Assembly (NCBI RefSeq): GCF_009831625.1
Contig: NZ_WUUS01000008.1
Location: forward strand, 124,001 to 188,000
Length of the DNA: 64,000 nt
Source: Halobaculum saliterrae
GTDB taxonomy: Archaea; Halobacteriota; Halobacteria; Halobacteriales; Haloferacaceae
Reading direction: 5' to 3'
The notes under the pieces were generated by a model, which saw only the letters and a program-made list of their open reading frames with translations, was not told the origin of the DNA and did not search any database. Made by a program: the position numbers and the translations under genes. This document shows, one piece after another, positions 1-64,000 of the stretch (its first letter is position 1; each line of letters opens with the position of its first letter).

Positions 1-1197
1 CTCGGCGGCGCGGCTGGGTCGCTGTTCGGCGGCCAGCCGACCGGGTCGCCGGCGGAGATATCGCCGCCGTTCCCGTTCTCCTCGCTCGTGCTCGCGTTCG
101 CGTTTCTCGTGCCGATGAACTTCGTCATCCAGGCGTACGGGTCGACGATCCTCAACGAGCGGATCAACCGACGGGGCGAGCTGCTGCTCGTCGCGCCGCT
201 GTCGCGGACCGACATCGTCGCGGGCAAGACGCTCCCGTACGCCGGGATCGCGCTCGCGGCGACGACGATCATCGCCGTCGCCGTCGGGGGCGGGCCCCTC
301 TCGGTGGCGGCGGTGTTCCCGATCGCGCTCGTGTTCCTCGCGGCAACGTTCGTCGGCGCGATGTTCGCGCGGTCGTTCAAGGAGCTCACCTTCGTCACGG
401 TCACGGTCTCGGTGGCGCTGACGACGTACGCGTTCGTTCCCGCGATCTTCGCGACCGTGACGCCCGTCGCGCTCATCTCGCCGCTCACGCTCGTCGTCCG
501 CGACCTGCAGGGCGAGGCGGTGTCGATCGCGGAGTACCTGTTCTCGACGGGGCCGTTCTACCTCGTCGCGGGCACCCTGTTCGCCATGGGGGTCGGCGTC
601 TACCGCGAGGAGGACATGTTCACCCAGCGGGCGGTGCCGCTGAAGTTCCTCGACGCGCTCGCGGTGCACCTGCACCGCCCCCGCGACGTGGCGCTGCTTG
701 CGGCGCTGTCGATCCCGTTCGTGTTCGTCGCCGAGCTGCTCGGGATCGCCGTGTTGTTCGCGCTCCCGGAGGGCGCCGCGATCGTCGCGCTGCTCGTCGT
801 CGTCGCGGTCGTCGAGGAGGTCGCGAAGGGCGTCGGCGTGTACGCCGGGTTCCACCAGTCGCGCTTCGAGCGCGACCTCCCCACGGCGCTGAAACTGGGC
901 GCGCTGTCGGGCGCGGGCTTCTTCGTCGCGGAGAAGGCGACCGCCGTCGTACAGGTCGTCGGGCTCGGCTCGCTCCCGTTGGGTCAGGCAGCCTTCGGAA
1001 CTTCGGGCGTCGGGTCCGGCCTGGGCCCGGCCGCCGGCCTCGCGCTGTTGGCGCTCCCGCTCGCGCTCCACGTCGTCACGGCGGCGATCGGCGCCGTCGG
1101 CGCGACGCGAGGGCGGCGCGCGTGGGCCGGGACCCTGCTCGTCGCGATGGCGATCCACTTCGGCTACGACCTCACGGTGGTGAGCACCCTTGGATAG
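1..1197 (+). CDS. ABC-2 type transporter permease with C-terminal PrsW-like protease domain (5' partial)
   Basis: The frame is open to base 1, so the true start lies upstream of the window and at least 398 residues are visible. The first half is a polytopic ABC-2 permease: it has an amphipathic stretch with NERINRRGELLLVAPLSRTD, then several hydrophobic segments. From about base 690 the protein changes to a second membrane domain with EEVAKG (near 814-831), FFVAEK (near 919-936), LHVVTA (near 1063-1080) and AIHFGYD (near 1150-1170). This spacing of Glu-Glu, Glu, His and His/Asp in membrane helices resembles PrsW (M82) intramembrane proteases. The next gene, a second permease, overlaps by 8 bases, so the two are probably co-transcribed and form one exporter; the ATPase would be upstream. 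Substrate unknown. The ABC part is solid; protease activity is inferred. Confidence 0.75.
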   Translation, partial: LGGAAGSLFGGQPTGSPAEISPPFPFSSLVLAFAFLVPMNFVIQAYGSTILNERINRRGELLLVAPLSRTDIVAGKTLPYAGIALAATTIIAVAVGGGPLSVAAVFPIALVFLAATFVGAMFARSFKELTFVTVTVSVALTTYAFVPAIFATVTPVALISPLTLVVRDLQGEAVSIAEYLFSTGPFYLVAGTLFAMGVGVYREEDMFTQRAVPLKFLDALAVHLHRPRDVALLAALSIPFVFVAELLGIAVLFALPEGAAIVALLVVVAVVEEVAKGVGVYAGFHQSRFERDLPTALKLGALSGAGFFVAEKATAVVQVVGLGSLPLGQAAFGTSGVGSGLGPAAGLALLALPLALHVVTAAIGAVGATRGRRAWAGTLLVAMAIHFGYDLTVVSTLG

Positions 1198-2356
1198 CGA
1201 TCGCGGGGACGACGCGGGGGACGCTCCCCGGGACGCCCCGAACCCGATCCCGGGAACCGTCGCCGCGGGCGACCGTGCGAACCGGGACCCGCGCTGGACG
1301 ATCGCGAAGCGGGAGCTGGCGTCGTTGCGCTCGGAGAAGACGATCCTGCTGGCGCTGCTGATCCAACTGTTCGTGGCGGCGTTCTCGTCGTTCCTCGTGG
1401 TCGGGCTCGTCTCGCTGTACGATCCCGGCGCCGCGGCGGGCTACTCGGTCGAGACGGCCGTCGCCGGCGACGACGCCGGCGATCTCGCGGCCGCGGTCGG
1501 GGGAACCGACGGGATGGAGGCCCGGCGGTACCCGACCCGGGAAGCCGCCGTCGACGCCTTCTCCGAGGGCCGGGTCGACGCGGCGATGCTGTCGACGGCG
1601 ACCGAGCGCGGCACCGTGGAGGTCCGCGTGCTCGTTCCCGACGGCAACGTCGGGACGACGCTGGTCGTCGTCCGCGCCCGCGAGGCGCTGCGGGCGTTCG
1701 AGCGACTGGAGCGCGACCAGCGCTCCGCCTCGCTGACCGCGGAGACGCTTGAACTGCCGCCGCGGGCCGGCTCGTCGCCGTACTTCGGCTTCACCTACAC
1801 CGTGCTCGTCCCGCTGCTGTTGTTCCTCCCGGTGTTCATCGCCGGCTCGGTGACGGTCGACTCGCTCACCGAGGAACTGGAGCGCGGGACGCTGGAACTG
1901 CTCCGGGTCGCCCCCGTCACGATGACAGACATCGTCGAGGGGAAGCTGCTGGCGGCCGCCGGCCTCGCCCCGATCCAGGCGGCGCTGTGGCTCGCGCTGC
2001 TGTCGGTCAACGGCACCGCCATCGCGCCCTCGCCGAGCGCGCTCGCGACCGTCGCGGGCGTGCTGGGGCTGCTCGGGCTGACCGCGGGGCTGGCGGCGCT
2101 GGTGACGGCGCTGGGTGCCGCGCTGGCGCTCACCGCGCCCGACAGGCGGGCCGCACAGACCGTGTACTCGCTGGGCGTGCTCGGGCTGTTCGGCGCGGCT
2201 GCGCTGTCGCCCGTGAACCCCGCGAACGTCGCCGCCAAGCTGGCCGTCGGCAGCGCCGACCCGGCGTCGTACCTCGCGGTCGTCGCCGTGCTCGTCGCCG
2301 GCGGCGTCGCCGTCGCGGTCGCACGCGTCGGGGTCTCCCGCTACGGCCCGGCCTGA
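1190..2356 (+). CDS. ABC-2 type transporter permease
   Basis: 388 residues. The hydrophilic N-terminus leads into RWTIAKRELASLRSEKT, a typical ABC-2 amphipathic entry, followed by a membrane helix. A roughly 120-residue extracellular loop comes next, then five or so more hydrophobic segments at the C-terminus. The large loop between helices 1 and 2 is the usual ABC-2/NatB-like arrangement. The motif LTEELERGTLELLRVAPVT is the conserved cytoplasmic coupling segment also present in the preceding permease. The start is TTG at 1190 because an in-frame TGA lies at 1181 and no ATG occurs for a long way. The 8-base overlap with the upstream gene suggests translational coupling. The two permeases likely form the membrane part of one exporter of unknown substrate. 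Confidence 0.8.
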   Translation: MDSDRGDDAGDAPRDAPNPIPGTVAAGDRANRDPRWTIAKRELASLRSEKTILLALLIQLFVAAFSSFLVVGLVSLYDPGAAAGYSVETAVAGDDAGDLAAAVGGTDGMEARRYPTREAAVDAFSEGRVDAAMLSTATERGTVEVRVLVPDGNVGTTLVVVRAREALRAFERLERDQRSASLTAETLELPPRAGSSPYFGFTYTVLVPLLLFLPVFIAGSVTVDSLTEELERGTLELLRVAPVTMTDIVEGKLLAAAGLAPIQAALWLALLSVNGTAIAPSPSALATVAGVLGLLGLTAGLAALVTALGAALALTAPDRRAAQTVYSLGVLGLFGAAALSPVNPANVAAKLAVGSADPASYLAVVAVLVAGGVAVAVARVGVSRYGPA

Positions 2357-2411
2357 ACCGACCGGGCGACCGACCCGATCCGCCGGCGACTCGCCGCCAG
2401 AACGCTCCGTC

Positions 2412-3848
2412 TCAGACCGCGACCACGTCCACGACCGTCTCCTTCCCGCACACGAGGTTGTACGCGCCCTCGTCGTCGTTCCAGAGGATCAGGACGTTCT
2501 CGACCGAGAGGATCGCGCCGTACGGCGCCTCCCTGAGGTCGCGGTTGAGCGACGACTCGCCGGTGAGCACGAGGTAGTGCTCCAGCCGCTCGCTGCCGTC
2601 GCCGACCTTGAACAGCGGGTTCGCGTCGTCGTCGGGCGCGAGGTCGTCCGACAGCTTCACCGCGAGGAGGTTCACCCGGTCGGTGACGTGGTCCTCGGAG
2701 TCGGCCATCCGGTGGTGGCGCTCCGCGCCGGCGACGACCGGGTGGCGGCGCTCGCCGTCCGGACGGAGAATCGCCCACGAGAACTTCACGTCCGTGTTGA
2801 CGTACGTGCCCGGCTCCTCGTCGTAGGCTCGCGCCGCCGCGTCGTCGAGCTTCCGCTGGAACGAGGGAACGGCCAGATCCGGGCGCTCCTCGAAGGACCA
2901 CCCGCGGTCGTCGGGGGCGTCACCGGGCCACAGTCGCAGGTCGGGCGCGTACACGCTCACGTCGCCGTCGGGCGGGGTGAGCGCGCGCTCGACGCGGCGA
3001 AGCTCCGTCGAGGTGTTCAGGTCAGCCGGCGCCAGCAGGACGCACGAGCCGTCATCTGCGAGGGCATCGAGATACCGGGAGGCGACCGCCTCTGGGTCGT
3101 CCAGCTCCGAGATGACGTTGCCGAAGAGGACGAGGTCGACCTCGCCGGCCGTCTCCGGATCGAACGCCTCGCCGGTCTCGCGGTGGACCGAGGTGTGGAA
3201 GTTCGGTCGGGTGTCGTCGAGCACCTCGTCGAGCACGTCCGCGTTCTCGCTCGGTTCGATCGCGTGGTAGTCGACGAGCGCGTCGTCGGGGAGGTAGTCG
3301 TGGAGCGCCAGCGCTGGGCCGCCGGTGCCCGCACCCACGTCGAGCACGCGGAGCGTCCGGGGGAGCAACCCACGGTCGGCGAGCCGGTCGAGGACGTAGC
3401 CGACGGCGGCGTAGAAGTCCGGCTGGTGATAGATCGCGTACGCGAGGGCGGCGTCGGCGTCGTACTCGACGGGTCTGCCGCGGTAGTAGTCCTCCTTCAG
3501 CCGGTCGATCGTCTCCCGGAGCGCGTCGCCGGAGTCGCCCTCGTGCCAGTCGAGGCCGTATCGGTCGAACAGCAGGTCCTCGATCGCCTCGGCGTGGTCG
3601 TCGGGGAACGCCTCCGGCGACCAGCCCGGGGGATCGACCGGCTCCCCGTTCGCGGGGACGAACGTGCCGTCCCCGCGCTCGAACAGTCCCAGATCGAACG
3701 CCTCCTCCCGGAGGGCGGTGCGCACGACCGCCGGATGCGGTCGGTCGGGGAGGTACTCGTACACCTCCTCGGGGTCGATCGGCCGGACGTTCCGGAGGTA
3801 CTTCGCGGTGTCGCGCAGCGCCTCGCGGTCGACGCTCACGGCGACCAC
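2412..3848 (-). CDS. Rsm22-like class I SAM-dependent methyltransferase
   Basis: 478 residues. A helical N-terminal region (KYLRNVRPIDPEEVYEYL) precedes a Rossmann methyltransferase domain with motif I LDVGAGTGGPA at residues 169-179, an acidic strand-2 motif (AIEPSE) and motif IV FGNVISEL at 242-249. The C-terminal part is an OB-like or accessory region. The whole arrangement fits the small-ribosomal-subunit Rsm22 family, which acts on the ribosomal small subunit during assembly. I do not see the CxxC clusters of mitochondrial Rsm22 that bind an iron-sulfur cluster. It stands alone, convergent with the ABC permease gene 55 bases away. A GTG ten bases into the frame is an alternative start. 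Family fairly sure; the methylated target is unknown. Confidence 0.75.
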   Translation of the reverse strand: MVAVSVDREALRDTAKYLRNVRPIDPEEVYEYLPDRPHPAVVRTALREEAFDLGLFERGDGTFVPANGEPVDPPGWSPEAFPDDHAEAIEDLLFDRYGLDWHEGDSGDALRETIDRLKEDYYRGRPVEYDADAALAYAIYHQPDFYAAVGYVLDRLADRGLLPRTLRVLDVGAGTGGPALALHDYLPDDALVDYHAIEPSENADVLDEVLDDTRPNFHTSVHRETGEAFDPETAGEVDLVLFGNVISELDDPEAVASRYLDALADDGSCVLLAPADLNTSTELRRVERALTPPDGDVSVYAPDLRLWPGDAPDDRGWSFEERPDLAVPSFQRKLDDAAARAYDEEPGTYVNTDVKFSWAILRPDGERRHPVVAGAERHHRMADSEDHVTDRVNLLAVKLSDDLAPDDDANPLFKVGDGSERLEHYLVLTGESSLNRDLREAPYGAILSVENVLILWNDDEGAYNLVCGKETVVDVVAV

Positions 3849-4049
3849 CTCGCGGTCGTCGACGACGGGGGCGACAGGGTCGACCGCGGGGGCAGGGGTG
3901 ACAGCTGCGGCAGGGGTGACCGCGGCGACTTCGACGCCGAGGAGCCTCCGCGGGCCGCGTACGGTCGCGGCCGCGGACGCCGGTGCGGCGGGTGACTCAT
4001 TGCTCGCGGCTACTCGGTCGTCGGGGGTAACGGTTCTGTCTCGGTCGCC

Positions 4050-4901
4050 TCAGTCGTCGGGCTCGGACGACGCCGGCGGGTCGGCGGTCCCCTCGGACTC
4101 GTCGCGGTCGGCGCTCCCGTCGGGTCCGTCGCCGTCGGCGTCCACCCTCGACTCGGCGCCGAGCGCGTCGCCGGCGCGCTCGAAGAGGGCCGCGAACTCG
4201 TCGCGGTCTGCGGCCGAGAGCGCCCGCGCCGCCTCCGCGACCGCGTCGGCGCCGTCGAACGTCTCGCGGATGTCGGCGTACACGCGCGGCTCGCCCTCGG
4301 TGACGGTGCGTGCCAGCTCGGAGAGCGGTTCGGAGACTGGCGTGTGGAAGCGCTCGTCCACGTCGCCGGCGGCGAGGGCGTACGCGAGGACGGCGGTGTG
4401 GGCGCCCGTCTGGACCTTCTCCATCGCCTCGTCGTGCTCGCCCGCGGTCGTCTCGAACACCTCGTTCCCGACCGCGGCGAACCGGTCGCGGACGCGCTCG
4501 ACGATCGGTCCCGGTTCGCCGGGGACGTACGCGATGCGACCCGGGCCGCGCGGCGGGGCGAACAGGGGGTGGAAGCTGGCGTACTCGCCGGCGGCGTGCT
4601 CGTCCATCGCGGCCAGCGAGTCGCCCATGACGCCCGACACGTCGACGATCGCCCCGTCGGCGGCGTTGTCCGCGTAGCGGGCGACCGCCTCGCCGACGAC
4701 GGGAATGGGGACCGCCAGGGCGACGCAGTCGAACGGCTCGTCGGTGTCGAGCGGGACGACCCGGCCGTCGACGACCGCCTCGGCGGCGTCCATCGCGGCC
4801 TGCGGGTTCGTGTCCGCGAGGGCGACCCGGTCGACGGCCGGCCTGAGGGTGTGTGCGACCCACCGACCCATCTCGCCCGCGCCGACGACGAGCAGCTTCA
4901 T
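4050..4901 (-). CDS. tyrA: Prephenate/arogenate dehydrogenase
   Basis: 283 residues. It begins directly with a dinucleotide-binding loop, MKLLVVGAGEMGRW (residues 1-14), followed by the acidic ribose-binding position in LADTN. SFHPLFAPPRGP with its conserved His and the helical segment HDEAMEKVQTGAHTAVLAYA match TyrA proteins. The enzyme oxidatively decarboxylates prephenate to 4-hydroxyphenylpyruvate in tyrosine synthesis. The last 40 residues are a low-complexity acidic tail rich in D, G, S and P, probably disordered, with no ACT domain visible. aroA and aroC lie 2-10 kb away on the other strand, so aromatic genes are enriched here without being one operon. Confidence 0.85.
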   Translation of the reverse strand: MKLLVVGAGEMGRWVAHTLRPAVDRVALADTNPQAAMDAAEAVVDGRVVPLDTDEPFDCVALAVPIPVVGEAVARYADNAADGAIVDVSGVMGDSLAAMDEHAAGEYASFHPLFAPPRGPGRIAYVPGEPGPIVERVRDRFAAVGNEVFETTAGEHDEAMEKVQTGAHTAVLAYALAAGDVDERFHTPVSEPLSELARTVTEGEPRVYADIRETFDGADAVAEAARALSAADRDEFAALFERAGDALGAESRVDADGDGPDGSADRDESEGTADPPASSEPDD

Positions 4902-5009
4902 GCCTCCCGCTATCGGTGTGGCGACCGAAAGGGTATCGGTCGGGGCGGCGAGGGCGGCGGGGGAGGTCGCGCCGACGCCGGGCGGGTAAACGGCGTCGGT
5001 CGCCGACCG

Positions 5010-5504
5010 CTACTTCACGGCCGAGATCCGGAACCACTCCGACGGGAGGGTGTCGCCGCCGTGGTCCTCGGCGCCGAGGAGGCGCATCCGCACGTCCGAC
5101 AGCGATACCGGCTCGGCGAACCGAACGCCGACGAGCGTCTCCGCCTCGACCGTCCGCGCCTCGCCGCGGAAGTCGACCGCGCGAACCGTGACGTGGTCCG
5201 TGCCGACGCCGCCCTCGACGACCTCGAAGTGCGCCTCCAGCAACCCGGGTGCGACCTCCGTGATCTCAGCGCCATCGGCGTCCCCGGCGTCGATCTCGAT
5301 GGTGTAGGTTCGAACGCCGTCGGGGGCCTGCTGGCAGACCGCGACGACGGCGGCGGTTCGTTCGTCCGCGTCGCGCGCTGCCGGCTCGTACGCCGGATCG
5401 TCTCCCGACCCGACTGCGTCGTCCGGGTCAGTCACGTCGGCCTCCGGTTCGTCGTCCGCTCCCGGCTCGCGGAACGCGTCGGCGACGCGTTCGAACAGGC
5501 TCAT
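5010..5504 (-). CDS. Hypothetical acidic haloarchaeal protein
   Basis: 164 residues if the start is the ATG at 5504 (MSLFERVADAF). The frame stays open 27 residues further upstream, but that stretch reads like untranslated sequence. An amphipathic N-terminal helix is followed by a strongly acidic linker (about residues 15-50). The rest looks like a beta-rich domain of alternating short strands: AVVAVCQQAPDGVRTYTIEI, EAHFEVVEGG, HVTVRAVDF, LVGVRFAEP. There is one Cys and no recognised catalytic motif. The final segment SEWFRISAVK is compact and probably folded. It lies between tyrA and the M24 peptidase, all on the minus strand but with gaps of about 100 bases. No function assigned. Confidence 0.7.
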   Translation of the reverse strand: MSLFERVADAFREPGADDEPEADVTDPDDAVGSGDDPAYEPAARDADERTAAVVAVCQQAPDGVRTYTIEIDAGDADGAEITEVAPGLLEAHFEVVEGGVGTDHVTVRAVDFRGEARTVEAETLVGVRFAEPVSLSDVRMRLLGAEDHGGDTLPSEWFRISAVK

Positions 5505-5615
5505 GGCCAATGGATTGGCCGCGTCGACCAAAGCCCCGTCGGGGGTCGCTCGCGGGTCGGTCCCCCGTCGAGCGCCGGGGAGCACGGTTCGTCGGCGTGG
5601 TGTACGAGCGGACGA

Positions 5616-6809
5616 TCACTCGACCACCAGCTCCACGGGGTAGTCCGCCGTGAGGTTCTCGTAGCCGTCCTCCGTGACGATCACGATGTCCTCGATGCGA
5701 ACGCCGCCGACCTCGGGGTCGTACAGGCCGGGCTCGACCGTGATCACCTGTCCCGGCTCCAGTTCCTCCCCGCGGGGGTTGAGTCCCGGCCGTTCGTGCA
5801 CGTCGAGGCCGACACCGTGCCCGGTCGAGTGGATGAACCCGGTTTCGGTGTCGGGGTCCGAGCGGAGGGTCGGGTGGCCCGCCTCCTCGTACACGTCGCA
5901 GGCGGCCGCGTGCACCTCGGCGCCGGTGGCGCCCGGCTCGACCGCCTCCAGCGCGGCCGAGAGCGCCTCCTCGGTCAGCTCGAACCACTCGGCGACCGTG
6001 TCGCTCGCCCCGCCCTTCGCGAACGTGCGGGTCATGTCGGAGTGGTACTTGCTCGCCTTCTCGCGCGGGAAGATGTCGACGATGACGCTCTCGCCGGCTT
6101 CGAGGGGTCCCGACCCGCGGTCGTGGGGGTCGGCGGCGTCGGCGCCGCAGGCGACGATCGTCTCGTCGAGCGCGCAGCCGTGTCGGAGGAGGGTGACTTC
6201 GATCTCCTCCTTGACGCGCTCGCTCGTGAGCGGCGTCTCCTCCCCGTCCTCCTCGATCACGAGCGTGCCGTCGTCGGCCACGTCGGCGGCGGCGATCAGG
6301 TCCTCGGCGGCCGCCATCGCGGCCTCGTTGGCGTCGGTCGCCCGGCGGACCGCCTCCAACTCCTCGTCGGTCTTGGTCGCCCTGACCGACTCGACCACGT
6401 CGTCGCGGTCCACCTCGACCGCGATCCCGGCCTCGCGAAGCCCGTCCGCGATCCCGACGGGGAACCGCTCGGGGACGAGCGCCGACTCGACGCCGAGGTC
6501 GGCGAGGAAGTCGGCGTACACGCCGGCGAGGGCGGTCGCGCGTCCCTCCTCGTCGGCGCGGTCGGCGTAGTCGTACGTGGAGAGCCGGGCGACGGTGTCG
6601 GCGTGCGACTCCTTCCTCGCGCGACCGTACTCGAGCCCGGAGACGAGGACCGCGAGTTCCTCGCCGGTGTACGCGGTGAGGAACGGGTCGGGGGCGTCGA
6701 ACCCCGAGAGGTACAGCTGGTTCGAGTCGTCGCTCCCGGCCTCGATGCAGTACGCGTCGGCGTCCGCCGCCGCGAGGCGGTCGTCGAGGGCGTCGAGCGT
6801 GCGTGTCAT
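5616..6809 (-). CDS. M24 family metallopeptidase (Xaa-Pro aminopeptidase/prolidase type)
   Basis: 397 residues with a creatinase-like N-terminal domain (1-140) and a pita-bread catalytic domain. All five metal ligands of M24 enzymes are visible: D245 (VDIFP), D258 (SDMTRTF), H331 ([13 protein letters not shown]), E359 (TVEPGLY) and E373 (GGVRIED). This supports a dinuclear-metal aminopeptidase acting on Xaa-Pro bonds or on dipeptides. The catalytic domain has an insert (about 172-198, rich in D and E) common in halophilic homologues. It is probably cytoplasmic as no signal peptide is seen. Substrate range cannot be told from sequence. Confidence 0.88.
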
Positions 6810-6902
6810 ACCGGACGATGCGGCGACGGACGGGATAGTCGTTTTCGTCGCGGGGAATCGGCCGAGCGAGCCGCGCTCGGATCCGGCGGTCGCCTCCGAC
6901 CG

Positions 6903-7082
6903 TCAGACGATCTCGACTGCAGGTCGCCACGGGTCGCTGATCTCGCCCTTCAGCGCGTACTCGAGCGCCACCCAGATCTCCCCGGCGTCGCGGAGCCGTT
7001 CCACCTCTTCGATGCGCTCGTCGGGAACCAGGCCCCGGTCGAGAAGCTCCTCGAGGAGACGTTCTGCGTGCGTTTCGTCCAT
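6903..7082 (-). CDS. Small hypothetical protein (59 aa)
   Basis: This short frame encodes 59 residues. It begins MDETHAERLLEELLDRG, continues with an acidic helix (ERIEEVERLRDAG), then EIWVALEYALKGE, and ends SDPWRPAVEIV. It looks like two or three amphipathic helices with a charged surface. Evidence that it is real is the ATG at 7082, haloarchaeal codon use with GC-rich third positions, and an AT-rich promoter-like region immediately upstream (7083-7130) that stands out from the 70% GC background. No known motif. It is divergent from aroA. Confidence 0.7.
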   Translation of the reverse strand: MDETHAERLLEELLDRGLVPDERIEEVERLRDAGEIWVALEYALKGEISDPWRPAVEIV

Positions 7083-7132
7083 GTACTAATACTTACTACA
7101 ATAGTTGTATTGTTTTTGCCAAACTAATACGG
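7083..7132. promoter_or_regulatory. AT-rich intergenic control region with repeats
   Basis: About 50 bases between the 59-residue gene and aroA are about 70% AT in a very GC-rich neighbourhood. An inverted repeat TACAA-TAG-TTGTA lies at 7097-7109. The octamer ACTAATAC occurs twice, at 7085-7092 and 7123-7130, flanking it. On the minus strand the inverted repeat is centred about 21 bases before the ATG at 7082, overlapping where a TATA box and start of a leaderless transcript would lie. That placement suggests an operator. The binding protein is unknown. Confidence 0.5.
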
Positions 7133-7244
7133 TGTGACACATGCGCTCGTGAGGCTCCCCGACGAGGGTGGCGGCAGGAGAACACACGCCGCAACGGGTG
7201 TCGCGTTCGGTACACACTTGCCCGGCCGCCCGCATCCCCGGCGT

Positions 7245-8567
7245 ATGGACGCACACGTCTCCCCGTCCCGGATCGCCGGGCGAACGCGCGCCCCGCCGTC
7301 GAAGAGCTACACCCACCGCGCGATCCTCGCGGCCGGCTACGGGTCGGGCACGACCGTCACGGACCCGCTCGACTCCGCGGACCCGCGAGCCACCGGCCGC
7401 GCGGTCGAGGCGTTCGGCGGGGAGGTCGTGTGGACGGGCGAGGGCGATGCGGACGACGGGAGCGAGGGCGGCGCCGGAGCCATCGAGGTCGAGGGGTTCG
7501 GCGGCCGACCCGACACCCCCGACGACGTGATCGACTGCGCGAACTCGGGGACGACGATGCGGCTCGTCACGGCCGCCGCGGGGCTGACCGACGGCCTCGC
7601 GGTTCTCACCGGCGACGGATCGCTTCGTTCGCGTCCCCAGGGGCCGCTCCTCGACGCCGTCGAGTCCCTCGGGGGACGCGCCGAGTCGACCCGACGCAAC
7701 GGACAGGCGCCGCTGGTCGTCGGCGAGGCGATGGCCGGCGGGACGGTCGCCATCCCCGGCGACGTGTCCTCGCAGTTCGTCACCGCCCTGTTGATGGCTG
7801 GCGCGGTCACCGAGGAGGGGATCGAGATCGACCTGAAGACCGAACTCAAGTCCGCGCCGTACGTCGAGATCACGCGCGAGGTGCTCGCCGATTTCGGCGT
7901 CGACACCGAGCGCACGGAGACCGGCTTTCGAGTGCCGGGTGGGCAGTCGTACGGGGCCGACGAGTACGCCGTCCCCGGCGACTTCTCCTCGATGTCGTAC
8001 CTGCTCGCGGCGGGCGCCGTCGCCGCCGCCGACGGCGAGGGGGTCGTCGTCGAGGGCGCCCGTCCGAGCGCGCAGGGCGACTCCGCCATCGTCGACGTGC
8101 TCGACCGGATGGGCGCCGAGATCGACTGGGACCGGGACGCCGGCGAGATCGCCGTCCGCGCGTCGTCGCTCTCGGGCGTCGAGGTCGACGTTGGGGACAC
8201 GCCCGACCTGCTCCCGACGATCGCCGTGTTGGGCGCCGTCGCGGACGGGGAAACGCGGATCGTGAACGCCGAGCACGTCCGCTACAAGGAGACCGACCGC
8301 GTCGCCGCGATGGCCGAGTCGCTGGAGAAGCTGGGCGCCGAAGTGACCGAGAAGCAGGACTCGCTGACGGTCCACGGCGGCGACACCGAACTGTCGGGTG
8401 CGACGGTCCACGGCCGCGGCGACCACCGGCTCGTGATGGCACTGACGGTCGCCGGCCTCGTCGCCGAGGGGGAGACGACCGTCACCGGGGCGGAACACGT
8501 CGACGTGTCGTTCCCGGGCTTCTTCGAGACGATGGCGTCGCTGGGGGCGAGCGTGTCGACGGAGTAG
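7245..8567 (+). CDS. aroA: 3-phosphoshikimate 1-carboxyvinyltransferase (EPSP synthase)
   Basis: 440 residues from the ATG at 7245. The frame is open 37 codons further upstream, but homology-like sequence starts at [12 protein letters not shown]. Family signatures are PSKSYTHR near the N-terminus (shikimate-3-phosphate and phosphate binding), the [10 protein letters not shown] motif, GDVSSQF, and KETDR toward the C-terminus. The enzyme joins shikimate-3-phosphate and phosphoenolpyruvate in the shikimate pathway in the cytoplasm. An acidic insert near residues 65-80 is typical of halophilic adaptation. tyrA upstream and aroC at 14356 act in the same pathway. Confidence 0.92.
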
Positions 8568-8655
8568 GGGAGCGGAGCGGGGGCGGACAGCGGCGAACAG
8601 TGGTGAAGAGGGGTGCAACAGCGGTACGGTGAGAGCGGGTCGACGCTCCGCCGAC

Positions 8656-8883
8656 TCACCGAAGCCGACGGAGGACCCGAGAGAGTATCGAGACCGCGGT
8701 TCCGATCCCCGGGACGCGCGAGGAGAGCGCGGCCGCACCGAGAAGGACGAGCCCCTCCGTTCTCCGTCCGCGTGCGAAGGCCATCGCCGCGTCGATCCCC
8801 GTCGATATCATGCTGATCTTGCTGGCCGTGCGTCTGTTGAATCCGACCATGGCTGGAGACGGATCCACGGGCGGTACGGCCAT
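8656..8883 (-). CDS. Small hypothetical membrane-associated protein (75 aa)
   Basis: From the ATG at 8883 it encodes 75 residues: MAVPPVDPSP, then FNRRTASKISMISTGIDAAM, a basic turn (ARGRRTEG), and a hydrophobic Ala/Leu/Val segment (LVLLGAAALSSRVPGIGTAV) ending in a basic tail (RVLRRLR). The pattern of two moderately hydrophobic helices separated by basic residues suggests a small membrane-associated protein. The frame continues upstream for 100 codons, but that part has no protein-like features. A 12-base palindrome lies 17-28 bases before the start. It is convergent with aroA. No known family recognised. Confidence 0.6.
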   Translation of the reverse strand: MAVPPVDPSPAMVGFNRRTASKISMISTGIDAAMAFARGRRTEGLVLLGAAALSSRVPGIGTAVSILSRVLRRLR

Positions 8884-8899
8884 AGGCGTATTCCCGACC

Positions 8900-8911
8900 G
8901 GGTTGCAACCC
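8900..8911. promoter_or_regulatory. 12-base perfect palindrome, possible operator
   Basis: GGGTTGCAACCC is its own reverse complement. It sits 17-28 bases upstream of the ATG of the 75-residue gene at 8883, the spacing at which a regulator would block archaeal transcription initiation. It could equally control the divergent dehydrogenase gene, 219 bases away. The regulator is unknown. Confidence 0.4.
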
Positions 8912-9129
8912 TCGGTATCGTCCACGGATCCGATACGGAGGGGATCAGTAGTCGGGGAGTGAACGACGGAGCGGACGAGGCCAGCAGCCCGTTCGAACGC
9001 CCTCGGTTCCGCCGTGCGACCGTACGGCCTCGGACACGTCTCGACGATCCCCCACCCGGAGGCCGCAGGAGTCGTTCCCCCCTTCCGCCGCCGATGCCGT
9101 TTTCGCCCGGGCGGCCGACTCTCGACGAC

Positions 9130-10323
9130 ATGACCTCGCTCGACACGCCGCCGTTCGCCTTCGACTACGACCCCGGCGCGATCCACTACGGTCGCGGGTG
9201 TATCGACGACATCGGCGACGCGCTCGCCGAACGCGACCGCGAGGCCGCGCTCGTCGTCTGCGGCTCCAACGTCGCCGGCAACGCGGCCCTGATGGACGCC
9301 GTCGACGAGGGCCTCGGCGACCGCCTCGCGGAGGTGTTCGCGGGCACGACCCCGGACAAGCGCCTCCGCGAGGCGGCCCGCGCGGTCGAACGCGCGGACG
9401 ACCTCGGCGCCGACGCGTTCGTACCCGTGGGGGGCGGCTCCAGCCTCGACGTGGCGACGGTCGCGTCGGTGCTTCGTGCCCGCGACCTCTCGCTCGACGA
9501 CGCCCGCGCGGAGGTGGCCGAAACGGGCGGGATCGCGACCCCCGAGGACACGACCTCACTCACGCCGCTGTTCCCGGTCCCGACGACGCTCGCGGGCGCG
9601 GACCTGTCAGTCATCGCCGGCATCGCCGCCGAGGTCGACGACGATGCCGGAGGGACCGAGGTGGTCTCGACGGGCGTCGGCGGCCGCGAACTGATGCCGG
9701 AGGCGCTGTTCTACGACCCGGCGCTGTTCGAGACGACGCCGGCTGGCGTGCTCGCGGGGTCGGCGATGAACGGCTTCGACAAGGCGATCGAGTCGCTGTA
9801 CGCCCGCGATCGAACCGCGGTCACGGACGCGACCGCGACGCGAGCGGTTCGGCTGCTCGCGGACGGACTCCCCGGGATGACCGACGACGGGAGCGCGATG
9901 GACCGCGCGGTCGCGGGGATCGTGCTCGCACAGTACGGTATCTCGCGGCCCGGCGAGATGACGATCAACGTGATCCACGCGTTCGGCCACGGCCTGCGCG
10001 ACGCGTTCGGGGTTCAGCAGGGACTCGCGCACGCGACGGTCGCGCCCCACGCGCTCCGGGCGATGGCCGACGCCGGCGTCGACCTCTCGATGCTCACGTC
10101 GGCGTTCGAGGTCGAGACCGTCGAGGAGGCGATCCACGAGGTCGAACGCATCCGCGACGCCCTCGGCCTGCCGGCGTCGCTGTCGGCGATCGACGGCGTC
10201 GACGAGGCCGGGCTCAACGAGGCGGCGCGGGTGACCGCCGGCGACTCGCTGCTCGCGTACGCCCCCCAGGGATACGAACTGACGGAGGCGGACGTGCGGG
10301 CGGTGCTGGAGGCGGCGTTCTGA
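9130..10323 (+). CDS. Iron-containing alcohol dehydrogenase family protein
   Basis: 397 residues from the ATG at 9130. The frame runs far upstream, but MTSLDTPPFAFDYDPGAIHYGRG is the typical beginning of group III (Fe) dehydrogenases. The nucleotide-binding VPVGGGSSLDVA loop, PTTLAGADLS, the first metal-ligand region (NGFDKAIESL) and the His-containing NVIHAFGHGLRDAFG motif are all present. It is likely an NAD(P)-linked alcohol or aldehyde oxidoreductase in the cytoplasm. Substrate cannot be deduced; glycerol-1-phosphate dehydrogenase is a related family but its diagnostic motifs are not evident. No operon partners. Confidence 0.82.
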   Translation: MTSLDTPPFAFDYDPGAIHYGRGCIDDIGDALAERDREAALVVCGSNVAGNAALMDAVDEGLGDRLAEVFAGTTPDKRLREAARAVERADDLGADAFVPVGGGSSLDVATVASVLRARDLSLDDARAEVAETGGIATPEDTTSLTPLFPVPTTLAGADLSVIAGIAAEVDDDAGGTEVVSTGVGGRELMPEALFYDPALFETTPAGVLAGSAMNGFDKAIESLYARDRTAVTDATATRAVRLLADGLPGMTDDGSAMDRAVAGIVLAQYGISRPGEMTINVIHAFGHGLRDAFGVQQGLAHATVAPHALRAMADAGVDLSMLTSAFEVETVEEAIHEVERIRDALGLPASLSAIDGVDEAGLNEAARVTAGDSLLAYAPQGYELTEADVRAVLEAAF

Positions 10324-10347
10324 GCGCCCGGGACGGGAGGAGCCCGA

Positions 10348-12672
10348 TCACGAGTCCCGCATCGCCCGCCACACCCGCGGCGGCGTAACCGGCATGTCGA
10401 CGTGGTCGACGCCGTACGGCGCGAGCGCGTCCACGACGGCGTTCACGACCGCGGGCGGGGCGGCGATGGTCCCCGCCTCGCCGATCCCCTTCGCCCCGAG
10501 CGGGTTCGTCGGGCTCGGCGTCACCGTATGTTCGGTGTGGATCTCGGGGACGTGTCCGGCGTCGGGGACCTTGTAGTCGGCCATCGTCCCCGACGCGAGG
10601 GTGCCGTCCTCGTCGTACACCGCCCGCTCGTGGAGCGCCTGTCGGATCCCCTGGGCGACCCCGCCGTGGATCTGCCCCTCGACGAGCGTCGGGTTCACCC
10701 GGACGCCGCAGTCGTCGACCGCGACGTAGCGGTCGACCTCGACCTCGCCGGTCTCCGGGTCGACGGCGACGACCGCCGCGTGCGTCCCGAACGCGTACGC
10801 GGACCGCTCGGGCTCGAAGAAGGAGGTCGCCTCCAGCCCGGCGTCCATTCCCTCCGGACGGTCGGAGCCGTGGGCCGCCGCAGCGACCGCCGCGAACGAC
10901 ACGCTCCGCTCGGGCGCGCCCGCGATCCGGAACTCGCCGTCCGCGAGTTCGACGTCCCCGGGGTCGGCCTCCAGTTCGTCCGCCGCGATCCGGGCGGCCT
11001 TCTCGCGCACTTCGCGCGCGCTCTCGACGATCGCGCCGCCGCCCACGACGACGCTTCGGCTCCCGAACGTGCCCGTCCCCCGCGGGATGCGGTCGGTGTC
11101 GCCCTCGACCACGTCCACGTCGTCGGGGTTCATCCCGAGCTCGTCCGCGACGACCTGCGCGTACGTCGTCGCGTGGCCCTGCCCGTGGGAGTGCGTCCCC
11201 GCGAACGCGGTGACGCCGCCGTCCGGGTGGACGCGCACCACGCCGCTCTCGAAGCCGCCGCCCGTCGACTCGACGAAGCTCGCCAGCCCGACGCCGACGA
11301 GGCGGCCGTCGTCCCGGGTCTCCGTTTCGCGGAGCGTCTCGTAGTCGACCGCGTCGAGCGCCCTCTCCAGTGCTGGCTCGTAGTCGCCGGAGTCGTACGT
11401 CGCCCCCGCGGCCGTCTCGACGGGGAACGCGTCCGGCGGCAGGAGGTTCCGCCGGCGGAACTCCGCGGGGTCCATGCCGAGGTCGTCCGCGGCCCGCCGC
11501 ACGAGGCGTTCGAGTACGTAGATCGCCTCGGGGCGACCAGCGCCCCGGTAGGAGTGGACGGGCGCCGTGGTGGTGAACACGCTCCGGGTCACGCAGTGGA
11601 TCGCGGGCACGTCGTACTGCCCCGCGAGGAGGCGGCCGTACCACAGCGGAAGGAGGGGGGAGGAGCCGAGGGGGTAGCCGCCGACGTTCGCGTCCGTCTC
11701 CGCGCGCAGCCCCCGGATGCGCCCGTCGTCGTCGAAGGCGAGCGCACAGGTCGTGACGTGGTCGCGGCCGTGGGCGCCGGCCAGGTAGTTCTCGGACCGC
11801 GTCGCCGTCCACTTCACGGGACGGTCGAGGCGGCGGGCGGCCCACGCGGCCATCGTCTCGCCGGGGTGATGGTGGCCCTTGTGGCCGAACCCGCCGCCGA
11901 CGTCCGGCGCCACGACGCGCAGGTCGCGCTCGGGGACGTCGAGCGCGTCCGCGAGGTCGCTCCGGTGGCCGTGCGGACTCTGGGAGGTCATGTCGACCCG
12001 GAGCCGGTCGCCCTCAGGACGCGCCAGCGCCGCGCGCGGTTCCAGCGCGTTCGGGATGAGCCGGTTGTTCACGAGGTCGAGGTCGACGACGCGGTCGGCG
12101 TCCGCGAACGCCGCGTCGGTGGCCGCCTCGTCGCCGAGTTCGCCGCTGGCGGCGACGTTGTCGGGGCACCCCTCGAACACCGTCGGGGCGTCGTCGCCGC
12201 GAGCCGCGGCGGCGTCGGTGACGGCGTCGAGCCGGTCGTACTCGACGGCCACGGCCTCCGCGGCGTCGGCCGCCAGGTAGGGGGACTCGGCGACCACAGC
12301 GGCGACCGGCTGCCCCTGGTAGCGGACGCGACCGTCCGCGAGGACGGGATGGCCGGGGACGTCGCCGTTCAGCCGCTCGGTCGGGGCGCCCATCCGTCCG
12401 TGCGCGTCCGACGCCTCGACGTCCGCCCAGGTGTACGCCGCGACGACGCCGTCCATCCCCTCGGCCCGTGCCGTCTCCACCTCGACGACGTCGGCGTGAG
12501 CGTGCGGACTCCGCACGAACACGAGGTGGCTCGCGTCCGGCGCATCGATGTCGTCAGTGAACTGTCCCTCCCCGCGGAGGAGCGCGGGGTCCTCCCGGCG
12601 CTCGCGCGCGCTGCCGACGAACCGCGCGTCGCGTGCCTGTTCCTCGGTGGGTGACTCCTCCCGCTCGGTCAT
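10348..12672 (-). CDS. Xanthine dehydrogenase/CO dehydrogenase family molybdopterin-binding large subunit
   Basis: 774 residues from the ATG at 12672. The N-terminal hammerhead domain (RREDPALLRGEGQFTDD, FVRSPHAHA) is followed by the Mo-cofactor domains with GGGFGHKG, the active-site loop SYRGAGRPEA, SHGQGHATTYAQ and the C-terminal GAKGIGEAG with its conserved Glu. The loop reads RGAGR rather than the Cys-bearing RCSFR of true form I CO dehydrogenase, so this is a form II-type hydroxylase of unknown substrate. The FAD (medium) and [2Fe-2S] (small) subunits that normally sit beside it are absent here. They may be elsewhere. Confidence 0.88.
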   Translation of the reverse strand: MTEREESPTEEQARDARFVGSARERREDPALLRGEGQFTDDIDAPDASHLVFVRSPHAHADVVEVETARAEGMDGVVAAYTWADVEASDAHGRMGAPTERLNGDVPGHPVLADGRVRYQGQPVAAVVAESPYLAADAAEAVAVEYDRLDAVTDAAAARGDDAPTVFEGCPDNVAASGELGDEAATDAAFADADRVVDLDLVNNRLIPNALEPRAALARPEGDRLRVDMTSQSPHGHRSDLADALDVPERDLRVVAPDVGGGFGHKGHHHPGETMAAWAARRLDRPVKWTATRSENYLAGAHGRDHVTTCALAFDDDGRIRGLRAETDANVGGYPLGSSPLLPLWYGRLLAGQYDVPAIHCVTRSVFTTTAPVHSYRGAGRPEAIYVLERLVRRAADDLGMDPAEFRRRNLLPPDAFPVETAAGATYDSGDYEPALERALDAVDYETLRETETRDDGRLVGVGLASFVESTGGGFESGVVRVHPDGGVTAFAGTHSHGQGHATTYAQVVADELGMNPDDVDVVEGDTDRIPRGTGTFGSRSVVVGGGAIVESAREVREKAARIAADELEADPGDVELADGEFRIAGAPERSVSFAAVAAAAHGSDRPEGMDAGLEATSFFEPERSAYAFGTHAAVVAVDPETGEVEVDRYVAVDDCGVRVNPTLVEGQIHGGVAQGIRQALHERAVYDEDGTLASGTMADYKVPDAGHVPEIHTEHTVTPSPTNPLGAKGIGEAGTIAAPPAVVNAVVDALAPYGVDHVDMPVTPPRVWRAMRDS

Positions 12673-12852
12673 ACGATCCCCTCTCGAACCGGCTGCGACG
12701 ACAGCATGGGGACCGCCACGGCGACGCGAGTAATAACGTTGGGCCGTCCCCACCGCCTCCCGCCGCGCCCCGCCATCGGGTCATCCCACCGACTGGAGCG
12801 TCGCCGCTGACGGACAAACCTCGCCCAACCGACTGGGCGTTCACCAACTGCT

Positions 12853-14259
12853 ATGAGCGACTGGCGCATGTCGTTCGACATGAGCGATACGAACCCCTCC
12901 TCCGCACGCCCTCCGGAGGCGGCGCCCGGTCCCGACGGGCTGCCCTTCCTCGGATCCTTCCTCGAGAACCGGCGGGACTTCTTCGCGTTTCGCGACCGCG
13001 TCGCCGCCGAGCACGGCGGCGTCGCACGCTACGAGATCCTCGGGCAGGACGTGTTCCTGCTGACCGACCCGGACGCGATCCGGCGGGTCCTCGTCACGGA
13101 GAACGAACGGTACGTGAAGGGAGAGCTGTTCCAGCAGCAGCTCCGTCCCGTGCTCGGCAACGGCCTGCTCAACAGCGAGGGCGACTTCTGGCGCCGGCAG
13201 CGACACCTGATCCAGCCGGCGTTCACGCCCGACCGCATCGCGGGGTACGCCGACATGATGGTCGGCGTGACCGAGCGGACGAGCGGCCGCTGGCGCGACG
13301 GCGAGGTCCGCGACGTCCACCGAGACATGATGGGGCTGACCCTCGACATCGTCGCCCGCGCGCTGATGGGCGTCGACATCCGCGACCGGACGCCCGCGAT
13401 CGGCGGCGCGCTCGACACCGTGATGGAGCAGTCCGCGGGCGGCAGCCTGCTCGATCTCCTCCCGCCGTCGGTGCCGACGCCCGGGCGTGAGAAACTCCGC
13501 GAGGCGGTCGCCTCGCTCGACCGCATCGTCGACGAACTGGTCGAGGAGAAGCGGCGCGCGCTGCGTGACGGCGAGATCGGGCCCGACGCCGACGTGGTCT
13601 CCGCACTGCTCACCGCCGAGGACGACGACGGCGAGCGGATGGCCGCGGAGCAGGTCCGCGACGAGGTGAAGACGCTGCTGCTGGCTGGTCACGAGACGAC
13701 GGCGCTGTCGCTGACGTTCACGCTTCACCTGCTCGCACGTCACCCCGAGATCGAACAACGGCTGCTCGACGAACTGGAGACCGAACTCGGCGATGAACCC
13801 GCCGGATTCGACACGGTTCGGGATCTGAAGTACCTCGACAAGGTCGTCACCGAGTCGATGCGGCTGCTCCCGCCGGTGCACGGGATCCTCCGGGAGCCGA
13901 CCGAGGACGTGGAACTCGGCGGCTACCGGGTCCCGGAGGGCACGCCGCTGGCGATCAGTCAGTGGATCGTCCACCGGGACTCCGACCACTACGACGACCC
14001 GCTCGCGTTCCGGCCCGAGCGGTGGACCGACGACATGGAGCGGGAACTGCATCCCCTCGCGTACTTCCCGTTCTCCTCGGGGCCGCGTCGGTGCGTCGGC
14101 GACCGCTTCGCGCTGCTGGAGGCGAAGCTGATCCTCGCGACGCTGCTGCGGCGGTTCGCGTTCGAGGTGGTCGACCCGGTCGACCTCGAGGCGAACCTGG
14201 AGGCGAGCATCACCACGCGCCCGACGGGCCCGGTCAGGATGCGGCTCCACGAGCGCTGA
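12853..14259 (+). CDS. Cytochrome P450
   Basis: 468 residues. All P450 hallmarks are visible: the WRRQRHLIQPAF C-helix with heme-propionate Arg, I-helix AGHETT at residues 278-283, K-helix ESMR at 334-337, the PERW segment, and the heme loop FSSGPRRCVGDRFA with the axial Cys at 414. It is a heme-thiolate monooxygenase and no N-terminal membrane anchor is seen, so it is probably soluble. Downstream ATGs at 12880 and 12892 are alternative starts. No ferredoxin or reductase partner is adjacent. The substrate is unknown; haloarchaeal P450s of this type are assigned to the CYP174 family, which I did not verify. Confidence 0.9.
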   Translation: MSDWRMSFDMSDTNPSSARPPEAAPGPDGLPFLGSFLENRRDFFAFRDRVAAEHGGVARYEILGQDVFLLTDPDAIRRVLVTENERYVKGELFQQQLRPVLGNGLLNSEGDFWRRQRHLIQPAFTPDRIAGYADMMVGVTERTSGRWRDGEVRDVHRDMMGLTLDIVARALMGVDIRDRTPAIGGALDTVMEQSAGGSLLDLLPPSVPTPGREKLREAVASLDRIVDELVEEKRRALRDGEIGPDADVVSALLTAEDDDGERMAAEQVRDEVKTLLLAGHETTALSLTFTLHLLARHPEIEQRLLDELETELGDEPAGFDTVRDLKYLDKVVTESMRLLPPVHGILREPTEDVELGGYRVPEGTPLAISQWIVHRDSDHYDDPLAFRPERWTDDMERELHPLAYFPFSSGPRRCVGDRFALLEAKLILATLLRRFAFEVVDPVDLEANLEASITTRPTGPVRMRLHER

Positions 14260-14325
14260 CCCGGCGGAGTCGAGCCGGGTCGCTCCCGCCGCACCCCGCC
14301 GGCGGTTCTTCGCACCTTCGCCGCA

Positions 14326-14332
14326 TTTTATA
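14326..14332 (+). promoter_or_regulatory. TATA box of aroC
   Basis: TTTTATA occurs in a GC-rich region 24-30 bases before the ATG at 14356, the position expected for a leaderless haloarchaeal transcript starting at or next to the start codon. Confidence 0.6.
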
Positions 14333-14355
14333 CCGCCGAACCACCGAACACGGGC

Positions 14356-15543
14356 ATGAACGGCAACGAGTTCGGCCGGCTGTTCCGGCTGACCACCTAC
14401 GGGGAGAGCCACGGCGAGGCCATGGGCTGTACGGTCTCGGGAGTCCCGGCCGGCGTGGAACTGGACGAGGAGCGCATCCAACGCGAACTCGACCGCCGAA
14501 AGCCGGGCCAGTCGATGATCACGACCAGCCGCGGCGAACCCGACGAGGTGGCGATCAACTCCGGGCTTCAGGACGGCTACACCACGGGAACGCCGATCGG
14601 GATGGTGATCCAGAACAAGGACGCCCGCTCCGGCAAGTACGAACCCTTCGTCACCGCGCCCCGCCCGAGCCACGGCGACTACACCTACTCCGCGAAGTTC
14701 GGCACGCGCAACTGGGGCGGCGGCGGCCGCTCCTCGGCGCGCGAGACGGTGAACTGGGTCGCCGCCGGCGCCGTCGCCAAGGCGGTGCTCGACCAGAGCG
14801 ACTACGACGTGCAGATCAAAGCCCACGTCAATCAGATCGGCGACATCGTCGCCCCCGACGTGAGCTTCGAGGAGATGCTCGAACACAGCGAGGAGAACGA
14901 GGTCCGCTGCGCGCACCCGGAGACGGCCGCGGAGATGCGCGAAGCGATCGACGAGTATCAGCAGGCCGGCGACTCCATCGGCGGGTCCATCGAGTTCGAG
15001 GCGCGCGGCGTCCCGCGCGGCCTCGGCGCGCCGCGGTTCGACTCCGTCCCCGCGCGTCTCGGGCAGGCGATGATGTCCATCCCCGCGACGACGGGTTTCG
15101 AGTTCGGCCTCGGTCGCGACGCCCGCGAGGTCACGGGCCACGACCGCAACGAGGACTGGGAGTTCGACGAGGGCGACCACCCCGAGACGGTCAGCGAGGA
15201 GGGCGACCCGGTGCCCGTCGGCAACGACCACGGCGGCCTGCAGGGGGGCATCACGACCGGCGAGCCGATCTACGGCGAGGTGACGTGGCACGCGCCGACC
15301 TCCATCCCGAAGGAACAGACGACGGCCGACTGGGAGACCGGCGAGCAGAAGCAGGTCCAGGTCGTCGGGCGCCACGATCCCGTGCTTCCGCCCCGGGCTG
15401 TACCGGTCGTCGAGGCGATGCTGTACTGCACCGTGTTGGACTTCATGCTGCTGGGCGGGCGGATCAATCCCGATCGGCTGGACGGACAGGTGGGGCAGTA
15501 CGACACGGAATACCACCCGAGCAGTCCCGAGAACGAGGAGTAG
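14356..15543 (+). CDS. aroC: Chorismate synthase
   Basis: 395 residues. The chorismate synthase signatures are clear: GESHG at the N-terminus, the RRKPGQS motif, RSSARETVN, GGLQGGI and TSIPKEQTT. The enzyme converts EPSP to chorismate using reduced FMN. A 25-residue acidic insert around EVTGHDRNEDWEFDEGDHPE is typical of haloarchaeal forms. The promoter has a good TATA box 27 bases upstream. It is transcribed alone and is the third aromatic pathway gene within 11.5 kb. Confidence 0.95.
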   Translation: MNGNEFGRLFRLTTYGESHGEAMGCTVSGVPAGVELDEERIQRELDRRKPGQSMITTSRGEPDEVAINSGLQDGYTTGTPIGMVIQNKDARSGKYEPFVTAPRPSHGDYTYSAKFGTRNWGGGGRSSARETVNWVAAGAVAKAVLDQSDYDVQIKAHVNQIGDIVAPDVSFEEMLEHSEENEVRCAHPETAAEMREAIDEYQQAGDSIGGSIEFEARGVPRGLGAPRFDSVPARLGQAMMSIPATTGFEFGLGRDAREVTGHDRNEDWEFDEGDHPETVSEEGDPVPVGNDHGGLQGGITTGEPIYGEVTWHAPTSIPKEQTTADWETGEQKQVQVVGRHDPVLPPRAVPVVEAMLYCTVLDFMLLGGRINPDRLDGQVGQYDTEYHPSSPENEE

Positions 15544-15585
15544 AGGGCTGGCGGGGAAGTCATCGACCGCGTCCGTCTGGTCGAC

Positions 15586-16305
15586 TCAGTTTCGCGATTC
15601 GACGAACTCCCTGATATCGGCGGCGGAGGACCCTTCGATCGGGTCGGCTCCCCAACGGAACGCCGGGATCGAATCGGCGTCGACGCCGCTGTCGCGGCCG
15701 AACTCGCGATCGGACAGCGTCTGGTTCCGGCGCCGGCGGGTCTCTGCCGCCTCGACCACCGCGTCGCCATCGACGGAGACCGCCGCGGCCGACTCCCGCA
15801 GTAGCTCGAACGAGTAGTCGGGGGCCGCCTCGACGAGCAGTTCGTGGAACCGCCACGCGTCGGCGCGGGTGCCGCGGGCGCGGACCTCGAACACCGCGCT
15901 CGGGAGCAGCATCGACCATTCGTTCACCGGAAGCGGATACATGAGCAGCGTCGGTCGAAAGGAGCCGTCAGCGAGCAGGTCCGACAGCTTCGGGAACTCC
16001 TCGCGCCACCATCGGATCGAGGGCTCGTGGGCGTAATCGAAGCAGACGAGCACGAGCGTGCCGCCGCCCGCGTAGATCTGCTTCACGCCGGGATAGGGCG
16101 TACGGGTCCCCTCGCGATGGCTGAAGGTCTCGGTGGCCGCCGCGGTCGTGAACTCCTCGGTGTGCCAGCCGCCGCGGGGTTCGTCGCTCTCCGAGCCTCC
16201 GCGCAGCCAGCCGAGGCAGCCGGACGATCCGGCGAGTGCCGCGGTACCTGTGGCCGTGAGGAGTTGTCTGCGTGACGAGCGAACGTTCCTGTCGGCGTCC
16301 ATCAT
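15586..16305 (-). CDS. Tat/lipobox-bearing DsbA-like thioredoxin-fold protein lacking CxxC
   Basis: 239 residues. The N-terminus has twin arginines (SSRRQLLTATG), a hydrophobic run and a lipobox-type Cys (GSSGC), so it is probably a Tat-exported lipoprotein. The mature part resembles DsbA-type thioredoxin folds: a strand LVLVCFDYAHEPS followed by a helix WWREEFPKL, then the MYPLPVNEWS segment that matches the DsbA cis-Pro region. The redox CxxC is replaced by AHEPS. A role as oxidoreductase is therefore unlikely; binding or chaperone function is possible. Its start overlaps the stop of the CAP-domain gene by 4 bases, which implies co-translation. Confidence 0.7.
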   Translation of the reverse strand: MMDADRNVRSSRRQLLTATGTAALAGSSGCLGWLRGGSESDEPRGGWHTEEFTTAAATETFSHREGTRTPYPGVKQIYAGGGTLVLVCFDYAHEPSIRWWREEFPKLSDLLADGSFRPTLLMYPLPVNEWSMLLPSAVFEVRARGTRADAWRFHELLVEAAPDYSFELLRESAAAVSVDGDAVVEAAETRRRRNQTLSDREFGRDSGVDADSIPAFRWGADPIEGSSAADIREFVESRN

Positions 16306-16967
16306 TTTTCACCCTCGTTCGTGGGATCGGCGTCACAGAGATTCATCGTGACGTAGGCACGGCCGTCTTTTGCGACGTAGATGCCGATTCCGACAGTAGT
16401 CATGTCGGGATTGACCATCGCGGTATTGTGCTCAGGGGAGTGAATGAATCCGCGAAGGAATGCTTCCGCGAGTTCTTCCTCTGTTTGAGTATTTTCAGCC
16501 TTCCAATATCTTCCGGCGATATTCTCTCGGCTGCTGAGACAATCGTAATTTGCGTTCAGAAGCCTGTCACCAAAAGTCACCCCGTCCGGAGATGTATGAT
16601 TAATATATTCTCTGTTCGCCATATCGTACGAGTGATGGCGAGCAATGCGTGCAAGACGGGGATCTGAAACCAGTCTTGAGAGATCATTATTCCTTCTATG
16701 GGAGTTCAATTTCTGATTTAGTAAAATCTCAACAGTTGTCACATTTAGATCGCTTCGTGTAGTCTTATTATCTAATTTTTTCGGGGTGGTTATCTCATCA
16801 TTAGTTTGATTATGGCCGAAATTTGGGAGTTCTGATTCGGCATCAACCATCGGGGATGGAGTATAAGTACGGACAACCGGTTCCGAATTCGAACCGACCG
16901 GCGAGAGGCATCCACTCAACAAGAGTAACGCGATTAGAGCGACAATGAGATTGTACTTGTGGCTCAT
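16302..16967 (-). CDS. CAP (SCP/PR-1) domain lipoprotein
   Basis: 221 residues. The N-terminus is a hydrophobic signal ending LLLLSGC, a lipoprotein processing site. A Ser/Thr/Asn-rich linker follows, then a CAP domain at about residues 80-215: LNSHRRNNDLSRL, ARHHSYDMANREYINHTS, the NIAG motif, HSPEHNTAMVNPDMTTVGIG and a final beta strand (AYVTMNLC). Bacterial and archaeal CAP proteins of this kind are secreted or surface-anchored; their biochemical role is poorly defined. The gene has about 45% GC, far below its neighbours, with frequent A/T third positions, suggesting acquisition. It overlaps the next gene by 4 bases. Confidence 0.82.
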   Translation of the reverse strand: MSHKYNLIVALIALLLLSGCLSPVGSNSEPVVRTYTPSPMVDAESELPNFGHNQTNDEITTPKKLDNKTTRSDLNVTTVEILLNQKLNSHRRNNDLSRLVSDPRLARIARHHSYDMANREYINHTSPDGVTFGDRLLNANYDCLSSRENIAGRYWKAENTQTEEELAEAFLRGFIHSPEHNTAMVNPDMTTVGIGIYVAKDGRAYVTMNLCDADPTNEGEK

Positions 16968-17061
16968 GATAGCACCTCATGGGAGTATACTTCAATTTGA
17001 ATCCTTGTAATTATCATAGATATAGTGCTAATTTGTTCTATAAATATATTTGCATTCAATA

Positions 17062-19779
17062 TCAGCACATGACGGAATCGTGATGGCTATCATCGGACCC
17101 GCAGCGGACTTCCACGACGTGGAGCGATCCAGAAACATATGAGTTCGGAGCTGGCTTCTTGATCGAGTACTCTTGTCGAATCGTACTACCTTCCCGCTCC
17201 CACAGCCACTCGGTCCACGAGTCGGTTTTCGCGAAGGTCTCCGTCGTGACCGTAAACTCGCGCTCGCTCGCGTACTCGTGATACTGAACCATCCGCGTCC
17301 GCTCGATTTCGGTCTTGTACCGGTAGTCCGTGTCGTAGTACGTGGAACCACTGTGGTCGTGCCCGGTGTACCAGACGTCGGTGTCGTATCTCCAGTTGGA
17401 ACACTCGCGTGAGAACCCGCCGTACGGACTCGGCTCGAGATCCCAGTTCGTACACGTCCTCGTGGTTCGCGTGTGTCGCTCGCGGTCGTGGTCGTGTCCA
17501 TCGCCGACGACCACGCGCTCGGTCCTGGTCTCGCCGGTGTAACTCCACCCCGGGCGCTGGAACTTGCTTGAGAGCCATCGGTACTTGTCTTCGTAATACG
17601 TCCGCTCCTCGGTCCGAACGTTCCGTTCCACGAGCTGCCAGTCGTCCCCTGCTCCGTCAGGATCCGACTGTCTGACCCGAGTGATCCGACGCGAACGTTT
17701 CTCGACGGTCGTGCCTATCGATACCCAATCGTCTCCGAGCATCGAGGGACGACCCTGGTCAACTCTAACGGTAACTGATTCTCCAGTAAAATCCGTTCCA
17801 GAATCGTGAACTGATTTTTTCTGCCAACCGATTCCATTCGGTTTCTCCTTCGAAACGACCTGATTTATCGTAGTCCCTGTAACTTTGTACCAGTACTCAG
17901 TATACGATTTTGGCTGGACCGTGACATCGACAGTCTTCAACGCCTCACCGCTCGAACCCTGTGTCGAGATCAGTCTGGCCTTGTACGTTCCAGGGTCGTC
18001 GTACGTGTGAGCAATTTCGACGTTTCGCAGTACCGAGGTCCCCGATCCGCGCGCAGTACTCCCGTCACCGAACGCGAGACGGTAGTTCTGGTTCGACCCG
18101 ACGATGAACTCGACCTGCTCACCGGGTTCAGTCTCTAGGCTGGTCTTCCGTGAGGAACTCTCTGACCCCCGCGCATAGAATAAGATATCGTCGTGCGTCT
18201 GCACAGAGTGGACGCGGCTCACCCATTTCTGTTCACTACGGTCGCCGTCCGCATCGACCGCCGTGAGCGAGACTTCTCTCGTAACCTTCCCGCCGTAGTC
18301 AGAGACGAACATGTGACGGATCTCCGTGTCGCGGGTACCGGAGAACCGACCGAGCGTATCGACGGTTACCGCTTGGTTCGTATCGTTTACTCGCCAAGTC
18401 GCGCGGACAATCTTTGATTCCTCGTGTGTGACTGTAGCTGAGAATTTGTAAGAACTGAGTTCTACGGTATCTGTTTCGCTTGTTTGCGAACTATCATCCG
18501 GCGTGTACTCTGAGGAGATCTCGGAAATATGTGGAACCGATTTGCCGGGTAAAGCTTCGATCGAATTCACCACACTCGTCTCCTTCACTGCGGTCACCGT
18601 GTTCCCTTCATCGTCCGTAACCGTCGCCGAGACCTCCACCGTCTCGCCCAGGGCGCCATCGATCCCGACGTAGTTCACGAACCGATCCGACTCTCGCTCT
18701 AACCGCGTCTGATCTGGGTCCCAACTGATCGTCAACTCTCCGCCGTCCGGGTCGTACGCCTCCAGCGTGTACTCCTGCGTACTCCCCGCCGACGCGGTAT
18801 CGGGGCCGTCGATCGAGACCACCGGGGGGCCCTCGTCGTACACCTCCACGGTCTTCGTCGCCGTCGCCCGCGCACCGTCGTCGTCGACGACGACGCCGCG
18901 CAGCGCGTACGTTCCTGTCCGTGTGAACGTGCGCTCAACGACCGCGCCAGTCGTGGAGCGATCGGGCCACAGTCGTCGAACGACGGTCCCGTCCGGGTCG
19001 TTCCCTCGAAGGACGAACGTCGCGTCGTGGCCGACGGCGACGCGATCCGGTCCCTCGATCCGGGCGGTCGGATCCTCGTTATTCGGATCGGCGGAGGCGT
19101 CCTCGGTGTCACTGCCCGGTGCCAACACGCGAACGGACTTCCGGAACGTCGCCGTCGCTCCGTCGTCGTCGGTGACGCGAACGCTGAACGAGAACGTCTC
19201 GCCCGCCGGAAGGTCGACGGTGCGCTCGATCTCGCGGGTCGATCGGCCGTCGGACCAAGCGTACGACGTGACCGATCCGTCGGGATCGTACACGTCCGCG
19301 GTGAACGTCGCTCGCTCGCCGCGGACGATACTGTCCGGTCCGTCGATACCGCCGGTCGGCGGTTGGTTCTGCTGTGCGGTCGCGGTCGAGTTCGTCGGGG
19401 ACTCGGACCCGTCAGGATCGCCGACGTCGACGTACAGCGTGTCGCTTCGGGCGACACCGTGATCGTCCGTTACCGTCAAGGTGACCTCGTATCGACCGAC
19501 CGTTGACGCGGTGAACGTCGTCGAGACCGCGGTCGGGTCGTCGGGTTCGATCTCCCGGCCGTCGGGGGTCCGGATCGACCACTCGTGGGCGACGAGTTCG
19601 CCGTCGGGGTCGACCGATCCGCCGCCGTCCAGCCACACTACGGTACCACGCTCGACGCGTTGATCGAGACCGGCGTCTGCCAGCGGCGGATCGTTCTCCG
19701 CCACCTCGTGTGCGGCGACCGACGCGGGGGCGGCCGCCACGACGAGGAGTGCCGCGACGGCCCAGGGAACGCATCTCAT
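17062..19779 (-). CDS. Secreted multi-PKD-domain protein with Trp/Tyr-rich C-terminal region
   Basis: 905 residues. A Sec signal peptide (MRCVPWAVAALLVVAAAPASVAA) is followed by four PKD-like beta-sandwich repeats in about residues 30-410, each with the DPDG turn and a YEVTLTVTDDHG-type edge strand. Then comes a further beta region containing another PKD-like unit (FGDGSTARG, HTYDDPGTYKARL). From about residue 630 the protein becomes unusually rich in W, Y, R, T and H with a Cys pair (CTNWDL, CSNWRYD) and is unlike anything I recognise. PKD modules mediate adhesion or protein contacts at the cell surface. The 3' two thirds of the gene has lower GC than the 5' third. Possible S-layer-associated or adhesin protein. 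Confidence 0.75.
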   Translation of the reverse strand: MRCVPWAVAALLVVAAAPASVAAHEVAENDPPLADAGLDQRVERGTVVWLDGGGSVDPDGELVAHEWSIRTPDGREIEPDDPTAVSTTFTASTVGRYEVTLTVTDDHGVARSDTLYVDVGDPDGSESPTNSTATAQQNQPPTGGIDGPDSIVRGERATFTADVYDPDGSVTSYAWSDGRSTREIERTVDLPAGETFSFSVRVTDDDGATATFRKSVRVLAPGSDTEDASADPNNEDPTARIEGPDRVAVGHDATFVLRGNDPDGTVVRRLWPDRSTTGAVVERTFTRTGTYALRGVVVDDDGARATATKTVEVYDEGPPVVSIDGPDTASAGSTQEYTLEAYDPDGGELTISWDPDQTRLERESDRFVNYVGIDGALGETVEVSATVTDDEGNTVTAVKETSVVNSIEALPGKSVPHISEISSEYTPDDSSQTSETDTVELSSYKFSATVTHEESKIVRATWRVNDTNQAVTVDTLGRFSGTRDTEIRHMFVSDYGGKVTREVSLTAVDADGDRSEQKWVSRVHSVQTHDDILFYARGSESSSRKTSLETEPGEQVEFIVGSNQNYRLAFGDGSTARGSGTSVLRNVEIAHTYDDPGTYKARLISTQGSSGEALKTVDVTVQPKSYTEYWYKVTGTTINQVVSKEKPNGIGWQKKSVHDSGTDFTGESVTVRVDQGRPSMLGDDWVSIGTTVEKRSRRITRVRQSDPDGAGDDWQLVERNVRTEERTYYEDKYRWLSSKFQRPGWSYTGETRTERVVVGDGHDHDRERHTRTTRTCTNWDLEPSPYGGFSRECSNWRYDTDVWYTGHDHSGSTYYDTDYRYKTEIERTRMVQYHEYASEREFTVTTETFAKTDSWTEWLWEREGSTIRQEYSIKKPAPNSYVSGSLHVVEVRCGSDDSHHDSVMC

Positions 19780-19807
19780 GTCCTGACCCGAGATGTATCG
19801 GAATCCG

Positions 19808-19817
19808 TTATAAGATT
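19808..19817 (-). promoter_or_regulatory. TATA box of the PKD-repeat gene
   Basis: On the minus strand CTTATAACGG lies about 30 bases before the ATG at 19779, the expected place for a haloarchaeal core promoter. A perfect inverted repeat follows just upstream at 19822-19839. Confidence 0.5.
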
Positions 19818-19821
19818 TTAG

Positions 19822-19839
19822 AATTTATTGGAATAAATT
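19822..19839. promoter_or_regulatory. 8-base-arm inverted repeat upstream of PKD-repeat gene
   Basis: AATTTATT-GG-AATAAATT is a perfect inverted repeat with a 2-base spacer. It begins 43 bases upstream of the ATG at 19779 and 5 bases beyond the TATA-like element. Its position just upstream of BRE/TATA is where archaeal activators bind. It could also be a bidirectional transcription stop between this gene and porA. Confidence 0.45.
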
Positions 19840-20097
19840 ACGGCCCAGGTGACGGAACTCTTCTCCCGGTGTCTCGCGACGGTCGAGCTCGATAGGGGGC
19901 GACCCCAGTCGATGTCGGCGGCGGCCAGCGAATCGAATCGACCGCGGCGGTCTCGAATCGACCGGACGGTCGGTCCTTCGTTGGCGCGATCGATCTCCGA
20001 AACCCTCACGATCGACCCTTTGCGAACCTATAGCAAGGCATTTGTCCCGGGCAGAACAATCTTCGGACACTGCCCATCGGAGGGCCTATCAGTACCT
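19840..20097 (+). other. Intergenic region upstream of porA
   Basis: 258 bases between the PKD-gene control region and porA. No credible gene was found: the porA frame is open through it, but the encoded residues resemble nothing. A possible core promoter element (AACCTATAG) lies at 20025-20033, implying a leader of roughly 40 bases before the porA ATG. Confidence 0.4.
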
Positions 20098-21990
20098 ATG
20101 TCAGACGACGAACTCATCTGGCGGATCGCTGGCGGGTCGGGCGACGGTATCGCCTCGACCAGTCAGAACTTCGCCAAGGCCCTGATGCGGTCGGGGCTAC
20201 ACGTATTCACGCATCGACACTACCCCTCGCGCATCCGGGGCGGCCACACCTACGTCGAGGTACGCGCCTCCGCAGACCCCGTCAAGTCACGGGGCGACGG
20301 CTACAACTTCCTGCTGGCGCTGGGCGACTCCTTCGCTCGCAACCCCCAGGAGGAGGCCTACTACGGGAACGAGGAGGCCAAACCGCTCGCGGAGAACCTC
20401 GACGAGCTCCGCGAGGGCGGCGTCATCGTCTACGACTCGGGCCTGCTCGACCCCTCGGAGGTCCCGAACTTCGACGAGCGCGTCGAGGAGAACGACTGGC
20501 ACGTGTACGACATCGACCTCCGCTCGCTCGCGCGCGAGCAGGGTCGGGAGGTCATGCGCAACACCGCGGGCGTCGGCGTCACCTGTGCCATCACGGGTAT
20601 CCCGCTGTCGGCGATCGAGGAGCTGATGCGCGACGCGATGCCCGAGAAGATCCTCGAGCCGAACCTCGAGATCCTCCAGACGGGATACGACATCGTCAAC
20701 GAGGAGTACGACGTGGACGCACCCGACATCTCCGTTCCGACGGGTGAACACGACGAGGAGCAGCTGCTCATGTCCGGCTCCGACGCCATCGCCTACGGCG
20801 CTATCGACGAGGGGTGCCGCTTCATCGCGGGCTACCCCATGACCCCGTGGACGGAGGTGTTCACCATCATGAGTCAGAACCTGCCCGAACTGGGCGGGAT
20901 CTCCGAGCAGGTCGAGGACGAGATCGCGGCGGCCGCGCTCGCCATCGGCGCCTCCCACATGGGCGTCAAGGCGATGTCCGGTTCCTCCGGCGGCGGGTTC
21001 GCCCTGATGGGCGAGCCGCTGGGCCTCGCGGAGATGACCGAGACGCCGCTGGTGCTCATCGAGGCGATGCGCGCCGGCCCCTCGACCGGGATGCCGACGA
21101 AGCCCGAGCAGGCCGACCTGGAGCACGTCCTGTACACGTCGCAGGGTGACTCCCAACGCGTCGTGCTCGCGCCCGGCACCGTCGCCGAGGCGTACGAGGC
21201 GTCGCGGCGGGCGTTCCAGCTCGCCTACGAGTACCAGATCCCGACGATGCTCCTCTACGATCAGAAGCTGTCGGGCGAGCTGACGAACGTCCCCGCCTCG
21301 CACTTCGACCGCGAGCCCAACGGCGACATCGGCATGACGCTCACCGAGGACGAGCTGGCCGACCAGCCGCACACGGGCGACGGCAAGTTCCACCGCTTCC
21401 AGCACGAGGGCGAGAACGGTGTCTCGCCGCGCTCTGTGCCCGGTCAGAAGGGCGGTCGCTTCCTCGCGACCGGCAACGAACACAACCCGGCCGGCCACAT
21501 CGACGAGGACCCCGACAACCGCGTCGCACAGATGAACCGTCGCCAGCGCAAGCTCGACGCCATCCGCGCGGACCTCGACGACGACGGCCTGCTCGTCGAA
21601 CACGGGCCCGAGAACGCGGAGTACGGCATCCTCACGTTCGGCTCCCAGCAGGGGACCGTCGAGGAGGCGGTCGACCGCCTCAACGAGGACGGCACGTCGG
21701 TCAAGGTGCTGACGGTCTCCGAGCTCGCACCGTACCCCGTCAAGGCGGTACGTACGTTCCTCGACTCGGTCGAGGAGGCGCTCGTCGTCGAGATGAACGC
21801 GTCCGCGCAGTTCCGCGGCCTGACGCAGAAGGAGCTCGGCACGCACGGGGAGAAGCTCTCCTCGCTGCTGAAGTACAACGGCAACCCCTTCGAGCCCGCG
21901 GAGATCGTCGAAGGGTTCTCCACGAAGATCGTCGACGACGGGGAGCTCCCCGGCAACGAGACGAAGTTCGTGCCCGCGGCAGGTGACTGA
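20098..21990 (+). CDS. porA: Pyruvate (2-oxoacid):ferredoxin oxidoreductase, alpha subunit
   Basis: 630 residues from the ATG at 20098. The N-terminal domain (RIAGGSGDGIASTSQNFAKAL, HYPSRIRGGHTYVEVR) is the fused gamma-type domain. The alpha domain follows (SGSDAIAYGAIDEGCRFIAGYPMTPWTE), with FALMGEPLGLAEMTETP and a C-terminal transketolase-like domain (LTFGSQQGTVEEAV). The enzyme oxidatively decarboxylates a 2-oxoacid to acyl-CoA and reduces ferredoxin. The subunit sizes (630 and 312) and the linked lrpA1 match the pyruvate enzyme PorAB of Halobacterium rather than KorAB, as far as I recall. Substrate identity is inferred. porB follows after 2 bases. Confidence 0.85.
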   Translation: MSDDELIWRIAGGSGDGIASTSQNFAKALMRSGLHVFTHRHYPSRIRGGHTYVEVRASADPVKSRGDGYNFLLALGDSFARNPQEEAYYGNEEAKPLAENLDELREGGVIVYDSGLLDPSEVPNFDERVEENDWHVYDIDLRSLAREQGREVMRNTAGVGVTCAITGIPLSAIEELMRDAMPEKILEPNLEILQTGYDIVNEEYDVDAPDISVPTGEHDEEQLLMSGSDAIAYGAIDEGCRFIAGYPMTPWTEVFTIMSQNLPELGGISEQVEDEIAAAALAIGASHMGVKAMSGSSGGGFALMGEPLGLAEMTETPLVLIEAMRAGPSTGMPTKPEQADLEHVLYTSQGDSQRVVLAPGTVAEAYEASRRAFQLAYEYQIPTMLLYDQKLSGELTNVPASHFDREPNGDIGMTLTEDELADQPHTGDGKFHRFQHEGENGVSPRSVPGQKGGRFLATGNEHNPAGHIDEDPDNRVAQMNRRQRKLDAIRADLDDDGLLVEHGPENAEYGILTFGSQQGTVEEAVDRLNEDGTSVKVLTVSELAPYPVKAVRTFLDSVEEALVVEMNASAQFRGLTQKELGTHGEKLSSLLKYNGNPFEPAEIVEGFSTKIVDDGELPGNETKFVPAAGD

Positions 21991-21992
21991 CA

Positions 21993-22931
21993 ATGAGCGC
22001 ATTCAGTGCAATCGGCGAGGAACGCGAGGTCGACCGCGACGAGTACACCCCCGAGATCGAACCGCAGCCGACGTGGTGTCCGGGCTGTGGCGACTTCGGC
22101 GTCCTGAAGTCCCTGAAGGGTGCGCTGCCCGAGGTCGGTCGCACGCCCGAGGAGACGCTGCTGGTCACCGGGATCGGCTGTTCGGGGAAGCTGAACAGCT
22201 ACCTCGACAGCTACGGGTTCCACACGATCCACGGCCGCTCGCTGCCGGTCGCCCGCGCGGCGAAGCTCGCCAACCCCGACGTCGAAGTGATCGCCGCCGG
22301 CGGCGACGGCGACGGCTACGGCATCGGCGGGAACCACTTCATGCACACCGCCCGGGAGAACCACGATATGACGTACATCGTGTTCAACAACGAGATCTTC
22401 GGGCTGACGAAGGGGCAGACCTCCCCGACGAGCCCGAAGGGGCACAAGTCGAAGACGCAGCCCCACGGGTCGGCGAAGACGCCGATCCGCCCGCTGTCGA
22501 TGTCGCTGACCTCGGGCGCGTCGTTCGTCGCCCGGACGGCCGCAGTCAACCCGAACCAGGCCCAGCGCATCCTGAAGGAGGCGATGGAGCACGACGGGTT
22601 CGCGCACATCGACTTCCTGACGCAGTGTCCGACCTGGAACAAGGACGCCAAGCAGTACGTCCCGTACACGGACATCAACGAGTCCGACGACTACGACTTC
22701 GATCCGACGAACCGCGCGGAGGCCCAGGAGCTGATGCGCGAGACCGAGGACAAGCTGTACGAGGGCGAGGTGCTCACCGGCGTGTACTACCGCGACGACG
22801 ACCGCCCCTCCTACCAGCAGGAGAAGCAGGAGATCGGCGAGATGCCCGACGAGCCGCTCGCGGAGCGGTACTTCGACGACGATTACGAGTGGGAGCGCTC
22901 GTACGACCGGTTCATCGACAAGCACAAGTGA
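21993..22931 (+). CDS. porB: Pyruvate (2-oxoacid):ferredoxin oxidoreductase, beta subunit
   Basis: 312 residues. TWCPGCGDFG near residue 27 supplies Cys residues of the iron-sulfur region. GIGCSGKLNSY and HGRSLPVARAAKLANP are conserved in beta subunits. The thiamine diphosphate motif is GDGDGYGIGGNH followed by the NNEIFGLTKGQ segment. The last 80 residues are acidic and complete the subunit. It pairs with porA, 2 bases upstream; both must be translated from one message. The downstream Lrp-type regulator gene starts 135 bases after the stop. Electrons go to the halobacterial [2Fe-2S] ferredoxin according to work on the family. Confidence 0.88.
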   Translation: MSAFSAIGEEREVDRDEYTPEIEPQPTWCPGCGDFGVLKSLKGALPEVGRTPEETLLVTGIGCSGKLNSYLDSYGFHTIHGRSLPVARAAKLANPDVEVIAAGGDGDGYGIGGNHFMHTARENHDMTYIVFNNEIFGLTKGQTSPTSPKGHKSKTQPHGSAKTPIRPLSMSLTSGASFVARTAAVNPNQAQRILKEAMEHDGFAHIDFLTQCPTWNKDAKQYVPYTDINESDDYDFDPTNRAEAQELMRETEDKLYEGEVLTGVYYRDDDRPSYQQEKQEIGEMPDEPLAERYFDDDYEWERSYDRFIDKHK

Positions 22932-23035
22932 GAAAGCGGCGGGGGTGAGCGGCCGAACCGCACGACTGCGGCACGGTCGTTCCGTTCACCCGACCGGGTT
23001 GTCGGCTACGCGACTCCCGTTTTCTCATTCGCAAG

Positions 23036-23043
23036 GTATTTTT
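23036..23043 (+). promoter_or_regulatory. TATA-like box of lrpA1
   Basis: GTATTTTT is centred about 27 bases before the ATG at 23067 and 21 before the one at 23061. The spacing favours leaderless initiation at 23067. Confidence 0.45.
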
Positions 23044-23066
23044 TCTGCGGCGCGAAATACATGGCA

Positions 23067-23495
23067 ATGAGTACCTCCTCGACGGCCGACCGCATCCTCG
23101 AAGCACTCGAGGAGGATGCGCAGGCATCATACTCCGAGATCGCCGACCGCGCCGGCGTCTCGAAGCCGACGGTGCGCAAGTACATCAACCAGCTCGAGGA
23201 CGAGGGCGTCATCGTCGGGTACTCCGCCGAGATCGACCCGAAGAAGCTCTCCGGGCAAACGATCGCGCTCGTCGGGATCGACGTGGACAGCGAGCGCTAC
23301 GTCGAGGCGACGCGTGCGTTGAAGGAGCTCGAGTCGGTCGTCTCGCTGTACACGTCCTCGGGCGACCACATGTTCATGGCGGAGGTCCGTGCGGCCGACG
23401 GCGAGGAGCTCGGCGACGTGATATCCGAGGAGATAGGCGGCGTCGAGGGCGTCACCGCGGCCCACCCGTCGGTGCTCCAGGAGCGGCTGAAGTAA
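23067..23495 (+). CDS. lrpA1: Lrp/AsnC family transcriptional regulator
   Basis: 142 residues from the ATG at 23067; the ATG at 23061 would add two residues. An N-terminal winged helix-turn-helix (ADRILEALEEDAQASYSEIADRAGVSKPTVRKYINQL, residues about 6-42) is followed by a RAM/ACT-like effector domain (ALVGIDVDSERYVEATRALKEL, SLYTSSGDHMFMAEV). It binds DNA as a dimer or higher oligomer and likely responds to an amino acid. It lies next to porAB on the same strand, an arrangement I recall from Halobacterium salinarum (LrpA1), where the regulator links amino acid supply to central metabolism. The name is by synteny. Confidence 0.82.
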   Translation: MSTSSTADRILEALEEDAQASYSEIADRAGVSKPTVRKYINQLEDEGVIVGYSAEIDPKKLSGQTIALVGIDVDSERYVEATRALKELESVVSLYTSSGDHMFMAEVRAADGEELGDVISEEIGGVEGVTAAHPSVLQERLK

Positions 23496-23607
23496 CTGGC
23501 GGACGGTCGGGGGGACGGTCCGGAACGAGGGGCCCGATCGCCGACCCGACGTCCCCGCTCCATTCGCGGGCCTTGACTCCCCGGCCGACCACGGCGGACC
23601 CGACGCC

Positions 23608-24840
23608 TCACCCGGACCCCGTTCGGAGACGGATCGAGACCCGCGTGCCGCCGTACTCGCTTTCCTCGACGGCTATCGACCCGCCGGAGCTCCGGACGAT
23701 CCACCGTGTGAGCCACAACCCCACGCCGCTGCTGTGGTCGAGTTGTGTCTCGGTCTCGGACGTGAGCACCTTCCGCTCGGTGGCCGGGAGCCCCGGTCCG
23801 TCGTCCACGACGCTCACGACGGCGTGGTTCCGTTCGGCGTCACGGTTCGTGGTGACCTCGACGACCGGAACGTCGGAGTCGTTGTGTTCGACCGCGTTAT
23901 CTAGGACGTTGTCGAGCGCGTGTGGCAACAGCTCGTGAGCCACGACGGGGAGCGAGTCCGGCACGTCGCTCCTGACGCGGGCGTCGCACGAGTCGGAGCG
24001 GAGCCGTTCCACCCGCTCGTGGAGCGTTTCGGCCACGTCGATCGTCGTCCGTTCCGCCGCATCCTCACCCCGGAGTCGTTCGATCTTCCGTGCCGTCTCG
24101 CTCAGTTCGACCATCCGCGAGAGCCGGTCGTCGATCACGCGGACGTGCTCCTCGCCGCCGGGACATTCCTCGGCCAGCATTTCCAAGTGTCCGCGAACGA
24201 CGTTCACGTCGTTGCGAACGTTGTGCCGGAGAACGCGGTTGAGAACGGCGAGTCGCTGTTCCCGTTGTTTCCGTTCGGAGACGTCGCTGGCGACGAACAC
24301 CGCGCCGCTGAACGACCCGTCCCCCGTTCGAATCGGAGCGCCCCAGACACGCACGTCGAGCACGCGTCCGTCCCTGTGCGTACACCGGACGGTGACGCCG
24401 TGGAACCGCTCGCCGTCCCGGAGCCGATCCAGCAACCCCTCGACGCGTTCGGACGACTGAGCGAGCAGCCGGTCGTAGGGCCGTCGGCGCGCCTCGGAGT
24501 CGCTCCACCCGAAGATCCGCTCGGCACCGTCGTTCCAGACCTGTACGTCGCCGTCGCGTCCGACGGTGAGGATCGCCACGGGAGCGGTCTCGATCACGGT
24601 CGTGAACCGGTCTAGGAGTCGACCCACCGCCGTACCGAGCACGTCGACCTGCGTCGCGGTGTCGACCCGTTCGTGCAGAACGGTGATCAGCTCCGAAAAG
24701 AGGTCGTCGGTCAGCTCCTCCCGATCGGTGGTCGCGTGGGAGTGATACGAACGCAGCAACGTCTCCCGCACCTCAGGGTGCCCCTCCTCGGAGAGGACGC
24801 GAAACAGGGTCCCGACGAGCTGCTCGGCGTGGTCCGACAT
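23608..24840 (-). CDS. PAS-domain sensor histidine kinase
   Basis: 410 residues from the ATG at 24840; an in-frame ATG at 24867 is an alternative. The helical N-terminal domain (about 1-95) resembles a globin-free input domain. A PAS domain follows at about 95-205 (PVAILTVGRDGDVQVWNDGAERIFGWSDSEA). The phosphoacceptor box is VLRHNVRNDVNVV, a common haloarchaeal variant of the H box. The HATPase_c domain has the N box (NVLDNAVEHN), VVDDGPGLP and SSGVGLWLTRWIV. No transmembrane segment is visible, so sensing is cytoplasmic. No response regulator gene is adjacent. Confidence 0.85.
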   Translation of the reverse strand: MSDHAEQLVGTLFRVLSEEGHPEVRETLLRSYHSHATTDREELTDDLFSELITVLHERVDTATQVDVLGTAVGRLLDRFTTVIETAPVAILTVGRDGDVQVWNDGAERIFGWSDSEARRRPYDRLLAQSSERVEGLLDRLRDGERFHGVTVRCTHRDGRVLDVRVWGAPIRTGDGSFSGAVFVASDVSERKQREQRLAVLNRVLRHNVRNDVNVVRGHLEMLAEECPGGEEHVRVIDDRLSRMVELSETARKIERLRGEDAAERTTIDVAETLHERVERLRSDSCDARVRSDVPDSLPVVAHELLPHALDNVLDNAVEHNDSDVPVVEVTTNRDAERNHAVVSVVDDGPGLPATERKVLTSETETQLDHSSGVGLWLTRWIVRSSGGSIAVEESEYGGTRVSIRLRTGSG

Positions 24841-25004
24841 TTTAGGCCGACCTAACTCGCTGCGCATGATAAGCCCTGCTCTTCTTCCACGCTAAGTATC
24901 AACTGGAGTACCGGCCTTCGGCCGGGTGGCCGGCGAGACCGGGTCGGCTTCAGTTCCGCCGCGCGGGGCGAAGGTTTTCGACGGCCGGCCACCCACAGAC
25001 GAGT

Positions 25005-26381
25005 ATGGAGGAGACGCTCCCGGGGGCGCCGACGCCGGACGACGGCGGCGAACGCGTCGTCCTCCACGTCGACATGGACTGCTTTTACGCCTCCTGCGAG
25101 CGGCTGAGAGAGCCCGACCTCGCGGGCGACCCCGTCGTCGTCGGGATGGGGTACGAGCCGGGCGAGACGATCGGGGCGGTCGCGACGGCGAGCTACGAGG
25201 CGCGCGAGTTCGGCGTCGAGTCGGCACAACCGATCTCGCAGGCGCTGGATCGACTCCCCCGAGTCGCCGATGCGGATCCCGCCGACCCGGACGCGCCGGA
25301 CCCCGCGGAGTCGGGTCACTACCGCTCCGTCGACATGGCGTTCTACGAGGAGGTCGCCTCGACGGTGAAGGGCGTCCTCCACGACGCGGCCGACACCGTC
25401 CGGGAGGTGAGCATCGACGAGGCGTACCTCGACGTGACCGACCGGACCTCCTGGGAGACCGGGAACGGACCCAGCGACGCCCCGCTCGCGGAGGGACTCG
25501 CCCGCCACGTCCGCGAGCGTATCGAACGCGAGGCGGGCGTGCCCGCCAGCGTCGGCGTCGCGCCGAACATGGCGACCGCGAAGGTCGCCTCCGACTACGA
25601 CAAACCCGAGGGGCTCACCGTCGTCGAACCGGGCGAGGTAGCCGACTTCCTCGCGCCGCTGCCGGTCTCCGACATCCACGGCGTCGGTCCGGTCACCGCG
25701 AGCGAGCTCTCGGACATGGGGATCGAGACGGCCGGCGACCTCGCGGCGGCGGACCCGGCGGAGCTCGAGGCGCGGTTCGGCTCGCGCGGCAGGGAGTTCC
25801 ACGACCGCGCGAACGGCCGCGACGACCGCGAGGTGACGCCGGCGGGGCGTCCGAAGTCGCTGTCGCGGGAGTCGGCCGGCCGGACCGCCGACGCGGCGGC
25901 CCAGCGCGAGCGGGTTCGCGCCCTCGCGGCCGACGTGGCGGAGCGTGCACGCTCGCGCGGCGCGATGTACCGCACGATCGGCGTGAAGGTCGTCCGCCCG
26001 CCGTTCGACGTGAACACGCGCGCCGACTCGCTGCCGGGGCCGGTCGACGATCCGGACCTCGTCGAGGAGGTGGCGCTCGACCTCCTCGAGGAGTTCGCGG
26101 GCGAGGACGTTCGGAAGCTCGGCGTTCGGGTGTCGAACCTCTCGTTCGCCGCCGAGGAGCAGGCGACCCTCGGCGGGTACGGGGGCGCCGCCGGCGACGA
26201 CGCGGGCGCCGCACCCGCCGCCGGAACCACAGCCGAGGGGGAACGAGACGGCGCCGACGGGCGCACACACACCGGCGACGCGACCCTCGACGAGTGGGCC
26301 GACGAGGGCGACCCGGACGCGACCCGCGAGCGTCGCAGGCGACGGCGGCGCGGGCAGGTCGACCTCGGGGAGTTCGAGTAG
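25005..26381 (+). CDS. dinB: DNA polymerase IV (Y-family translesion polymerase)
   Basis: 458 residues. The Y-family palm motifs HVDMDCFYASCE (about 25-36) and SIDEAYLDVTD are both present, with catalytic acids. The DNA-binding helix-hairpin-helix (DIHGVGPVTASELSDMG) and a little-finger domain (FDVNTRADSLPG to SNLSF) follow. The C-terminus is a 70-residue acidic, disordered linker ending RRRRGQVDLGEFE, a likely PCNA-interacting (PIP) motif with the Q, L and F positions. The enzyme bypasses damaged template bases. Length exceeds typical Dpo4 (about 350) because of acidic inserts and the tail. Confidence 0.92.
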   Translation: MEETLPGAPTPDDGGERVVLHVDMDCFYASCERLREPDLAGDPVVVGMGYEPGETIGAVATASYEAREFGVESAQPISQALDRLPRVADADPADPDAPDPAESGHYRSVDMAFYEEVASTVKGVLHDAADTVREVSIDEAYLDVTDRTSWETGNGPSDAPLAEGLARHVRERIEREAGVPASVGVAPNMATAKVASDYDKPEGLTVVEPGEVADFLAPLPVSDIHGVGPVTASELSDMGIETAGDLAAADPAELEARFGSRGREFHDRANGRDDREVTPAGRPKSLSRESAGRTADAAAQRERVRALAADVAERARSRGAMYRTIGVKVVRPPFDVNTRADSLPGPVDDPDLVEEVALDLLEEFAGEDVRKLGVRVSNLSFAAEEQATLGGYGGAAGDDAGAAPAAGTTAEGERDGADGRTHTGDATLDEWADEGDPDATRERRRRRRRGQVDLGEFE

Positions 26382-26413
26382 TTCGCGTCGGAAGCGGGCC
26401 CTCGGCGCGGCGA

Positions 26414-27286
26414 CTACAGTCGGCGCCGTCCGGTCGCGCCGACGCTGTCGGCGAACAGCGGCAGCGCGGGGATGACCGTCTCGACCGGCCCGCCGTTGAA
26501 CTCGGCGAACAGCCCGGCGATGTCGTCGACCGCGTCCCCGTCGAATCCGGCCGCCAGCGCCGCCTCCCGCGAGAGCGACGGGCGGTAGGCGAACCCCTCG
26601 ACGTACTCGTCGACGACCGTCGACGCGTCGGCGAGCGCGGTCTCGAAGTCCTGCGAGCGTAGTTCCGGATCCAAGTCGTCCCACACGCGGTTGAGGAAGC
26701 CGGGCCACTGGGCGAGACAGCGGTAGACGCTCGGGAGGCTGTCGTCGTCGAAGCCGTGGAACTCCCGGATCGACGAGACTGTCTCGGCGGCCGACTCCGG
26801 GACCGCGTCGACGGCGACCATCGACGGGTCGAGCCCGCGTCCGGCGTCAAGTCCCTCGGGGTACGGCTCGGTCGCGCTTCGGTCGTCGGGCACCGTCGTC
26901 CCGACGTCGCCGCCGTTCATCGACCGGTCGACCAGCTCGAACAGCACCGCCAGCCGCGGCGCGACGGCATCGAAGGTGGCGATCTGGCCGCGAAGCTCCC
27001 GCGCCTCAGCCGGCGCCAGGTCGAGTTCACCCGGGCGGTAGCGCGGGCCGTCGACGGCCGTGAGAACGGCGTCGCGATACGCCACCGAGGCCTCCGCGAA
27101 CGCGCGCGTCTCGAATGCGGGCTTCAGTTGGCCCCACAGGTACCGGACGAGCTCGGGGTGGTTCGCGGTCGCCGTCCGCCAGATCCAGTTGACCACCGGC
27201 GCGCGGAAGGTGTGTCTGATGTCGTCGTACAGGCCGGCCCGCCAGCCGGTCGCGTCGCTCGCGTGGAGTTCCAGACTCGTGTCCAT
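26414..27286 (-). CDS. DehI-like halocarboxylic acid dehalogenase family protein
   Basis: 290 residues, mostly helical. The pattern YDDIRHTFRAPVVNWIWRT followed by LVRYLWGQLKPAF near the N-terminus, and its echo in the second half (SSIREFHGFDDDSLPSVYRCLAQWPGFLNRVW), is the duplicated repeat of DehI group I 2-haloacid dehalogenases. In that family water is activated by an Asp to displace halide from either enantiomer. I did not align the catalytic Asp, so activity on haloacids is inferred. It is convergent with dinB and upstream of the antiporter pair with a 100-base gap. Confidence 0.7.
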   Translation of the reverse strand: MDTSLELHASDATGWRAGLYDDIRHTFRAPVVNWIWRTATANHPELVRYLWGQLKPAFETRAFAEASVAYRDAVLTAVDGPRYRPGELDLAPAEARELRGQIATFDAVAPRLAVLFELVDRSMNGGDVGTTVPDDRSATEPYPEGLDAGRGLDPSMVAVDAVPESAAETVSSIREFHGFDDDSLPSVYRCLAQWPGFLNRVWDDLDPELRSQDFETALADASTVVDEYVEGFAYRPSLSREAALAAGFDGDAVDDIAGLFAEFNGGPVETVIPALPLFADSVGATGRRRL

Positions 27287-27386
27287 GCGGCCAGTTCGCA
27301 GGGAGGGATTGTAATCGAACCGGCGCGGGTTCCGGCGACGGGGGCAGTCGCCCGCCGCCCGGACCTCCGCTGGGATCCGACGGGAA

Positions 27387-28589
27387 TCAGGCCGTCGATA
27401 ACTGGACGGGGAGCCTCGCCGCGATCCGGTCTGCGTTGCGCATCAGGACCGTCCCGAGGACGCTGGTGACGAGCACGTAGCCGACGGTGAACGCCGGGAT
27501 CGTCTCCCGGAGCGCCGGGGTCGTCCCGGCGGCGACGAGGAACGCCGCGATGACGAGCGAGAACTCCCCGCGGGGCGTCAGCGCACAGCCGACGCGGACC
27601 GACCGTCCGTGGTCGAGCCCGTACGCCCGTCCGGCGGCGTAGCCGCTGACGAGCTGGCCGACAGTGGTGACGACGGCCGCGGCGAGCACGAGGCCGAGCG
27701 TCGCCGTCAGCAGCCGCGGATCCGTCTGTAGTCCGATGACGAAGAAGAAGACGGCGGCGAAGAGGTCGCGGCTCGGCGCGATGAGTCGCTGTATCCGGGC
27801 GGCGTGGCCGGTCCGACCGAAGGCGGTTCCGACGAGGAACGCGGCGACGGCCTCGCTCACGCCGACGAGCAGGCCGGCGCCCGAGACGAGTGCGCCGACG
27901 CCGAGCACCCCCAGCACGAACAGCTCGGTGGAATCGACGTCGAAGGTACGGTCGAGCAGGCTCGCTCCGTAGTAGGCCGCCGCGAGGAGGGCGAGCAGGA
28001 ACGCGAACGATCGGCCGACCGATCCGACGACGGTCGACACGTCGTTTCCGCCGACGAGGAGGACCGACAGCACCGCGAACCCGAGGGCGGTCAACACGTC
28101 CTCGATCACGACCACGCCGAGGATCGCCTGGCTCTCCCGGTCGGCGATCCACCCGAGGTCGACGAGCGACTTCGCGATGATCACCGTCGAGGAGTTGAAG
28201 ACGACGAGCGCGAGGAAGGCCGCCTCCAGCCACGTGAACCCGAACGCGAGGCCGAGCACGAACCCGAGCGGGAGGCTGATCCCGACGTCGGCCGCGCCGG
28301 CGCGGAGGAACCGAACCCGGTTCGCGAACAACTGGTCGAGGCTCAGTTCCAGACCGACGAAGAACAACAGCAGGACGACACCGAGATCGGCGAGCAGCCG
28401 CATCGTCTCGGGCCCCTCCAGGAGCGTGAGCGAGACTCCCGCGATCGACGGCGCGGCCGGGCCGACGAGGATCCCGACGAGGATGTACGCCGGGATAACC
28501 GACTGGCCTATTCGGAGCGAGAGCGCGCCGGCGACGGCCAACGCCGAGAGGACGACGCCCGCCGTGAGGAGGACGGTGAACTCGACCAC
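27387..28589 (-). CDS. Kef/CPA2-type cation:proton antiporter
   Basis: 400 residues from a GTG at 28589; the open frame upstream is not protein-like. About twelve hydrophobic segments are visible. CPA2 features are LLLFFVGLELSLDQL, FNSSTVIIAKSL, VVIEDVLTALGF (the ion-binding acidic residue lies in this helix) and LTPRGEFSLVI. The protein exchanges K+ or Na+ for protons across the cytoplasmic membrane. The preceding gene encodes a TrkA-C regulatory protein, so the pair resembles KhtT-KhtU of Bacillus. It ends about 100 bases before the DehI-like gene start. Confidence 0.85.
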   Translation of the reverse strand: MVEFTVLLTAGVVLSALAVAGALSLRIGQSVIPAYILVGILVGPAAPSIAGVSLTLLEGPETMRLLADLGVVLLLFFVGLELSLDQLFANRVRFLRAGAADVGISLPLGFVLGLAFGFTWLEAAFLALVVFNSSTVIIAKSLVDLGWIADRESQAILGVVVIEDVLTALGFAVLSVLLVGGNDVSTVVGSVGRSFAFLLALLAAAYYGASLLDRTFDVDSTELFVLGVLGVGALVSGAGLLVGVSEAVAAFLVGTAFGRTGHAARIQRLIAPSRDLFAAVFFFVIGLQTDPRLLTATLGLVLAAAVVTTVGQLVSGYAAGRAYGLDHGRSVRVGCALTPRGEFSLVIAAFLVAAGTTPALRETIPAFTVGYVLVTSVLGTVLMRNADRIAARLPVQLSTA

Positions 28590-28669
28590 GTGGGCGCGAC
28601 GACAGACCCGGGCGTAATAGAGGTTGCCCGACGCGCCGACCCGACCGCCCCCCCTGCCTGCGCCCGATC

Positions 28670-29146
28670 CTATCGGCCGAGAACGCGATCGAGCTCGTCG
28701 TACGCCTCCTCGGTACCGACCACGACGAGGGTGTCGCCGGTGCGGATCTCGGTGTCGGGGTCGGGGTTCGAGACGGTCCGGTCGTCGCGGCGTATCGCGA
28801 GGATCGACACGCCGGTCTCGCTTCGCAGGCGCGTCTCCCGGATCGACGCGCCGGCGACCGGCGAATTCCCGTCGATATCGATCCACCGGATCGGAGCGTC
28901 GTCGAAGGCGTCCTCGAGGTCCTCGGAGACCGGGGTGAAGTAGCTGCCGTCGAACACCTCGGCGAGCCGCTCCGCCTGCGGCTCGGTGAGCTCGAACAGC
29001 GGTTCACTGTCGTCGTCTGCCGACCCTCGCCAGTACGTCCGCCGCCGCCCGTCGTTGTGGATCACGACCACGAACTGCCCGCCCCCGGGGAACGACGCCG
29101 TGTACCGCCGACCGACCCCGGGGAGCTCGGTCTCGGAGATCTTCAT
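28670..29146 (-). CDS. TrkA-C domain regulatory subunit of K+/H+ antiporter (KhtT-like)
   Basis: 158 residues from the ATG at 29146. The first 70 residues form a beta-alpha region (MKISETELPGVGRRYTASF, FVVVIHNDGRRRTYWRG) common to KhtT/YhaT proteins. Residues about 85-158 are a TrkA-C (RCK_C) domain: DIDGNSPVAGASIRETRLRS, VSILAIRRDD and GDTLVVVGTEEAYDEL. It probably binds a nucleotide and gates the antiporter encoded 80 bases downstream on the same strand. Gene order is regulator then transporter, as in khtTU. Confidence 0.85.
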   Translation of the reverse strand: MKISETELPGVGRRYTASFPGGGQFVVVIHNDGRRRTYWRGSADDDSEPLFELTEPQAERLAEVFDGSYFTPVSEDLEDAFDDAPIRWIDIDGNSPVAGASIRETRLRSETGVSILAIRRDDRTVSNPDPDTEIRTGDTLVVVGTEEAYDELDRVLGR

Positions 29147-29250
29147 GGCACGGCGTTCGGCAGCGGGTCTTATCGCTGTTCGGGGTCCGACGGAGCGGCG
29201 TCGCCGCCGGCAACTCCTCGTCAGACACATGTCGGACGAGACTACAGAAG

Positions 29251-29258
29251 TTTAAGCC
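29251..29258 (+). promoter_or_regulatory. TATA box of the HerA-like ATPase gene
   Basis: TTTAAGCC lies 24-31 bases before the ATG at 29282. The spacing fits a leaderless transcript. Confidence 0.55.
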
Positions 29259-29281
29259 CGGTGGGGAGTCAGGGTTCGGTA

Positions 29282-31171
29282 ATGAGTGACGAGACCATCA
29301 CCGTCGCGGACGTGAGCGACGGAACCGGCGGGGAGTCGGAGCTGTCGGCCGGAACCCCGATCTCGCTTCCGGTGGTCGAGATCCTGACGGGTCGCGGGTT
29401 CATCACGGGGAAGTCCGGCTCCGGGAAGTCGAACACGGCCTCGGTCGTCATCGAGAAGCTCCTCGACGGCGGATACCCCTGTCTCATCGTCGACAGCGAC
29501 GGGGAGTACTACGGCCTGAAGGAGGAGTACGAGATACTCCACGCCGGCGCGGACGACGAGTGTGACATCCAGGTCTCGGCCGAGCACGCCGAGAAGCTCG
29601 CCGCGCTCGCGCTCGAGGAGAACGTCCCGATCATCCTCGACGTGTCGGGCTACCTCGACGAGGACGAGGCGTCCGAGCTGATCCGCGAGACCGCCAGACA
29701 GCTGTTCGCCAAGGAGAAGAAGCTGAAGAAGCCGTTCCTGATGCTCGTCGAGGAGTGTCACGAGTACATTCCCGAGGGCGCCGGGATGGACAAGACGGGC
29801 AAGACGCTGATCAAGATCGGGAAGCGGGGACGCAAACACGGCCTCGGAATCGTCGGCATCTCCCAGCGCCCGGCCGACGTGAAGAAGGACTTCATCACCC
29901 AGTGCGACTGGCTGTGCTGGCACCGGCTCACGTGGGACAACGACACCAAGGTCGTCTCGCGCATCCTCGGCAGCGAGTACGGCGACGCGATCGAGGACAT
30001 GGGCGACGGGGAGGCGTTCCTGATGACCGACTGGGCCGAGTCCATCCGACGTGTGCAGTTCCACCGCAAGCAGACGTTCGACGCGGGCGCCACGCCCGGC
30101 CTCGACGACTTCGAGCGCCCGGACCTCAAGTCGGTGTCCGGGGACCTCGTCTCGGAGCTGCAGTCGATCACCGACGAGCGCGAGCGCACGGAATCGGAGC
30201 TCGCCGACCTCCGGCAGGAGCTCGACAAGAAGAGGCAGCGGATCACCCAGCTCGAACGGGAGCTGGAGGAGGCGCGCGACATGTCGGAGATGGCCGACAC
30301 CTTCGCGCAGGCGCTGTTGCAGAAGGCGGACGCGCCGTATCGCGGCGGGAACGGGCGGTCACCCGGCGGGGGACCGGCCGCCACGGCACCGGGGTCGCAC
30401 AACGGCTCCGCGCCAGAACCGCAGCGTCGAGACGGGGACGCCGCGTTCGGGGGACGGCCGGCCGACGATCAGGCCGAGCTTCACGACTACGAGGACCCGG
30501 AGGCCGCCTCGGCCGACGCTCGCGGCGACGACGGGGTCGACCGCGCCGGGGACGACCGGAAACGACCGGCCGCCGCGCCCGCCGGGAACGGCGCGGCGGC
30601 ACCCGCGGCCGCCGACCACGACCACGAGAGCTCGGAGACGACCGAGTCCTCGGCCGAGCGGACGGAAGAGGCCGCGAACGGCGACGGGGGTGTGGAGACG
30701 GGCGCGAGCCACGAGCGCGTCGCGAACGCGGTGCCGCCGACGGACGAGGTCGACATCTCCCCGGCGCGCTCGCGTTCGGGGTTCGACGGCGTCGAGGACG
30801 CGTCGGCGATCCTCGACGGCGACGAGCTTCGCCACCGCGAGGCCGTCGTCGCGGGGTTCGCCCGTGCGGTGGAGTCGCTGGAGGACGTGACCCGGGAGAT
30901 GCTCGGCGCGTACCGGCGCGAGGGACGCGCGACGCCCGTCGAGGCCCACCGCGCCGCCGACGGCTCCGGGGACCGCCGGTACGCGTACGCCCGGAACAAG
31001 GTGCTCCGCCGCGCCGGCTTCGTTGAGCACCGCAGTCGCGGCGAGTACGCCTACGCGCTCCCGGCCCTCGTCCGGCGCGTGTACGGCGAGCACACCGACG
31101 AACAGGACCTCGTAGAAGTGATCGCGGAGATCGAGGCACGCGCCGGCCTCGACCCGGACGTGGCGCCGTGA
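29282..31171 (+). CDS. HerA/VirB4-like ATPase with coiled coil and C-terminal wHTH-like region
   Basis: 629 residues. A DUF87-type P-loop ATPase domain occupies about residues 20-280: Walker A GKSGSGKSN, LIVDSDGEYYGL, Walker B LMLVEECHEYI, and an arginine-rich SQRPADVKKDF sensor region. A predicted coiled coil follows (about 300-345, SELADLRQELDKKRQRITQL), then a roughly 140-residue disordered stretch rich in A, D, G and P. The last 110 residues look like a folded helical, winged-helix-type domain (ARNKVLRRAGFVEHRSRGEY). The ATPase core resembles HerA and TraC-type motors acting on DNA. The next gene overlaps its stop by 4 bases. Confidence 0.8.
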   Translation: MSDETITVADVSDGTGGESELSAGTPISLPVVEILTGRGFITGKSGSGKSNTASVVIEKLLDGGYPCLIVDSDGEYYGLKEEYEILHAGADDECDIQVSAEHAEKLAALALEENVPIILDVSGYLDEDEASELIRETARQLFAKEKKLKKPFLMLVEECHEYIPEGAGMDKTGKTLIKIGKRGRKHGLGIVGISQRPADVKKDFITQCDWLCWHRLTWDNDTKVVSRILGSEYGDAIEDMGDGEAFLMTDWAESIRRVQFHRKQTFDAGATPGLDDFERPDLKSVSGDLVSELQSITDERERTESELADLRQELDKKRQRITQLERELEEARDMSEMADTFAQALLQKADAPYRGGNGRSPGGGPAATAPGSHNGSAPEPQRRDGDAAFGGRPADDQAELHDYEDPEAASADARGDDGVDRAGDDRKRPAAAPAGNGAAAPAAADHDHESSETTESSAERTEEAANGDGGVETGASHERVANAVPPTDEVDISPARSRSGFDGVEDASAILDGDELRHREAVVAGFARAVESLEDVTREMLGAYRREGRATPVEAHRAADGSGDRRYAYARNKVLRRAGFVEHRSRGEYAYALPALVRRVYGEHTDEQDLVEVIAEIEARAGLDPDVAP

Positions 31172-31452
31172 CGCTGAAGCTGCCTCCCAGCGGCGAGAAC
31201 CGCTGGCGACTCGCGACGCACGCCCGAGTGATCGTCTACGAGACCGAGGACGGTAACGAGCTCCTGACGGTGTACGACTGCGGCGCCGCCCAGAAGCCCC
31301 CCTCGGCACAGCTCATCGGCAACCTCGTCCGGGTGAACGCCGAACACGAGCTCGAACGCGGGCCGACCGGCTACGCCGTCAGCATGCGTGAGTCCGCGGA
31401 CCTGGTGAAACAGGACGAGCACCACTACGTGATCGAGGCCGTGGAGGAGTGA
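31168..31452 (+). CDS. Small hypothetical protein coupled to HerA-like ATPase
   Basis: 94 residues. The GTG start overlaps the ATPase stop in the sequence GTGA, so the two are translationally coupled. It reads as alternating beta strands: RWRLATHARVIVYETEDG, LLTVYDCGAAQKP, LIGNLVRVNAEHELERG and a C-terminal acidic strand HHYVIEAVEE. The fold may be a small beta barrel. No family recognised. Its tight linkage suggests it works with the ATPase. Confidence 0.75.
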   Translation: MTLKLPPSGENRWRLATHARVIVYETEDGNELLTVYDCGAAQKPPSAQLIGNLVRVNAEHELERGPTGYAVSMRESADLVKQDEHHYVIEAVEE

Positions 31453-31477
31453 CCCCCACCCCGGACTGACGGGGTCG

Positions 31478-32932
31478 CTACTTTCCGTTGCCCTTGCCGC
31501 CCTTGCCGCTGGCAGCGCGCACGAGCGCCTCCAGGTCGAGGTGACCAGAGCCGTGATACCGTTCGCCCTCCTCGGGCATCGAGGCGGTCTCCCGGATGAG
31601 TCCTTCGACCTCGTCGGGGGTGGCGTCCGGGCGCAGTGACTTGACGAGCGCGACCGCGCCCGTCACCTGCGGGGCCGCCATCGACGTGCCGGCCTTCCAG
31701 CCGTAGCCGGGGACGACCTCCCCGTCCTCGGTGGTCTCGTTGACGGTCGAGTACACGAGGTCGTTGTACGCCCTCGGGTTCGACGCGATCGCGTCGAGGT
31801 CGGCGTTGCCGCCCGCGGCGCTCACGTCGACGGCGCTCCCGTAGTTGGTGTAGAAGGCGGGTTCGGTCGTCGGCTCCTCCAGACGGTTGCCCGTCAGCCA
31901 CTTCGCCTCGTTGTCGCTGTGCTTCCCACCCCAGCCGTAGCCGATCGGACCGGTCGCGCTGACGCCGAAGACGTCGTCGGCCTCCGTCGGGAGGCTGAGG
32001 ATGTTCTCGGCGTCCATGTCCAGCGACGAGTTGCCCGCGGAGTTGACGATGACCGTCCCCTGGTCGCGGACCGACGTCGCGACTTGGCTGATGATCTGCT
32101 CAAGGGCGATCAGGCTCGGATACTCGACGGTGTCGGCGACCGTGTAGCCGACGCTGTAGTTGATCGCGTCACAACCGACCCGTGCGGCGTACTCCCAGCC
32201 GGCGAGACCGTCGCCCGCGTACCCCTCCTGACCGGAGAACATCCGGACCGCGACGATCTCCGTGTCCGGCGCCGTCCCGAGCACACCGCCGGCGGGACCG
32301 TCGTTGTCGTTCGTCGCGGCGATCGTGCCCGCGACGTGGGTGCCGTGGCTGCCCGCGCCGTTGGGACGGAAGTCGAAGCCGTCGCCGGTGATATTCATCG
32401 AGAGCTCCTCGTTGACGACGCCCTCGAGGTCCGGGTGGCCGTCGTAGACGCCGGAGTCGACGACGGCGACGCGCGTCCCCTCGCCCGTCGTCGTGTCGTG
32501 GATCGACCGGCCGCCGCCGGGCTTGTCGGTGAGTTCGTTGCTCACGTCCTGTACGCGCTTGTCCCACTGGTACTCCGAATTGCTCGGTGCCCCGTCGTGG
32601 TTGTGGCTCGCGCTCTTCCCGGAGGCGGAGGGACCCTTCTCCTCCACGATCGCGCCGGTTTCGTCGTCACTGAGGTCGATCCGGAGGTCCGGAGCGGTCG
32701 CGGTCGCCCCGCCCACCGCCGACTGGTCACCGCGTGCGACGAGCACGTCCGCCCGCGAGAGGTCGTGGATTATCTCCACGTCGTCGGGGATCTCGCCCCG
32801 CGAGACCTTTCGGAGATTGATCAGGAACCGTTCGTCGGCGGCCGACGCGCTGGCCGATCCGACACCGAACGACAGACCGGCCGCGGTCGCCCCGATACCC
32901 TTCAGGACGGTCCGCCTGTTATGGTTTGACAT
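31478..32932 (-). CDS. Tat-exported S8 family serine peptidase (subtilase)
   Basis: 484 residues from the ATG at 32932. The N-terminus MSNHNRRTVLKGIGATAAG is a Tat signal. A propeptide (about 30-130) precedes the catalytic domain. The triad is visible: Asp in VAVVDSGVYDGH, His in GSHGTHVAGTI and Ser in GTSMAAPQ, with the oxyanion Asn in VNSAGNSS. A glycine/lysine-rich short tail (SGKGGKGNGK) ends the protein. It is expected to fold in the cytoplasm and be secreted as a halolysin-like protease. It has an AT-rich promoter and is convergent with the HerA-like pair. Confidence 0.92.
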   Translation of the reverse strand: MSNHNRRTVLKGIGATAAGLSFGVGSASASAADERFLINLRKVSRGEIPDDVEIIHDLSRADVLVARGDQSAVGGATATAPDLRIDLSDDETGAIVEEKGPSASGKSASHNHDGAPSNSEYQWDKRVQDVSNELTDKPGGGRSIHDTTTGEGTRVAVVDSGVYDGHPDLEGVVNEELSMNITGDGFDFRPNGAGSHGTHVAGTIAATNDNDGPAGGVLGTAPDTEIVAVRMFSGQEGYAGDGLAGWEYAARVGCDAINYSVGYTVADTVEYPSLIALEQIISQVATSVRDQGTVIVNSAGNSSLDMDAENILSLPTEADDVFGVSATGPIGYGWGGKHSDNEAKWLTGNRLEEPTTEPAFYTNYGSAVDVSAAGGNADLDAIASNPRAYNDLVYSTVNETTEDGEVVPGYGWKAGTSMAAPQVTGAVALVKSLRPDATPDEVEGLIRETASMPEEGERYHGSGHLDLEALVRAASGKGGKGNGK

Positions 32933-32957
32933 TGCGAATATACGAAACAAGTAGGCT

Positions 32958-32968
32958 GTAATAATAGT
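32958..32968 (-). promoter_or_regulatory. AT-rich core promoter of the subtilase gene
   Basis: Reading the minus strand, an AT-rich element (TACTATTATTA) lies about 26-36 bases before the ATG at 32932. It is the only AT-rich patch near the start, so I take it as the TATA region. Confidence 0.45.
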
Positions 32969-33251
32969 ACATTGAACTGAAAGGAACCCATCGAACATTT
33001 ATTCGCTGCGATCGGTACGCTGGTCGTGACCATACCACACATCGGGAGAACGCTCATACTCGGGCCCGGACATCGGACTGTATGGAGCCCTCCTACTCGT
33101 CCCGCTGACCGCCGCGTCGGCGAGGACGCGTCGGTCGGCACGGCGGGGTGACGCCAACCCCGAGACGGACGGCCGATCGAACGACCGACCGCGGGCCTGA
33201 GTCGTCGGGACTCCCCTCCCGAGGACGACGGGCGCGCGGTCACGACACACA
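32969..33251. other. Divergent intergenic region between subtilase and hflX
   Basis: Roughly 280 bases with no convincing gene. The first 60 bases are AT-rich, the rest GC-rich. A 24-codon minus-strand frame (32999-33073) was considered and not called. hflX has no clear TATA box in the last 40 bases. Confidence 0.4.
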
Positions 33252-34637
33252 GTGAACGTACGAGACAGACTCGAGAGCGGGCGAGCGGTCGTCGCCGCCC
33301 GCGACGCGGACGAGACGCCCGACACGACGGAGATCCGACGCCTCGCGGAGGCGGCTGGCTACGAGGTGGCCGGCGAGGTGACACAGCGGCGCACGGAGGA
33401 CCTGCGGTACAACCTCGGCGGCGGGAAAGCGCGGGAACTGGCGGACGTGGTCGCCGAGCGCGACGCCGACGCCGTCGTCTTCGACGGCGAGCTCTCGCCG
33501 GGGCAGTACACCGACCTGTTGGAGCTGTTCCCGTCGGGGACGACGCTGACGGATCGCTACCGACTGGTTCTGGAGATATTCGCCGACGGCGCCGGATCGA
33601 CCGCCGCGACGACGCAGGTCGAGCTGGCGACGCTGCGGTATGAGCTTCCGAGGGTGCGCCGCGCGACCGAGCGGTCGCTGTTGAACGCGGCGACCGAGAA
33701 GGGTTCGCCCGTCCTCGACATGGAGAAGCGTATCGACGCGATGGAGGCGAAGCTGGACGAGCTGACCGACGCGGCCGCCGACCGCCGGGCGCGACGACGC
33801 GCGGAGGGGTTCGACCTGGTCGCGCTCGCGGGCTACACGAACGCGGGGAAGTCGACGCTGCTGCGCCGGCTGGCGGACGACTTCGACGCGGAGTCATCGG
33901 CGCCCTCGGCCCCCTCGGGCGACGACTCGTCCGGCGAGGTGTCCGGCGACGAGAACCGGACCGACGACCTCGCGGAGTCGGTGACGGTCGAGGATCGCCC
34001 CTTCGAGACGCTGGAGACGACGACGCGGCGGGCGACGCTGGGCGGGCGCCGTGTGCTCCTCACCGACACGGTCGGACTGGTGGCGGACCTCCCGCACGAC
34101 CTCGTGCGCTCGTTCTCGGCGACGCTCGACGAGATCGGCGCCGCCGACGCCGTGCTCGCGGTGGTCGACGCCGGCGCCGACGAGGAGCGGCTCCGCCGGC
34201 GCGTCGAGACGACCGTCGAGGTGCTCGCGGCCGACGCGACGGGTCCCGTGATCCCCGTGATGAACAAGGTGGATCGACTGGACGCCGCAGGTCGCGAGGC
34301 CGCGCTCGAGATCGTCTCGGACGTGCTCGCCGAGGCCGACGTGGAAACCCGCGAGCCTGTGGCGATCAGTGCGCTCGATGGGACCGGGACCGACGACCTC
34401 CGCGAGTCGGTTGTCGGGGCGCTGCCGGGCTCGACGGCGACGTTCGAACTGCCACCGTCGGGAGAGTCACAGGCGTTCGTCTCGTGGCTCCACGAGCGCG
34501 GCGACGCCGACGTGACCTACGGGCCCGAATCGATCGAGGTCGCGTTCGCGGGCAAGCCGTCCGTCGTCGACGAGGTGGAGCGACGGGCGGCCGATCTTCG
34601 GACGGACGATATCCGCCCGGACAGCACCGAGGAGTAG
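33252..34637 (+). CDS. hflX: GTPase HflX
   Basis: 461 residues from a GTG at 33252. The N-terminal nucleotide-binding HflX domain (about 1-165) has NLGGGKARELADVV and the conserved FDGELSPGQ. A linker helix with ERSLLNAATEKG, then the G domain with G1 AGYTNAGKST, G3 DTVGL and G4 NKVD, complete the family pattern. There is a 30-residue acidic, serine-rich insert in the G domain between G1 and G2. HflX binds ribosomes and splits stalled or stressed ribosomes in bacteria; a similar role here is an inference. A short hypothetical gene follows after 36 bases. Confidence 0.92.
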   Translation: MNVRDRLESGRAVVAARDADETPDTTEIRRLAEAAGYEVAGEVTQRRTEDLRYNLGGGKARELADVVAERDADAVVFDGELSPGQYTDLLELFPSGTTLTDRYRLVLEIFADGAGSTAATTQVELATLRYELPRVRRATERSLLNAATEKGSPVLDMEKRIDAMEAKLDELTDAAADRRARRRAEGFDLVALAGYTNAGKSTLLRRLADDFDAESSAPSAPSGDDSSGEVSGDENRTDDLAESVTVEDRPFETLETTTRRATLGGRRVLLTDTVGLVADLPHDLVRSFSATLDEIGAADAVLAVVDAGADEERLRRRVETTVEVLAADATGPVIPVMNKVDRLDAAGREAALEIVSDVLAEADVETREPVAISALDGTGTDDLRESVVGALPGSTATFELPPSGESQAFVSWLHERGDADVTYGPESIEVAFAGKPSVVDEVERRAADLRTDDIRPDSTEE

Positions 34638-34673
34638 CCGAAGGCACATCAGCGTCGAGCGCCTTCCAGCGAT

Positions 34674-35048
34674 ATGGACGCGACGCTCCAACTTCCGACG
34701 GGCGAGACGGTCGGAACGGACGAGGTGTTCGAGTTCAACGGCTACCCGTACCGGTTCCGACCGCTCGATCACGCGGAGTACGCGTTCGCGCTCTCGCCGC
34801 TGGTGTGGGGCGGCGGGGACATGGACGTGCCCTTCGAGGACCGCGCGGAGCTTCGCGAACAGTGGGGCCCCGAGTCGCGCGGGGTCCGCTCCGACGAGGA
34901 GTGGCGCGACTGGCTGGTCGAGGCCCGGTCGGACGACCGCTTCGGCGACGACGAACTCGACGCGGTGGAACGGGAACTGTTCGGCGGCGGCGGTCGTGAT
35001 GGAAGCGACGGTGTTCTCGGTCGTGTCCTGCGAGCGCTCGGCCGGTAG
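34674..35048 (+). CDS. Hypothetical acidic protein
   Basis: 124 residues beginning MDATLQLPTGETVGTDEVF. Features are an aromatic-rich segment (FNGYPYRFRPLDHAEYAFAL), a Trp/Gly motif LVWGGGDMDVPFED and a charged helical middle (WRDWLVEARSDD). The C-terminus is Gly-rich (GGGGRDGSDG) and ends in a basic amphipathic helix (VLGRVLRALGR). No motif identifies a function. It follows hflX on the same strand and is convergent with the next gene (6-base gap). Confidence 0.65.
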   Translation: MDATLQLPTGETVGTDEVFEFNGYPYRFRPLDHAEYAFALSPLVWGGGDMDVPFEDRAELREQWGPESRGVRSDEEWRDWLVEARSDDRFGDDELDAVERELFGGGGRDGSDGVLGRVLRALGR

Positions 35049-35054
35049 CGACCT

Positions 35055-35816
35055 CTACTTCTCTCGCATCCGTACGTCGCAGTCGAGACACACCTCGATA
35101 CCCGCGATCCAGTTCACCTCCGAGCGTCCGCAATCGGGGCAGACGTACACCGCGTTGTTGTGCTCGGTCGTGCCCCGCGGCGGCGCGAGGAAGCCGGTCT
35201 CCGACACCGTCTCGGCGACCTTCGGCATCCGCGAGCGCTTGACCCGGGCGCGACGGGCGAGGTAGTCGCCGGAACTCGGGTCCGACCCGTGGAGGTCGTC
35301 CCAGTCGAAGGCGTGAGTCGTGTTCCGGGCGGCCTGCTGTGCGCCCAGACGGACGGCCTCGAACAGCGGTTCGGTCGCCCGCGAGAGCGGATCGGGGTCG
35401 TCGGCCTCACGGTACAGCTCCGTCGCCCGTTCGTACGCGTCCGCGCCGTCGTCGCCGAGCCCGCCGGCGGCGCCGAAGTCGCCCATCGCCTCGAAACAGC
35501 ACGCGCGCTCGGCCTCGGAGTCGAGGAGGCTCGCGTAGTCCGCCGCGACGGCGTTGCCCTCGCGAGCGCGCAGGCTCGCACGTCGGTCGGCACCGGCGGC
35601 GCGATACGCGAACGTCGCGAGGAGGAGATATCTGAGGCCGTACCCGCCGTACGTCGCGTCGGCCCCGAGTACCTCGCGGTCTGTCGCTTCCGCCTCGAGG
35701 CCGGCGAGGGCGCCGCGCCCGACAACCGTGTACAGGTCGGCCGCCCCGGCGGGGTCCCGATCGACGAGCGCCCGCACCGCCTCGGATCGCCGGGCCGTCG
35801 GATCCGTGTCCGTCAT
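35055..35816 (-). CDS. Helical protein with C-terminal zinc ribbon
   Basis: 253 residues from the ATG at 35816. The first 190 residues are predominantly helical, with TPR-like pairs (AADLYTVVGRGALAGLEAEA, CCFEAMGDFGAAGG, DAYERATELYREADD). The C-terminus is a two-CxxC zinc ribbon: VCPDCGRSEV and VCLDCDVRM. Zinc ribbons of this kind bind nucleic acid or protein. I do not recognise the family. No operon partner is present; hisC is divergent 126 bases away. Confidence 0.65.
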   Translation of the reverse strand: MTDTDPTARRSEAVRALVDRDPAGAADLYTVVGRGALAGLEAEATDREVLGADATYGGYGLRYLLLATFAYRAAGADRRASLRAREGNAVAADYASLLDSEAERACCFEAMGDFGAAGGLGDDGADAYERATELYREADDPDPLSRATEPLFEAVRLGAQQAARNTTHAFDWDDLHGSDPSSGDYLARRARVKRSRMPKVAETVSETGFLAPPRGTTEHNNAVYVCPDCGRSEVNWIAGIEVCLDCDVRMREK

Positions 35817-35942
35817 TGTGTTCGGTAGGGACTGCAGGATGGTGAATTCGGGGGCGGTCGGGCGGTCGCTCCCGGGGCCGACCGCGGCGTCGGGTCGCCC
35901 GGTGTGGGCACGCTTATGAAGCGTCCACCACTTCTCTCGCGC

Positions 35943-37037
35943 ATGAACACGCGCGACCTCTCGGCGAACGCGCCGTACGTCCCCGGCCGCGGCGTCGAGG
36001 AGGTGGCCCGCGATCTCGGGCTCGACCCGGAGGAACTGGTGAAGCTCTCCTCGAACGAGAACCCGTTCGGTCCCTCGCCGAAGGCCGTCGAGGCAGCGAG
36101 GGAGGCCGCCGAGTCCGCCCACGTCTACCCGAAGGCGGCCCACGCCGACCTCACGGAGGCGCTGGCCGAGCGGTGGGACCTCGCTCCCGAGCAGGTGTGG
36201 GTGAGTCCGGGCGCCGACGGCGCGCTCGACTACCTCGCGCGGGCGATGCTCTCGCCCGGCGACCGAGTGCTCGTTCCCGAGCCGGGGTTCGCGTACTACC
36301 CGATGAGCGCCCGCTACCACCACGGCGAGGTGGCGACGTACCCCGTCGAGAAGGCCGACGGGTTCGCGCAGACCGCCGACGCGATCCTCGACGCCTACGA
36401 CGGCGAGCGGATCGTCTACGTGACGACTCCGCACAACCCCGCCGGAACCGAACTCCCGCGCGAGGAGCTCGTCGCGCTGCTCGAGGCGGTCGACGAGGAG
36501 ACGCTCGTCGTCGCCGACGAGGCGTACGGCGAGTACACCGACACGCCCTCCGCGGCGGGCCTGCTCGATGAGTACGAGAACGTCGCCGTCACGCGGACGT
36601 TCTCGAAGGCGTTCGGCCTCGCGGGCCTCCGCATCGGCTACGCGCTCGTGCCGGAGGCGTGGGCCGACGCGTACGCCCGCGTGAACACGCCGTTCGCGGC
36701 CAACGCCGTCGCGCTCGACGCCGCGCTCGCGGCACTCGACGACGACGAACACGTCGAACGGAGCGTCGAGTCGGCGAAGTGGGCCCGCGAGTACATCGCC
36801 GACGAGTTGGACGCGCCCACGTTCGAGAGCGCCGGCAACTTCGTCCTCGCGGAGGTGGGCGACGGAAGCGCCGTCGCCGAGCGCGCACAACAGCGGGGCG
36901 TTATCGTCCGCGACACCGGCTCGTTCGGCCTTCCCGAGTGCGTCCGGGTCTCCTGTGGAACCGAGGAGGACACGCGCGAGGCGGTCGAGACGCTCAACGA
37001 GGTGCTCGCGGATCTGGAGCCCGGGGTCGAAGCGTGA
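35943..37037 (+). CDS. hisC: Histidinol-phosphate aminotransferase
   Basis: 364 residues from the ATG at 35943 (MNTRDLSANAPYVPGRG); an in-frame upstream start is less likely. It is a fold-type I PLP aminotransferase: KLSSNENPFGPSP, the NPAGT motif, DEAYGEY, and the PLP lysine in TRTFSKAFGLAGLRIGY. The final segment VRVSCGTEEDTREAVE is the usual end of HisC. It makes histidinol phosphate in histidine synthesis. It is the first gene of a three-gene operon joined by two 4-base overlaps. Confidence 0.92.
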   Translation: MNTRDLSANAPYVPGRGVEEVARDLGLDPEELVKLSSNENPFGPSPKAVEAAREAAESAHVYPKAAHADLTEALAERWDLAPEQVWVSPGADGALDYLARAMLSPGDRVLVPEPGFAYYPMSARYHHGEVATYPVEKADGFAQTADAILDAYDGERIVYVTTPHNPAGTELPREELVALLEAVDEETLVVADEAYGEYTDTPSAAGLLDEYENVAVTRTFSKAFGLAGLRIGYALVPEAWADAYARVNTPFAANAVALDAALAALDDDEHVERSVESAKWAREYIADELDAPTFESAGNFVLAEVGDGSAVAERAQQRGVIVRDTGSFGLPECVRVSCGTEEDTREAVETLNEVLADLEPGVEA

Positions 37038-37558
37038 CCGACGGCGTCGACCGCCTCGTCGTCACGGGTACGCCCGGGACGGGCAAGACGACGGCGACGG
37101 ATCTGCTCGCCGAGGAGCGCGGCGTCCGGGTCGTCCACCTCAACGACCTGATCCGCGAGGAGGGGCTGTACACCGAGCGCGACGAGGAGCGCGACTCGCT
37201 CGTCGCCGACCTGGATGCGGCGGCGGAGCACCTCGGCGAGTGGACCGGCGTCGTCGACTCCCACCTGGCCCACTACCTCGACGCCGACCGCGTCGCGGTG
37301 TTGCGGTGCCGGCCCGACGTGCTCGAACGACGGCTCGTCGAGCGCGGGGAGGGCGAGGCGAGCGCCCGGGAGAACCGAGAGAGCGAGGCGCTCGACGTGA
37401 TCCTCGGCGAGGCGGTCGAGCGCTTCGGCGAGGACCGGGTGTACGAGATCGACACGACGGACTCGGATCCCGACGAGGTCGCGACCGAACTCGGGCGGGT
37501 GCTCGACGGCGAGCGCGAGCCCTCAGCAGGGGAGGTCGACTTCGTGGAGTACCTATGA
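37034..37558 (+). CDS. Adenylate kinase (Fap7/hCINAP type)
   Basis: 174 residues. The GTG at 37034 overlaps the hisC stop (GTGA). The P-loop GTPGTGKT is at residues 11-18, the NMP-binding part (HLNDLIREEGLY) follows, and VVDSHLAHYL and the Arg-rich VLRCRPDVLERRLVERGEGE with ENRESEALDVIL fit atypical small archaeal adenylate kinases of the Fap7 class. In eukaryotes Fap7 acts in 40S subunit maturation; archaeal homologues bind Rps11. A role in ribosome assembly is therefore plausible but inferred. The C-terminal acidic tail overlaps the next start by 4 bases. Confidence 0.82.
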   Translation: MTDGVDRLVVTGTPGTGKTTATDLLAEERGVRVVHLNDLIREEGLYTERDEERDSLVADLDAAAEHLGEWTGVVDSHLAHYLDADRVAVLRCRPDVLERRLVERGEGEASARENRESEALDVILGEAVERFGEDRVYEIDTTDSDPDEVATELGRVLDGEREPSAGEVDFVEYL

Positions 37559-38172
37559 CGCTGGACCAGTTCAGGCCCCTCGCGGAGAAGGGACTGTCGC
37601 CGTTCGTCCGCGCGGCCAACGCGCTCGGCCTCTCGCCGGACGGCGTGAGCGTGATCGCGTTCGCGTGCGCGGTCGCCGCGGGCGTGGCGTTCGGCCTCGC
37701 GCCGCCCTCGGAGGCGCCGTTGTCGTACGTCGCCGGGTCCGCGTTCGTGCTCGCGAACGGCTGGCTCGACCTCGTCGACGGCGCGCTCGCGCGGGCCCAG
37801 GGAACCGACTCCTCCGGCGGCGACCTGCTGGACCACGTGCTCGACCGCTACGCCGACATCGCGGTCCTCGTGGGGCTCGCCGCCGGGATCGGTCGCTACG
37901 GACTCGGGCTCGCCGCCGTGACGGGCGTGCTGATGACGTCGTACCTCGGCACGCAGATCCAGGCCGTCGGCATCGGTCGGGAGTACGGCGGGCTGCTGGG
38001 TCGTGCGGACCGGCTCGCCCTCGTCGGGATCGTGGGCGTCGTCGCCGCGGCGGTTCCGGACCCGCTGGTCGGCGGACTCGGCGTGGTCGGCCTGCTGCTC
38101 GTCGTGTTCGCGATCGTCGGTCACCTCACCGCGCTCCAGCGCTTCCGGGGCGCGTGGGCGGATATCGGGTGA
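37555..38172 (+). CDS. CDP-alcohol phosphatidyltransferase (archaeal phospholipid synthase)
   Basis: 205 residues. The ATG overlaps the kinase stop in ATGA. The family active-site motif D-x2-D-G-x2-A-R-x8-G-x3-D-x3-D is visible as DLVDGALARAQGTDSSGG then DLLDHVLD. Five or six transmembrane helices surround it. It transfers a polar head group onto CDP-archaeol to make an archaetidyl phospholipid. Whether the product is archaetidylinositol phosphate, archaetidylglycerol phosphate or archaetidylserine cannot be told. Coupling to hisC is probably incidental. Confidence 0.85.
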   Translation: MTLDQFRPLAEKGLSPFVRAANALGLSPDGVSVIAFACAVAAGVAFGLAPPSEAPLSYVAGSAFVLANGWLDLVDGALARAQGTDSSGGDLLDHVLDRYADIAVLVGLAAGIGRYGLGLAAVTGVLMTSYLGTQIQAVGIGREYGGLLGRADRLALVGIVGVVAAAVPDPLVGGLGVVGLLLVVFAIVGHLTALQRFRGAWADIG

Positions 38173-38266
38173 CCGCCATCCGAGCGCCGAGAGTACCCAC
38201 CTCCCTGTGGACACGCATGTGATCGCGCGCCGGCGGGTCCAAACAGGGCGGGACGTGTGCGTGGAC

Positions 38267-38278
38267 GAATACTTTTAT
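38267..38278 (+). promoter_or_regulatory. TATA box of the DUF7504/CHAT operon
   Basis: The stretch GAATACTTTTAT ends 24 bases before the ATG at 38302, embedded in GC-rich sequence. The spacing gives a leaderless transcript for the first gene of the module. Confidence 0.55.
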
Positions 38279-38301
38279 CCTCCGAACGGAATGGCGAAGG
38301 C

Positions 38302-39165
38302 ATGACCGGCACGACGGACGACCCCGGCTCCGACGGAGCGACCATCCGCGGACCGGAGTCCACGCTCTCGGCGGCCCTGGCCGAACTCGACGACGGGTGT
38401 TCCGTGCTCGTCACCGGGGACGTCTCGGACGAGGCCTACCGCGTCGCGTCGTCGCGGTACTTCGGCGCGCCGCACCGACGCCGCCAGCGGGTGCTCGCGC
38501 TCACGACCGGCGGCGCCGAGGCGCCGGACGCGTGGCTCCCCGACGGCGTCGACGCCGCGGACGACGACGCCGCGGTCGTTCGACTCGACGGCGCCGTCCG
38601 GGACCCGACCGTCGCCTCCGGATCGGACGCGAGCGCCACTGACGCGGTCGACCCGACCTCCGACGTGACCGACCTGACCTCCGACGTGACCGACCCGACG
38701 AGTGCGGCCTCCGGAACCGAGCCCGACGCCGGACCGGACCGCATCGACCTCGACGGAGCCGCCGGCGAGGGCGGAACGGCCGACGGGGACGCCGCTGCAG
38801 TCCGAGCGGAGCTGTTGGACGCCATCGACGAGGTCGACGAGGACCGGCCGGCTCGGCTGGGGCTTCGTGTGGGCGTCTTCCGGGTCGACATGCTCTGTGC
38901 GACGCTGGGCGCCGACGCGACGGGGTCGCTGCTGCGCGAGGTGTCGAGGGCGACCCACGACCGCGGCGGAATGGCGCACTTCCACCTCCCTCGTCCCGTC
39001 GGCGGGGACCCCCGTTCCGACTCCGTGGTCGCCGAGTTCGTCGAACTGCTCGACGACGACCTCGACGTGATCGTCGAGCTTCGGTGTCGTGAGACCGCGT
39101 CCGCTCCCGAGGAGCGCTGGCACATCATCGGCTGGGGAACGACCGAATGGAACGCCCTCCGGTGA
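38302..39165 (+). CDS. DUF7504-like haloarchaeal protein with degenerate P-loop
   Basis: 287 residues from the ATG at 38302. The fold appears RecA/KaiC-like: a first strand GCSVLVTGDVSDEAYRVASS sits where Walker A should be but lacks Gly-x4-GK[ST]. Then QRVLALTTG, a 75-residue Asp/Thr/Ser-rich insert with a 7-residue direct repeat, a strand RLGLRVGVFRVDMLCATLG, a helix, AHFHLPRPVGGDP, and a final EERWHIIGWGTTEWNAL motif. The resemblance to DUF7504 is from memory of haloarchaeal proteins. The CHAT gene begins 4 bases after this stop. Nucleotide binding is probably lost. Confidence 0.65.
   Translation: MTGTTDDPGSDGATIRGPESTLSAALAELDDGCSVLVTGDVSDEAYRVASSRYFGAPHRRRQRVLALTTGGAEAPDAWLPDGVDAADDDAAVVRLDGAVRDPTVASGSDASATDAVDPTSDVTDLTSDVTDPTSAASGTEPDAGPDRIDLDGAAGEGGTADGDAAAVRAELLDAIDEVDEDRPARLGLRVGVFRVDMLCATLGADATGSLLREVSRATHDRGGMAHFHLPRPVGGDPRSDSVVAEFVELLDDDLDVIVELRCRETASAPEERWHIIGWGTTEWNALR
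38655..38695 (+). repeat. 21-base tandem repeat inside DUF7504-like gene
   Basis: GACCTCCGACGTGACCGACC occurs at 38655-38674 and again at 38676-38695. It encodes two copies of a TSDVTD-type heptad in the acidic linker. It is probably slippage in a disordered region. Confidence 0.75.
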
Positions 39166-39169
39166 CCGC

Positions 39170-41512
39170 ATGACGGCACGAGACTCCCCCTCGCCGACCG
39201 CGTCGGACGCAGCCGTCGACGCCGAAGCCGACGCCGACCCGACGGCGGTCCAACTCGTTCCGGCGCGGGGCCGTGGTCCGGGGTCGTTCGAACTCGTCGA
39301 CGCGATCGAGGAGGTCCGTCTCCCGGTCGCCACGGGAGATCCCGGCGTCGACTCCGGTCCCACGGCGACGCGGCTCGCGACGACCGATCGGTTTCGCGCG
39401 CCGGTCGACGGCTGTTGGGCCGTCGAGGCAACGTCGGTGACGCCGCTCTGTACGGCGGACGTGTACGTCCGGGACGACGAGAACACCCTCGTCGCCACCG
39501 CGACGGCCGAGGCGCCCGCACGGATCCCCCCGGGGCCGCACGTCCTCGAGCTGTCGACGGCCCCCGTGAAGACGTACGTCGCCGTCGACGGACCGGCGCG
39601 CGTCTCCTACGAGGACCGATACCCCCGGGTCTCGCTCGACGTCCCGGAGCGCGACGTCGGTTCCGCCGTCGGCGCCGTCGCTACTGACGCTGTCGCCGCC
39701 GACCGCGGTCGCCACGACGGCACGGGGCGGATCCTCCTCGGCGCGCGGTCGCGGCGCACGTCGCCGGCGGGAACCGTGACGGTGCCCGAGTCGCCGACGG
39801 GGCTCGCGCGGGCGATCTCGACGTTCGGGTCGGCGCTTGCGACCACCTCCCCGGAGCGCTCGTTCCCGACCCTGCGCGGCCACCCGCCGCTGATCGAGCG
39901 CGGCGAGACGTTCGAGACGCCGCGGTTCGTCGAGCGCGCCGACACGGGCGTCACCCTCGGACTGCCGTTCGAGTACGACGCGCTGTTCTCCGCGACGCCG
40001 CTCGCGTTCTACCTCGCGGCGACGGTCGAGGAGAGCGCCGACCCGTACCTCCGTGCGGGCGAGTACCGACACGACCTGCCGCGGGACCCGGACGCGCTCG
40101 CCGCCGAACTGGGGGAACTCCTGCGCCACTGCTTCACCCTCGATTGCGCGACGCGGGCCTGCGCAGTGGGCCTGTACGACGTGAACCTCCACGTCCACGA
40201 CGTGCTCACGGAACGGCTCGACCCGCCGTGGACGGAGTGGTACGAGGCCGACCTCGCCGGGCGGACCGCCGCCTACCTCGAGGTGCCGACGGAGGCGACG
40301 CTCGACTGTCTCGAGTGGCCCCACACGACGGACGTGGTGCCCGCCGCCGAGAACGACTCGGCGCTGCCGTTCCTCGCCGCCGACCTGTCGGTGGTTCGCT
40401 CCCCGCCGCCACGGACCGCGCCGACGAGCGACGGCGGCGTGACCGAACTGGACGACTTCGTCCGCGCCTCGCGGGAGGCGGTCCGCGGGGCGACGCTGAC
40501 GCGGAGCGCAGGGTCCGAACCCCCCGCGACGCGGACACGACAGACGTACCGCGGCCCGACTCAGAACCTCCTCGACGACTCGGAGTCGATCGTGACGCCA
40601 GAGCCGGCGGACAGCATCGCGCAGGCGTGGATCGGCCCGGGCTTCCCGATGCGGGCGGCCAAGCCGACCGTCGAGACGTACCGCCGGCGCCTCGACCGCA
40701 CGCCGGCGGAGGACCTCACCATCAGCGTCACCGTCGTCTGCAACGACGAGGCGATGATCGACGAGCTGGGCGACACCTACGGCTTCCGCGATCACGTCAC
40801 CTTCGACATCCGGGAGGAGCGCGATCTCGACTGCGACGAGCTCCGCGACCTGCTCGCCGAGGAGCACGACTTCTTCCACTACGTCGGCCACGTCGACGAG
40901 CGCGGGATGGAGTGTTCGGACGGCTTCCTCGACCTCCGGTCGCTCGAGACGACCGGCGTCGACGCGTTCCTCCTCAACGCCTGCACGTCCTACCAGCAGG
41001 GGATGGGGCTGGTCGAGGCGGGCGCGCTCGGCGGCGTGGTGTCGCTGACGGACCTGCCGAACTCGCTTGCGACGCGCGTCGGCCGCGACCTGGCGCGGCT
41101 GTTCGACGCGGGCTTCCCCCTGTACGCCGCGCTCGACGTGGTCGGAACGGGACCGTTCGCCGAGAGCGCGTACAGCATCGCTGGGGACCCGATGGTGCAG
41201 TTGTGTCAGTGCTCGACCGGGGTTGGATTCTTATTAGAAATAATTAATATTGACCTGTCTGACGAATCGGTATCGTTGATTCCTCGTTGGTACCCGACAG
41301 GTCGCCACAAATTAGGTGGAATGGCTAGACCGACGATGTTGGGTCTGAGTTGTCAGTGGATCGCTAGCGGAAGTGGATCAGAGATAACAACCTCTGTGGA
41401 CTCATTGTTAGATTGTCTGGCGTCTGATCGCTTCCCAATTCAGATTGAGAAGGAACTCCTCTGGAACTGGGATATCACAAGAGAAGATCTGCTGTCTACG
41501 GACCTGACGTAA
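39170..41512 (+). CDS. CHAT-domain (caspase-like) cysteine peptidase, haloarchaeal
   Basis: 780 residues from the ATG at 39170, 4 bases after the preceding stop. The N-terminal 500 residues are unfamiliar: a beta-rich start, an acidic middle and a helical segment around residues 285-360. The C-terminal part carries a CHAT/caspase-like core. The dyad is H574 in HYVGHVDERG and C605 in LLNACTSYQQG, with the following ALGGVVSLTDLPNSLATRVG typical of CHAT strand-helix elements. Caspase-like CHAT proteins cleave after specific residues and often act as effectors activated by a partner. The last 95 residues are in an AT-rich stretch (from about 41226). No signal peptide seen. Confidence 0.8.
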   Translation: MTARDSPSPTASDAAVDAEADADPTAVQLVPARGRGPGSFELVDAIEEVRLPVATGDPGVDSGPTATRLATTDRFRAPVDGCWAVEATSVTPLCTADVYVRDDENTLVATATAEAPARIPPGPHVLELSTAPVKTYVAVDGPARVSYEDRYPRVSLDVPERDVGSAVGAVATDAVAADRGRHDGTGRILLGARSRRTSPAGTVTVPESPTGLARAISTFGSALATTSPERSFPTLRGHPPLIERGETFETPRFVERADTGVTLGLPFEYDALFSATPLAFYLAATVEESADPYLRAGEYRHDLPRDPDALAAELGELLRHCFTLDCATRACAVGLYDVNLHVHDVLTERLDPPWTEWYEADLAGRTAAYLEVPTEATLDCLEWPHTTDVVPAAENDSALPFLAADLSVVRSPPPRTAPTSDGGVTELDDFVRASREAVRGATLTRSAGSEPPATRTRQTYRGPTQNLLDDSESIVTPEPADSIAQAWIGPGFPMRAAKPTVETYRRRLDRTPAEDLTISVTVVCNDEAMIDELGDTYGFRDHVTFDIREERDLDCDELRDLLAEEHDFFHYVGHVDERGMECSDGFLDLRSLETTGVDAFLLNACTSYQQGMGLVEAGALGGVVSLTDLPNSLATRVGRDLARLFDAGFPLYAALDVVGTGPFAESAYSIAGDPMVQLCQCSTGVGFLLEIINIDLSDESVSLIPRWYPTGRHKLGGMARPTMLGLSCQWIASGSGSEITTSVDSLLDCLASDRFPIQIEKELLWNWDITREDLLSTDLT

Positions 41513-41633
41513 CAACATTTCCTGCGGCTGCACTGCCCGCACTCGACAGAAGCAGCACGAGCGAGAACAGGGCGCCCATCATCCGCGGGTGGTCGGCGAG
41601 CCAGTGCGACATCGTTGCGTCACTTTCGGACAT
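41496..41633 (-). CDS. Small single-membrane-segment peptide (DUF7503-like, 45 aa)
   Basis: 45 residues from the ATG at 41633: MSESDATMSHWLADHPRMM, then a hydrophobic segment (ALFSLVLLLSSAGSAAAG) and a short polar tail (NVVTSGP). It matches in pattern a small haloarchaeal family (I recall DUF7503) with a conserved DHP/ENP-R-x2-GAL motif. The gene is convergent with the CHAT gene and its last 17 bases overlap the CHAT 3' end. The hydrophobic stretch could be a membrane anchor or a cleavable signal. The association with the CHAT and DUF7504-like genes suggests a shared function. Too short for standard gene finders. Confidence 0.6.
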   Translation of the reverse strand: MSESDATMSHWLADHPRMMGALFSLVLLLSSAGSAAAGNVVTSGP

Positions 41634-41758
41634 TGTATTTCCAGCAACAGTTGGTTTCAAAATCAAGATATCGGAAATATTCTGATACCAAACAGCTCCA
41701 ACCAACGTCTGATATTTCGGGTACTTATACCCCCCGTGAGCGACGACGGTGGCACACG
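41634..41758. promoter_or_regulatory. AT-rich divergent intergenic region
   Basis: About 125 bases are 40-45% GC, well below the chromosome. It separates the 45-residue peptide gene (minus) from the aMBF1 gene (plus). On the minus strand a weak TATA-like GATTTTGAAA lies about 27 bases before the peptide ATG. The AT-rich patch continues the low-GC 3' end of the CHAT gene. Confidence 0.5.
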
Positions 41759-41766
41759 TTTTATAC
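41759..41766 (+). promoter_or_regulatory. TATA box of the aMBF1 gene
   Basis: TTTTATAC lies 24-31 bases before the ATG at 41790, indicating leaderless transcription. Confidence 0.6.
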
Positions 41767-41789
41767 CGGCCACCACGCTAGGACGGAGT

Positions 41790-42323
41790 ATGCCCCAGTG
41801 TGAGATGTGCGGCGCGGAGAAGGCGTCGCTCACCACCACGAAAGTCGAGGGCGCGGAGCTGGAGCTGTGCTCGGACTGCTCGGACTTCGGCACCGAGGTC
41901 CGCACGGAGAGCTCCTCCTCGGCCTCCACGAAGTACTCCACCTCCTCATCCTCCTCCTCGTCCTCGTCGAGTTCCGGGAGCGGGGGCTCCTCTTCGTCCT
42001 CGTCGTCGTCCTCACAGCGCCGACGCGACATGTTCGACGACATGGAGACGGTCACGGGCGACTACGACGACCTGATCCGGGAGGCCCGCGAGTCGGCCGG
42101 GCTGAGCCAGGAGGACCTCGCGAGCGACATCAACGAGAAGGCCTCCGTCATCCGAAAGCTCGAGCGCGGGGACATCCTCCCCTCCGACGGCGTCCAGCAG
42201 AAGCTCGAGAAGAAGCTCGGGATCTCGCTGATCGAGGGCGAGGACGTCGACGACGCCGACTGGGAGAGCTCCTCGTCGGGAAGCATGACCCTCGGCGACG
42301 TGGTCAAGCGCAACGACGAGTAG
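41790..42323 (+). CDS. Archaeal multiprotein bridging factor 1 (aMBF1)
   Basis: 177 residues. The N-terminal zinc ribbon has CEMCG and CSDCS. A 35-residue serine-dominated linker (residues about 45-75) follows. The C-terminal helix-turn-helix (DDLIREARESAGLSQEDLASDINEKASVIRKLERG, about 92-126) is the Cro/MBF1 type. MBF1 bridges transcription factors and binds the ribosomal subunit in archaea. The long serine linker is made of varied Ser codons, so it is not simple DNA slippage. It has its own promoter. Confidence 0.88.
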   Translation: MPQCEMCGAEKASLTTTKVEGAELELCSDCSDFGTEVRTESSSSASTKYSTSSSSSSSSSSSGSGGSSSSSSSSSQRRRDMFDDMETVTGDYDDLIREARESAGLSQEDLASDINEKASVIRKLERGDILPSDGVQQKLEKKLGISLIEGEDVDDADWESSSSGSMTLGDVVKRNDE

Positions 42324-42464
42324 TCGTCCTCGACGCCAGCGCCGAGCCCGCCACCGAGGCCGACACGGACGCCGCCGCGGGACGACGCGGCGTGTGGCCT
42401 CCGCCAATCGCAACCGCTGTCGCGACCGAAGCGACTTTTCACGCGTCCGCACGAGAGTGACCCC

Positions 42465-43124
42465 GTGAGCGACTCCGACACCCTGATCCTCGTCAACCTG
42501 AAGGCGTACCCGTGTGACCCCGTCGAGATCGCCGAGGCGTGCGCGACCGTCGCCGACGACACCGGCGCGCGCGTCGCAGTCGCGCCGCAGGCGGCGCACC
42601 TCTCGGCCGTGGCCGACACCGGCGTCGAGACGTGGGCCCAACACGTCTCGCCGGTCGAGCACGGCAGTCACACCGGGTCGACGCTCGCGGAGGCGGTCTC
42701 CGACGCGGGCGCGACGGGCACGCTGATCAACCACTCCGAGAACCGGCTGAAGCTGGCCGACATCGACGCCTCGCTCGCGGCCGCCGAGCGCGCCGACCTC
42801 GAGACGGTCGTGTGCGCGAACAACCCCACGCAGTGCGGCGCGGCCGCGGCGCTCGGGCCCGACGCAGTCGCCGTCGAGCCGCCCGAACTCATCGGCGGGG
42901 ACGTGTCGGTTGCGACCGCGGACCCGGCGATCGTGGAGGACTCCGTCGCCGCGGTGGAGGCGGTCGACGCCGACGTCGACCTGTTCTGTGGCGCCGGCGT
43001 CTCCACGGGAGAGGACGTCGCCGCCGCGGGCGAGTTGGGCGCGACCGGCGTACTGCTCGCTTCGGGTGTGGCGAAGGCGGACGACCCCGAGGCGGTGCTT
43101 CGGGACCTCGTTTCGGGACTGTAG
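42465..43124 (+). CDS. tpiA: Triosephosphate isomerase
   Basis: 219 residues from a GTG at 42465, the short archaeal form. Catalytic Lys in VNLKAYP (about 12), His in TLINHSENR (about 90) and the Glu of [10 protein letters not shown] (about 135) are visible; the phosphate-gripping GAGVSTGED and [11 protein letters not shown] segments follow. It interconverts dihydroxyacetone phosphate and glyceraldehyde-3-phosphate in gluconeogenesis and sugar breakdown. It stands as a single gene, convergent with the FAH-family hydrolase gene. Confidence 0.93.
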
Positions 43125-43197
43125 ATCGGCCCCGGAGAGGGGAGAGCTGTCGGTCGTGTTCCGACCGCTGTCATTCCCACCGAGCCCCGATCGGGGC

Positions 43198-43935
43198 TCA
43201 GCCCTGCCGAACCTCGTGGTCGAGGACGCCGACGCCCTCGACCTCCACCTCGACGCGGTCGCCGTCCGACAGCGGGCCGACGCCCGCCGGCGTCCCGGTC
43301 GCGACCACGTCGCCCGGCTCCAGCGTCATGTACGTCGTGATCTCCTCGACGAGTTCGGGGATGGAGAACATGAAGTAGTCGCGCGATGACGACTGCCTCG
43401 TCTCGCCGTTCACGCGGAGTTCGACCGCGGCGTCGTCGGGGACGTGTTCGGGATCGGCGATACAGGGGCCGATCGGCGCGGCGCCGTCGAACGCCTTGCC
43501 CCGCACCCAGTTCTGCTCCTCGTTCTGGTCGTCGCGGTTCGACACGTCGTCGAGGCAGGTGAAGCCCGCCACGTAGTCCATGGCGTCCGCGGCGGCGACG
43601 TCGCGCGCCTGCTCGCCGATCACGAACGCGATCTCCGCCTCGTGGTCGACGCGCTCCTTCCCGGCCGGCAGCGTGACCGTCGAGCCCGGGGTGGCGACGG
43701 CGTTCGGCGGCTTGAGGAACAGCAGCGGACGGTCGGGAACCTCGTTGCCGAGCTCCTCGGCGTGGTCGGCGTAGTTGCGACCGACGCAGACGATCTTCGA
43801 CGGCTCGCAGGGCGCGAGCAGGTCGACGGCGTCGGCGTCGACGTCGTACGTCTCGCCGCCCGCGGTCACGGTGCCGTCTTCGTACGCGCCGCGGCGAACG
43901 CTGCCCGCCGGGTCGCGGATCCGTGCGTAGCGCAT
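43198..43935 (-). CDS. Fumarylacetoacetate hydrolase (FAH) family protein
   Basis: 245 residues. A short N-terminal cap precedes the FAH fold: KIVCVGRNYADHAEEL, PLLFLKPPNAV, the metal-ligand segment DHEAEIAFVIG, and DYFMFSIPELVEEITTYMTLEPGDVVATGTPAGVGPL. This is typical of 2-hydroxyhepta-2,4-diene-1,7-dioate isomerase or oxaloacetate decarboxylase-like proteins; the substrate is not set by sequence. It likely uses Mg2+ or Mn2+. No aromatic-degradation genes are adjacent. Confidence 0.88.
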   Translation of the reverse strand: MRYARIRDPAGSVRRGAYEDGTVTAGGETYDVDADAVDLLAPCEPSKIVCVGRNYADHAEELGNEVPDRPLLFLKPPNAVATPGSTVTLPAGKERVDHEAEIAFVIGEQARDVAAADAMDYVAGFTCLDDVSNRDDQNEEQNWVRGKAFDGAAPIGPCIADPEHVPDDAAVELRVNGETRQSSSRDYFMFSIPELVEEITTYMTLEPGDVVATGTPAGVGPLSDGDRVEVEVEGVGVLDHEVRQG

Positions 43936-43981
43936 CGTCGGCCACTCGACTGGGCGGGGCTTATGCGTTGTGAGTCGAGCC

Positions 43982-44006
43982 CCCCTCGCGGCGAGGCCGC
44001 GAGGGG
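43982..44006 (-). terminator. Strong stem-loop between archaellin and FAH genes
   Basis: CCCCTCGCGGC at 43982-43992 pairs perfectly over 11 bases with 43996-44006, with a 3-base loop. It lies 47 bases after the archaellin stop and 47 bases before the FAH gene start on the minus strand. A terminator or processing signal for archaellin mRNA is the simplest reading. It lacks a following T-run, which archaeal terminators usually have. Confidence 0.4.
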
Positions 44007-44052
44007 AACGCGAGAAACGAGAGAACCGAGAGAACCGCGGTGACCGTCGTGC

Positions 44053-44661
44053 TTACAGTTCGACCGCTTCCTTCTGTCCGAGCGACTCGGGGACGGTGAA
44101 GCGGATGGTCGTGGTCGCGCCGGCCATCGTGTTGATCTTGATCGTCACCTCGTCACCCTCGTTGAGGTTATTCGGTGCGTTCGTGTCACCGAACCCGTTG
44201 TCGTTCAGTTGGAACTCGATGTTGAACCGATCATCGGCGTCGTTGAGGACTGTGTTAGAGTTATCGGTGTTCTTGACTTGATAGGTCGAGAACTGCCAGT
44301 CCGTTCCGCTGGAACTGTCATGCGTCAGGGTCTCAGTCCCCTGCGGGCCGATCCAGTTGATCGTCGCGTTCGCGAGATCGATCTCGCCGGCACCGGGTGC
44401 CTGCGTCACGGTCACGTTGACGCTCTTGATCGTATCGTCGGTCGTATTGACTGTGCCCGTCGTGACGACCTCCTGCAGTCGGTTGCTGACCTGCTTACTG
44501 CTCTGTTGTCCCGTTTCCTGCGACTTGCTCTGGAGGAAGCCGGCGGTGTTGATGAGGACGCCGGCGGCGATCGCCGCCACCAGCACCATCGCGATGAACA
44601 CGATGAGCGTCCCGATCCCAACCTGCCCGCGCTCTTCCTCGTCCGTGATGAACTCGAACAT
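44053..44661 (-). CDS. Archaellin (type IV pilin-like major archaellum subunit)
   Basis: 202 residues. The N-terminus is classic: a charged leader ending EERGQ, then [23 protein letters not shown], which is the preflagellin peptidase cleavage site and the hydrophobic helix that forms the filament core. A Gln/Ser-rich segment and a beta-sheet outer domain rich in N, T and D (several N-x-S/T sequons such as NTT, NVT) follow, suggesting N-glycosylation. There are no fla/arl accessory genes near it in this window, so it could be an isolated copy. The composition is lower in GC than neighbours. Confidence 0.9.
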
Positions 44662-44721
44662 CTGTGGTTGTACTCCCGCGCGCCTTCACGCGCCGGTTAT
44701 CGGACGGAAAGCGATTCTTCC

Positions 44722-44730
44722 ACATATATC
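44722..44730 (-). promoter_or_regulatory. TATA box of the archaellin gene
   Basis: On the minus strand GATATATGT lies about 61-69 bases before the ATG at 44661, implying a 5' leader of roughly 35 bases. A GC-rich inverted segment (GGCGCGTGAAGGCGCG) falls in that leader. Confidence 0.5.
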
Positions 44731-44781
44731 TCCGCCGCCAAGAATCAAGTCTGAATATCGGCGGCGGCGGAGGACGAGCGT

Positions 44782-46299
44782 TCACCGGACGGTCGCGTCC
44801 GTGATCCGCGCGAGCCGATCCGCGACGGCGTCGTCGAGACCCGACTCGGTGACGCGCCACCGCCAGTTTCCGTCGGTCGTCCCCGGCGTGTTGAAACGGG
44901 CGTGGCTGTCCAGCCCGAGCAGGTCCTGCAACGTCGTCACGGCGAGCGTCGCCTCGGAGTTCCACACCGCCTCGACGAGATCCCACTCGATCTCGACGCC
45001 GTCGGTGCCGAGGTTGTAGTGGAGGCAGTCACGCTGTCGGTCGCCGAGCGAGTCGTAGTAGCCGACGACGGTGTCGGTGTCGTGGGTGGAGGTGTAGGCG
45101 ACGCAGTCCTCCGGGTAGTGCATCGGCTGATACAGGTGCCCCTGCTGGCACCAGTCGGCGTAGAGGGGAACGCGCATCCCCGGGAGATCGAACGCCTCCC
45201 GGAGCGCCGTGCTCCCGGCGTCGAGGAAGCCGAGGTCCTCGGCGACGAACGGGAGGCGATCGAACTCCCCGCGGACGGCCTCGAAGAACGCGTCCCCGGG
45301 CCCCTCGCGCCACTCGCCGTCGGCCGGGTCGTCGCTGTCGTCCGGGATCGCCCAGAACTCGTCGAAGCCCTTGAAGTGGTCGAGGCGGGCGTAATCGACG
45401 AGGTCGAACAGGCGGCGGAGCCGGTCGAGCCACCACTCGTACCCGGTCTCGGCGAGGTGGTCCCAGTCGTACACCGGGTTCCCCCAGCGCTGTCCGGAGT
45501 CCCCCGCGTTCGGCGGAACGCCCGCGACGGCGGCAGGACGACCGTCGTCGGTCAGGTCGAACGCCTCGGGCGCGGCCCACACGTCCGCGGAGTCGAGCGC
45601 GACGTAGATCGGGAGGTCGCCGAGGATCTCGATACCCCGGTCGGCGGCGTCCGCGCGCAGGTCGCGCCACTGCCGGTCGAACGTCCACTGGCAGAACGCC
45701 CGGAACTCGATCTCGTCGGCGAGGTCCTCGCGAAACTCCGCGAGCGCGTCAGGGTCGCGCGTCCGAGCCGGCTCGGGCCACTCCGTCCACAGCGTCCCGT
45801 CGAATTCGGCTTTGAGCGCGCGAAACAGCGTGTAGTCGGCGAGCCAGTCACCCTCGCGGTCGCGGAACTCGGCGAACCCCGAACGCTCGTTCTCGCTCGC
45901 GGTCTCGCGGAAGCGCTCGAAGGCCGCGCGCAGGCGTTCGAGCGTGAACGACTCGACGGCGTCGTAGCGCACCTCGTGGAGCGAGAAGTCGGCCTCGTCG
46001 CCGGCGTCCGGGTCGACCTCTTCCCCGGTCAGATACCCCCGGTCCGCGAGGTCGACGAGGTCGATCAACAGCGGGTTCCCGGCGAACCCGGAGAACGTCT
46101 GGTACGGGGAGTGGCCGTGGATCCCGACGGTGGGACCCAGGGGACACACCTGCCAGATCGACTGGTCCGCACGGTCGAGGAAATCGAGGAACGAGCGCGC
46201 GCCCGCGCCGAGATCCCCGATCCCGTGGCGACCGGGCAGCGCGGTTGGGTGGAGCAGGACGCCGCTTCGTCTGTCGAACCGCATCGGCTGTGCACTCAC
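44782..46299 (-). CDS. malQ: 4-alpha-glucanotransferase (amylomaltase, GH77)
   Basis: 505 residues. It has the GH77 features: SGVLLHPTALPG near the start, GHSPYQTFSGFAGNPLLIDL, DLPIYVALDSADVWA, YARLDHFKGF with the catalytic Asp, PFVAEDLGFLD with the catalytic Glu and YTSTHDTDTVVGYY. The last region NWRWRVTE is characteristic. It moves alpha-1,4-glucan segments between maltooligosaccharides in the cytoplasm. It is divergent from the glycosyltransferase gene and close to the amylase and glucoamylase genes, so the cluster handles alpha-glucan. Confidence 0.94.
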   Translation of the reverse strand: MSAQPMRFDRRSGVLLHPTALPGRHGIGDLGAGARSFLDFLDRADQSIWQVCPLGPTVGIHGHSPYQTFSGFAGNPLLIDLVDLADRGYLTGEEVDPDAGDEADFSLHEVRYDAVESFTLERLRAAFERFRETASENERSGFAEFRDREGDWLADYTLFRALKAEFDGTLWTEWPEPARTRDPDALAEFREDLADEIEFRAFCQWTFDRQWRDLRADAADRGIEILGDLPIYVALDSADVWAAPEAFDLTDDGRPAAVAGVPPNAGDSGQRWGNPVYDWDHLAETGYEWWLDRLRRLFDLVDYARLDHFKGFDEFWAIPDDSDDPADGEWREGPGDAFFEAVRGEFDRLPFVAEDLGFLDAGSTALREAFDLPGMRVPLYADWCQQGHLYQPMHYPEDCVAYTSTHDTDTVVGYYDSLGDRQRDCLHYNLGTDGVEIEWDLVEAVWNSEATLAVTTLQDLLGLDSHARFNTPGTTDGNWRWRVTESGLDDAVADRLARITDATVR

Positions 46300-46414
46300 G
46301 CGCGATCGGTATCAACTATCGGGTTGTCACGCGGGCAGTCCGGAGTGTTCCGACGGATCGATCCTCCCGATCGACGCCAAGTGACTAAGTGTCGCACCCG
46401 CATTGTCCGACTCG

Positions 46415-47494
46415 ATGCCGTATACCGTCCTGATGCTCGGGTGGGGGTTCCCGCCGAACGTGACCGGGGGACTGGACACGGCGGTCGGCGAACTGTTCGA
46501 GCGCCTCGGCGGTCGGGAGGGCGTGGAGGTGGAGCTTGTGTTGCCGGCGGAGTACGCCCCCGAGGGACGCGACGGGATCCACGGCGTTCCGACCGGCGAC
46601 GGCGACATCATCACCCGGATCGGCCGCCTCTCGGGCACGTTCGTCGAGCGCGCGGCAGACGCCGACATCGTCCACACGAACGACTGGTTCGGCTACAACC
46701 CCGGATCGCGCGCGCAGTCGACCCACGACGTCGAGTGGGTGACGACGTTCCACTCGCTGTCGTCTGACCGCAACGCCGATCCGCCCGAACGCGAGAAGCG
46801 CACCGAGGAACGGGTGGTGAACCGCTCGGATCACCTCCTGGCGGTGAGCGAGTTCACCGCCCGCAAGATCGCCCACGAGTACGGCGGCGACGCGGAGGTC
46901 ATCTACAACGGGTTCTCGCGGGTCGAGCCGACGGGGCGCGACCTGAAGGCCGAACTGGGGATCGACGGGGAGATGCTGTTCTTCGTCGGCCGCCACACCG
47001 ACCAGAAGGGGCTGGCGTACCTCCTGTACGCGCTGCCGAAGGTCCGCCGGAACGACGTGACCCTCGTCATCGGTGGCACCGGTCACCTCACCGACCAGCT
47101 GAAGCGGTTCGTCGAGCTGCTCGGGCTCGGGGATCGCGTCGAGTTCGTCGGCTACGTCCCGGAGGAGGAGCTGGGCGATTACTACGCGAGCGCGGATCTG
47201 TTCGTCTCACCGTCGCTCGCGGAGCCGTTCGGTATCACCATCGTCGAGGCGCTGTCCGTCGGCACGCGCGTCGTCGCGGGCCCGAGCGGCGCCGCCGAGG
47301 TGCTCCCCGAGGACTGCCTCATCGAGGTCGAGCCGAACTCCGAGGCGATCGCCGCCGGCATCGAGCACGCGCTCTCGCTCGATACGCCGATCGAGTACGA
47401 GGACCGGACGTGGGACCAAGTCGCGGACGAGCACATGGCGTTCTACGAGCGGGTCCTGGACGGGGAACGCGACGATCGCGACGAGAAACAGTGA
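46415..47494 (+). CDS. GT4/GT5-like glycosyltransferase
   Basis: 359 residues from the ATG at 46415; a TTG 12 bases earlier is possible. MPYTVLMLGWGFPPNVTGGLD resembles the acceptor domain start of GT4 or GT5 (glycogen synthase-like) enzymes. The donor domain has LFFVGRHTDQKG, the EFVGYVPEEELGDYYASADLFVSPSLAEPFGITIVEAL signature with the retaining-GT E-x7-E pair, and GPSGAAEVL. In this setting (malQ, GH13, GH15) it could make alpha-glucan from a nucleotide sugar. Related glycosyltransferases also act on glycolipids or glycoproteins, so the product is uncertain. Confidence 0.8.
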   Translation: MPYTVLMLGWGFPPNVTGGLDTAVGELFERLGGREGVEVELVLPAEYAPEGRDGIHGVPTGDGDIITRIGRLSGTFVERAADADIVHTNDWFGYNPGSRAQSTHDVEWVTTFHSLSSDRNADPPEREKRTEERVVNRSDHLLAVSEFTARKIAHEYGGDAEVIYNGFSRVEPTGRDLKAELGIDGEMLFFVGRHTDQKGLAYLLYALPKVRRNDVTLVIGGTGHLTDQLKRFVELLGLGDRVEFVGYVPEEELGDYYASADLFVSPSLAEPFGITIVEALSVGTRVVAGPSGAAEVLPEDCLIEVEPNSEAIAAGIEHALSLDTPIEYEDRTWDQVADEHMAFYERVLDGERDDRDEKQ

Positions 47495-47506
47495 CCCCTC
47501 GGGCCC

Positions 47507-47980
47507 TCACCTGAGCAGGCGGAAATCGGTGACGGGTTCGGGGTGGACGATCCGGAATCCGTCGGCGGTCGGTTCGAGTCCCACCCGGTCGGTCGCCGGG
47601 CCGCCTCGCTGGTACGGACTGTCGGACTGGCCGGGCGACTGGTAGGGGCTGTCCGTGTCGACCGACTGGTACGGGCTGTCGGTGCTCGCCGACTGGTAGG
47701 GGCTGTCCGACGATCGAGTACCCGTCCCACGGGCGTCCTGTCCCCCGGCGCCCGCCGACTCGGGCGGCCGGTCGAAGTCCTCCGGCGGGAGGTAGATCCG
47801 CTCGCCGGAGGCCGACTGGACCACGACCGCGGCGTCCCTGTCGCCCTCGACGACGATGACGGTCCGGCCGTCGGCGATCTCCACGTCGACGGAGACCGGA
47901 CGGTCGCCCACAGCGTCGGCTCCGCGCTCGGAGTCTCCTCCGTGCTCGCCCCCTCCCGCGTCCCCGGCGTTCGCGTCCAT
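47507..47980 (-). CDS. Hypothetical protein with DSPYQ repeats
   Basis: 157 residues from the ATG at 47980. The N-terminus is a Gly/Asp-rich segment, then a small beta region (VSVDVEIADGRTVIVVEGD, AAVVVQSASGERIYLPPEDFDRPP). The middle has four DSPYQ copies spaced 9-10 residues apart, and the C-terminus ends with TADGFRIVHPEPVTDFRLLR. The repeats are probably disordered; the flanks look folded. No motif indicates function. It is convergent with the glycosyltransferase gene (12 bases). Confidence 0.65.
   Translation of the reverse strand: MDANAGDAGGGEHGGDSERGADAVGDRPVSVDVEIADGRTVIVVEGDRDAAVVVQSASGERIYLPPEDFDRPPESAGAGGQDARGTGTRSSDSPYQSASTDSPYQSVDTDSPYQSPGQSDSPYQRGGPATDRVGLEPTADGFRIVHPEPVTDFRLLR
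47610..47710. repeat. Four coding repeats (27-30 base period)
   Basis: On the plus strand CTGGTA-type units begin at 47610, 47640, 47667 and 47694. They encode the DSPYQ motif on the minus strand, so they are protein repeats and not a CRISPR array. Confidence 0.75.
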
Positions 47981-48061
47981 ACCGGAGGATCCACGGGCGG
48001 GCACTTAGCGATTCCCCGGAACCGATTGGAGCGGAACCGCCCTCCCGACGGCGAAGACCAC

Positions 48062-48122
48062 GGCGGTCGACGACCGAACCGGACGACGAGAGAGCGAACC
48101 GGACGGCGAAAGAGCGAAACGG
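48062..48122. repeat. Imperfect tandem repeat upstream of amylase gene
   Basis: The 20-base unit around GAACCGGACGACGAGAGAGC recurs imperfectly (GAACCGGACGGCGAAAGAGC) directly before the GH13 gene start, which follows the last copy by about 20 bases. It could be regulatory or simply a short duplication. Confidence 0.5.
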
Positions 48123-48143
48123 CTCCCGTTCGAGCGGCCTGCC

Positions 48144-50126
48144 ATGGAACACCCGGGGCAACCGCGCGTGTGCGCGGCGGGCGAGGCCGTGGAACTCGCG
48201 CCGCGAGATCCGGACCCGAGCGTCGACTACGAGTGGAGCGTCGTCACCGCGCCGTCCGGGTCGAGGGCGGAACTCGGCGACGAGCCCGTCCAGTGGTTCG
48301 AGCCGGACGTTCCCGGCACGTACCTGCTTCGCCTCGCGGACGGTCGAACGACCCACGATCTCACCGTCCGGGCGTTCGGCGAGGGAACCGCCCCGAGCGC
48401 CGACGACGGCCGGTCCGCCAGCGGGAACGCCGGCGGCGACGAGCGAACGGAACGGCGCGAGGACGGGGCCGGCTCCGGCGACGAGGCCGGATCCGCGAGG
48501 CACGCGGGAGCCGTCAGCCGCGAGGGGGAGCCGGACCGCCCCCGCGTCCGCTTGGAGACCGCCGTCGACGGGGAGGAGGTCCGGATCCACGCGAGGCTCG
48601 ATCCGGCGTCCACGAGCCGTGTCGAGTTCCTGCTCGACGACCGGGACGACATCGAGGAGTCCGACGTGACCGTCGAGGGGCGGACGCTCACATTCGAGCG
48701 ATCCGTGCTCGCGGAGCGCGCTCGGGTGTACGCCGTCCCCCTCACCGACGACGCGTACGGCGTCCCCGACGCCGTCGACGTGCGGCAGTCTCCGTCCGCC
48801 GGTGATGACGACGGTGCCGTCGACAGCGCTCGCGGCACCGGAACCGTGAGCGTCGACCGACCGTACGACCCGCCGTCGTGGGCGCTCGACTCGACCATCT
48901 ACGAGGTGTACGTGCGCACGTTCGGGGACGCGGACGCCGAGCGGTCTCGGTTCGCGGCGATCCGTGAGCGGCTCGACGAGCTCGACGAGCTGGGGGTCGA
49001 GACGCTGTGGCTCACGCCCGTCCTCCAACACGACGGGGCGCCACACGGCTACAACATCACCGACTTCCTCGCGATCGCGTCGGACCTGGGCGACCGCGAG
49101 GAGTATCGGGCGCTGATCGAGGCGGCCCACGACCGCGACATGCGGGTTCTCTTCGATCTGGTATGCAACCACTCCGCGCGCGACCACCCGTTCTTCGAGG
49201 ACGCCTACGTCGACCCCGACAGCCCGTACCGCTCGTGGTACGAGTGGCAGGAGAACGGCGAGCCCGGGACCTACTTCGACTGGGAACTGATCGCCAACTT
49301 CGACTTCACCACGCTCGCGGTGCGCCGGCACCTCCTCGACGTGGTCGACGAGTGGGCGCCGCTCGTCGACGGCTTCCGCTGCGACATGGCGTGGGCGGTT
49401 CCGGACGGCTTCTGGCGGGAGGTGCACGACCGGGTGAAGGCGCACGACTCGGAGTTCTTCCTCCTCGACGAGACGATCCCGTACATCCCGGACTTCCAGG
49501 CCGGCCTCTTCGACATGCACTTCGACTCGACGACGGCCTTCTGTCTCCGGGAGGTCGGCGACGGCAACAAGCGGGCCGAGGAGGTCCTCGACGCCGTCGA
49601 GCAGCGCCGCCGCGTCGGGTTTCCGGACCACGCCTCGTTCATGCTGTACCACGAGAACCACGACGAGTCGCGCTATCTCGCCTCCTACGGCGAGGACGCG
49701 GCGTTCGCGTCGGCCGGCGCGCTGGCGACGCTCCCCGGCGCGCCGATGGTGTACGCCGGCCAGGAGACCGGCCAACTCGGGAAGCGCGACCGCCTGGACT
49801 ACGAGAACGCCCGCGAGGACCTCGCCGAGCACTACCGCCGCCTGCTCGCCCTCCGCGACGAGCACTCGGCGCTCCAGCACCGAGCCGACCTGTCGCGAGT
49901 CGACTACGACGTTCGGACGGGAGCCGATGAGGCCGTCGTCGCCTACCGCCGCGAGGCCGCCGACGGCGAGGCGGTCGTCGTCGCGCTCAACTTCGCCGGC
50001 GGCGTCGCGACGGTCGCCGTCGACGCCGCCGTCGGGGACGAGGACCTCGTGACTGGGTCGACGGTCGGGACGGGCGACGGGGCGGTGGCTGTCGACGACG
50101 TGGTCGTCGTTCCGGTCCACGGGTAA
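48144..50126 (+). CDS. GH13 alpha-amylase family protein (cyclomaltodextrinase/neopullulanase-like)
   Basis: 660 residues. The first 240 residues hold two beta-sandwich-like stretches and a disordered acidic linker; the second resembles a starch-binding or N-domain seen in cyclomaltodextrinases. The (beta/alpha)8 barrel begins at STIYEVYVRTFGD. Conserved regions are DLVCNH (I), GFRCDMAW (II, nucleophile Asp), FFLLDETIP (III, acid Glu) and ENHDES (IV). A C-terminal beta domain ends the protein. No signal peptide is seen, so action is probably cytoplasmic. It precedes the glucoamylase gene by 148 bases on the same strand. Confidence 0.9.
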   Translation: MEHPGQPRVCAAGEAVELAPRDPDPSVDYEWSVVTAPSGSRAELGDEPVQWFEPDVPGTYLLRLADGRTTHDLTVRAFGEGTAPSADDGRSASGNAGGDERTERREDGAGSGDEAGSARHAGAVSREGEPDRPRVRLETAVDGEEVRIHARLDPASTSRVEFLLDDRDDIEESDVTVEGRTLTFERSVLAERARVYAVPLTDDAYGVPDAVDVRQSPSAGDDDGAVDSARGTGTVSVDRPYDPPSWALDSTIYEVYVRTFGDADAERSRFAAIRERLDELDELGVETLWLTPVLQHDGAPHGYNITDFLAIASDLGDREEYRALIEAAHDRDMRVLFDLVCNHSARDHPFFEDAYVDPDSPYRSWYEWQENGEPGTYFDWELIANFDFTTLAVRRHLLDVVDEWAPLVDGFRCDMAWAVPDGFWREVHDRVKAHDSEFFLLDETIPYIPDFQAGLFDMHFDSTTAFCLREVGDGNKRAEEVLDAVEQRRRVGFPDHASFMLYHENHDESRYLASYGEDAAFASAGALATLPGAPMVYAGQETGQLGKRDRLDYENAREDLAEHYRRLLALRDEHSALQHRADLSRVDYDVRTGADEAVVAYRREAADGEAVVVALNFAGGVATVAVDAAVGDEDLVTGSTVGTGDGAVAVDDVVVVPVHG

Positions 50127-50242
50127 GGAACGCGAGGATCGTCCCCCGTCGGTCGGTTCGGGGTGGCTCCGGTCGGTTCGGGCGGGTTCGCGACCCGATC
50201 AGAGGGGAGGGGAAGGAGTGTGAACTGCTCACGTACCGCGGA

Positions 50243-50251
50243 GACTTTAAC
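50243..50251 (+). promoter_or_regulatory. TATA box of the glucoamylase gene
   Basis: ACTTTAACC lies 24-32 bases before the ATG at 50275, fitting a leaderless transcript. Close by, a short inverted repeat GTGA-ACTGC-TCAC is seen about 20 bases further upstream. Confidence 0.5.
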
Positions 50252-50274
50252 CACGCGAGTAGTTTCACGGGTGA

Positions 50275-53200
50275 ATGCGGCTGCGAACGGCACTCAACGA
50301 CTACAAGCGCGACCGGGGTCACGGCTCGGCCGGCACCGCCAGCACCGTCCACGGCGCGCTGTCCGGACGCGGCGACCGGCTGGTCCACGTCGCCCCGACC
50401 GGCGGGATACGCGACTTCTCGTCGGCGCTGTCCGGCCTCTCGGGCATCGACCGCTCCCGGTTCGGGATCGAGACGGGCGAGCGAACGTACTGGTTCGACG
50501 AGCTGGAGACGGTCCGCCAGCACTACTACCGGGAGACGACCCTGGTGGAGACGGAGTACGACGCCGGCGAGTTCACCGTCCACCAGTACGACCTCACCCT
50601 CGGGCGCGAGCACGTCACACACGTCGAGTTGCGCGGGTCGATTCCGCCCGAGGCGCACCTCGTCGCCTTCCTCACGCTCGCGCCGGAGGGCCAGGAGACG
50701 CGCGTCGGCCGGCTCATCCACGAGGGCGACGGCCCGGTCGACGGCGACGCGGTGGAGGTGTTCCACCGCGAGGAACACGACTTCGTCACCGCCTCCACGG
50801 GCCTGGAGGACGTGCGCGCGCAGATCCCCGAGCGGTTCGAGGAGCTGCTCGATCCCGACCCCATCGCGCTCCCGCGCGAGGGCGCGCTCAACCGCTACGA
50901 GGACACGCACCTCAGCGGCGACGTGGTCGTCGCCGCCCCCCTGGAGCGCGCGGGTCGCGGGCTCCGAACGACGCTCGTGACCGCGCTGACCGACGGCGAT
51001 GTCGAGCGCGAGCGGGCCCTCGCGGACCTCCGGGAGTGCGCGAGCGACCACGCCGACGCCGACGAGCTTCGGACCGTGGCGCGCGAGCGCGCCGCAGCCG
51101 CCGCGGTCGCCGACGCCGGTCCGCGGCGGGCGACGGTCCGCGCCGACATGCGGGCGCTGTCGCTGCTCGAGGCGCCCAGCGGCGCTCGCATCGCCGGCCC
51201 GGAGTTCGACCCGTTCTTCCGTAACTCCGGGGGGTACGGCTACACCTGGTTCCGCGACGACGCGCGGATCTCCCGCCACCTGCTGGAGACGAACGAGCCG
51301 CTCGGGCTGGAGCTGGACCCCGAGTCGCTCGTGCGGAGCGCCCGGTTCTACTGCGGGGCACAACAGCCCGACGGCTCCTGGCCACACCGGGTGTGGGCCG
51401 TCGACGGGTCGCTCGCGCCCGGGTGGGCAAACGCGCGCGTCGAGGGGCGCGAGGGATCCGACGAGTACCAGGCCGACCAGACCGCGATCGTCGTCGGGTT
51501 CCTCGCGGCGCTCCTTCGCGAGCACGGCGACGCGCTGTCGGCCGATGACGAGCGGCTGATCCGCGAAAGCGTCGCCGCCGGCGTCGACGCGCTCGACGAC
51601 GCCCGTGGCGACGACGGACTCCCCCGGCGCTGTCAGAACCTCTGGGAGGACATGTCGGGGCGGTTCGCCCACACCGCCGCGACGTTCGTGGAGGCGTACG
51701 CCGCCGTCGCACGCGCGCCGGTGGACGACGCGCTCGCGGAGCGCTCGCGGGCGGCCGCGGAGGAGACGTTCGACGCGCTCGACGCGCTGTGGGTGGCCGA
51801 CCGCGGGGCGTACGCGGTCCGGCTCGCCGACGGCGAACGGGACGACCGGCTGGACGCCTCGACGTTCTCGCTCGTCGACGCTCTCGCGGCCGTCGATGCC
51901 GTCGACGGGATCGACGTCGGGGACGGGACCCTCGACCGCGTGACAGAGCACGTCCGGACGTCGATCGAGGAACTGTATCGCGACCCGAGCGAGTCGGCCG
52001 TCGAGGGACTGATCCGCTACGAGGGCGACGAGTGGCGGACCGACGGCCAGGACGGCGAGAAGGTGTGGACGCTCGCGACCGCGATGGGCGCCGACGCGGC
52101 CGCGACGCTCGGGGGACTACTGGGCGACCGCGGCCGCGAGGAGACCGGCGCGGGGCTGCTCGACCGCGCGGCGGAGCTGTACGGGCTGCTCGAGGACGGC
52201 GGGCCCCTGACGACGGCGATGGGCTACCTCCCGGAGCAGTGGTACGACGACGGCACGCCCGACAGCGCGACGCCGCTGGGGTACGCCCACTGCTTCCGGC
52301 TGGGCGCGACAGCCGCGCTCGCCGAGCGGGACGCGTTGCCGAGCGCGGCCGCGGCGCCGTCGGCGCCCACCGACCGGCCGCGCTGGACCACCGGCGAGAA
52401 GTTCGGCGTCGGCACCGTCGCCGACCACGGCGAGCCTGACGCCTCCCGCGTCTGGTACACGCTGACGGAGGGGGCGCTCACCGAGGTCCGGTTCCCCCGC
52501 GTGGACCTGATGAACCTGCGCACGCTGGATTTCATCGTCTCGGCGGCCGACGACGACTACACGGTTCGGACGCACGTCGAGGGCCGGCGCAGCGACGAGG
52601 ACACCGTCGATCGACGCGTTCGTCCGACCGCGGACGACGCGCTGGCGTACGAACACGTGATCACCGAGACGGGCGACGGTCGCGGCCACGAGTGGGAGCT
52701 CCGCGTCGAGTACGCGGTCGACCCGTCCCACGACGCGCTCGTCGCGGACGTGGACTTCCGCGCCGACGACGGGACCGAGTACCACGTGTTCGCGGCCGCG
52801 GACACCGCGCTCACGAACACGGGCACGCGCGACCGCGGCCTGCGCCTCGGCCAGCCCGGGAGCCACCACCTGGTCGCCCGCGACCCCGGCGCCTACACCG
52901 GCGAGCGGGACGACGCGCGGCTCGTCGACGAGGACGGCGACGGCTACTCCGTCGCCGTCGCGATGGCGACGGCCGACCGCTTCGACTGGGCGACCGTCTG
53001 CGCGGCCGGCAGCGACGAGCTGTCGGCGCTGTTCGCGACCGGCGAGGTGCCGCGGACGCGCTCGTCGATCGACGACGACAACGTCGTCCTCGTGGGGCGC
53101 CTCGGCGCCGGCAGACACACCAGCGAGACGCTCGCGCTCGGGTTCGCACGACAGGCGGACGCCTCGGCGGCGCTGGGCGAGGCGGTCGGGTCGCTCGCGA

Positions 53201-54837
53201 CCGGGTACGAGTCGGTCGCGACGGCGTACCGCGAGTCGTGGCGGACGTTCCTCGCGGACCGGCCCCTGCCCGAGGCCGTCGCCGGCGACGACGACCTCGC
53301 GAACCAGTACCGCGCGGCGCTGATGACGCTGCGCGCCGTCGAGGACAAGACGTACCACGGCGCCTCCGTGGCGTCGCCGTCCGTCCCGTGGGGCGAGGCG
53401 GTCCACGCGGACGAGCAGAAGGGGTACGGCTACAACTTCGTGTGGGCGCGGGACCTGTATCAGGTGTTCACCGCGTCGCTGCTCACCGACGACCTCGACA
53501 CCGCCGTCGACCAGCTGGGGTACATCTACGAGTACCAGCAGGACGAGGACGGCTTCATCCCCCAGAACACCTACCTGAACGGCATCACCCGGTGGGGCGG
53601 CGAACAGATGGACAACATCTCGTTCCCGGCGGTGATGGCCTACCAGCTGTGGGCGGCGGGCGTCGACTTCGCGGACACGCCGTACGACTACGAGCACGTC
53701 CGCCGGTCGGCCGACTACGTCGCCCGCAACGGTCCCGCCAGCGGGCAGGAGCGCTGGGAGGAGGAGGCCGGCTACTCGCCGTCGTCGATCGCCGCCGAGA
53801 TCGCGGGACTGGCGTGTGCGGGGAAGCTCGCGCTGGAGGTCGGCGACGACGCCGACGCGCTCGTGTGGCTCGCGCTGGCCGACCGCTGGACCGACGAGGT
53901 GGAGACGTGGACGGCCACCGACTCGGGCACCGCCCGGCACACGCACACGCCGTACTACGTTCGGGTCACCCAGGACGGCGATCCGGAGGCCGGCCACCTG
54001 CGGACGCTCGCCAACGACGGCCCGCGCCTCGACGAGCGGGACGTCATCGACGCCGGCTTCCTCGAGCTCGTTCGCCTCGGGATCAAGCCGTGGGACGACG
54101 AGACGGTCCGCAACTCCGTGCGCGAGGTCGACGACACGATCCGGGTCGACCTCCCCGTCGGGGTCGCCTTCTACCGCTACAACGGCGACGGCTACGGCGA
54201 GCGCGACGAGGGCGACGTGGGCGCGCCGTGGTCGGTCGACAACCACGGGAAGGGCCGCCTGTGGCCCCTCCTGACCGGCGAGCGCGGCGAGTACGAACTC
54301 CGGGCGGACCCCGCGGAGACCGACCGTGAGCCGGAGTTGGAGCCGACCGCCCTCCTGCGAACGATGGAGCGGTTCGCCAACTCCGGCCGGATGATCGCGG
54401 AGCAGGTCTGGGACCGCGACTACCGGACGGAGTACGACTGGGGCTACGGTGAGGGAACCGGGAGCGCGACGCCGCTGGCGTGGTCGATGGCGCAGTTCGT
54501 CCGCCTCGCGCACGGCGTGGAGGCCGGCGAGCCGGTCGAGACGCCGGCGTTCGTTCGCGAGCGCTTCCTCGACAGGCGGCTCCACGACAGCGACGCGAAG
54601 CCCGCGCTGCGCGTCGACACGAACTTCCAGGGCAACACCGTCGTCGTCTCCGGCGAGACCACCGGCGTGCGCGTCGCCGTGACGACGCCCGTCGACTCCG
54701 CGGTCGTCACCCCCGAGGAGGGGGAGTTCGAGGCGACGCTCGACATCGGCTACGGCGAGAACGACATCACCGTCGCCGCCGCGGGCGACGAGGATCTGGA
54801 GACGGCCGCGACCACGGTCACCCGGTTCACGGTCTGA
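50275..54837 (+). CDS. Tandem GH15-type glucoamylase/glucodextranase-like protein
   Basis: 1520 residues, about twice the size of a glucoamylase. The N-terminal half (1-690) is a GH15 unit: a beta-sandwich domain, then YGYTWFRDDARISRHL, PDGSWPHRVW, EYQADQTAIVVGFL and an alpha/alpha barrel. The second half (from about 700) repeats the layout with a glucodextranase-like N domain (GEKFGVGTVADHGEPDASRVW), then KGYGYNFVWARDLYQVF, RWEEEAGYSPSS (likely acid Glu) and GRLWPLLTGERGEYEL (likely base Glu). A C-terminal beta domain follows. Glucoamylases release glucose from alpha-glucan ends. No signal peptide is seen. The first unit may be non-catalytic. Confidence 0.85.
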   Translation: MRLRTALNDYKRDRGHGSAGTASTVHGALSGRGDRLVHVAPTGGIRDFSSALSGLSGIDRSRFGIETGERTYWFDELETVRQHYYRETTLVETEYDAGEFTVHQYDLTLGREHVTHVELRGSIPPEAHLVAFLTLAPEGQETRVGRLIHEGDGPVDGDAVEVFHREEHDFVTASTGLEDVRAQIPERFEELLDPDPIALPREGALNRYEDTHLSGDVVVAAPLERAGRGLRTTLVTALTDGDVERERALADLRECASDHADADELRTVARERAAAAAVADAGPRRATVRADMRALSLLEAPSGARIAGPEFDPFFRNSGGYGYTWFRDDARISRHLLETNEPLGLELDPESLVRSARFYCGAQQPDGSWPHRVWAVDGSLAPGWANARVEGREGSDEYQADQTAIVVGFLAALLREHGDALSADDERLIRESVAAGVDALDDARGDDGLPRRCQNLWEDMSGRFAHTAATFVEAYAAVARAPVDDALAERSRAAAEETFDALDALWVADRGAYAVRLADGERDDRLDASTFSLVDALAAVDAVDGIDVGDGTLDRVTEHVRTSIEELYRDPSESAVEGLIRYEGDEWRTDGQDGEKVWTLATAMGADAAATLGGLLGDRGREETGAGLLDRAAELYGLLEDGGPLTTAMGYLPEQWYDDGTPDSATPLGYAHCFRLGATAALAERDALPSAAAAPSAPTDRPRWTTGEKFGVGTVADHGEPDASRVWYTLTEGALTEVRFPRVDLMNLRTLDFIVSAADDDYTVRTHVEGRRSDEDTVDRRVRPTADDALAYEHVITETGDGRGHEWELRVEYAVDPSHDALVADVDFRADDGTEYHVFAAADTALTNTGTRDRGLRLGQPGSHHLVARDPGAYTGERDDARLVDEDGDGYSVAVAMATADRFDWATVCAAGSDELSALFATGEVPRTRSSIDDDNVVLVGRLGAGRHTSETLALGFARQADASAALGEAVGSLATGYESVATAYRESWRTFLADRPLPEAVAGDDDLANQYRAALMTLRAVEDKTYHGASVASPSVPWGEAVHADEQKGYGYNFVWARDLYQVFTASLLTDDLDTAVDQLGYIYEYQQDEDGFIPQNTYLNGITRWGGEQMDNISFPAVMAYQLWAAGVDFADTPYDYEHVRRSADYVARNGPASGQERWEEEAGYSPSSIAAEIAGLACAGKLALEVGDDADALVWLALADRWTDEVETWTATDSGTARHTHTPYYVRVTQDGDPEAGHLRTLANDGPRLDERDVIDAGFLELVRLGIKPWDDETVRNSVREVDDTIRVDLPVGVAFYRYNGDGYGERDEGDVGAPWSVDNHGKGRLWPLLTGERGEYELRADPAETDREPELEPTALLRTMERFANSGRMIAEQVWDRDYRTEYDWGYGEGTGSATPLAWSMAQFVRLAHGVEAGEPVETPAFVRERFLDRRLHDSDAKPALRVDTNFQGNTVVVSGETTGVRVAVTTPVDSAVVTPEEGEFEATLDIGYGENDITVAAAGDEDLETAATTVTRFTV

Positions 54838-54944
54838 GCGTCGCGTCCGGCGGTCCTTCCCGCTTCGATTCTCGGTCCCGCCTCCGACCCCCGGTCGCCT
54901 CTCGGATCGGCGATCTGTCGTCCGTCCACCGCGATCACCTAGTA

Positions 54945-54958
54945 GGTGTTTATACACC
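54945..54958 (+). promoter_or_regulatory. Inverted repeat over a TATA-like core before the NUDIX gene
   Basis: GGTGT-TTAT-ACACC is a perfect 5-base-arm inverted repeat with a TATA-like centre. It lies 42-55 bases before the ATG at 55000. A second TATA-like element (CCTTTACC) is 24-31 bases before that ATG. An operator covering the promoter is plausible. Confidence 0.45.
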
Positions 54959-54999
54959 CTCAGGGGTACCTTTACCACCGAACGAGTCAACCGACTCAT

Positions 55000-55470
55000 A
55001 TGACCGAGCCGGAGACCACGTACGTCGGGAAGGCGTGCGCGTACATCACCCGCGGCGGCTCGCAGCTACTGGTGTTCGAGGGACCGGGGCACGACGGGTT
55101 GCAGATACCGAAGGGAACGATCGAACCCGGCGAGCGTCCGCGGAGCGCGCTGTTCAGGGAGGTGCGCGAGGAGAGCGGGCTGGCGACGCTTTCGAGCGTC
55201 GACAGGGTGGCGACGGACGTATGGAACCGGCGCGAGTCGCCCCCGAAGGCGTACGTGCGGCACTTCTACCACGCGAGCGTCCACGAACCCCGCGACAGCT
55301 GGACGCACGTCGTCCGTGACGGCGGCGACGAGCACGGCAGCGAGTTCGAGTTCTCGTGGGTGGACATCGACGAGGCGCGCGACCGGCAGTTCGCGCTGGC
55401 GCTGGACGACTACGTCCACCGACTCTCCGAGCGGCCGAGCGCCGTCCGGGTCGCCGAGGCCGCCGACTGA
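55000..55470 (+). CDS. NUDIX hydrolase
   Basis: 156 residues from the ATG at 55000; the frame extends 18 codons upstream into the promoter. The NUDIX box reads G-x5-E-x7-REVREESG (GTIEPGERPRSALFREVREE, then SGL), with all metal-binding acids present. The central strand AYITRGGSQLLVFEG and the C-terminal FSWVDIDEARDRQF fit a compact NUDIX fold. It likely removes nucleoside diphosphate moieties from damaged nucleotides or from dinucleoside polyphosphates. Substrate unknown. Single gene. Confidence 0.85.
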   Translation: MTEPETTYVGKACAYITRGGSQLLVFEGPGHDGLQIPKGTIEPGERPRSALFREVREESGLATLSSVDRVATDVWNRRESPPKAYVRHFYHASVHEPRDSWTHVVRDGGDEHGSEFEFSWVDIDEARDRQFALALDDYVHRLSERPSAVRVAEAAD

Positions 55471-55550
55471 ACGTGGCCGGCTCGCGGGTCGCGGAGAACC
55501 GGCCGCGGGCGGACCGCCGCAACCGGCGGGTTCCGCCGACGGCGAACGGA

Positions 55551-55558
55551 TTTATGTG
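55551..55558 (+). promoter_or_regulatory. TATA-like box of the metallo-beta-lactamase gene
   Basis: TTTATGTG lies 25-32 bases before the ATG at 55583. Confidence 0.45.
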
Positions 55559-55582
55559 TAATTCGACCGAACACACGGGTGC

Positions 55583-56308
55583 ATGACACCCATGGACCTC
55601 ACCTGGCACGGTCACTCCACCTGGACGGTCGAGATCGAGGACACCACCTTCCTGATCGACCCGTTCTTCGACAACCCGCACACCGACACCGACCCCGAGG
55701 AGGTCGACCCGGACCACGTCCTCCTCACCCACGGCCACGCCGACCACATCGGCGACGTGGACCGCTTCCGCGGCGCCCACGTTGTCGGGACGCCGGAAGT
55801 CACCGGCTACGTGACCGACGAGTACGGCGTCGAGGACACGACGGGGATGAACCTCGGCGGGACCGTCGAGCTGGGCGACGCGTTCGTGACCATGGTCCGC
55901 GCGGACCACACGAACGGCCTCGACACCGGGTACGGCGCCTCCGGCGGCACGCCGGGGGGCTACGTCATCTCCGAGACGAAGCCCACACAGGAGGCCGACC
56001 CCGACAGCACGACGTTCTACCACGCCGGCGACACCGCCCTGATGTCGGAGATGAGGGACGTGATCGCGCCGTTCCTCGAGCCCGACGCGGCGGCGGTGCC
56101 GGCGGGCGACCACTTCACGATGGGTCCGGCGCAGGCGGCCATCGCCGTCGACTGGCTCGACGTCGACTACGCGTTCCCGATGCACTACGACTCGTTCCCG
56201 CCGATCGAGATCGAGACGGACGACTTCGTCCGTGAGGTGCGCGCGACCGGCAGCGACGCCGAGCCCGTCGTCCTCGACGGCGACGAGACGTTCACGATCG
56301 GGGAGTAG
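55583..56308 (+). CDS. Metal-dependent hydrolase, metallo-beta-lactamase fold (UPF0173-like)
   Basis: 241 residues from ATG 55583 (an alternative ATG is four codons later). The fold signature is visible: [23 protein letters not shown], metal-binding [23 protein letters not shown] and [11 protein letters not shown]. It lacks a long C-terminal domain, like UPF0173 (YtkL type) proteins. It hydrolyses an unknown ester or phosphodiester using Zn2+ or Mn2+. Single gene with a weak TATA element. Confidence 0.87.
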
Positions 56309-56416
56309 TCGGTCGACTTCCCGGTCCGCGGCAGCTCTGCTCCCCGGTCCGTGGGTCCCGACTCTCCGGCCCCCGAAGGGTAGACCGTTCCTGCGTGGGT
56401 CACACACCGCAGTAAC

Positions 56417-56426
56417 AAGGTTTACG
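56417..56426 (+). promoter_or_regulatory. TATA-like box of the osmC gene
   Basis: AAGGTTTACG is centred about 31 bases before the ATG at 56453. Confidence 0.4.
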
Positions 56427-56452
56427 CGCGAACCGCCCGTGGTCTCGGACGC

Positions 56453-56851
56453 ATGTCAGACATCGAAACCTCAACCGTCAGCGAAGAGGGCTTCACCAGC
56501 ACGAGCGAGGTCGGCGACTTCTCGCTCACCATCGACGCGCTCGGCGAGGACGGCCCCGATCCCAACTCGGTTCTGGTTGCCGACTACGCCTCCTGCTTCC
56601 TGCCCGCCTTCCGCGTCGGCGCCAAGCAGCGCGGGCACGAGGACCTCGGGAAGGTCCAGATCGACGCCGAGGCCGACCTCGACGACGACGACGACCTCGC
56701 CGCGATCCGCTTCGACATCCACGTCGAGGCCGACCTCGACGACGAGACGCTCGCCGACGTCGTCGAGCGTGCCGAGGGCATCTGTCACGTCCACGCGGCG
56801 CTGCGCGAGGAGCTCCACGCCGACATCAGGGCCCGCGCGGACGCCTTCTGA
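56453..56851 (+). CDS. OsmC family protein
   Basis: 132 residues. DFSLTIDALGEDGPDPNSVLVADYASCFLPAF includes the peroxidatic Cys region (YASCF) and GICHVHAALRE the second Cys region with CH. It resembles OsmC/YhfA-type thiol peroxidases that reduce organic hydroperoxides; the two Cys positions are both present. A small cytoplasmic protein. The stop codon is the first base of an 18-base tandem duplication. Confidence 0.83.
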   Translation: MSDIETSTVSEEGFTSTSEVGDFSLTIDALGEDGPDPNSVLVADYASCFLPAFRVGAKQRGHEDLGKVQIDAEADLDDDDDLAAIRFDIHVEADLDDETLADVVERAEGICHVHAALREELHADIRARADAF

Positions 56852-56884
56852 GGCGAGCGCTCCCGCTGAGGCGAGCGCTCCCGC
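56849..56884. repeat. 18-base perfect tandem duplication at the osmC stop
   Basis: The 18-base unit TGAGGCGAGCGCTCCCGC occurs at 56849-56866 and 56867-56884. The first copy starts with the osmC stop codon and the second copies it in phase. Confidence 0.8.
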
Positions 56885-56906
56885 TCGCGAACGTTTCCCG
56901 GTTTTT
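56871..56906 (+). terminator. osmC transcription terminator
   Basis: GCGAGC pairs with GCTCGC (56871-56876 and 56883-56888) around a 6-base loop; a TTTTT run follows at 56902-56906. This fits intrinsic-like archaeal termination after osmC. Confidence 0.5.
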
Positions 56907-56948
56907 CGGAGATCGACCGTCCGAGAGCGACCCGTGCCGCCTGCGGAC

Positions 56949-57098
56949 TCAGCGGCGGACGTCGTCGTCCCGGTAGGACCGGTACGTCATCGCGCGGCCG
57001 TCGATGATCACGACCTCCTCGTCGGTGTGGTCGCTCACGACCCCGATGGGGTCGTCAGGCTCGTCACGGAAGACGTACGGTGAGTCGCGCTCTTCCAT
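56949..57098 (-). CDS. Small conserved-looking hypothetical protein (49 aa)
   Basis: 49 residues read on the minus strand: MEERDSPYVFRDEPDDPIG, VVSDHTDEEVVIIDGRAMTY and RSYRDDDVRR. A strand-loop-strand is suggested by VVSDH and VVIIDGR. The evidence for a real gene is a good TATA box (TATAAACC on the plus strand, 57123-57130) 25 bases before the ATG at 57098, making a leaderless transcript, and biased haloarchaeal codons. No family recognised. Confidence 0.6.
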   Translation of the reverse strand: MEERDSPYVFRDEPDDPIGVVSDHTDEEVVIIDGRAMTYRSYRDDDVRR

Positions 57099-57122
57099 GT
57101 CAACAAATAACACGCTATCTCA

Positions 57123-57130
57123 TATAAACC
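57123..57130 (-). promoter_or_regulatory. TATA box of the 49-residue gene
   Basis: On the minus strand GGTTTATA sits 25-32 bases before the ATG at 57098. Confidence 0.55.
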
Positions 57131-57269
57131 TTCGTCAGACAGTACCACACATGATTCTCGGCGAGGCGACTGTTCACGGTTCCGCGAGCGGGTTCGATCG
57201 CGGGTGGACGGCTCGGCTCACGGGCCTCCCGTCGTCCTCCCGAGATCCTCCCGAGAACGCCCGGTCGCT

Positions 57270-57866
57270 CTATTCGTCCGCGGCGGCGGGCTCGACCCCG
57301 TGGTCGATGTCGGTGCCAAGCACGTCCAGGAACGCCGCGAGCCACTCGGCGTGGTCGGGCCACGCCTGCCCCGTGACGAGGTTCCCGTCGACGACGACCT
57401 CGTCGACCCACGAACAGCCAGCGGCCTTCATTTCCGGCTCGAGCGCGGGGTAGGCGGTGATCTCTCGACCGTCGAGCACGCCCGCGGCCGCGAGGATCTG
57501 CGGGCCGTGACACAGGGCCGCGACGGGCTTGTCCGCCTCGAAGAAGTGCCGAACCACGTCGAGCACGTCCGGGTTCGTCCGGAGGTACTCCGGGGCGCGC
57601 CCGCCGGGGACGACGAGCGCGTCGTAGTCGGCCGGGTCCACGTCCCCGACCGCGCCGTCGACGACGAAGTCGTGACCGCGCTCCTCGAGGTACGTCTGGT
57701 CGCCGCGGAAGTCGTGGATCGCCGTCTTCACCGACTCCCCCTCGTCCTTCTCCGGCGCGACGGCGTGGACCTCGTGGCCCACCGTCTCCAGCGCCTGGTA
57801 CGGTACCATGACCTCGTAGTCCTCCACGAAGTCGCCCGCGAGTTCGAGGACGGTTCTGCCGCTCAT
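57270..57866 (-). CDS. DJ-1/PfpI family protein
   Basis: 198 residues from the ATG at 57866; the frame is open upstream without protein-like sequence. The central DYDALVVPGGRAPEYLRT and the nucleophile elbow AALCHGPQIL (Cys) are classic. EGESVKTAIHDFRGD and VTGQAWPDHAEWLAAFLDVL complete the fold. Members are glyoxalase III, deglycase or chaperone-type proteins; activity cannot be chosen from sequence. It is a single gene on the minus strand. Confidence 0.88.
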   Translation of the reverse strand: MSGRTVLELAGDFVEDYEVMVPYQALETVGHEVHAVAPEKDEGESVKTAIHDFRGDQTYLEERGHDFVVDGAVGDVDPADYDALVVPGGRAPEYLRTNPDVLDVVRHFFEADKPVAALCHGPQILAAAGVLDGREITAYPALEPEMKAAGCSWVDEVVVDGNLVTGQAWPDHAEWLAAFLDVLGTDIDHGVEPAAADE

Positions 57867-57978
57867 GATCGGATCCCGTTCGATCGTATCAATCGAGCAA
57901 TCAAAACTGTATCGGCGGGTCGGCCGCGGCTCGCTCGCGGATCGACTCCCGGCCGTCCACGGGTCGCCGGGGGATCGA

Positions 57979-58821
57979 CTACCTGTCGTCCGCAACTGAC
58001 GACCCGTCGAGCGAGCGGTCAGCTCCGGCGTCCGCCGCCGCCTCCGCGTCGAGCACGCGGTCGAGTTCGCTGAGGTCGTCGAGGACGTAGTCCGGGTCGT
58101 ACGACGAGTCGGCGACGTCGGCGCGGTCGGTGACGCCCGTGAGGACGACCGCGGTCGTCATCCCGGCGTCGGCGCCGAGAGCGACGTCCGTGTCGAGCCG
58201 GTCGCCGACGACGAGGCACTCCTCGGCCGGGCGACCGATCCGGTCGAGGACCAGTTCGCGGGCGGCCGCCGAGGGCTTGCCCAGCACCGCCTCGGGGTCG
58301 TGGTCGAGCACGCCACGGACGGCGTTGATCACCGCACCCGACCCGGGGACGAACGCGTCGGACCCCGGGATCACCCGGTCCGGGTCGCTGCCGACGTAGG
58401 GCGTGCCGTCCTCGAGCGCCCACAGCGCCCGCGAGAGGTCGTCGTAGTCGAACTCGCGGTCGACGGAGATCACGCCCGCCTCCGCGTCGGCGTGGTCGTC
58501 GACGACCGTCAGGCCCGCCGCCTCGAGCTGCTCGACGAACCCGGACTCGCCGAGCACGTACAGCGCGTCGTCGGGGTGGTGCTCACGGAGGTACGCGACG
58601 GTGCTGTCGGCGGCGGTCACCACCTCCGTCTCGTCCGCGTCGATGCCGGCGGCGTCGAGGCGGTCGACGTACGCCGCCGGTCCCTTCGTCGGGTTGTTCG
58701 AGCAGAAGCAGACGTCGAACCCCGCATCGCGCAGGCGCCCCATCGCCGCCGGCGCTCCGGGGATCGGGTCGCGCCCCCGGACCACGGTCCCGTCCACGTC
58801 GAGCACGACTCCGCGTATCAC
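57979..58821 (-). CDS. HAD-IIA family hydrolase (NagD/p-nitrophenyl phosphatase type)
   Basis: 280 residues from a GTG at 58821, preferred over the ATG at 58848 because GGAG lies 5 bases before the GTG. The HAD motifs are VVLDVDGTVVRG (motif I, both catalytic Asp), CSNNPTKG (motif II), and GKPSAAARELVLDRI with VVGDRLDTDVALGADAG (motifs III and IV). The C2-type cap lies between. It likely dephosphorylates phosphoglycolate-like or sugar phosphates. Its N-terminus is divergent from gch3, 168 bases away. Confidence 0.88.
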   Translation of the reverse strand: MIRGVVLDVDGTVVRGRDPIPGAPAAMGRLRDAGFDVCFCSNNPTKGPAAYVDRLDAAGIDADETEVVTAADSTVAYLREHHPDDALYVLGESGFVEQLEAAGLTVVDDHADAEAGVISVDREFDYDDLSRALWALEDGTPYVGSDPDRVIPGSDAFVPGSGAVINAVRGVLDHDPEAVLGKPSAAARELVLDRIGRPAEECLVVGDRLDTDVALGADAGMTTAVVLTGVTDRADVADSSYDPDYVLDDLSELDRVLDAEAAADAGADRSLDGSSVADDR

Positions 58822-58989
58822 GATCGCTCCTTCGGACGGGACGATCATGAAGCCGTCGCCGGGGGAACGGGGCGACGGCGGGTCGACGACCGGGGCGCAC
58901 GCCCGGCGGGGGCGAGCGTCGGGGACCGGACCGTCACGGATCCGTGAACGGTAACGCGTATGTGTCGCCGCCCCCGGGATCGGAACACA

Positions 58990-59748
58990 GTGACCGCCGC
59001 GCAGCTGACGTTGGTGCAGATCGACAACTACGGCCCGTGGACAGTGACGCCGGAGCCCCGTCGGGAGATGGACCTCCAGACCCTCCAGTCGCGTCTCTTC
59101 GCGGACCTGGCACAGTACATCGGCAACCGCGGCGGGTACGTCTTCTTCACCCGCTTCGACAACATGGTCGCCGTGACGAACGGGCTCGACCGGCGGGACC
59201 ACGAACTGCTTCAGGAGTCCGTGGGGAACCGATACCCCGTCACCGTGAGCCTCGGCGTCGGCGTCGACGAGGTGCCGATCGAGGCTCTGGAGACCGCGAC
59301 CGAGCGCGTGCAGGCGGCCGGCTCCGCGCAGTCGTCGGACCGCAGCGAGGCGCTCGCCGGCGAGTTCCGCGACGGCGACGACGAGGGCGAGGGGGACGTG
59401 CACGTCGCGCACTTCGACGTGAACGACGCGACCGGCAAGTACACCGACCGGCTCAACGAGTTCGACTCGTTCATCAACATCGAGCAGGGGTACGCCTCGC
59501 TGATGAAGTACATGCGCGAGGAGCACGGCGCGCTCTCCTTCTTCGTCGGCGGCGACAACGTCATCGCCGCGTGCCCGGACCTCTCACACGACGAGTACAT
59601 GGGCGCCATCGACCACGTGGCCGCGGACGCCGACGTCCAACTCAAGGTCGGCGTCGGCTCGGGCGAGACCCCCCACGAGGCCGGCTACGCCGCGAAACAC
59701 GCCCTCGAGGACTGCCGGTACGAGGGCACGCTCGTCGAGTTCGCCTGA
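58990..59748 (+). CDS. gch3: GTP cyclohydrolase III
   Basis: 252 residues from a GTG at 58990, chosen because the conserved start QLTLVQIDNYGPWTVTPEPR follows it directly; an ATG at 58960 would add ten Arg-rich residues. LQSRLFADLAQYIGNRGGYVFFTRFDNMVAVTNG and HGALSFFVGGDNVIAACPDL are the two ferredoxin-like halves of the archaeal type III enzyme. It opens GTP to 2-amino-5-formylamino-6-ribosylaminopyrimidinone phosphate in riboflavin and F420 synthesis, using Mg2+. The next gene starts 116 bases on. Confidence 0.92.
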   Translation: MTAAQLTLVQIDNYGPWTVTPEPRREMDLQTLQSRLFADLAQYIGNRGGYVFFTRFDNMVAVTNGLDRRDHELLQESVGNRYPVTVSLGVGVDEVPIEALETATERVQAAGSAQSSDRSEALAGEFRDGDDEGEGDVHVAHFDVNDATGKYTDRLNEFDSFINIEQGYASLMKYMREEHGALSFFVGGDNVIAACPDLSHDEYMGAIDHVAADADVQLKVGVGSGETPHEAGYAAKHALEDCRYEGTLVEFA

Positions 59749-59864
59749 ATCCCCGTTCTGCCGACCCTACTCGTCCGAGCGCCGCCCGCCCGATCCTCCT
59801 CTCCCGAGAACCCGCCCGTCCGGCACCGACACGGTTGTGTCCCCGGAACCCCGAGCCACCGGCC

Positions 59865-60746
59865 ATGAGCGATCCCGACTCCGAACCGCCGCCGGCGATG
59901 GACCCGTCTGAGGCCCGCCGCGACCGCGCTCGGGCGAGTCTGCTCGGGCTGGCCTGCGGCGACGCGCTCGGCCGCCCCGTCGCCGGGGAACCCGCGGCAG
60001 CCGTCCGCGACCGCTACGGCCGCGTGACCGAGATGCTCGGCGCGGACGGCCGTCGGGCGGGGACGACCACCGCTCCCACGGCCGCCGCCGTCGCGGCCGC
60101 CGACCGACTTCTCGACCGATCCGGGGGTCCCCAGTCGATCCCTCCGACTGGCTCCGGATCGGCGACGGATGCCGCGTCGCTCCTCGCCGGCGTCCCCTAC
60201 GGCGTTCTCACGGGGGACGCCGAGGACCGGGCGGCAGCGGCAGCCGAGGGCGCCGCCTCGACCGGGGCGGCCGTCGGAGCCGACGCGACGGAACCGGCAG
60301 CTGCGCTCGCGGTGATCGTCGGCGAACTCGTCGACGGCGAGTCGGTCGCGGATGCGGTGTCGACGGCGATGGCCGTCGCCGTGGCGCGCGACGCCCCGGT
60401 CACGCTGCGGGAGAGCCTGTCGGTCGTCGGCGACCGCGGCGCCGTCGCCATCGATCCTCACGGCGACCGGTCGGCGACGTTCGAGACCGCGCTCCACGAG
60501 GCGGTCGCCGCGGACGACGCGGAGGAGGCGATCGTCTCGGCGGTGAGCCGCGGGGGCAACGCGAGCGCGCTCGGCGCCGTCGCCGGCGCGGTCGCGGGTG
60601 CGCGCTTCGGCACGGACGCGGACGCGATCCCCCCGCGCTGGCTGAACGAGCTCGACGCGACGGAGGAGTACGCCGCGCTCGCCGACGCGCTCGTGGAGTC
60701 CGAAGTCGCGGCCCTGATCGGCACCGACGTGGACACGGACCTCTGA
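59865..60746 (+). CDS. ADP-ribosylglycohydrolase-fold protein lacking metal ligands
   Basis: 293 residues from the ATG at 59865. The start SLLGLACGDALGRP and the C-terminal pattern GAVAGAVAGARFG fit the ADP-ribosylglycohydrolase (DraG) helical fold. The metal-binding Asp residues are missing, however: the position of the TDDT motif reads TTTAPT, and the GGDTDT motif reads GGNASA. It is therefore probably inactive as a glycohydrolase, or binds rather than cleaves. It has many Ala and acidic residues. It follows gch3 on the same strand and precedes the PHP gene. Confidence 0.7.
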   Translation: MSDPDSEPPPAMDPSEARRDRARASLLGLACGDALGRPVAGEPAAAVRDRYGRVTEMLGADGRRAGTTTAPTAAAVAAADRLLDRSGGPQSIPPTGSGSATDAASLLAGVPYGVLTGDAEDRAAAAAEGAASTGAAVGADATEPAAALAVIVGELVDGESVADAVSTAMAVAVARDAPVTLRESLSVVGDRGAVAIDPHGDRSATFETALHEAVAADDAEEAIVSAVSRGGNASALGAVAGAVAGARFGTDADAIPPRWLNELDATEEYAALADALVESEVAALIGTDVDTDL

Positions 60747-60816
60747 GGATCGGGCGGTCGTGAAGCGGTGGCACGGGTCCCGAAGATTCGTGAGGGGGGC
60801 CGCCCTCGACCCCGTC

Positions 60817-61605
60817 GTGTACCACGACTACCACGTCCACTCGACGTACTCGGACGGGTACTTCATCGAGTTCATGGCGGACGCCGCCGCGGAGGCGGGG
60901 CTGTCCGGGATCGGCATCGCGGACCACTGCGTCGTCTCGGAGGAGTCGGCGGAGGACCGCTACCGCCGCGAGATGGGGTTCAACCTCGATCTCACCTACG
61001 AACGCCGCCGCGACGCGATCGAGCGACTGCGCGACCGCGTTGACGTGCGCCTGTTCGACGCTGTGGAGTTGGACTACGAGCCCCGCGACGAGGCCGCGAT
61101 CGCGTCGTTTCTCGACGAGGCGGGGTTCGACTACGCGATCGGGAGCGTCCACGACCTGGAGGACGTGAACGTCCACGTTCGCGACTACTTCGCGGACAAG
61201 TCCGAACCGGAGCGTCGCGCCCTCGTCGACGAGTACTTCGAGAAGTTGGTCGCGCTCGCCGAGTCGGAGCTGTTCGCGATCGCGGCGCATCCGGACCTCG
61301 TGGAGCGCAATCCCGCCCTGCGCGGGCTCGCGACCCGCGAGCACTACGAGCGCGCGGCCGCGGCGTTCGCGGAGTCGCGGACCGTCCCCGAACTCAACGC
61401 CGGGCGGGTGCTCGACGAGTACGGCGAGTTCCATCCCACGCCGGGGTTCCTCGACGCGCTGGCCGACCACGACGTCGCCGTCGCGGTGGGGACGGACAGC
61501 CATCGGCCCGACGTGATCGCCCCCCGCGTGGAGCGCATCGAGGCGGAGCTGTCGGAGCGCGGACTGGAGCCGGTACGGGTGGTTGACGGAGCGGAAACGG
61601 CCTGA
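60817..61605 (+). CDS. PHP-domain phosphoesterase (histidinol-phosphatase-like)
   Basis: 262 residues from a GTG at 60817; other GTGs at 60760 and 60790 are in frame. The PHP domain is clear: YHDYHVHSTYSDG (metal ligands), IADHCVV, VELDYEP, AIGSVHDLED, IAAHPDLVERN and VAVGTDSHRPD. It is likely a metal-dependent phosphatase; it could be a HisK-type histidinol phosphatase or a related enzyme. The neighbouring genes do not fix the role. Confidence 0.82.
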   Translation: MYHDYHVHSTYSDGYFIEFMADAAAEAGLSGIGIADHCVVSEESAEDRYRREMGFNLDLTYERRRDAIERLRDRVDVRLFDAVELDYEPRDEAAIASFLDEAGFDYAIGSVHDLEDVNVHVRDYFADKSEPERRALVDEYFEKLVALAESELFAIAAHPDLVERNPALRGLATREHYERAAAAFAESRTVPELNAGRVLDEYGEFHPTPGFLDALADHDVAVAVGTDSHRPDVIAPRVERIEAELSERGLEPVRVVDGAETA

Positions 61606-61623
61606 AAAACCGGGTCGCCGGCG

Positions 61624-61911
61624 TTACTGGATGTGGCCTTCCTCGCGAAGCTGCTGGGCGTCGTCGGACTCGTAGCGCCAGACGACCTCGGCCTTCTCGT
61701 CCTGCCAGTCCCACGGCTCGGCGATGACGATGTCGCCCTCCTTGACCCACGTTCGGAACCGCATCCGGCCGGGGATCCGGCCCATGCGCTCCTCTCCGTC
61801 CGCACAGCGAAGCGTGACGCGCCGGCCGCCGAGCATGTCGGTGACGGTGGCGAACACCTGGTTGTCGTCGGGCATCCTGAGTGGCTTCCGGTTTCCTGTG
61901 TCGTCGCTCAT
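61624..61911 (-). CDS. eif1A: Translation initiation factor aIF1A
   Basis: 95 residues from the ATG at 61911; the ATG at 61917 would add two. The OB fold reads [36 protein letters not shown] with a basic face and [22 protein letters not shown] following. It binds the A site of the small ribosomal subunit during initiation. The minus-strand TATA box lies about 26 bases before the 61911 start, which favours it. Confidence 0.93.
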
Positions 61912-61933
61912 GGCCATCGGTAGGTGACCGAGT

Positions 61934-61941
61934 GGGATAAG
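61934..61941 (-). promoter_or_regulatory. TATA box of eif1A
   Basis: On the minus strand ACTTATCC is centred about 26 bases before the ATG at 61911, favouring that start and a leaderless transcript. Confidence 0.5.
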
Positions 61942-62278
61942 TACGTGTATTCGATCGGCGCCCGACGCCGGCGTCGGTGGTCGGTTACCCCGTTCCCGAC
62001 CGCCTGAATCCCTCGGTGGACACGGCGATCGACGGGTGGAGGAGCCGGGTGAGGCCGAGTCGGTGGGTGTTGGTGAGAGCCGAGTCGACGGGCGGCGGTC
62101 GGCGATGGGTCGGTTCCATGAGAGCGGATCGCCGGCCGCGAGGAACCGAGTCGGCGGCCGAGTCCCGCGGTTTTCGCTCGTCCGCTAAAACTCCGTTTAG
62201 GGAGGCTTTTTCCCGCGTGGACCCATACCGGTAAGTGATGACCGCACTCGCGACGACGATTCACGTCGGTGATGACCG
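61942..62278 (+). other. Divergent intergenic region upstream of psmA
   Basis: About 340 bases with no convincing gene. Most is GC-rich. At 62185-62200 there is an imperfect inverted repeat CTAAAAC-TCC-GTTTAG with TATA-like right arm, followed by a T-run, likely the psmA promoter with a leader of about 50 bases. Confidence 0.4.
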
Positions 62279-63034
62279 ATGAGGGGGAACGACCAGCAGG
62301 CCTACGACCGCGGTACGTCGCTGTTCTCCCCCGACGGCCGGATCTATCAGGTCGAGTACGCCCGCGAGGCCGTCTCGCGCGGCGCGCCCTCGGTCGGCGT
62401 TCGAACGAGCGAGGGTGTCGTGCTCGCAGCGCAGGCGCAGGCGTCCTCCTCGCTGATGGAGTCGGAATCGATCGAGAAGCTCCACAAGCTCGACGAGCAC
62501 GTCGGGACCGCCAGCGCCGGCCACGTCGCCGACGCCCGTCAGCTCATCGACTACGCGCGTCGGATGGCGCAGGGGAACCGCCTGCGGTTCCAGGAGCCGG
62601 TCGGCGTCGAGACGCTGACGAAGTACATCACCGACCACATTCAGGAGAACACCCAGCGCGGCGGCACGCGCCCGTACGGCGCCGCGCTCCTCATCGGCGG
62701 CTTCGAGGACGGTGTCCCGCGCCTGTTCGGCGCCGACCCCTCGGGGACGCCCCACGAGTGGAAGGCGACCGCCATCGGCGGCTCCAGACAGGAGATCCAG
62801 GAGCTGCTGGAGGACGAGTGGGACGAGGACCTCACGCTCGACGACGGCATCGGGCTCGCGCTGCGCGCGCTGTTCGAGATCAACGACGAGCTCACCGCGG
62901 ACGACGTGTCGCTCTCGACGGTCTCGGCCGACGGCTACACCGCCTTCACCGCGGACGAGATCGCGGACCTCGTCGAGGGTCTCGACCTGGCCACCGACGA
63001 GGACGCGGACGGCGACGAAGACGACGAGGAGTAA
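62279..63034 (+). CDS. psmA: Proteasome subunit alpha
   Basis: 251 residues. The signature YDRGTSLFSPDGRIYQVEYAREAV is the conserved alpha-type N-terminus that gates the 20S core. GVVLAAQAQ, HVADARQLIDYARR and GALL-type segments (GAALLIGGF) follow. The C-terminus is a long acidic tail (DEDADGDEDDEE), lacking the N-terminal nucleophile of beta subunits. It forms the outer rings of the 20S proteasome. An ATG at 62272 is out of frame. It is the only proteasome gene in the window. Confidence 0.93.
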   Translation: MRGNDQQAYDRGTSLFSPDGRIYQVEYAREAVSRGAPSVGVRTSEGVVLAAQAQASSSLMESESIEKLHKLDEHVGTASAGHVADARQLIDYARRMAQGNRLRFQEPVGVETLTKYITDHIQENTQRGGTRPYGAALLIGGFEDGVPRLFGADPSGTPHEWKATAIGGSRQEIQELLEDEWDEDLTLDDGIGLALRALFEINDELTADDVSLSTVSADGYTAFTADEIADLVEGLDLATDEDADGDEDDEE

Positions 63035-63233
63035 CGCGACCTCCGCCGACCCGACCGCGACGCGGTCCGATCCGGTTCCCGTTCTTCCGATCCGCGCCCC
63101 GTAGACGGCGACGGCGCTGTCGGCGCTTGAGATCACGCTGTCGACAGCGACGGCTCCATTGTCGCCGGCAACAGCGACGACCCCATCGCCGCCGACCGAC
63201 CGATTCAACCGCGACGGCGTCGTACAGCGGACG

Positions 63234-64000
63234 ATGACCGAGGACGCGCTCGCGACGACGCTCGATCGGATCCGGGTGTTCCCGATCAAGTCGCTCGACG
63301 GAGTCGACGTGGACGCCGCCGAGCTTGCGCCGGGAGGCGGGCTCTCGCGGGACCGGGAGTTCGCCCTGGTCGACGCCGACGGCGACTACGTGAACGGAAA
63401 GAACGAGCGGCGGATCCACCGCGTGTCCGCGTCGTTCGACCTCGACGCGCGGACCGTCACGCTGGACGCCCCGCACGACGCCGACGCCCCCGCGGCCGCG
63501 GCGTTCGACCTCGACGACCCCGTCGACCGGGAGGAGATCGCGTCGTGGGTCGGGGAGTTCCTCGGCTACGACGTGGATCTGATCGGCGAGCGAACGGGCG
63601 GCTACCCTGACGACACGAAGCTGACGGGACCGACGGTGGTATCGCTTGGGACGCTCCGCGAGGTCGCCTCGTGGTTCGACGGCGTGGGCGTCGACTCGAT
63701 GCGCCGGCGCCTCCGCGCGAACGTCGAACTCGCGAGCGATGAGCCGTTCGCCGAGGACCGACTCGTCGCCGACCTCGGCGAGCGGGTTCGCGTCCGCGTC
63801 GGCGACGCCGAGCTGTTCGGGGTGAACCCCTGCCAGCGCTGCGTCGTCCCCTCTCGAAACCCCGACACAGGGACGGAACTCGACGGCTTCCGAACCCGAT
63901 TCATCGAGCGACGCGAGGAGACGATGCCCGACTGGAGCGGCGGCGACCGCTTCGACCACGCCTTCCGGCTGATGGTGAACACGGTCGTTCCCGAGGGGAG
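63234..64000 (+). CDS. MOSC-domain protein (3' partial)
   Basis: The frame is open from the ATG at 63234 to the window end (255 codons visible). The N-terminal MOSC_N beta barrel begins LDRIRVFPIKSLDGVDVDAAEL. A MOSC core follows with GLSRDREFALVDADGDYVNG and the conserved Cys in VNPCQRCVVPSRNPDTG. MOSC proteins bind or transfer molybdenum cofactor sulfur. It could support the molybdenum hydroxylase at 10348, but that is distant. The C-terminus is outside the window. Confidence 0.82.
   Translation, partial: MTEDALATTLDRIRVFPIKSLDGVDVDAAELAPGGGLSRDREFALVDADGDYVNGKNERRIHRVSASFDLDARTVTLDAPHDADAPAAAAFDLDDPVDREEIASWVGEFLGYDVDLIGERTGGYPDDTKLTGPTVVSLGTLREVASWFDGVGVDSMRRRLRANVELASDEPFAEDRLVADLGERVRVRVGDAELFGVNPCQRCVVPSRNPDTGTELDGFRTRFIERREETMPDWSGGDRFDHAFRLMVNTVVPEG

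Follow-up and report, generated by a model that had tools for sequence, protein, structure and literature searches.

Within the ADP-ribosylglycohydrolase (ARH) family, pseudoenzymes are an established kind, with ADPRHL1 (ARH2) as the known example. According to one study, ADPRHL1 has in mammals lost three of the four critical aspartates as well as substrate residues, yet the frog heart cannot do without the altered site (PMC7390403). A family review describes ARH2 as suspected of being inactive (PMC7050489), and a third source reports that mutation of a single Mg-coordinating residue abolishes activity in both human ARH1 and LchARH3 (PMC6309922). In haloarchaea, a further paper records that a predicted ADP-ribosylglycohydrolase of Halorubrum lacusprofundi carries a transposase insertion (PMC10544981). 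The ARH pseudoenzyme that we met in the literature is one vertebrate protein; in the pseudoenzyme, haloarchaeal and Halobaculum literature covered, outside which most subscription papers fall, neither an archaeal ARH pseudoenzyme nor the gene described here was the subject of any paper that we found.

This gene, which we call ARHps, occupies 59865..60746 (+ strand) of the window, that is, of the whole 64,000-nucleotide stretch of Halobaculum saliterrae DNA that was analysed. It encodes 293 amino acids and is regarded here as an ARH-fold pseudoenzyme gene on the basis of its translation, its match to the family profile PF03747 and its orthologues in all 11 Halobaculum genomes.

Family membership and the former metal sites

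Membership of ARHps in the family follows from the ADP_ribosyl_GH profile (PF03747), which scores 63.4 bits (E 3.6e-17) against a cut-off of 26.2; with the TIGR02662 DraG equivalog the score is 70.9 bits, below the cut-off of 337.05, and ARHps does not belong to that group. Among solved structures, phmmer places DraG 3g9d at the top (1.8e-14), followed by 2cwc (2.2e-12), DraG 2woc/2woe (5.7e-12), MJ1187 (1t5j; 7e-5) and ARH3 chains (from 0.0024), and a profile of the ARHps family reaches DraG at 8.2e-20 and MJ1187 at 3.4e-9. Alignment of the ARHps profile with active-type relatives by hhalign gives a probability of 100 and an E value of 2.4e-46 over 257 columns. AlphaFold, run on the window protein and the H. 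gomorrense orthologue (two sequences only), returned an all-helical model with a pLDDT of 39.5 and a pTM of 0.28, and because of this low value the fold is assigned by homology only. Codon-level selection in the core rules out a chance frame overlapping another gene. ARHps is the only PF03747 gene found in the genome of the window, and because it passes the cut-off of that profile it could be named a glycohydrolase, which is a warning for annotation.

The fold signatures named in the earlier note are in place, with GDALG at residues 32–36 (59958..59972, + strand; kept in all nine intact copies) and AGAVAGARFG at residues 240–249. The metal sites are another matter. They were located by HMMER alignment to DraG and by orthologue alignments, the latter comprising the nine intact orthologues and then these together with eleven active-type haloarchaeal proteins (33–42% identity). 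Against 2woc/2woe, T69-A70-P71-T72 falls on TDDT and G230-G231-N232-A233-S234-A235 falls on GGDADT. Former site 1 is therefore TAPT (residues 69–72; 60069..60080, + strand), in which A70 and P71 stand for the two aspartates, and former site 2 is GGNASA (residues 230–235; 60552..60569, + strand), in which N232-A233-S234-A235 stands for D-T-D-T. The note had read site 1 as TTTAPT, of which the last four residues are the exact counterpart of TDDT; the loss itself is borne out, and its reading of GGDTDT as GGNASA agrees with the HMMER alignment. The conserved Glu of GRPVEF in active-type relatives is likewise replaced, in the alignment with those proteins, by Ala at codon 40 (59982..59984, + strand). 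The claim that both metal sites are gone thus holds, as all five carboxylates are changed in the window protein and none of the nine intact orthologues has either site.

Two trivial accounts of this loss can be set aside. The aspartates do not lie elsewhere in the protein, since the 11-protein alignment and hhalign give an identical register, and a slip in a single genome is excluded by the agreement of all nine intact orthologues. The comparison with DraG that the note had proposed was made residue by residue and agrees in register, with MJ1187 and ARH3 compared as table matches; on its question of conservation in other haloarchaea, the loss is common to all nine intact Halobaculum orthologues.

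The two-metal pattern of active ADP-ribosylhydrolases, E...[ST]DDT...D-x-D-[TS] (PMC6309922), is found in none of these nine proteins (A40, TAPT and NASA in the window protein). Listed copy by copy, the residues at the Glu position are AAAADDEDT, with Glu kept in one; the first TDDT aspartate is AADDAEADG, with Asp kept in three; and the second is PPPPVPPAL, with Asp gone from all nine. At the second site, the GGD aspartate position reads NNHHNHAAE and the last aspartate position SSSSSSSSA, both D-x-D aspartates being gone throughout. At most one of the five metal carboxylates is unchanged in any intact copy, counting Asp/Glu swaps as changes; such swaps occur in a few copies, affecting one position or two.

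The loss extends beyond the metal ligands. The middle of the protein (residues 87–145; 60123..60299, + strand) is shortened and fast-evolving and is without PFDxG, NAGNG and HADPR, although gap placement here depends on the alignment. The two sites are 154–169 residues apart in the nine copies (159 in the window protein) versus 197–198 in the eleven active-type proteins, which leaves the inter-site stretch of the window protein 38–39 residues shorter than that of active relatives. The motifs NAGNG, HADPR and SGYV, which the active-type haloarchaeal proteins conserve and which by analogy with described ARH structures would be ligand-holding loops, are absent from all nine intact copies, HGDR replacing SGYV in the window protein. 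Taking the columns of polar, Cys, Gly, Pro, Met or aromatic residues that are conserved in at least 10 of the 11 active-type proteins, all nine copies retain 25, including GD..GRP, T69, T72, GG and RW, and 53 are lost or variable. At a further 31 positions the nine copies agree on a residue that at most 3 of the 11 active-type proteins have; these include RExxxVVGDRxA, H211-E212 and N261. From its sequence, then, ARHps is without a usable metal centre and for that reason very probably not a hydrolase, and the abolition of hydrolysis foreseen in the note is strongly indicated by the change of all five carboxylates.

The locus and its history in the genus

An ARHps orthologue occupies the identical locus in all 11 Halobaculum genomes, nine of them with an intact copy, one with a broken copy and one with a frameshifted copy. 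Again in 11 of 11, GTP cyclohydrolase III comes first, ARHps follows it on that strand, and aIF1A lies next on the opposite strand. In the window the upstream neighbour, identified by profile match as GTP cyclohydrolase III/IIa (PF05165), lies at 58990..59748 (+ strand); it also gives a weak match to the minimal CRISPR polymerase (mCpol), at 20.3 bits under a cut-off of 26.4. Downstream, 13 bp past the ARHps stop, is a gene for a PHP-domain protein (60760..61605, + strand), which is intact in 6 of the 11 genomes, matched as fragments in G002 and G010, and without a match in G001, G004 and G008. The PHP protein is histidinol-phosphatase-like, with 110.8 bits against a subfamily cut-off of 202.

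All 15 regions compared from other genera of the family (12-kb stretches) contain the cyclohydrolase gene, 14 of them with at least one of MBL, OsmC, DJ-1 and HAD alongside, and none contains ARHps, PHP or aIF1A with one weak exception, a 32-residue match in G018 (E 0.002) that is most likely due to chance. Because these 15 regions are without an ARHps neighbour, the cyclohydrolase–ARHps junction is characteristic of the genus, and a shared pathway is not proved by adjacency. With the start codons as chosen, 57 to 473 bp separate the two genes in ten genomes and 3 bp in G010; G001, G006, G008 and G009 have alternative upstream starts with which this gap would be smaller. In G001, G004 and G008, which form one clade, the gap contains an 80-aa frame (loci L059, L062 and L066) that ends with WDALELVVVSQKDPTAARRLLEAAVVDG in G004; a 61-aa reading in the gap of G002 (L060) has a start similar to that of this frame.

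Immediately upstream of ARHps is a promoter-like element, GACACGGTTGTGTC (59828..59841, + strand; 24–37 nt before the ATG), and a related match is found in ten of the 11 genomes, where ACACGGTTGT, ACACGTTTGT, TACGCTTGT or TACGTTTGT begins 34–36 nt upstream of the start. The motif was defined after the sequences had been inspected, which makes the count of ten a descriptive one. Relaxed to ACG[GTC]TT[GT]T, the pattern has one match on either strand of the window, compared with 0 and 1 in reversed control sequences, and by eye TATA-like stretches are similarly placed before some neighbouring genes. From its sequence and position we infer that the element is the promoter of ARHps itself and that the transcript would be leaderless.

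In the scan of named genomes, H. gomorrense (NZ_FQWV01000005.1) carries an orthologue, the sole one among the matches listed. A profile built from the nine copies matches something in 87 of 170 family genomes and, in the sample taken from the order, in 96 of 293. Scores with it are 381–445 bits for the nine intact copies and 188 for the best outsider, and the longer pieces of G010 and G008 score 195 and 183. Among the 45 other loci that were checked for the motifs, five (L016, L018, L025, L094 and L155) were without a frame and the rest represent 33 distinct frames, all 33 of which keep [ST]DDT, G[GD]DxD[TS] and NAGNG. Both metal motifs are visible in L016, L094 and L155; L018 runs across two frames, and L025 is partial. 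A plasmid search gave one match, in Halorientalis marina (17% of the query, 58%), and a scan of viral contigs confirmed no further sequence.

The nine copies group together as a single clade in a tree of 43 rows (100/100, and in 100% of 200 bootstrap trees, with a bootstrap that had not fully settled and an unusual composition in four of the nine ARHps rows) on a stem of 0.9 changes per column. Several separate losses are therefore not needed. A tree of four neighbouring proteins divides {G001, G004, G008} from the rest of the genus, and since ARHps is carried on both sides, the loss of the metal sites predates this split by parsimony. A second PF03747 gene, with a strong match (256–273 bits), is present in four of the 11 genomes (G001, G003, G007 and G009); these second copies (L031–L034) fall at four different places in the tree, and so they look separately acquired, which suggests repeated horizontal gain of active-type copies in Halobaculum. 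A macrodomain gene is present in 8 of the 11 genomes. DraT (PF07357) gave no match in any of the 11, in a search whose positive control likewise gave none.

Selection and the possible roles of ARHps

Ratios of nonsynonymous to synonymous change (dN/dS, NG86) were computed for the whole gene on 10 of the 36 possible pairs and for regions on all 36. Selection on ARHps is weaker than on its active relatives, with whole-gene values of 0.41–0.73 (10 pairs) versus 0.11–0.32 for active-type haloarchaeal ARHs (7 pairs). In the same 10 pairs, the cyclohydrolase gives 0.06–0.19, HAD up to 0.41 and MBL up to 0.47. Within ARHps, constraint acts on both end blocks and hardly at all on the middle: residues 19–86 give 0.28 (0.18 in the four close pairs), residues 146–278 give 0.36 (0.37) and the middle gives 0.77 (0.82). 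By region, the values are 0.69 (residues 1–18), 0.17 (19–38), 0.23 (39–66), 0.44 (67–86, around site 1), 0.77 (87–145), 0.35 (146–195), 0.34 (196–226), 0.27 (227–252, around site 2) and 0.63 (253–282). The two marks of a pseudoenzyme, catalytic residues lost and selection still acting, are thus both present, although over the whole gene the constraint is weak.

Two of the 11 copies are damaged. In G010 (L068) the frame changes just after site 1 begins, the stretch after the change, NPAFEDVFGWTADDVVG, looks like a putative piece of a PAS domain, the promoter-like element is missing, and the genome has the longest end branch (0.15) in the neighbour-protein tree. In G008 the frame changes in the middle, possibly through a sequencing error, since this genome is 85% complete and in two contigs. 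Some lineages, then, appear to be losing ARHps.

We think that ARHps is, on balance, a pseudoenzyme kept for a non-catalytic and probably protein-binding role. Homology, the loss of metal ligands and ligand loops, the single clade, presence in all 11 genomes, the two selected core blocks, the 25 retained family positions, the 31 clade-fixed positions and the promoter-like element of ten genomes speak for this reading; the high whole-gene dN/dS, broken G010 and frameshifted G008 speak against it. The same adverse points, together with the near-neutral middle and the neighbouring PHP gene that is likewise intact in just 6 of 11 genomes, support its main rival, in which function was lost in the ancestor of the genus, the gene is drifting, and the conserved blocks reflect a slow or recent loss of constraint. 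We regard this as unlikely, though a serious contender. Nine of 11 frames are open despite synonymous differences (pS) of up to 0.54 between species. In a simple neutral simulation without indels, in which frameshifts are therefore not counted, the share of genes still stop-free is 32% at 0.2 changes per site and 15% at 0.4; on this ground nine open frames in so diverged a genus are unlikely in the absence of constraint, bearing in mind that the lineages are not independent. Decay also sits poorly with dN/dS values of 0.18–0.37 in the core blocks and with a promoter-like element that persists in ten genomes.

The other explanations give the protein a different task, and each seems improbable. 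The earlier note suggested a sensor that binds ADP-ribose or NAD in a pocket kept without metals. The residues round the old site (GT-T--T; SRGG-A--LG) are identical in the nine copies, and the macrodomain genes would fit ADP-ribose biology in the genus, but the ligand-loop motifs are missing from every intact copy and the old metal positions vary between species (N/H/A/E; A/D/E/G; P/V/A/L), unlike those of a kept ligand site, so that the sequences lend the proposal no support and we disfavour it. A role as an accessory protein of GTP cyclohydrolase III would account for the constant adjacency on one strand, which may reflect no more than shared descent of one locus; with no such neighbour in the other genera, a variable gap, an intervening 80-aa frame in three genomes and an apparent promoter of its own in ten, we find this more doubtful still. 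Least credible is an enzyme that works without metals and has put the old pocket to new chemistry. Some polar residues that are fixed in the clade and not in active-type proteins (R48, R50, D61, R182, E183, R191, H211, E212 and N261) could in principle serve one, but they are not known to line a single pocket, the AlphaFold model being unusable in this respect, and the old catalytic positions differ among copies.

The balance of these arguments returns us to a retained pseudoenzyme. Because the old catalytic positions drift and the end blocks and the 31 clade-fixed positions stay, a role of the surface in binding a partner fits better than one of the pocket. In an ARH gene the two-metal site would have been lost and the substrate-binding middle cut down once, by parsimony before the examined Halobaculum genomes split, and the gene would then have stayed between those for GTP cyclohydrolase III and aIF1A. 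The remaining body would still fold and would work by way of its surface, in all likelihood holding a protein partner in the role of scaffold, inhibitor or assembly factor, and would be made from its own promoter and not within a cyclohydrolase operon.

Comparison with known ARH proteins

The nearest relatives found are the active-type haloarchaeal ADP-ribosylglycohydrolases, including the extra copies in four of the 11 Halobaculum genomes. Unlike ARHps they keep the metal motifs and NAGNG, from which their activity is presumed. The best solved relative is DraG (2woc, 3g9d), which has the two end blocks in common with ARHps. It differs in its DDT and D-x-DT sites (2woc/2woe alignment) and, as the family review describes, in an extra Asp97 (PMC7050489); ARHps keeps none of these.

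More distant are the chains 8xks "ARHL" and 6sga "mt-SAF23", sequence relatives of the ARHps profile (E 0.00012) that were compared by name only. We take both to be parts of eukaryotic organelle complexes. We found no paper on mt-SAF23, or on Ycf2 and FtsHi with an ADP-ribosylglycohydrolase, and the mitoribosome literature sampled makes no mention of an ADP-ribosylglycohydrolase.

The closest parallel is with ADPRHL1, also a PF03747 protein kept despite the loss of most metal aspartates and of substrate residues. There are differences too. ADPRHL1 is a vertebrate protein expressed in the heart, whose loop residues are given as absolutely conserved from frog to man (PMC7390403); ARHps has an old site that differs from one species to the next, and a shortened middle. 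In a prokaryotic branch, one loss of the metal sites followed by survival through speciation would make an ARH body without its chemistry open to study in a small archaeal genome. We tentatively propose, as a possibility somewhat short of probable, that an archaeal genus has, in parallel to ADPRHL1, given an ARH protein over to binding other proteins as a dedicated regulator or assembly factor, with active copies coming and going around it by horizontal transfer.
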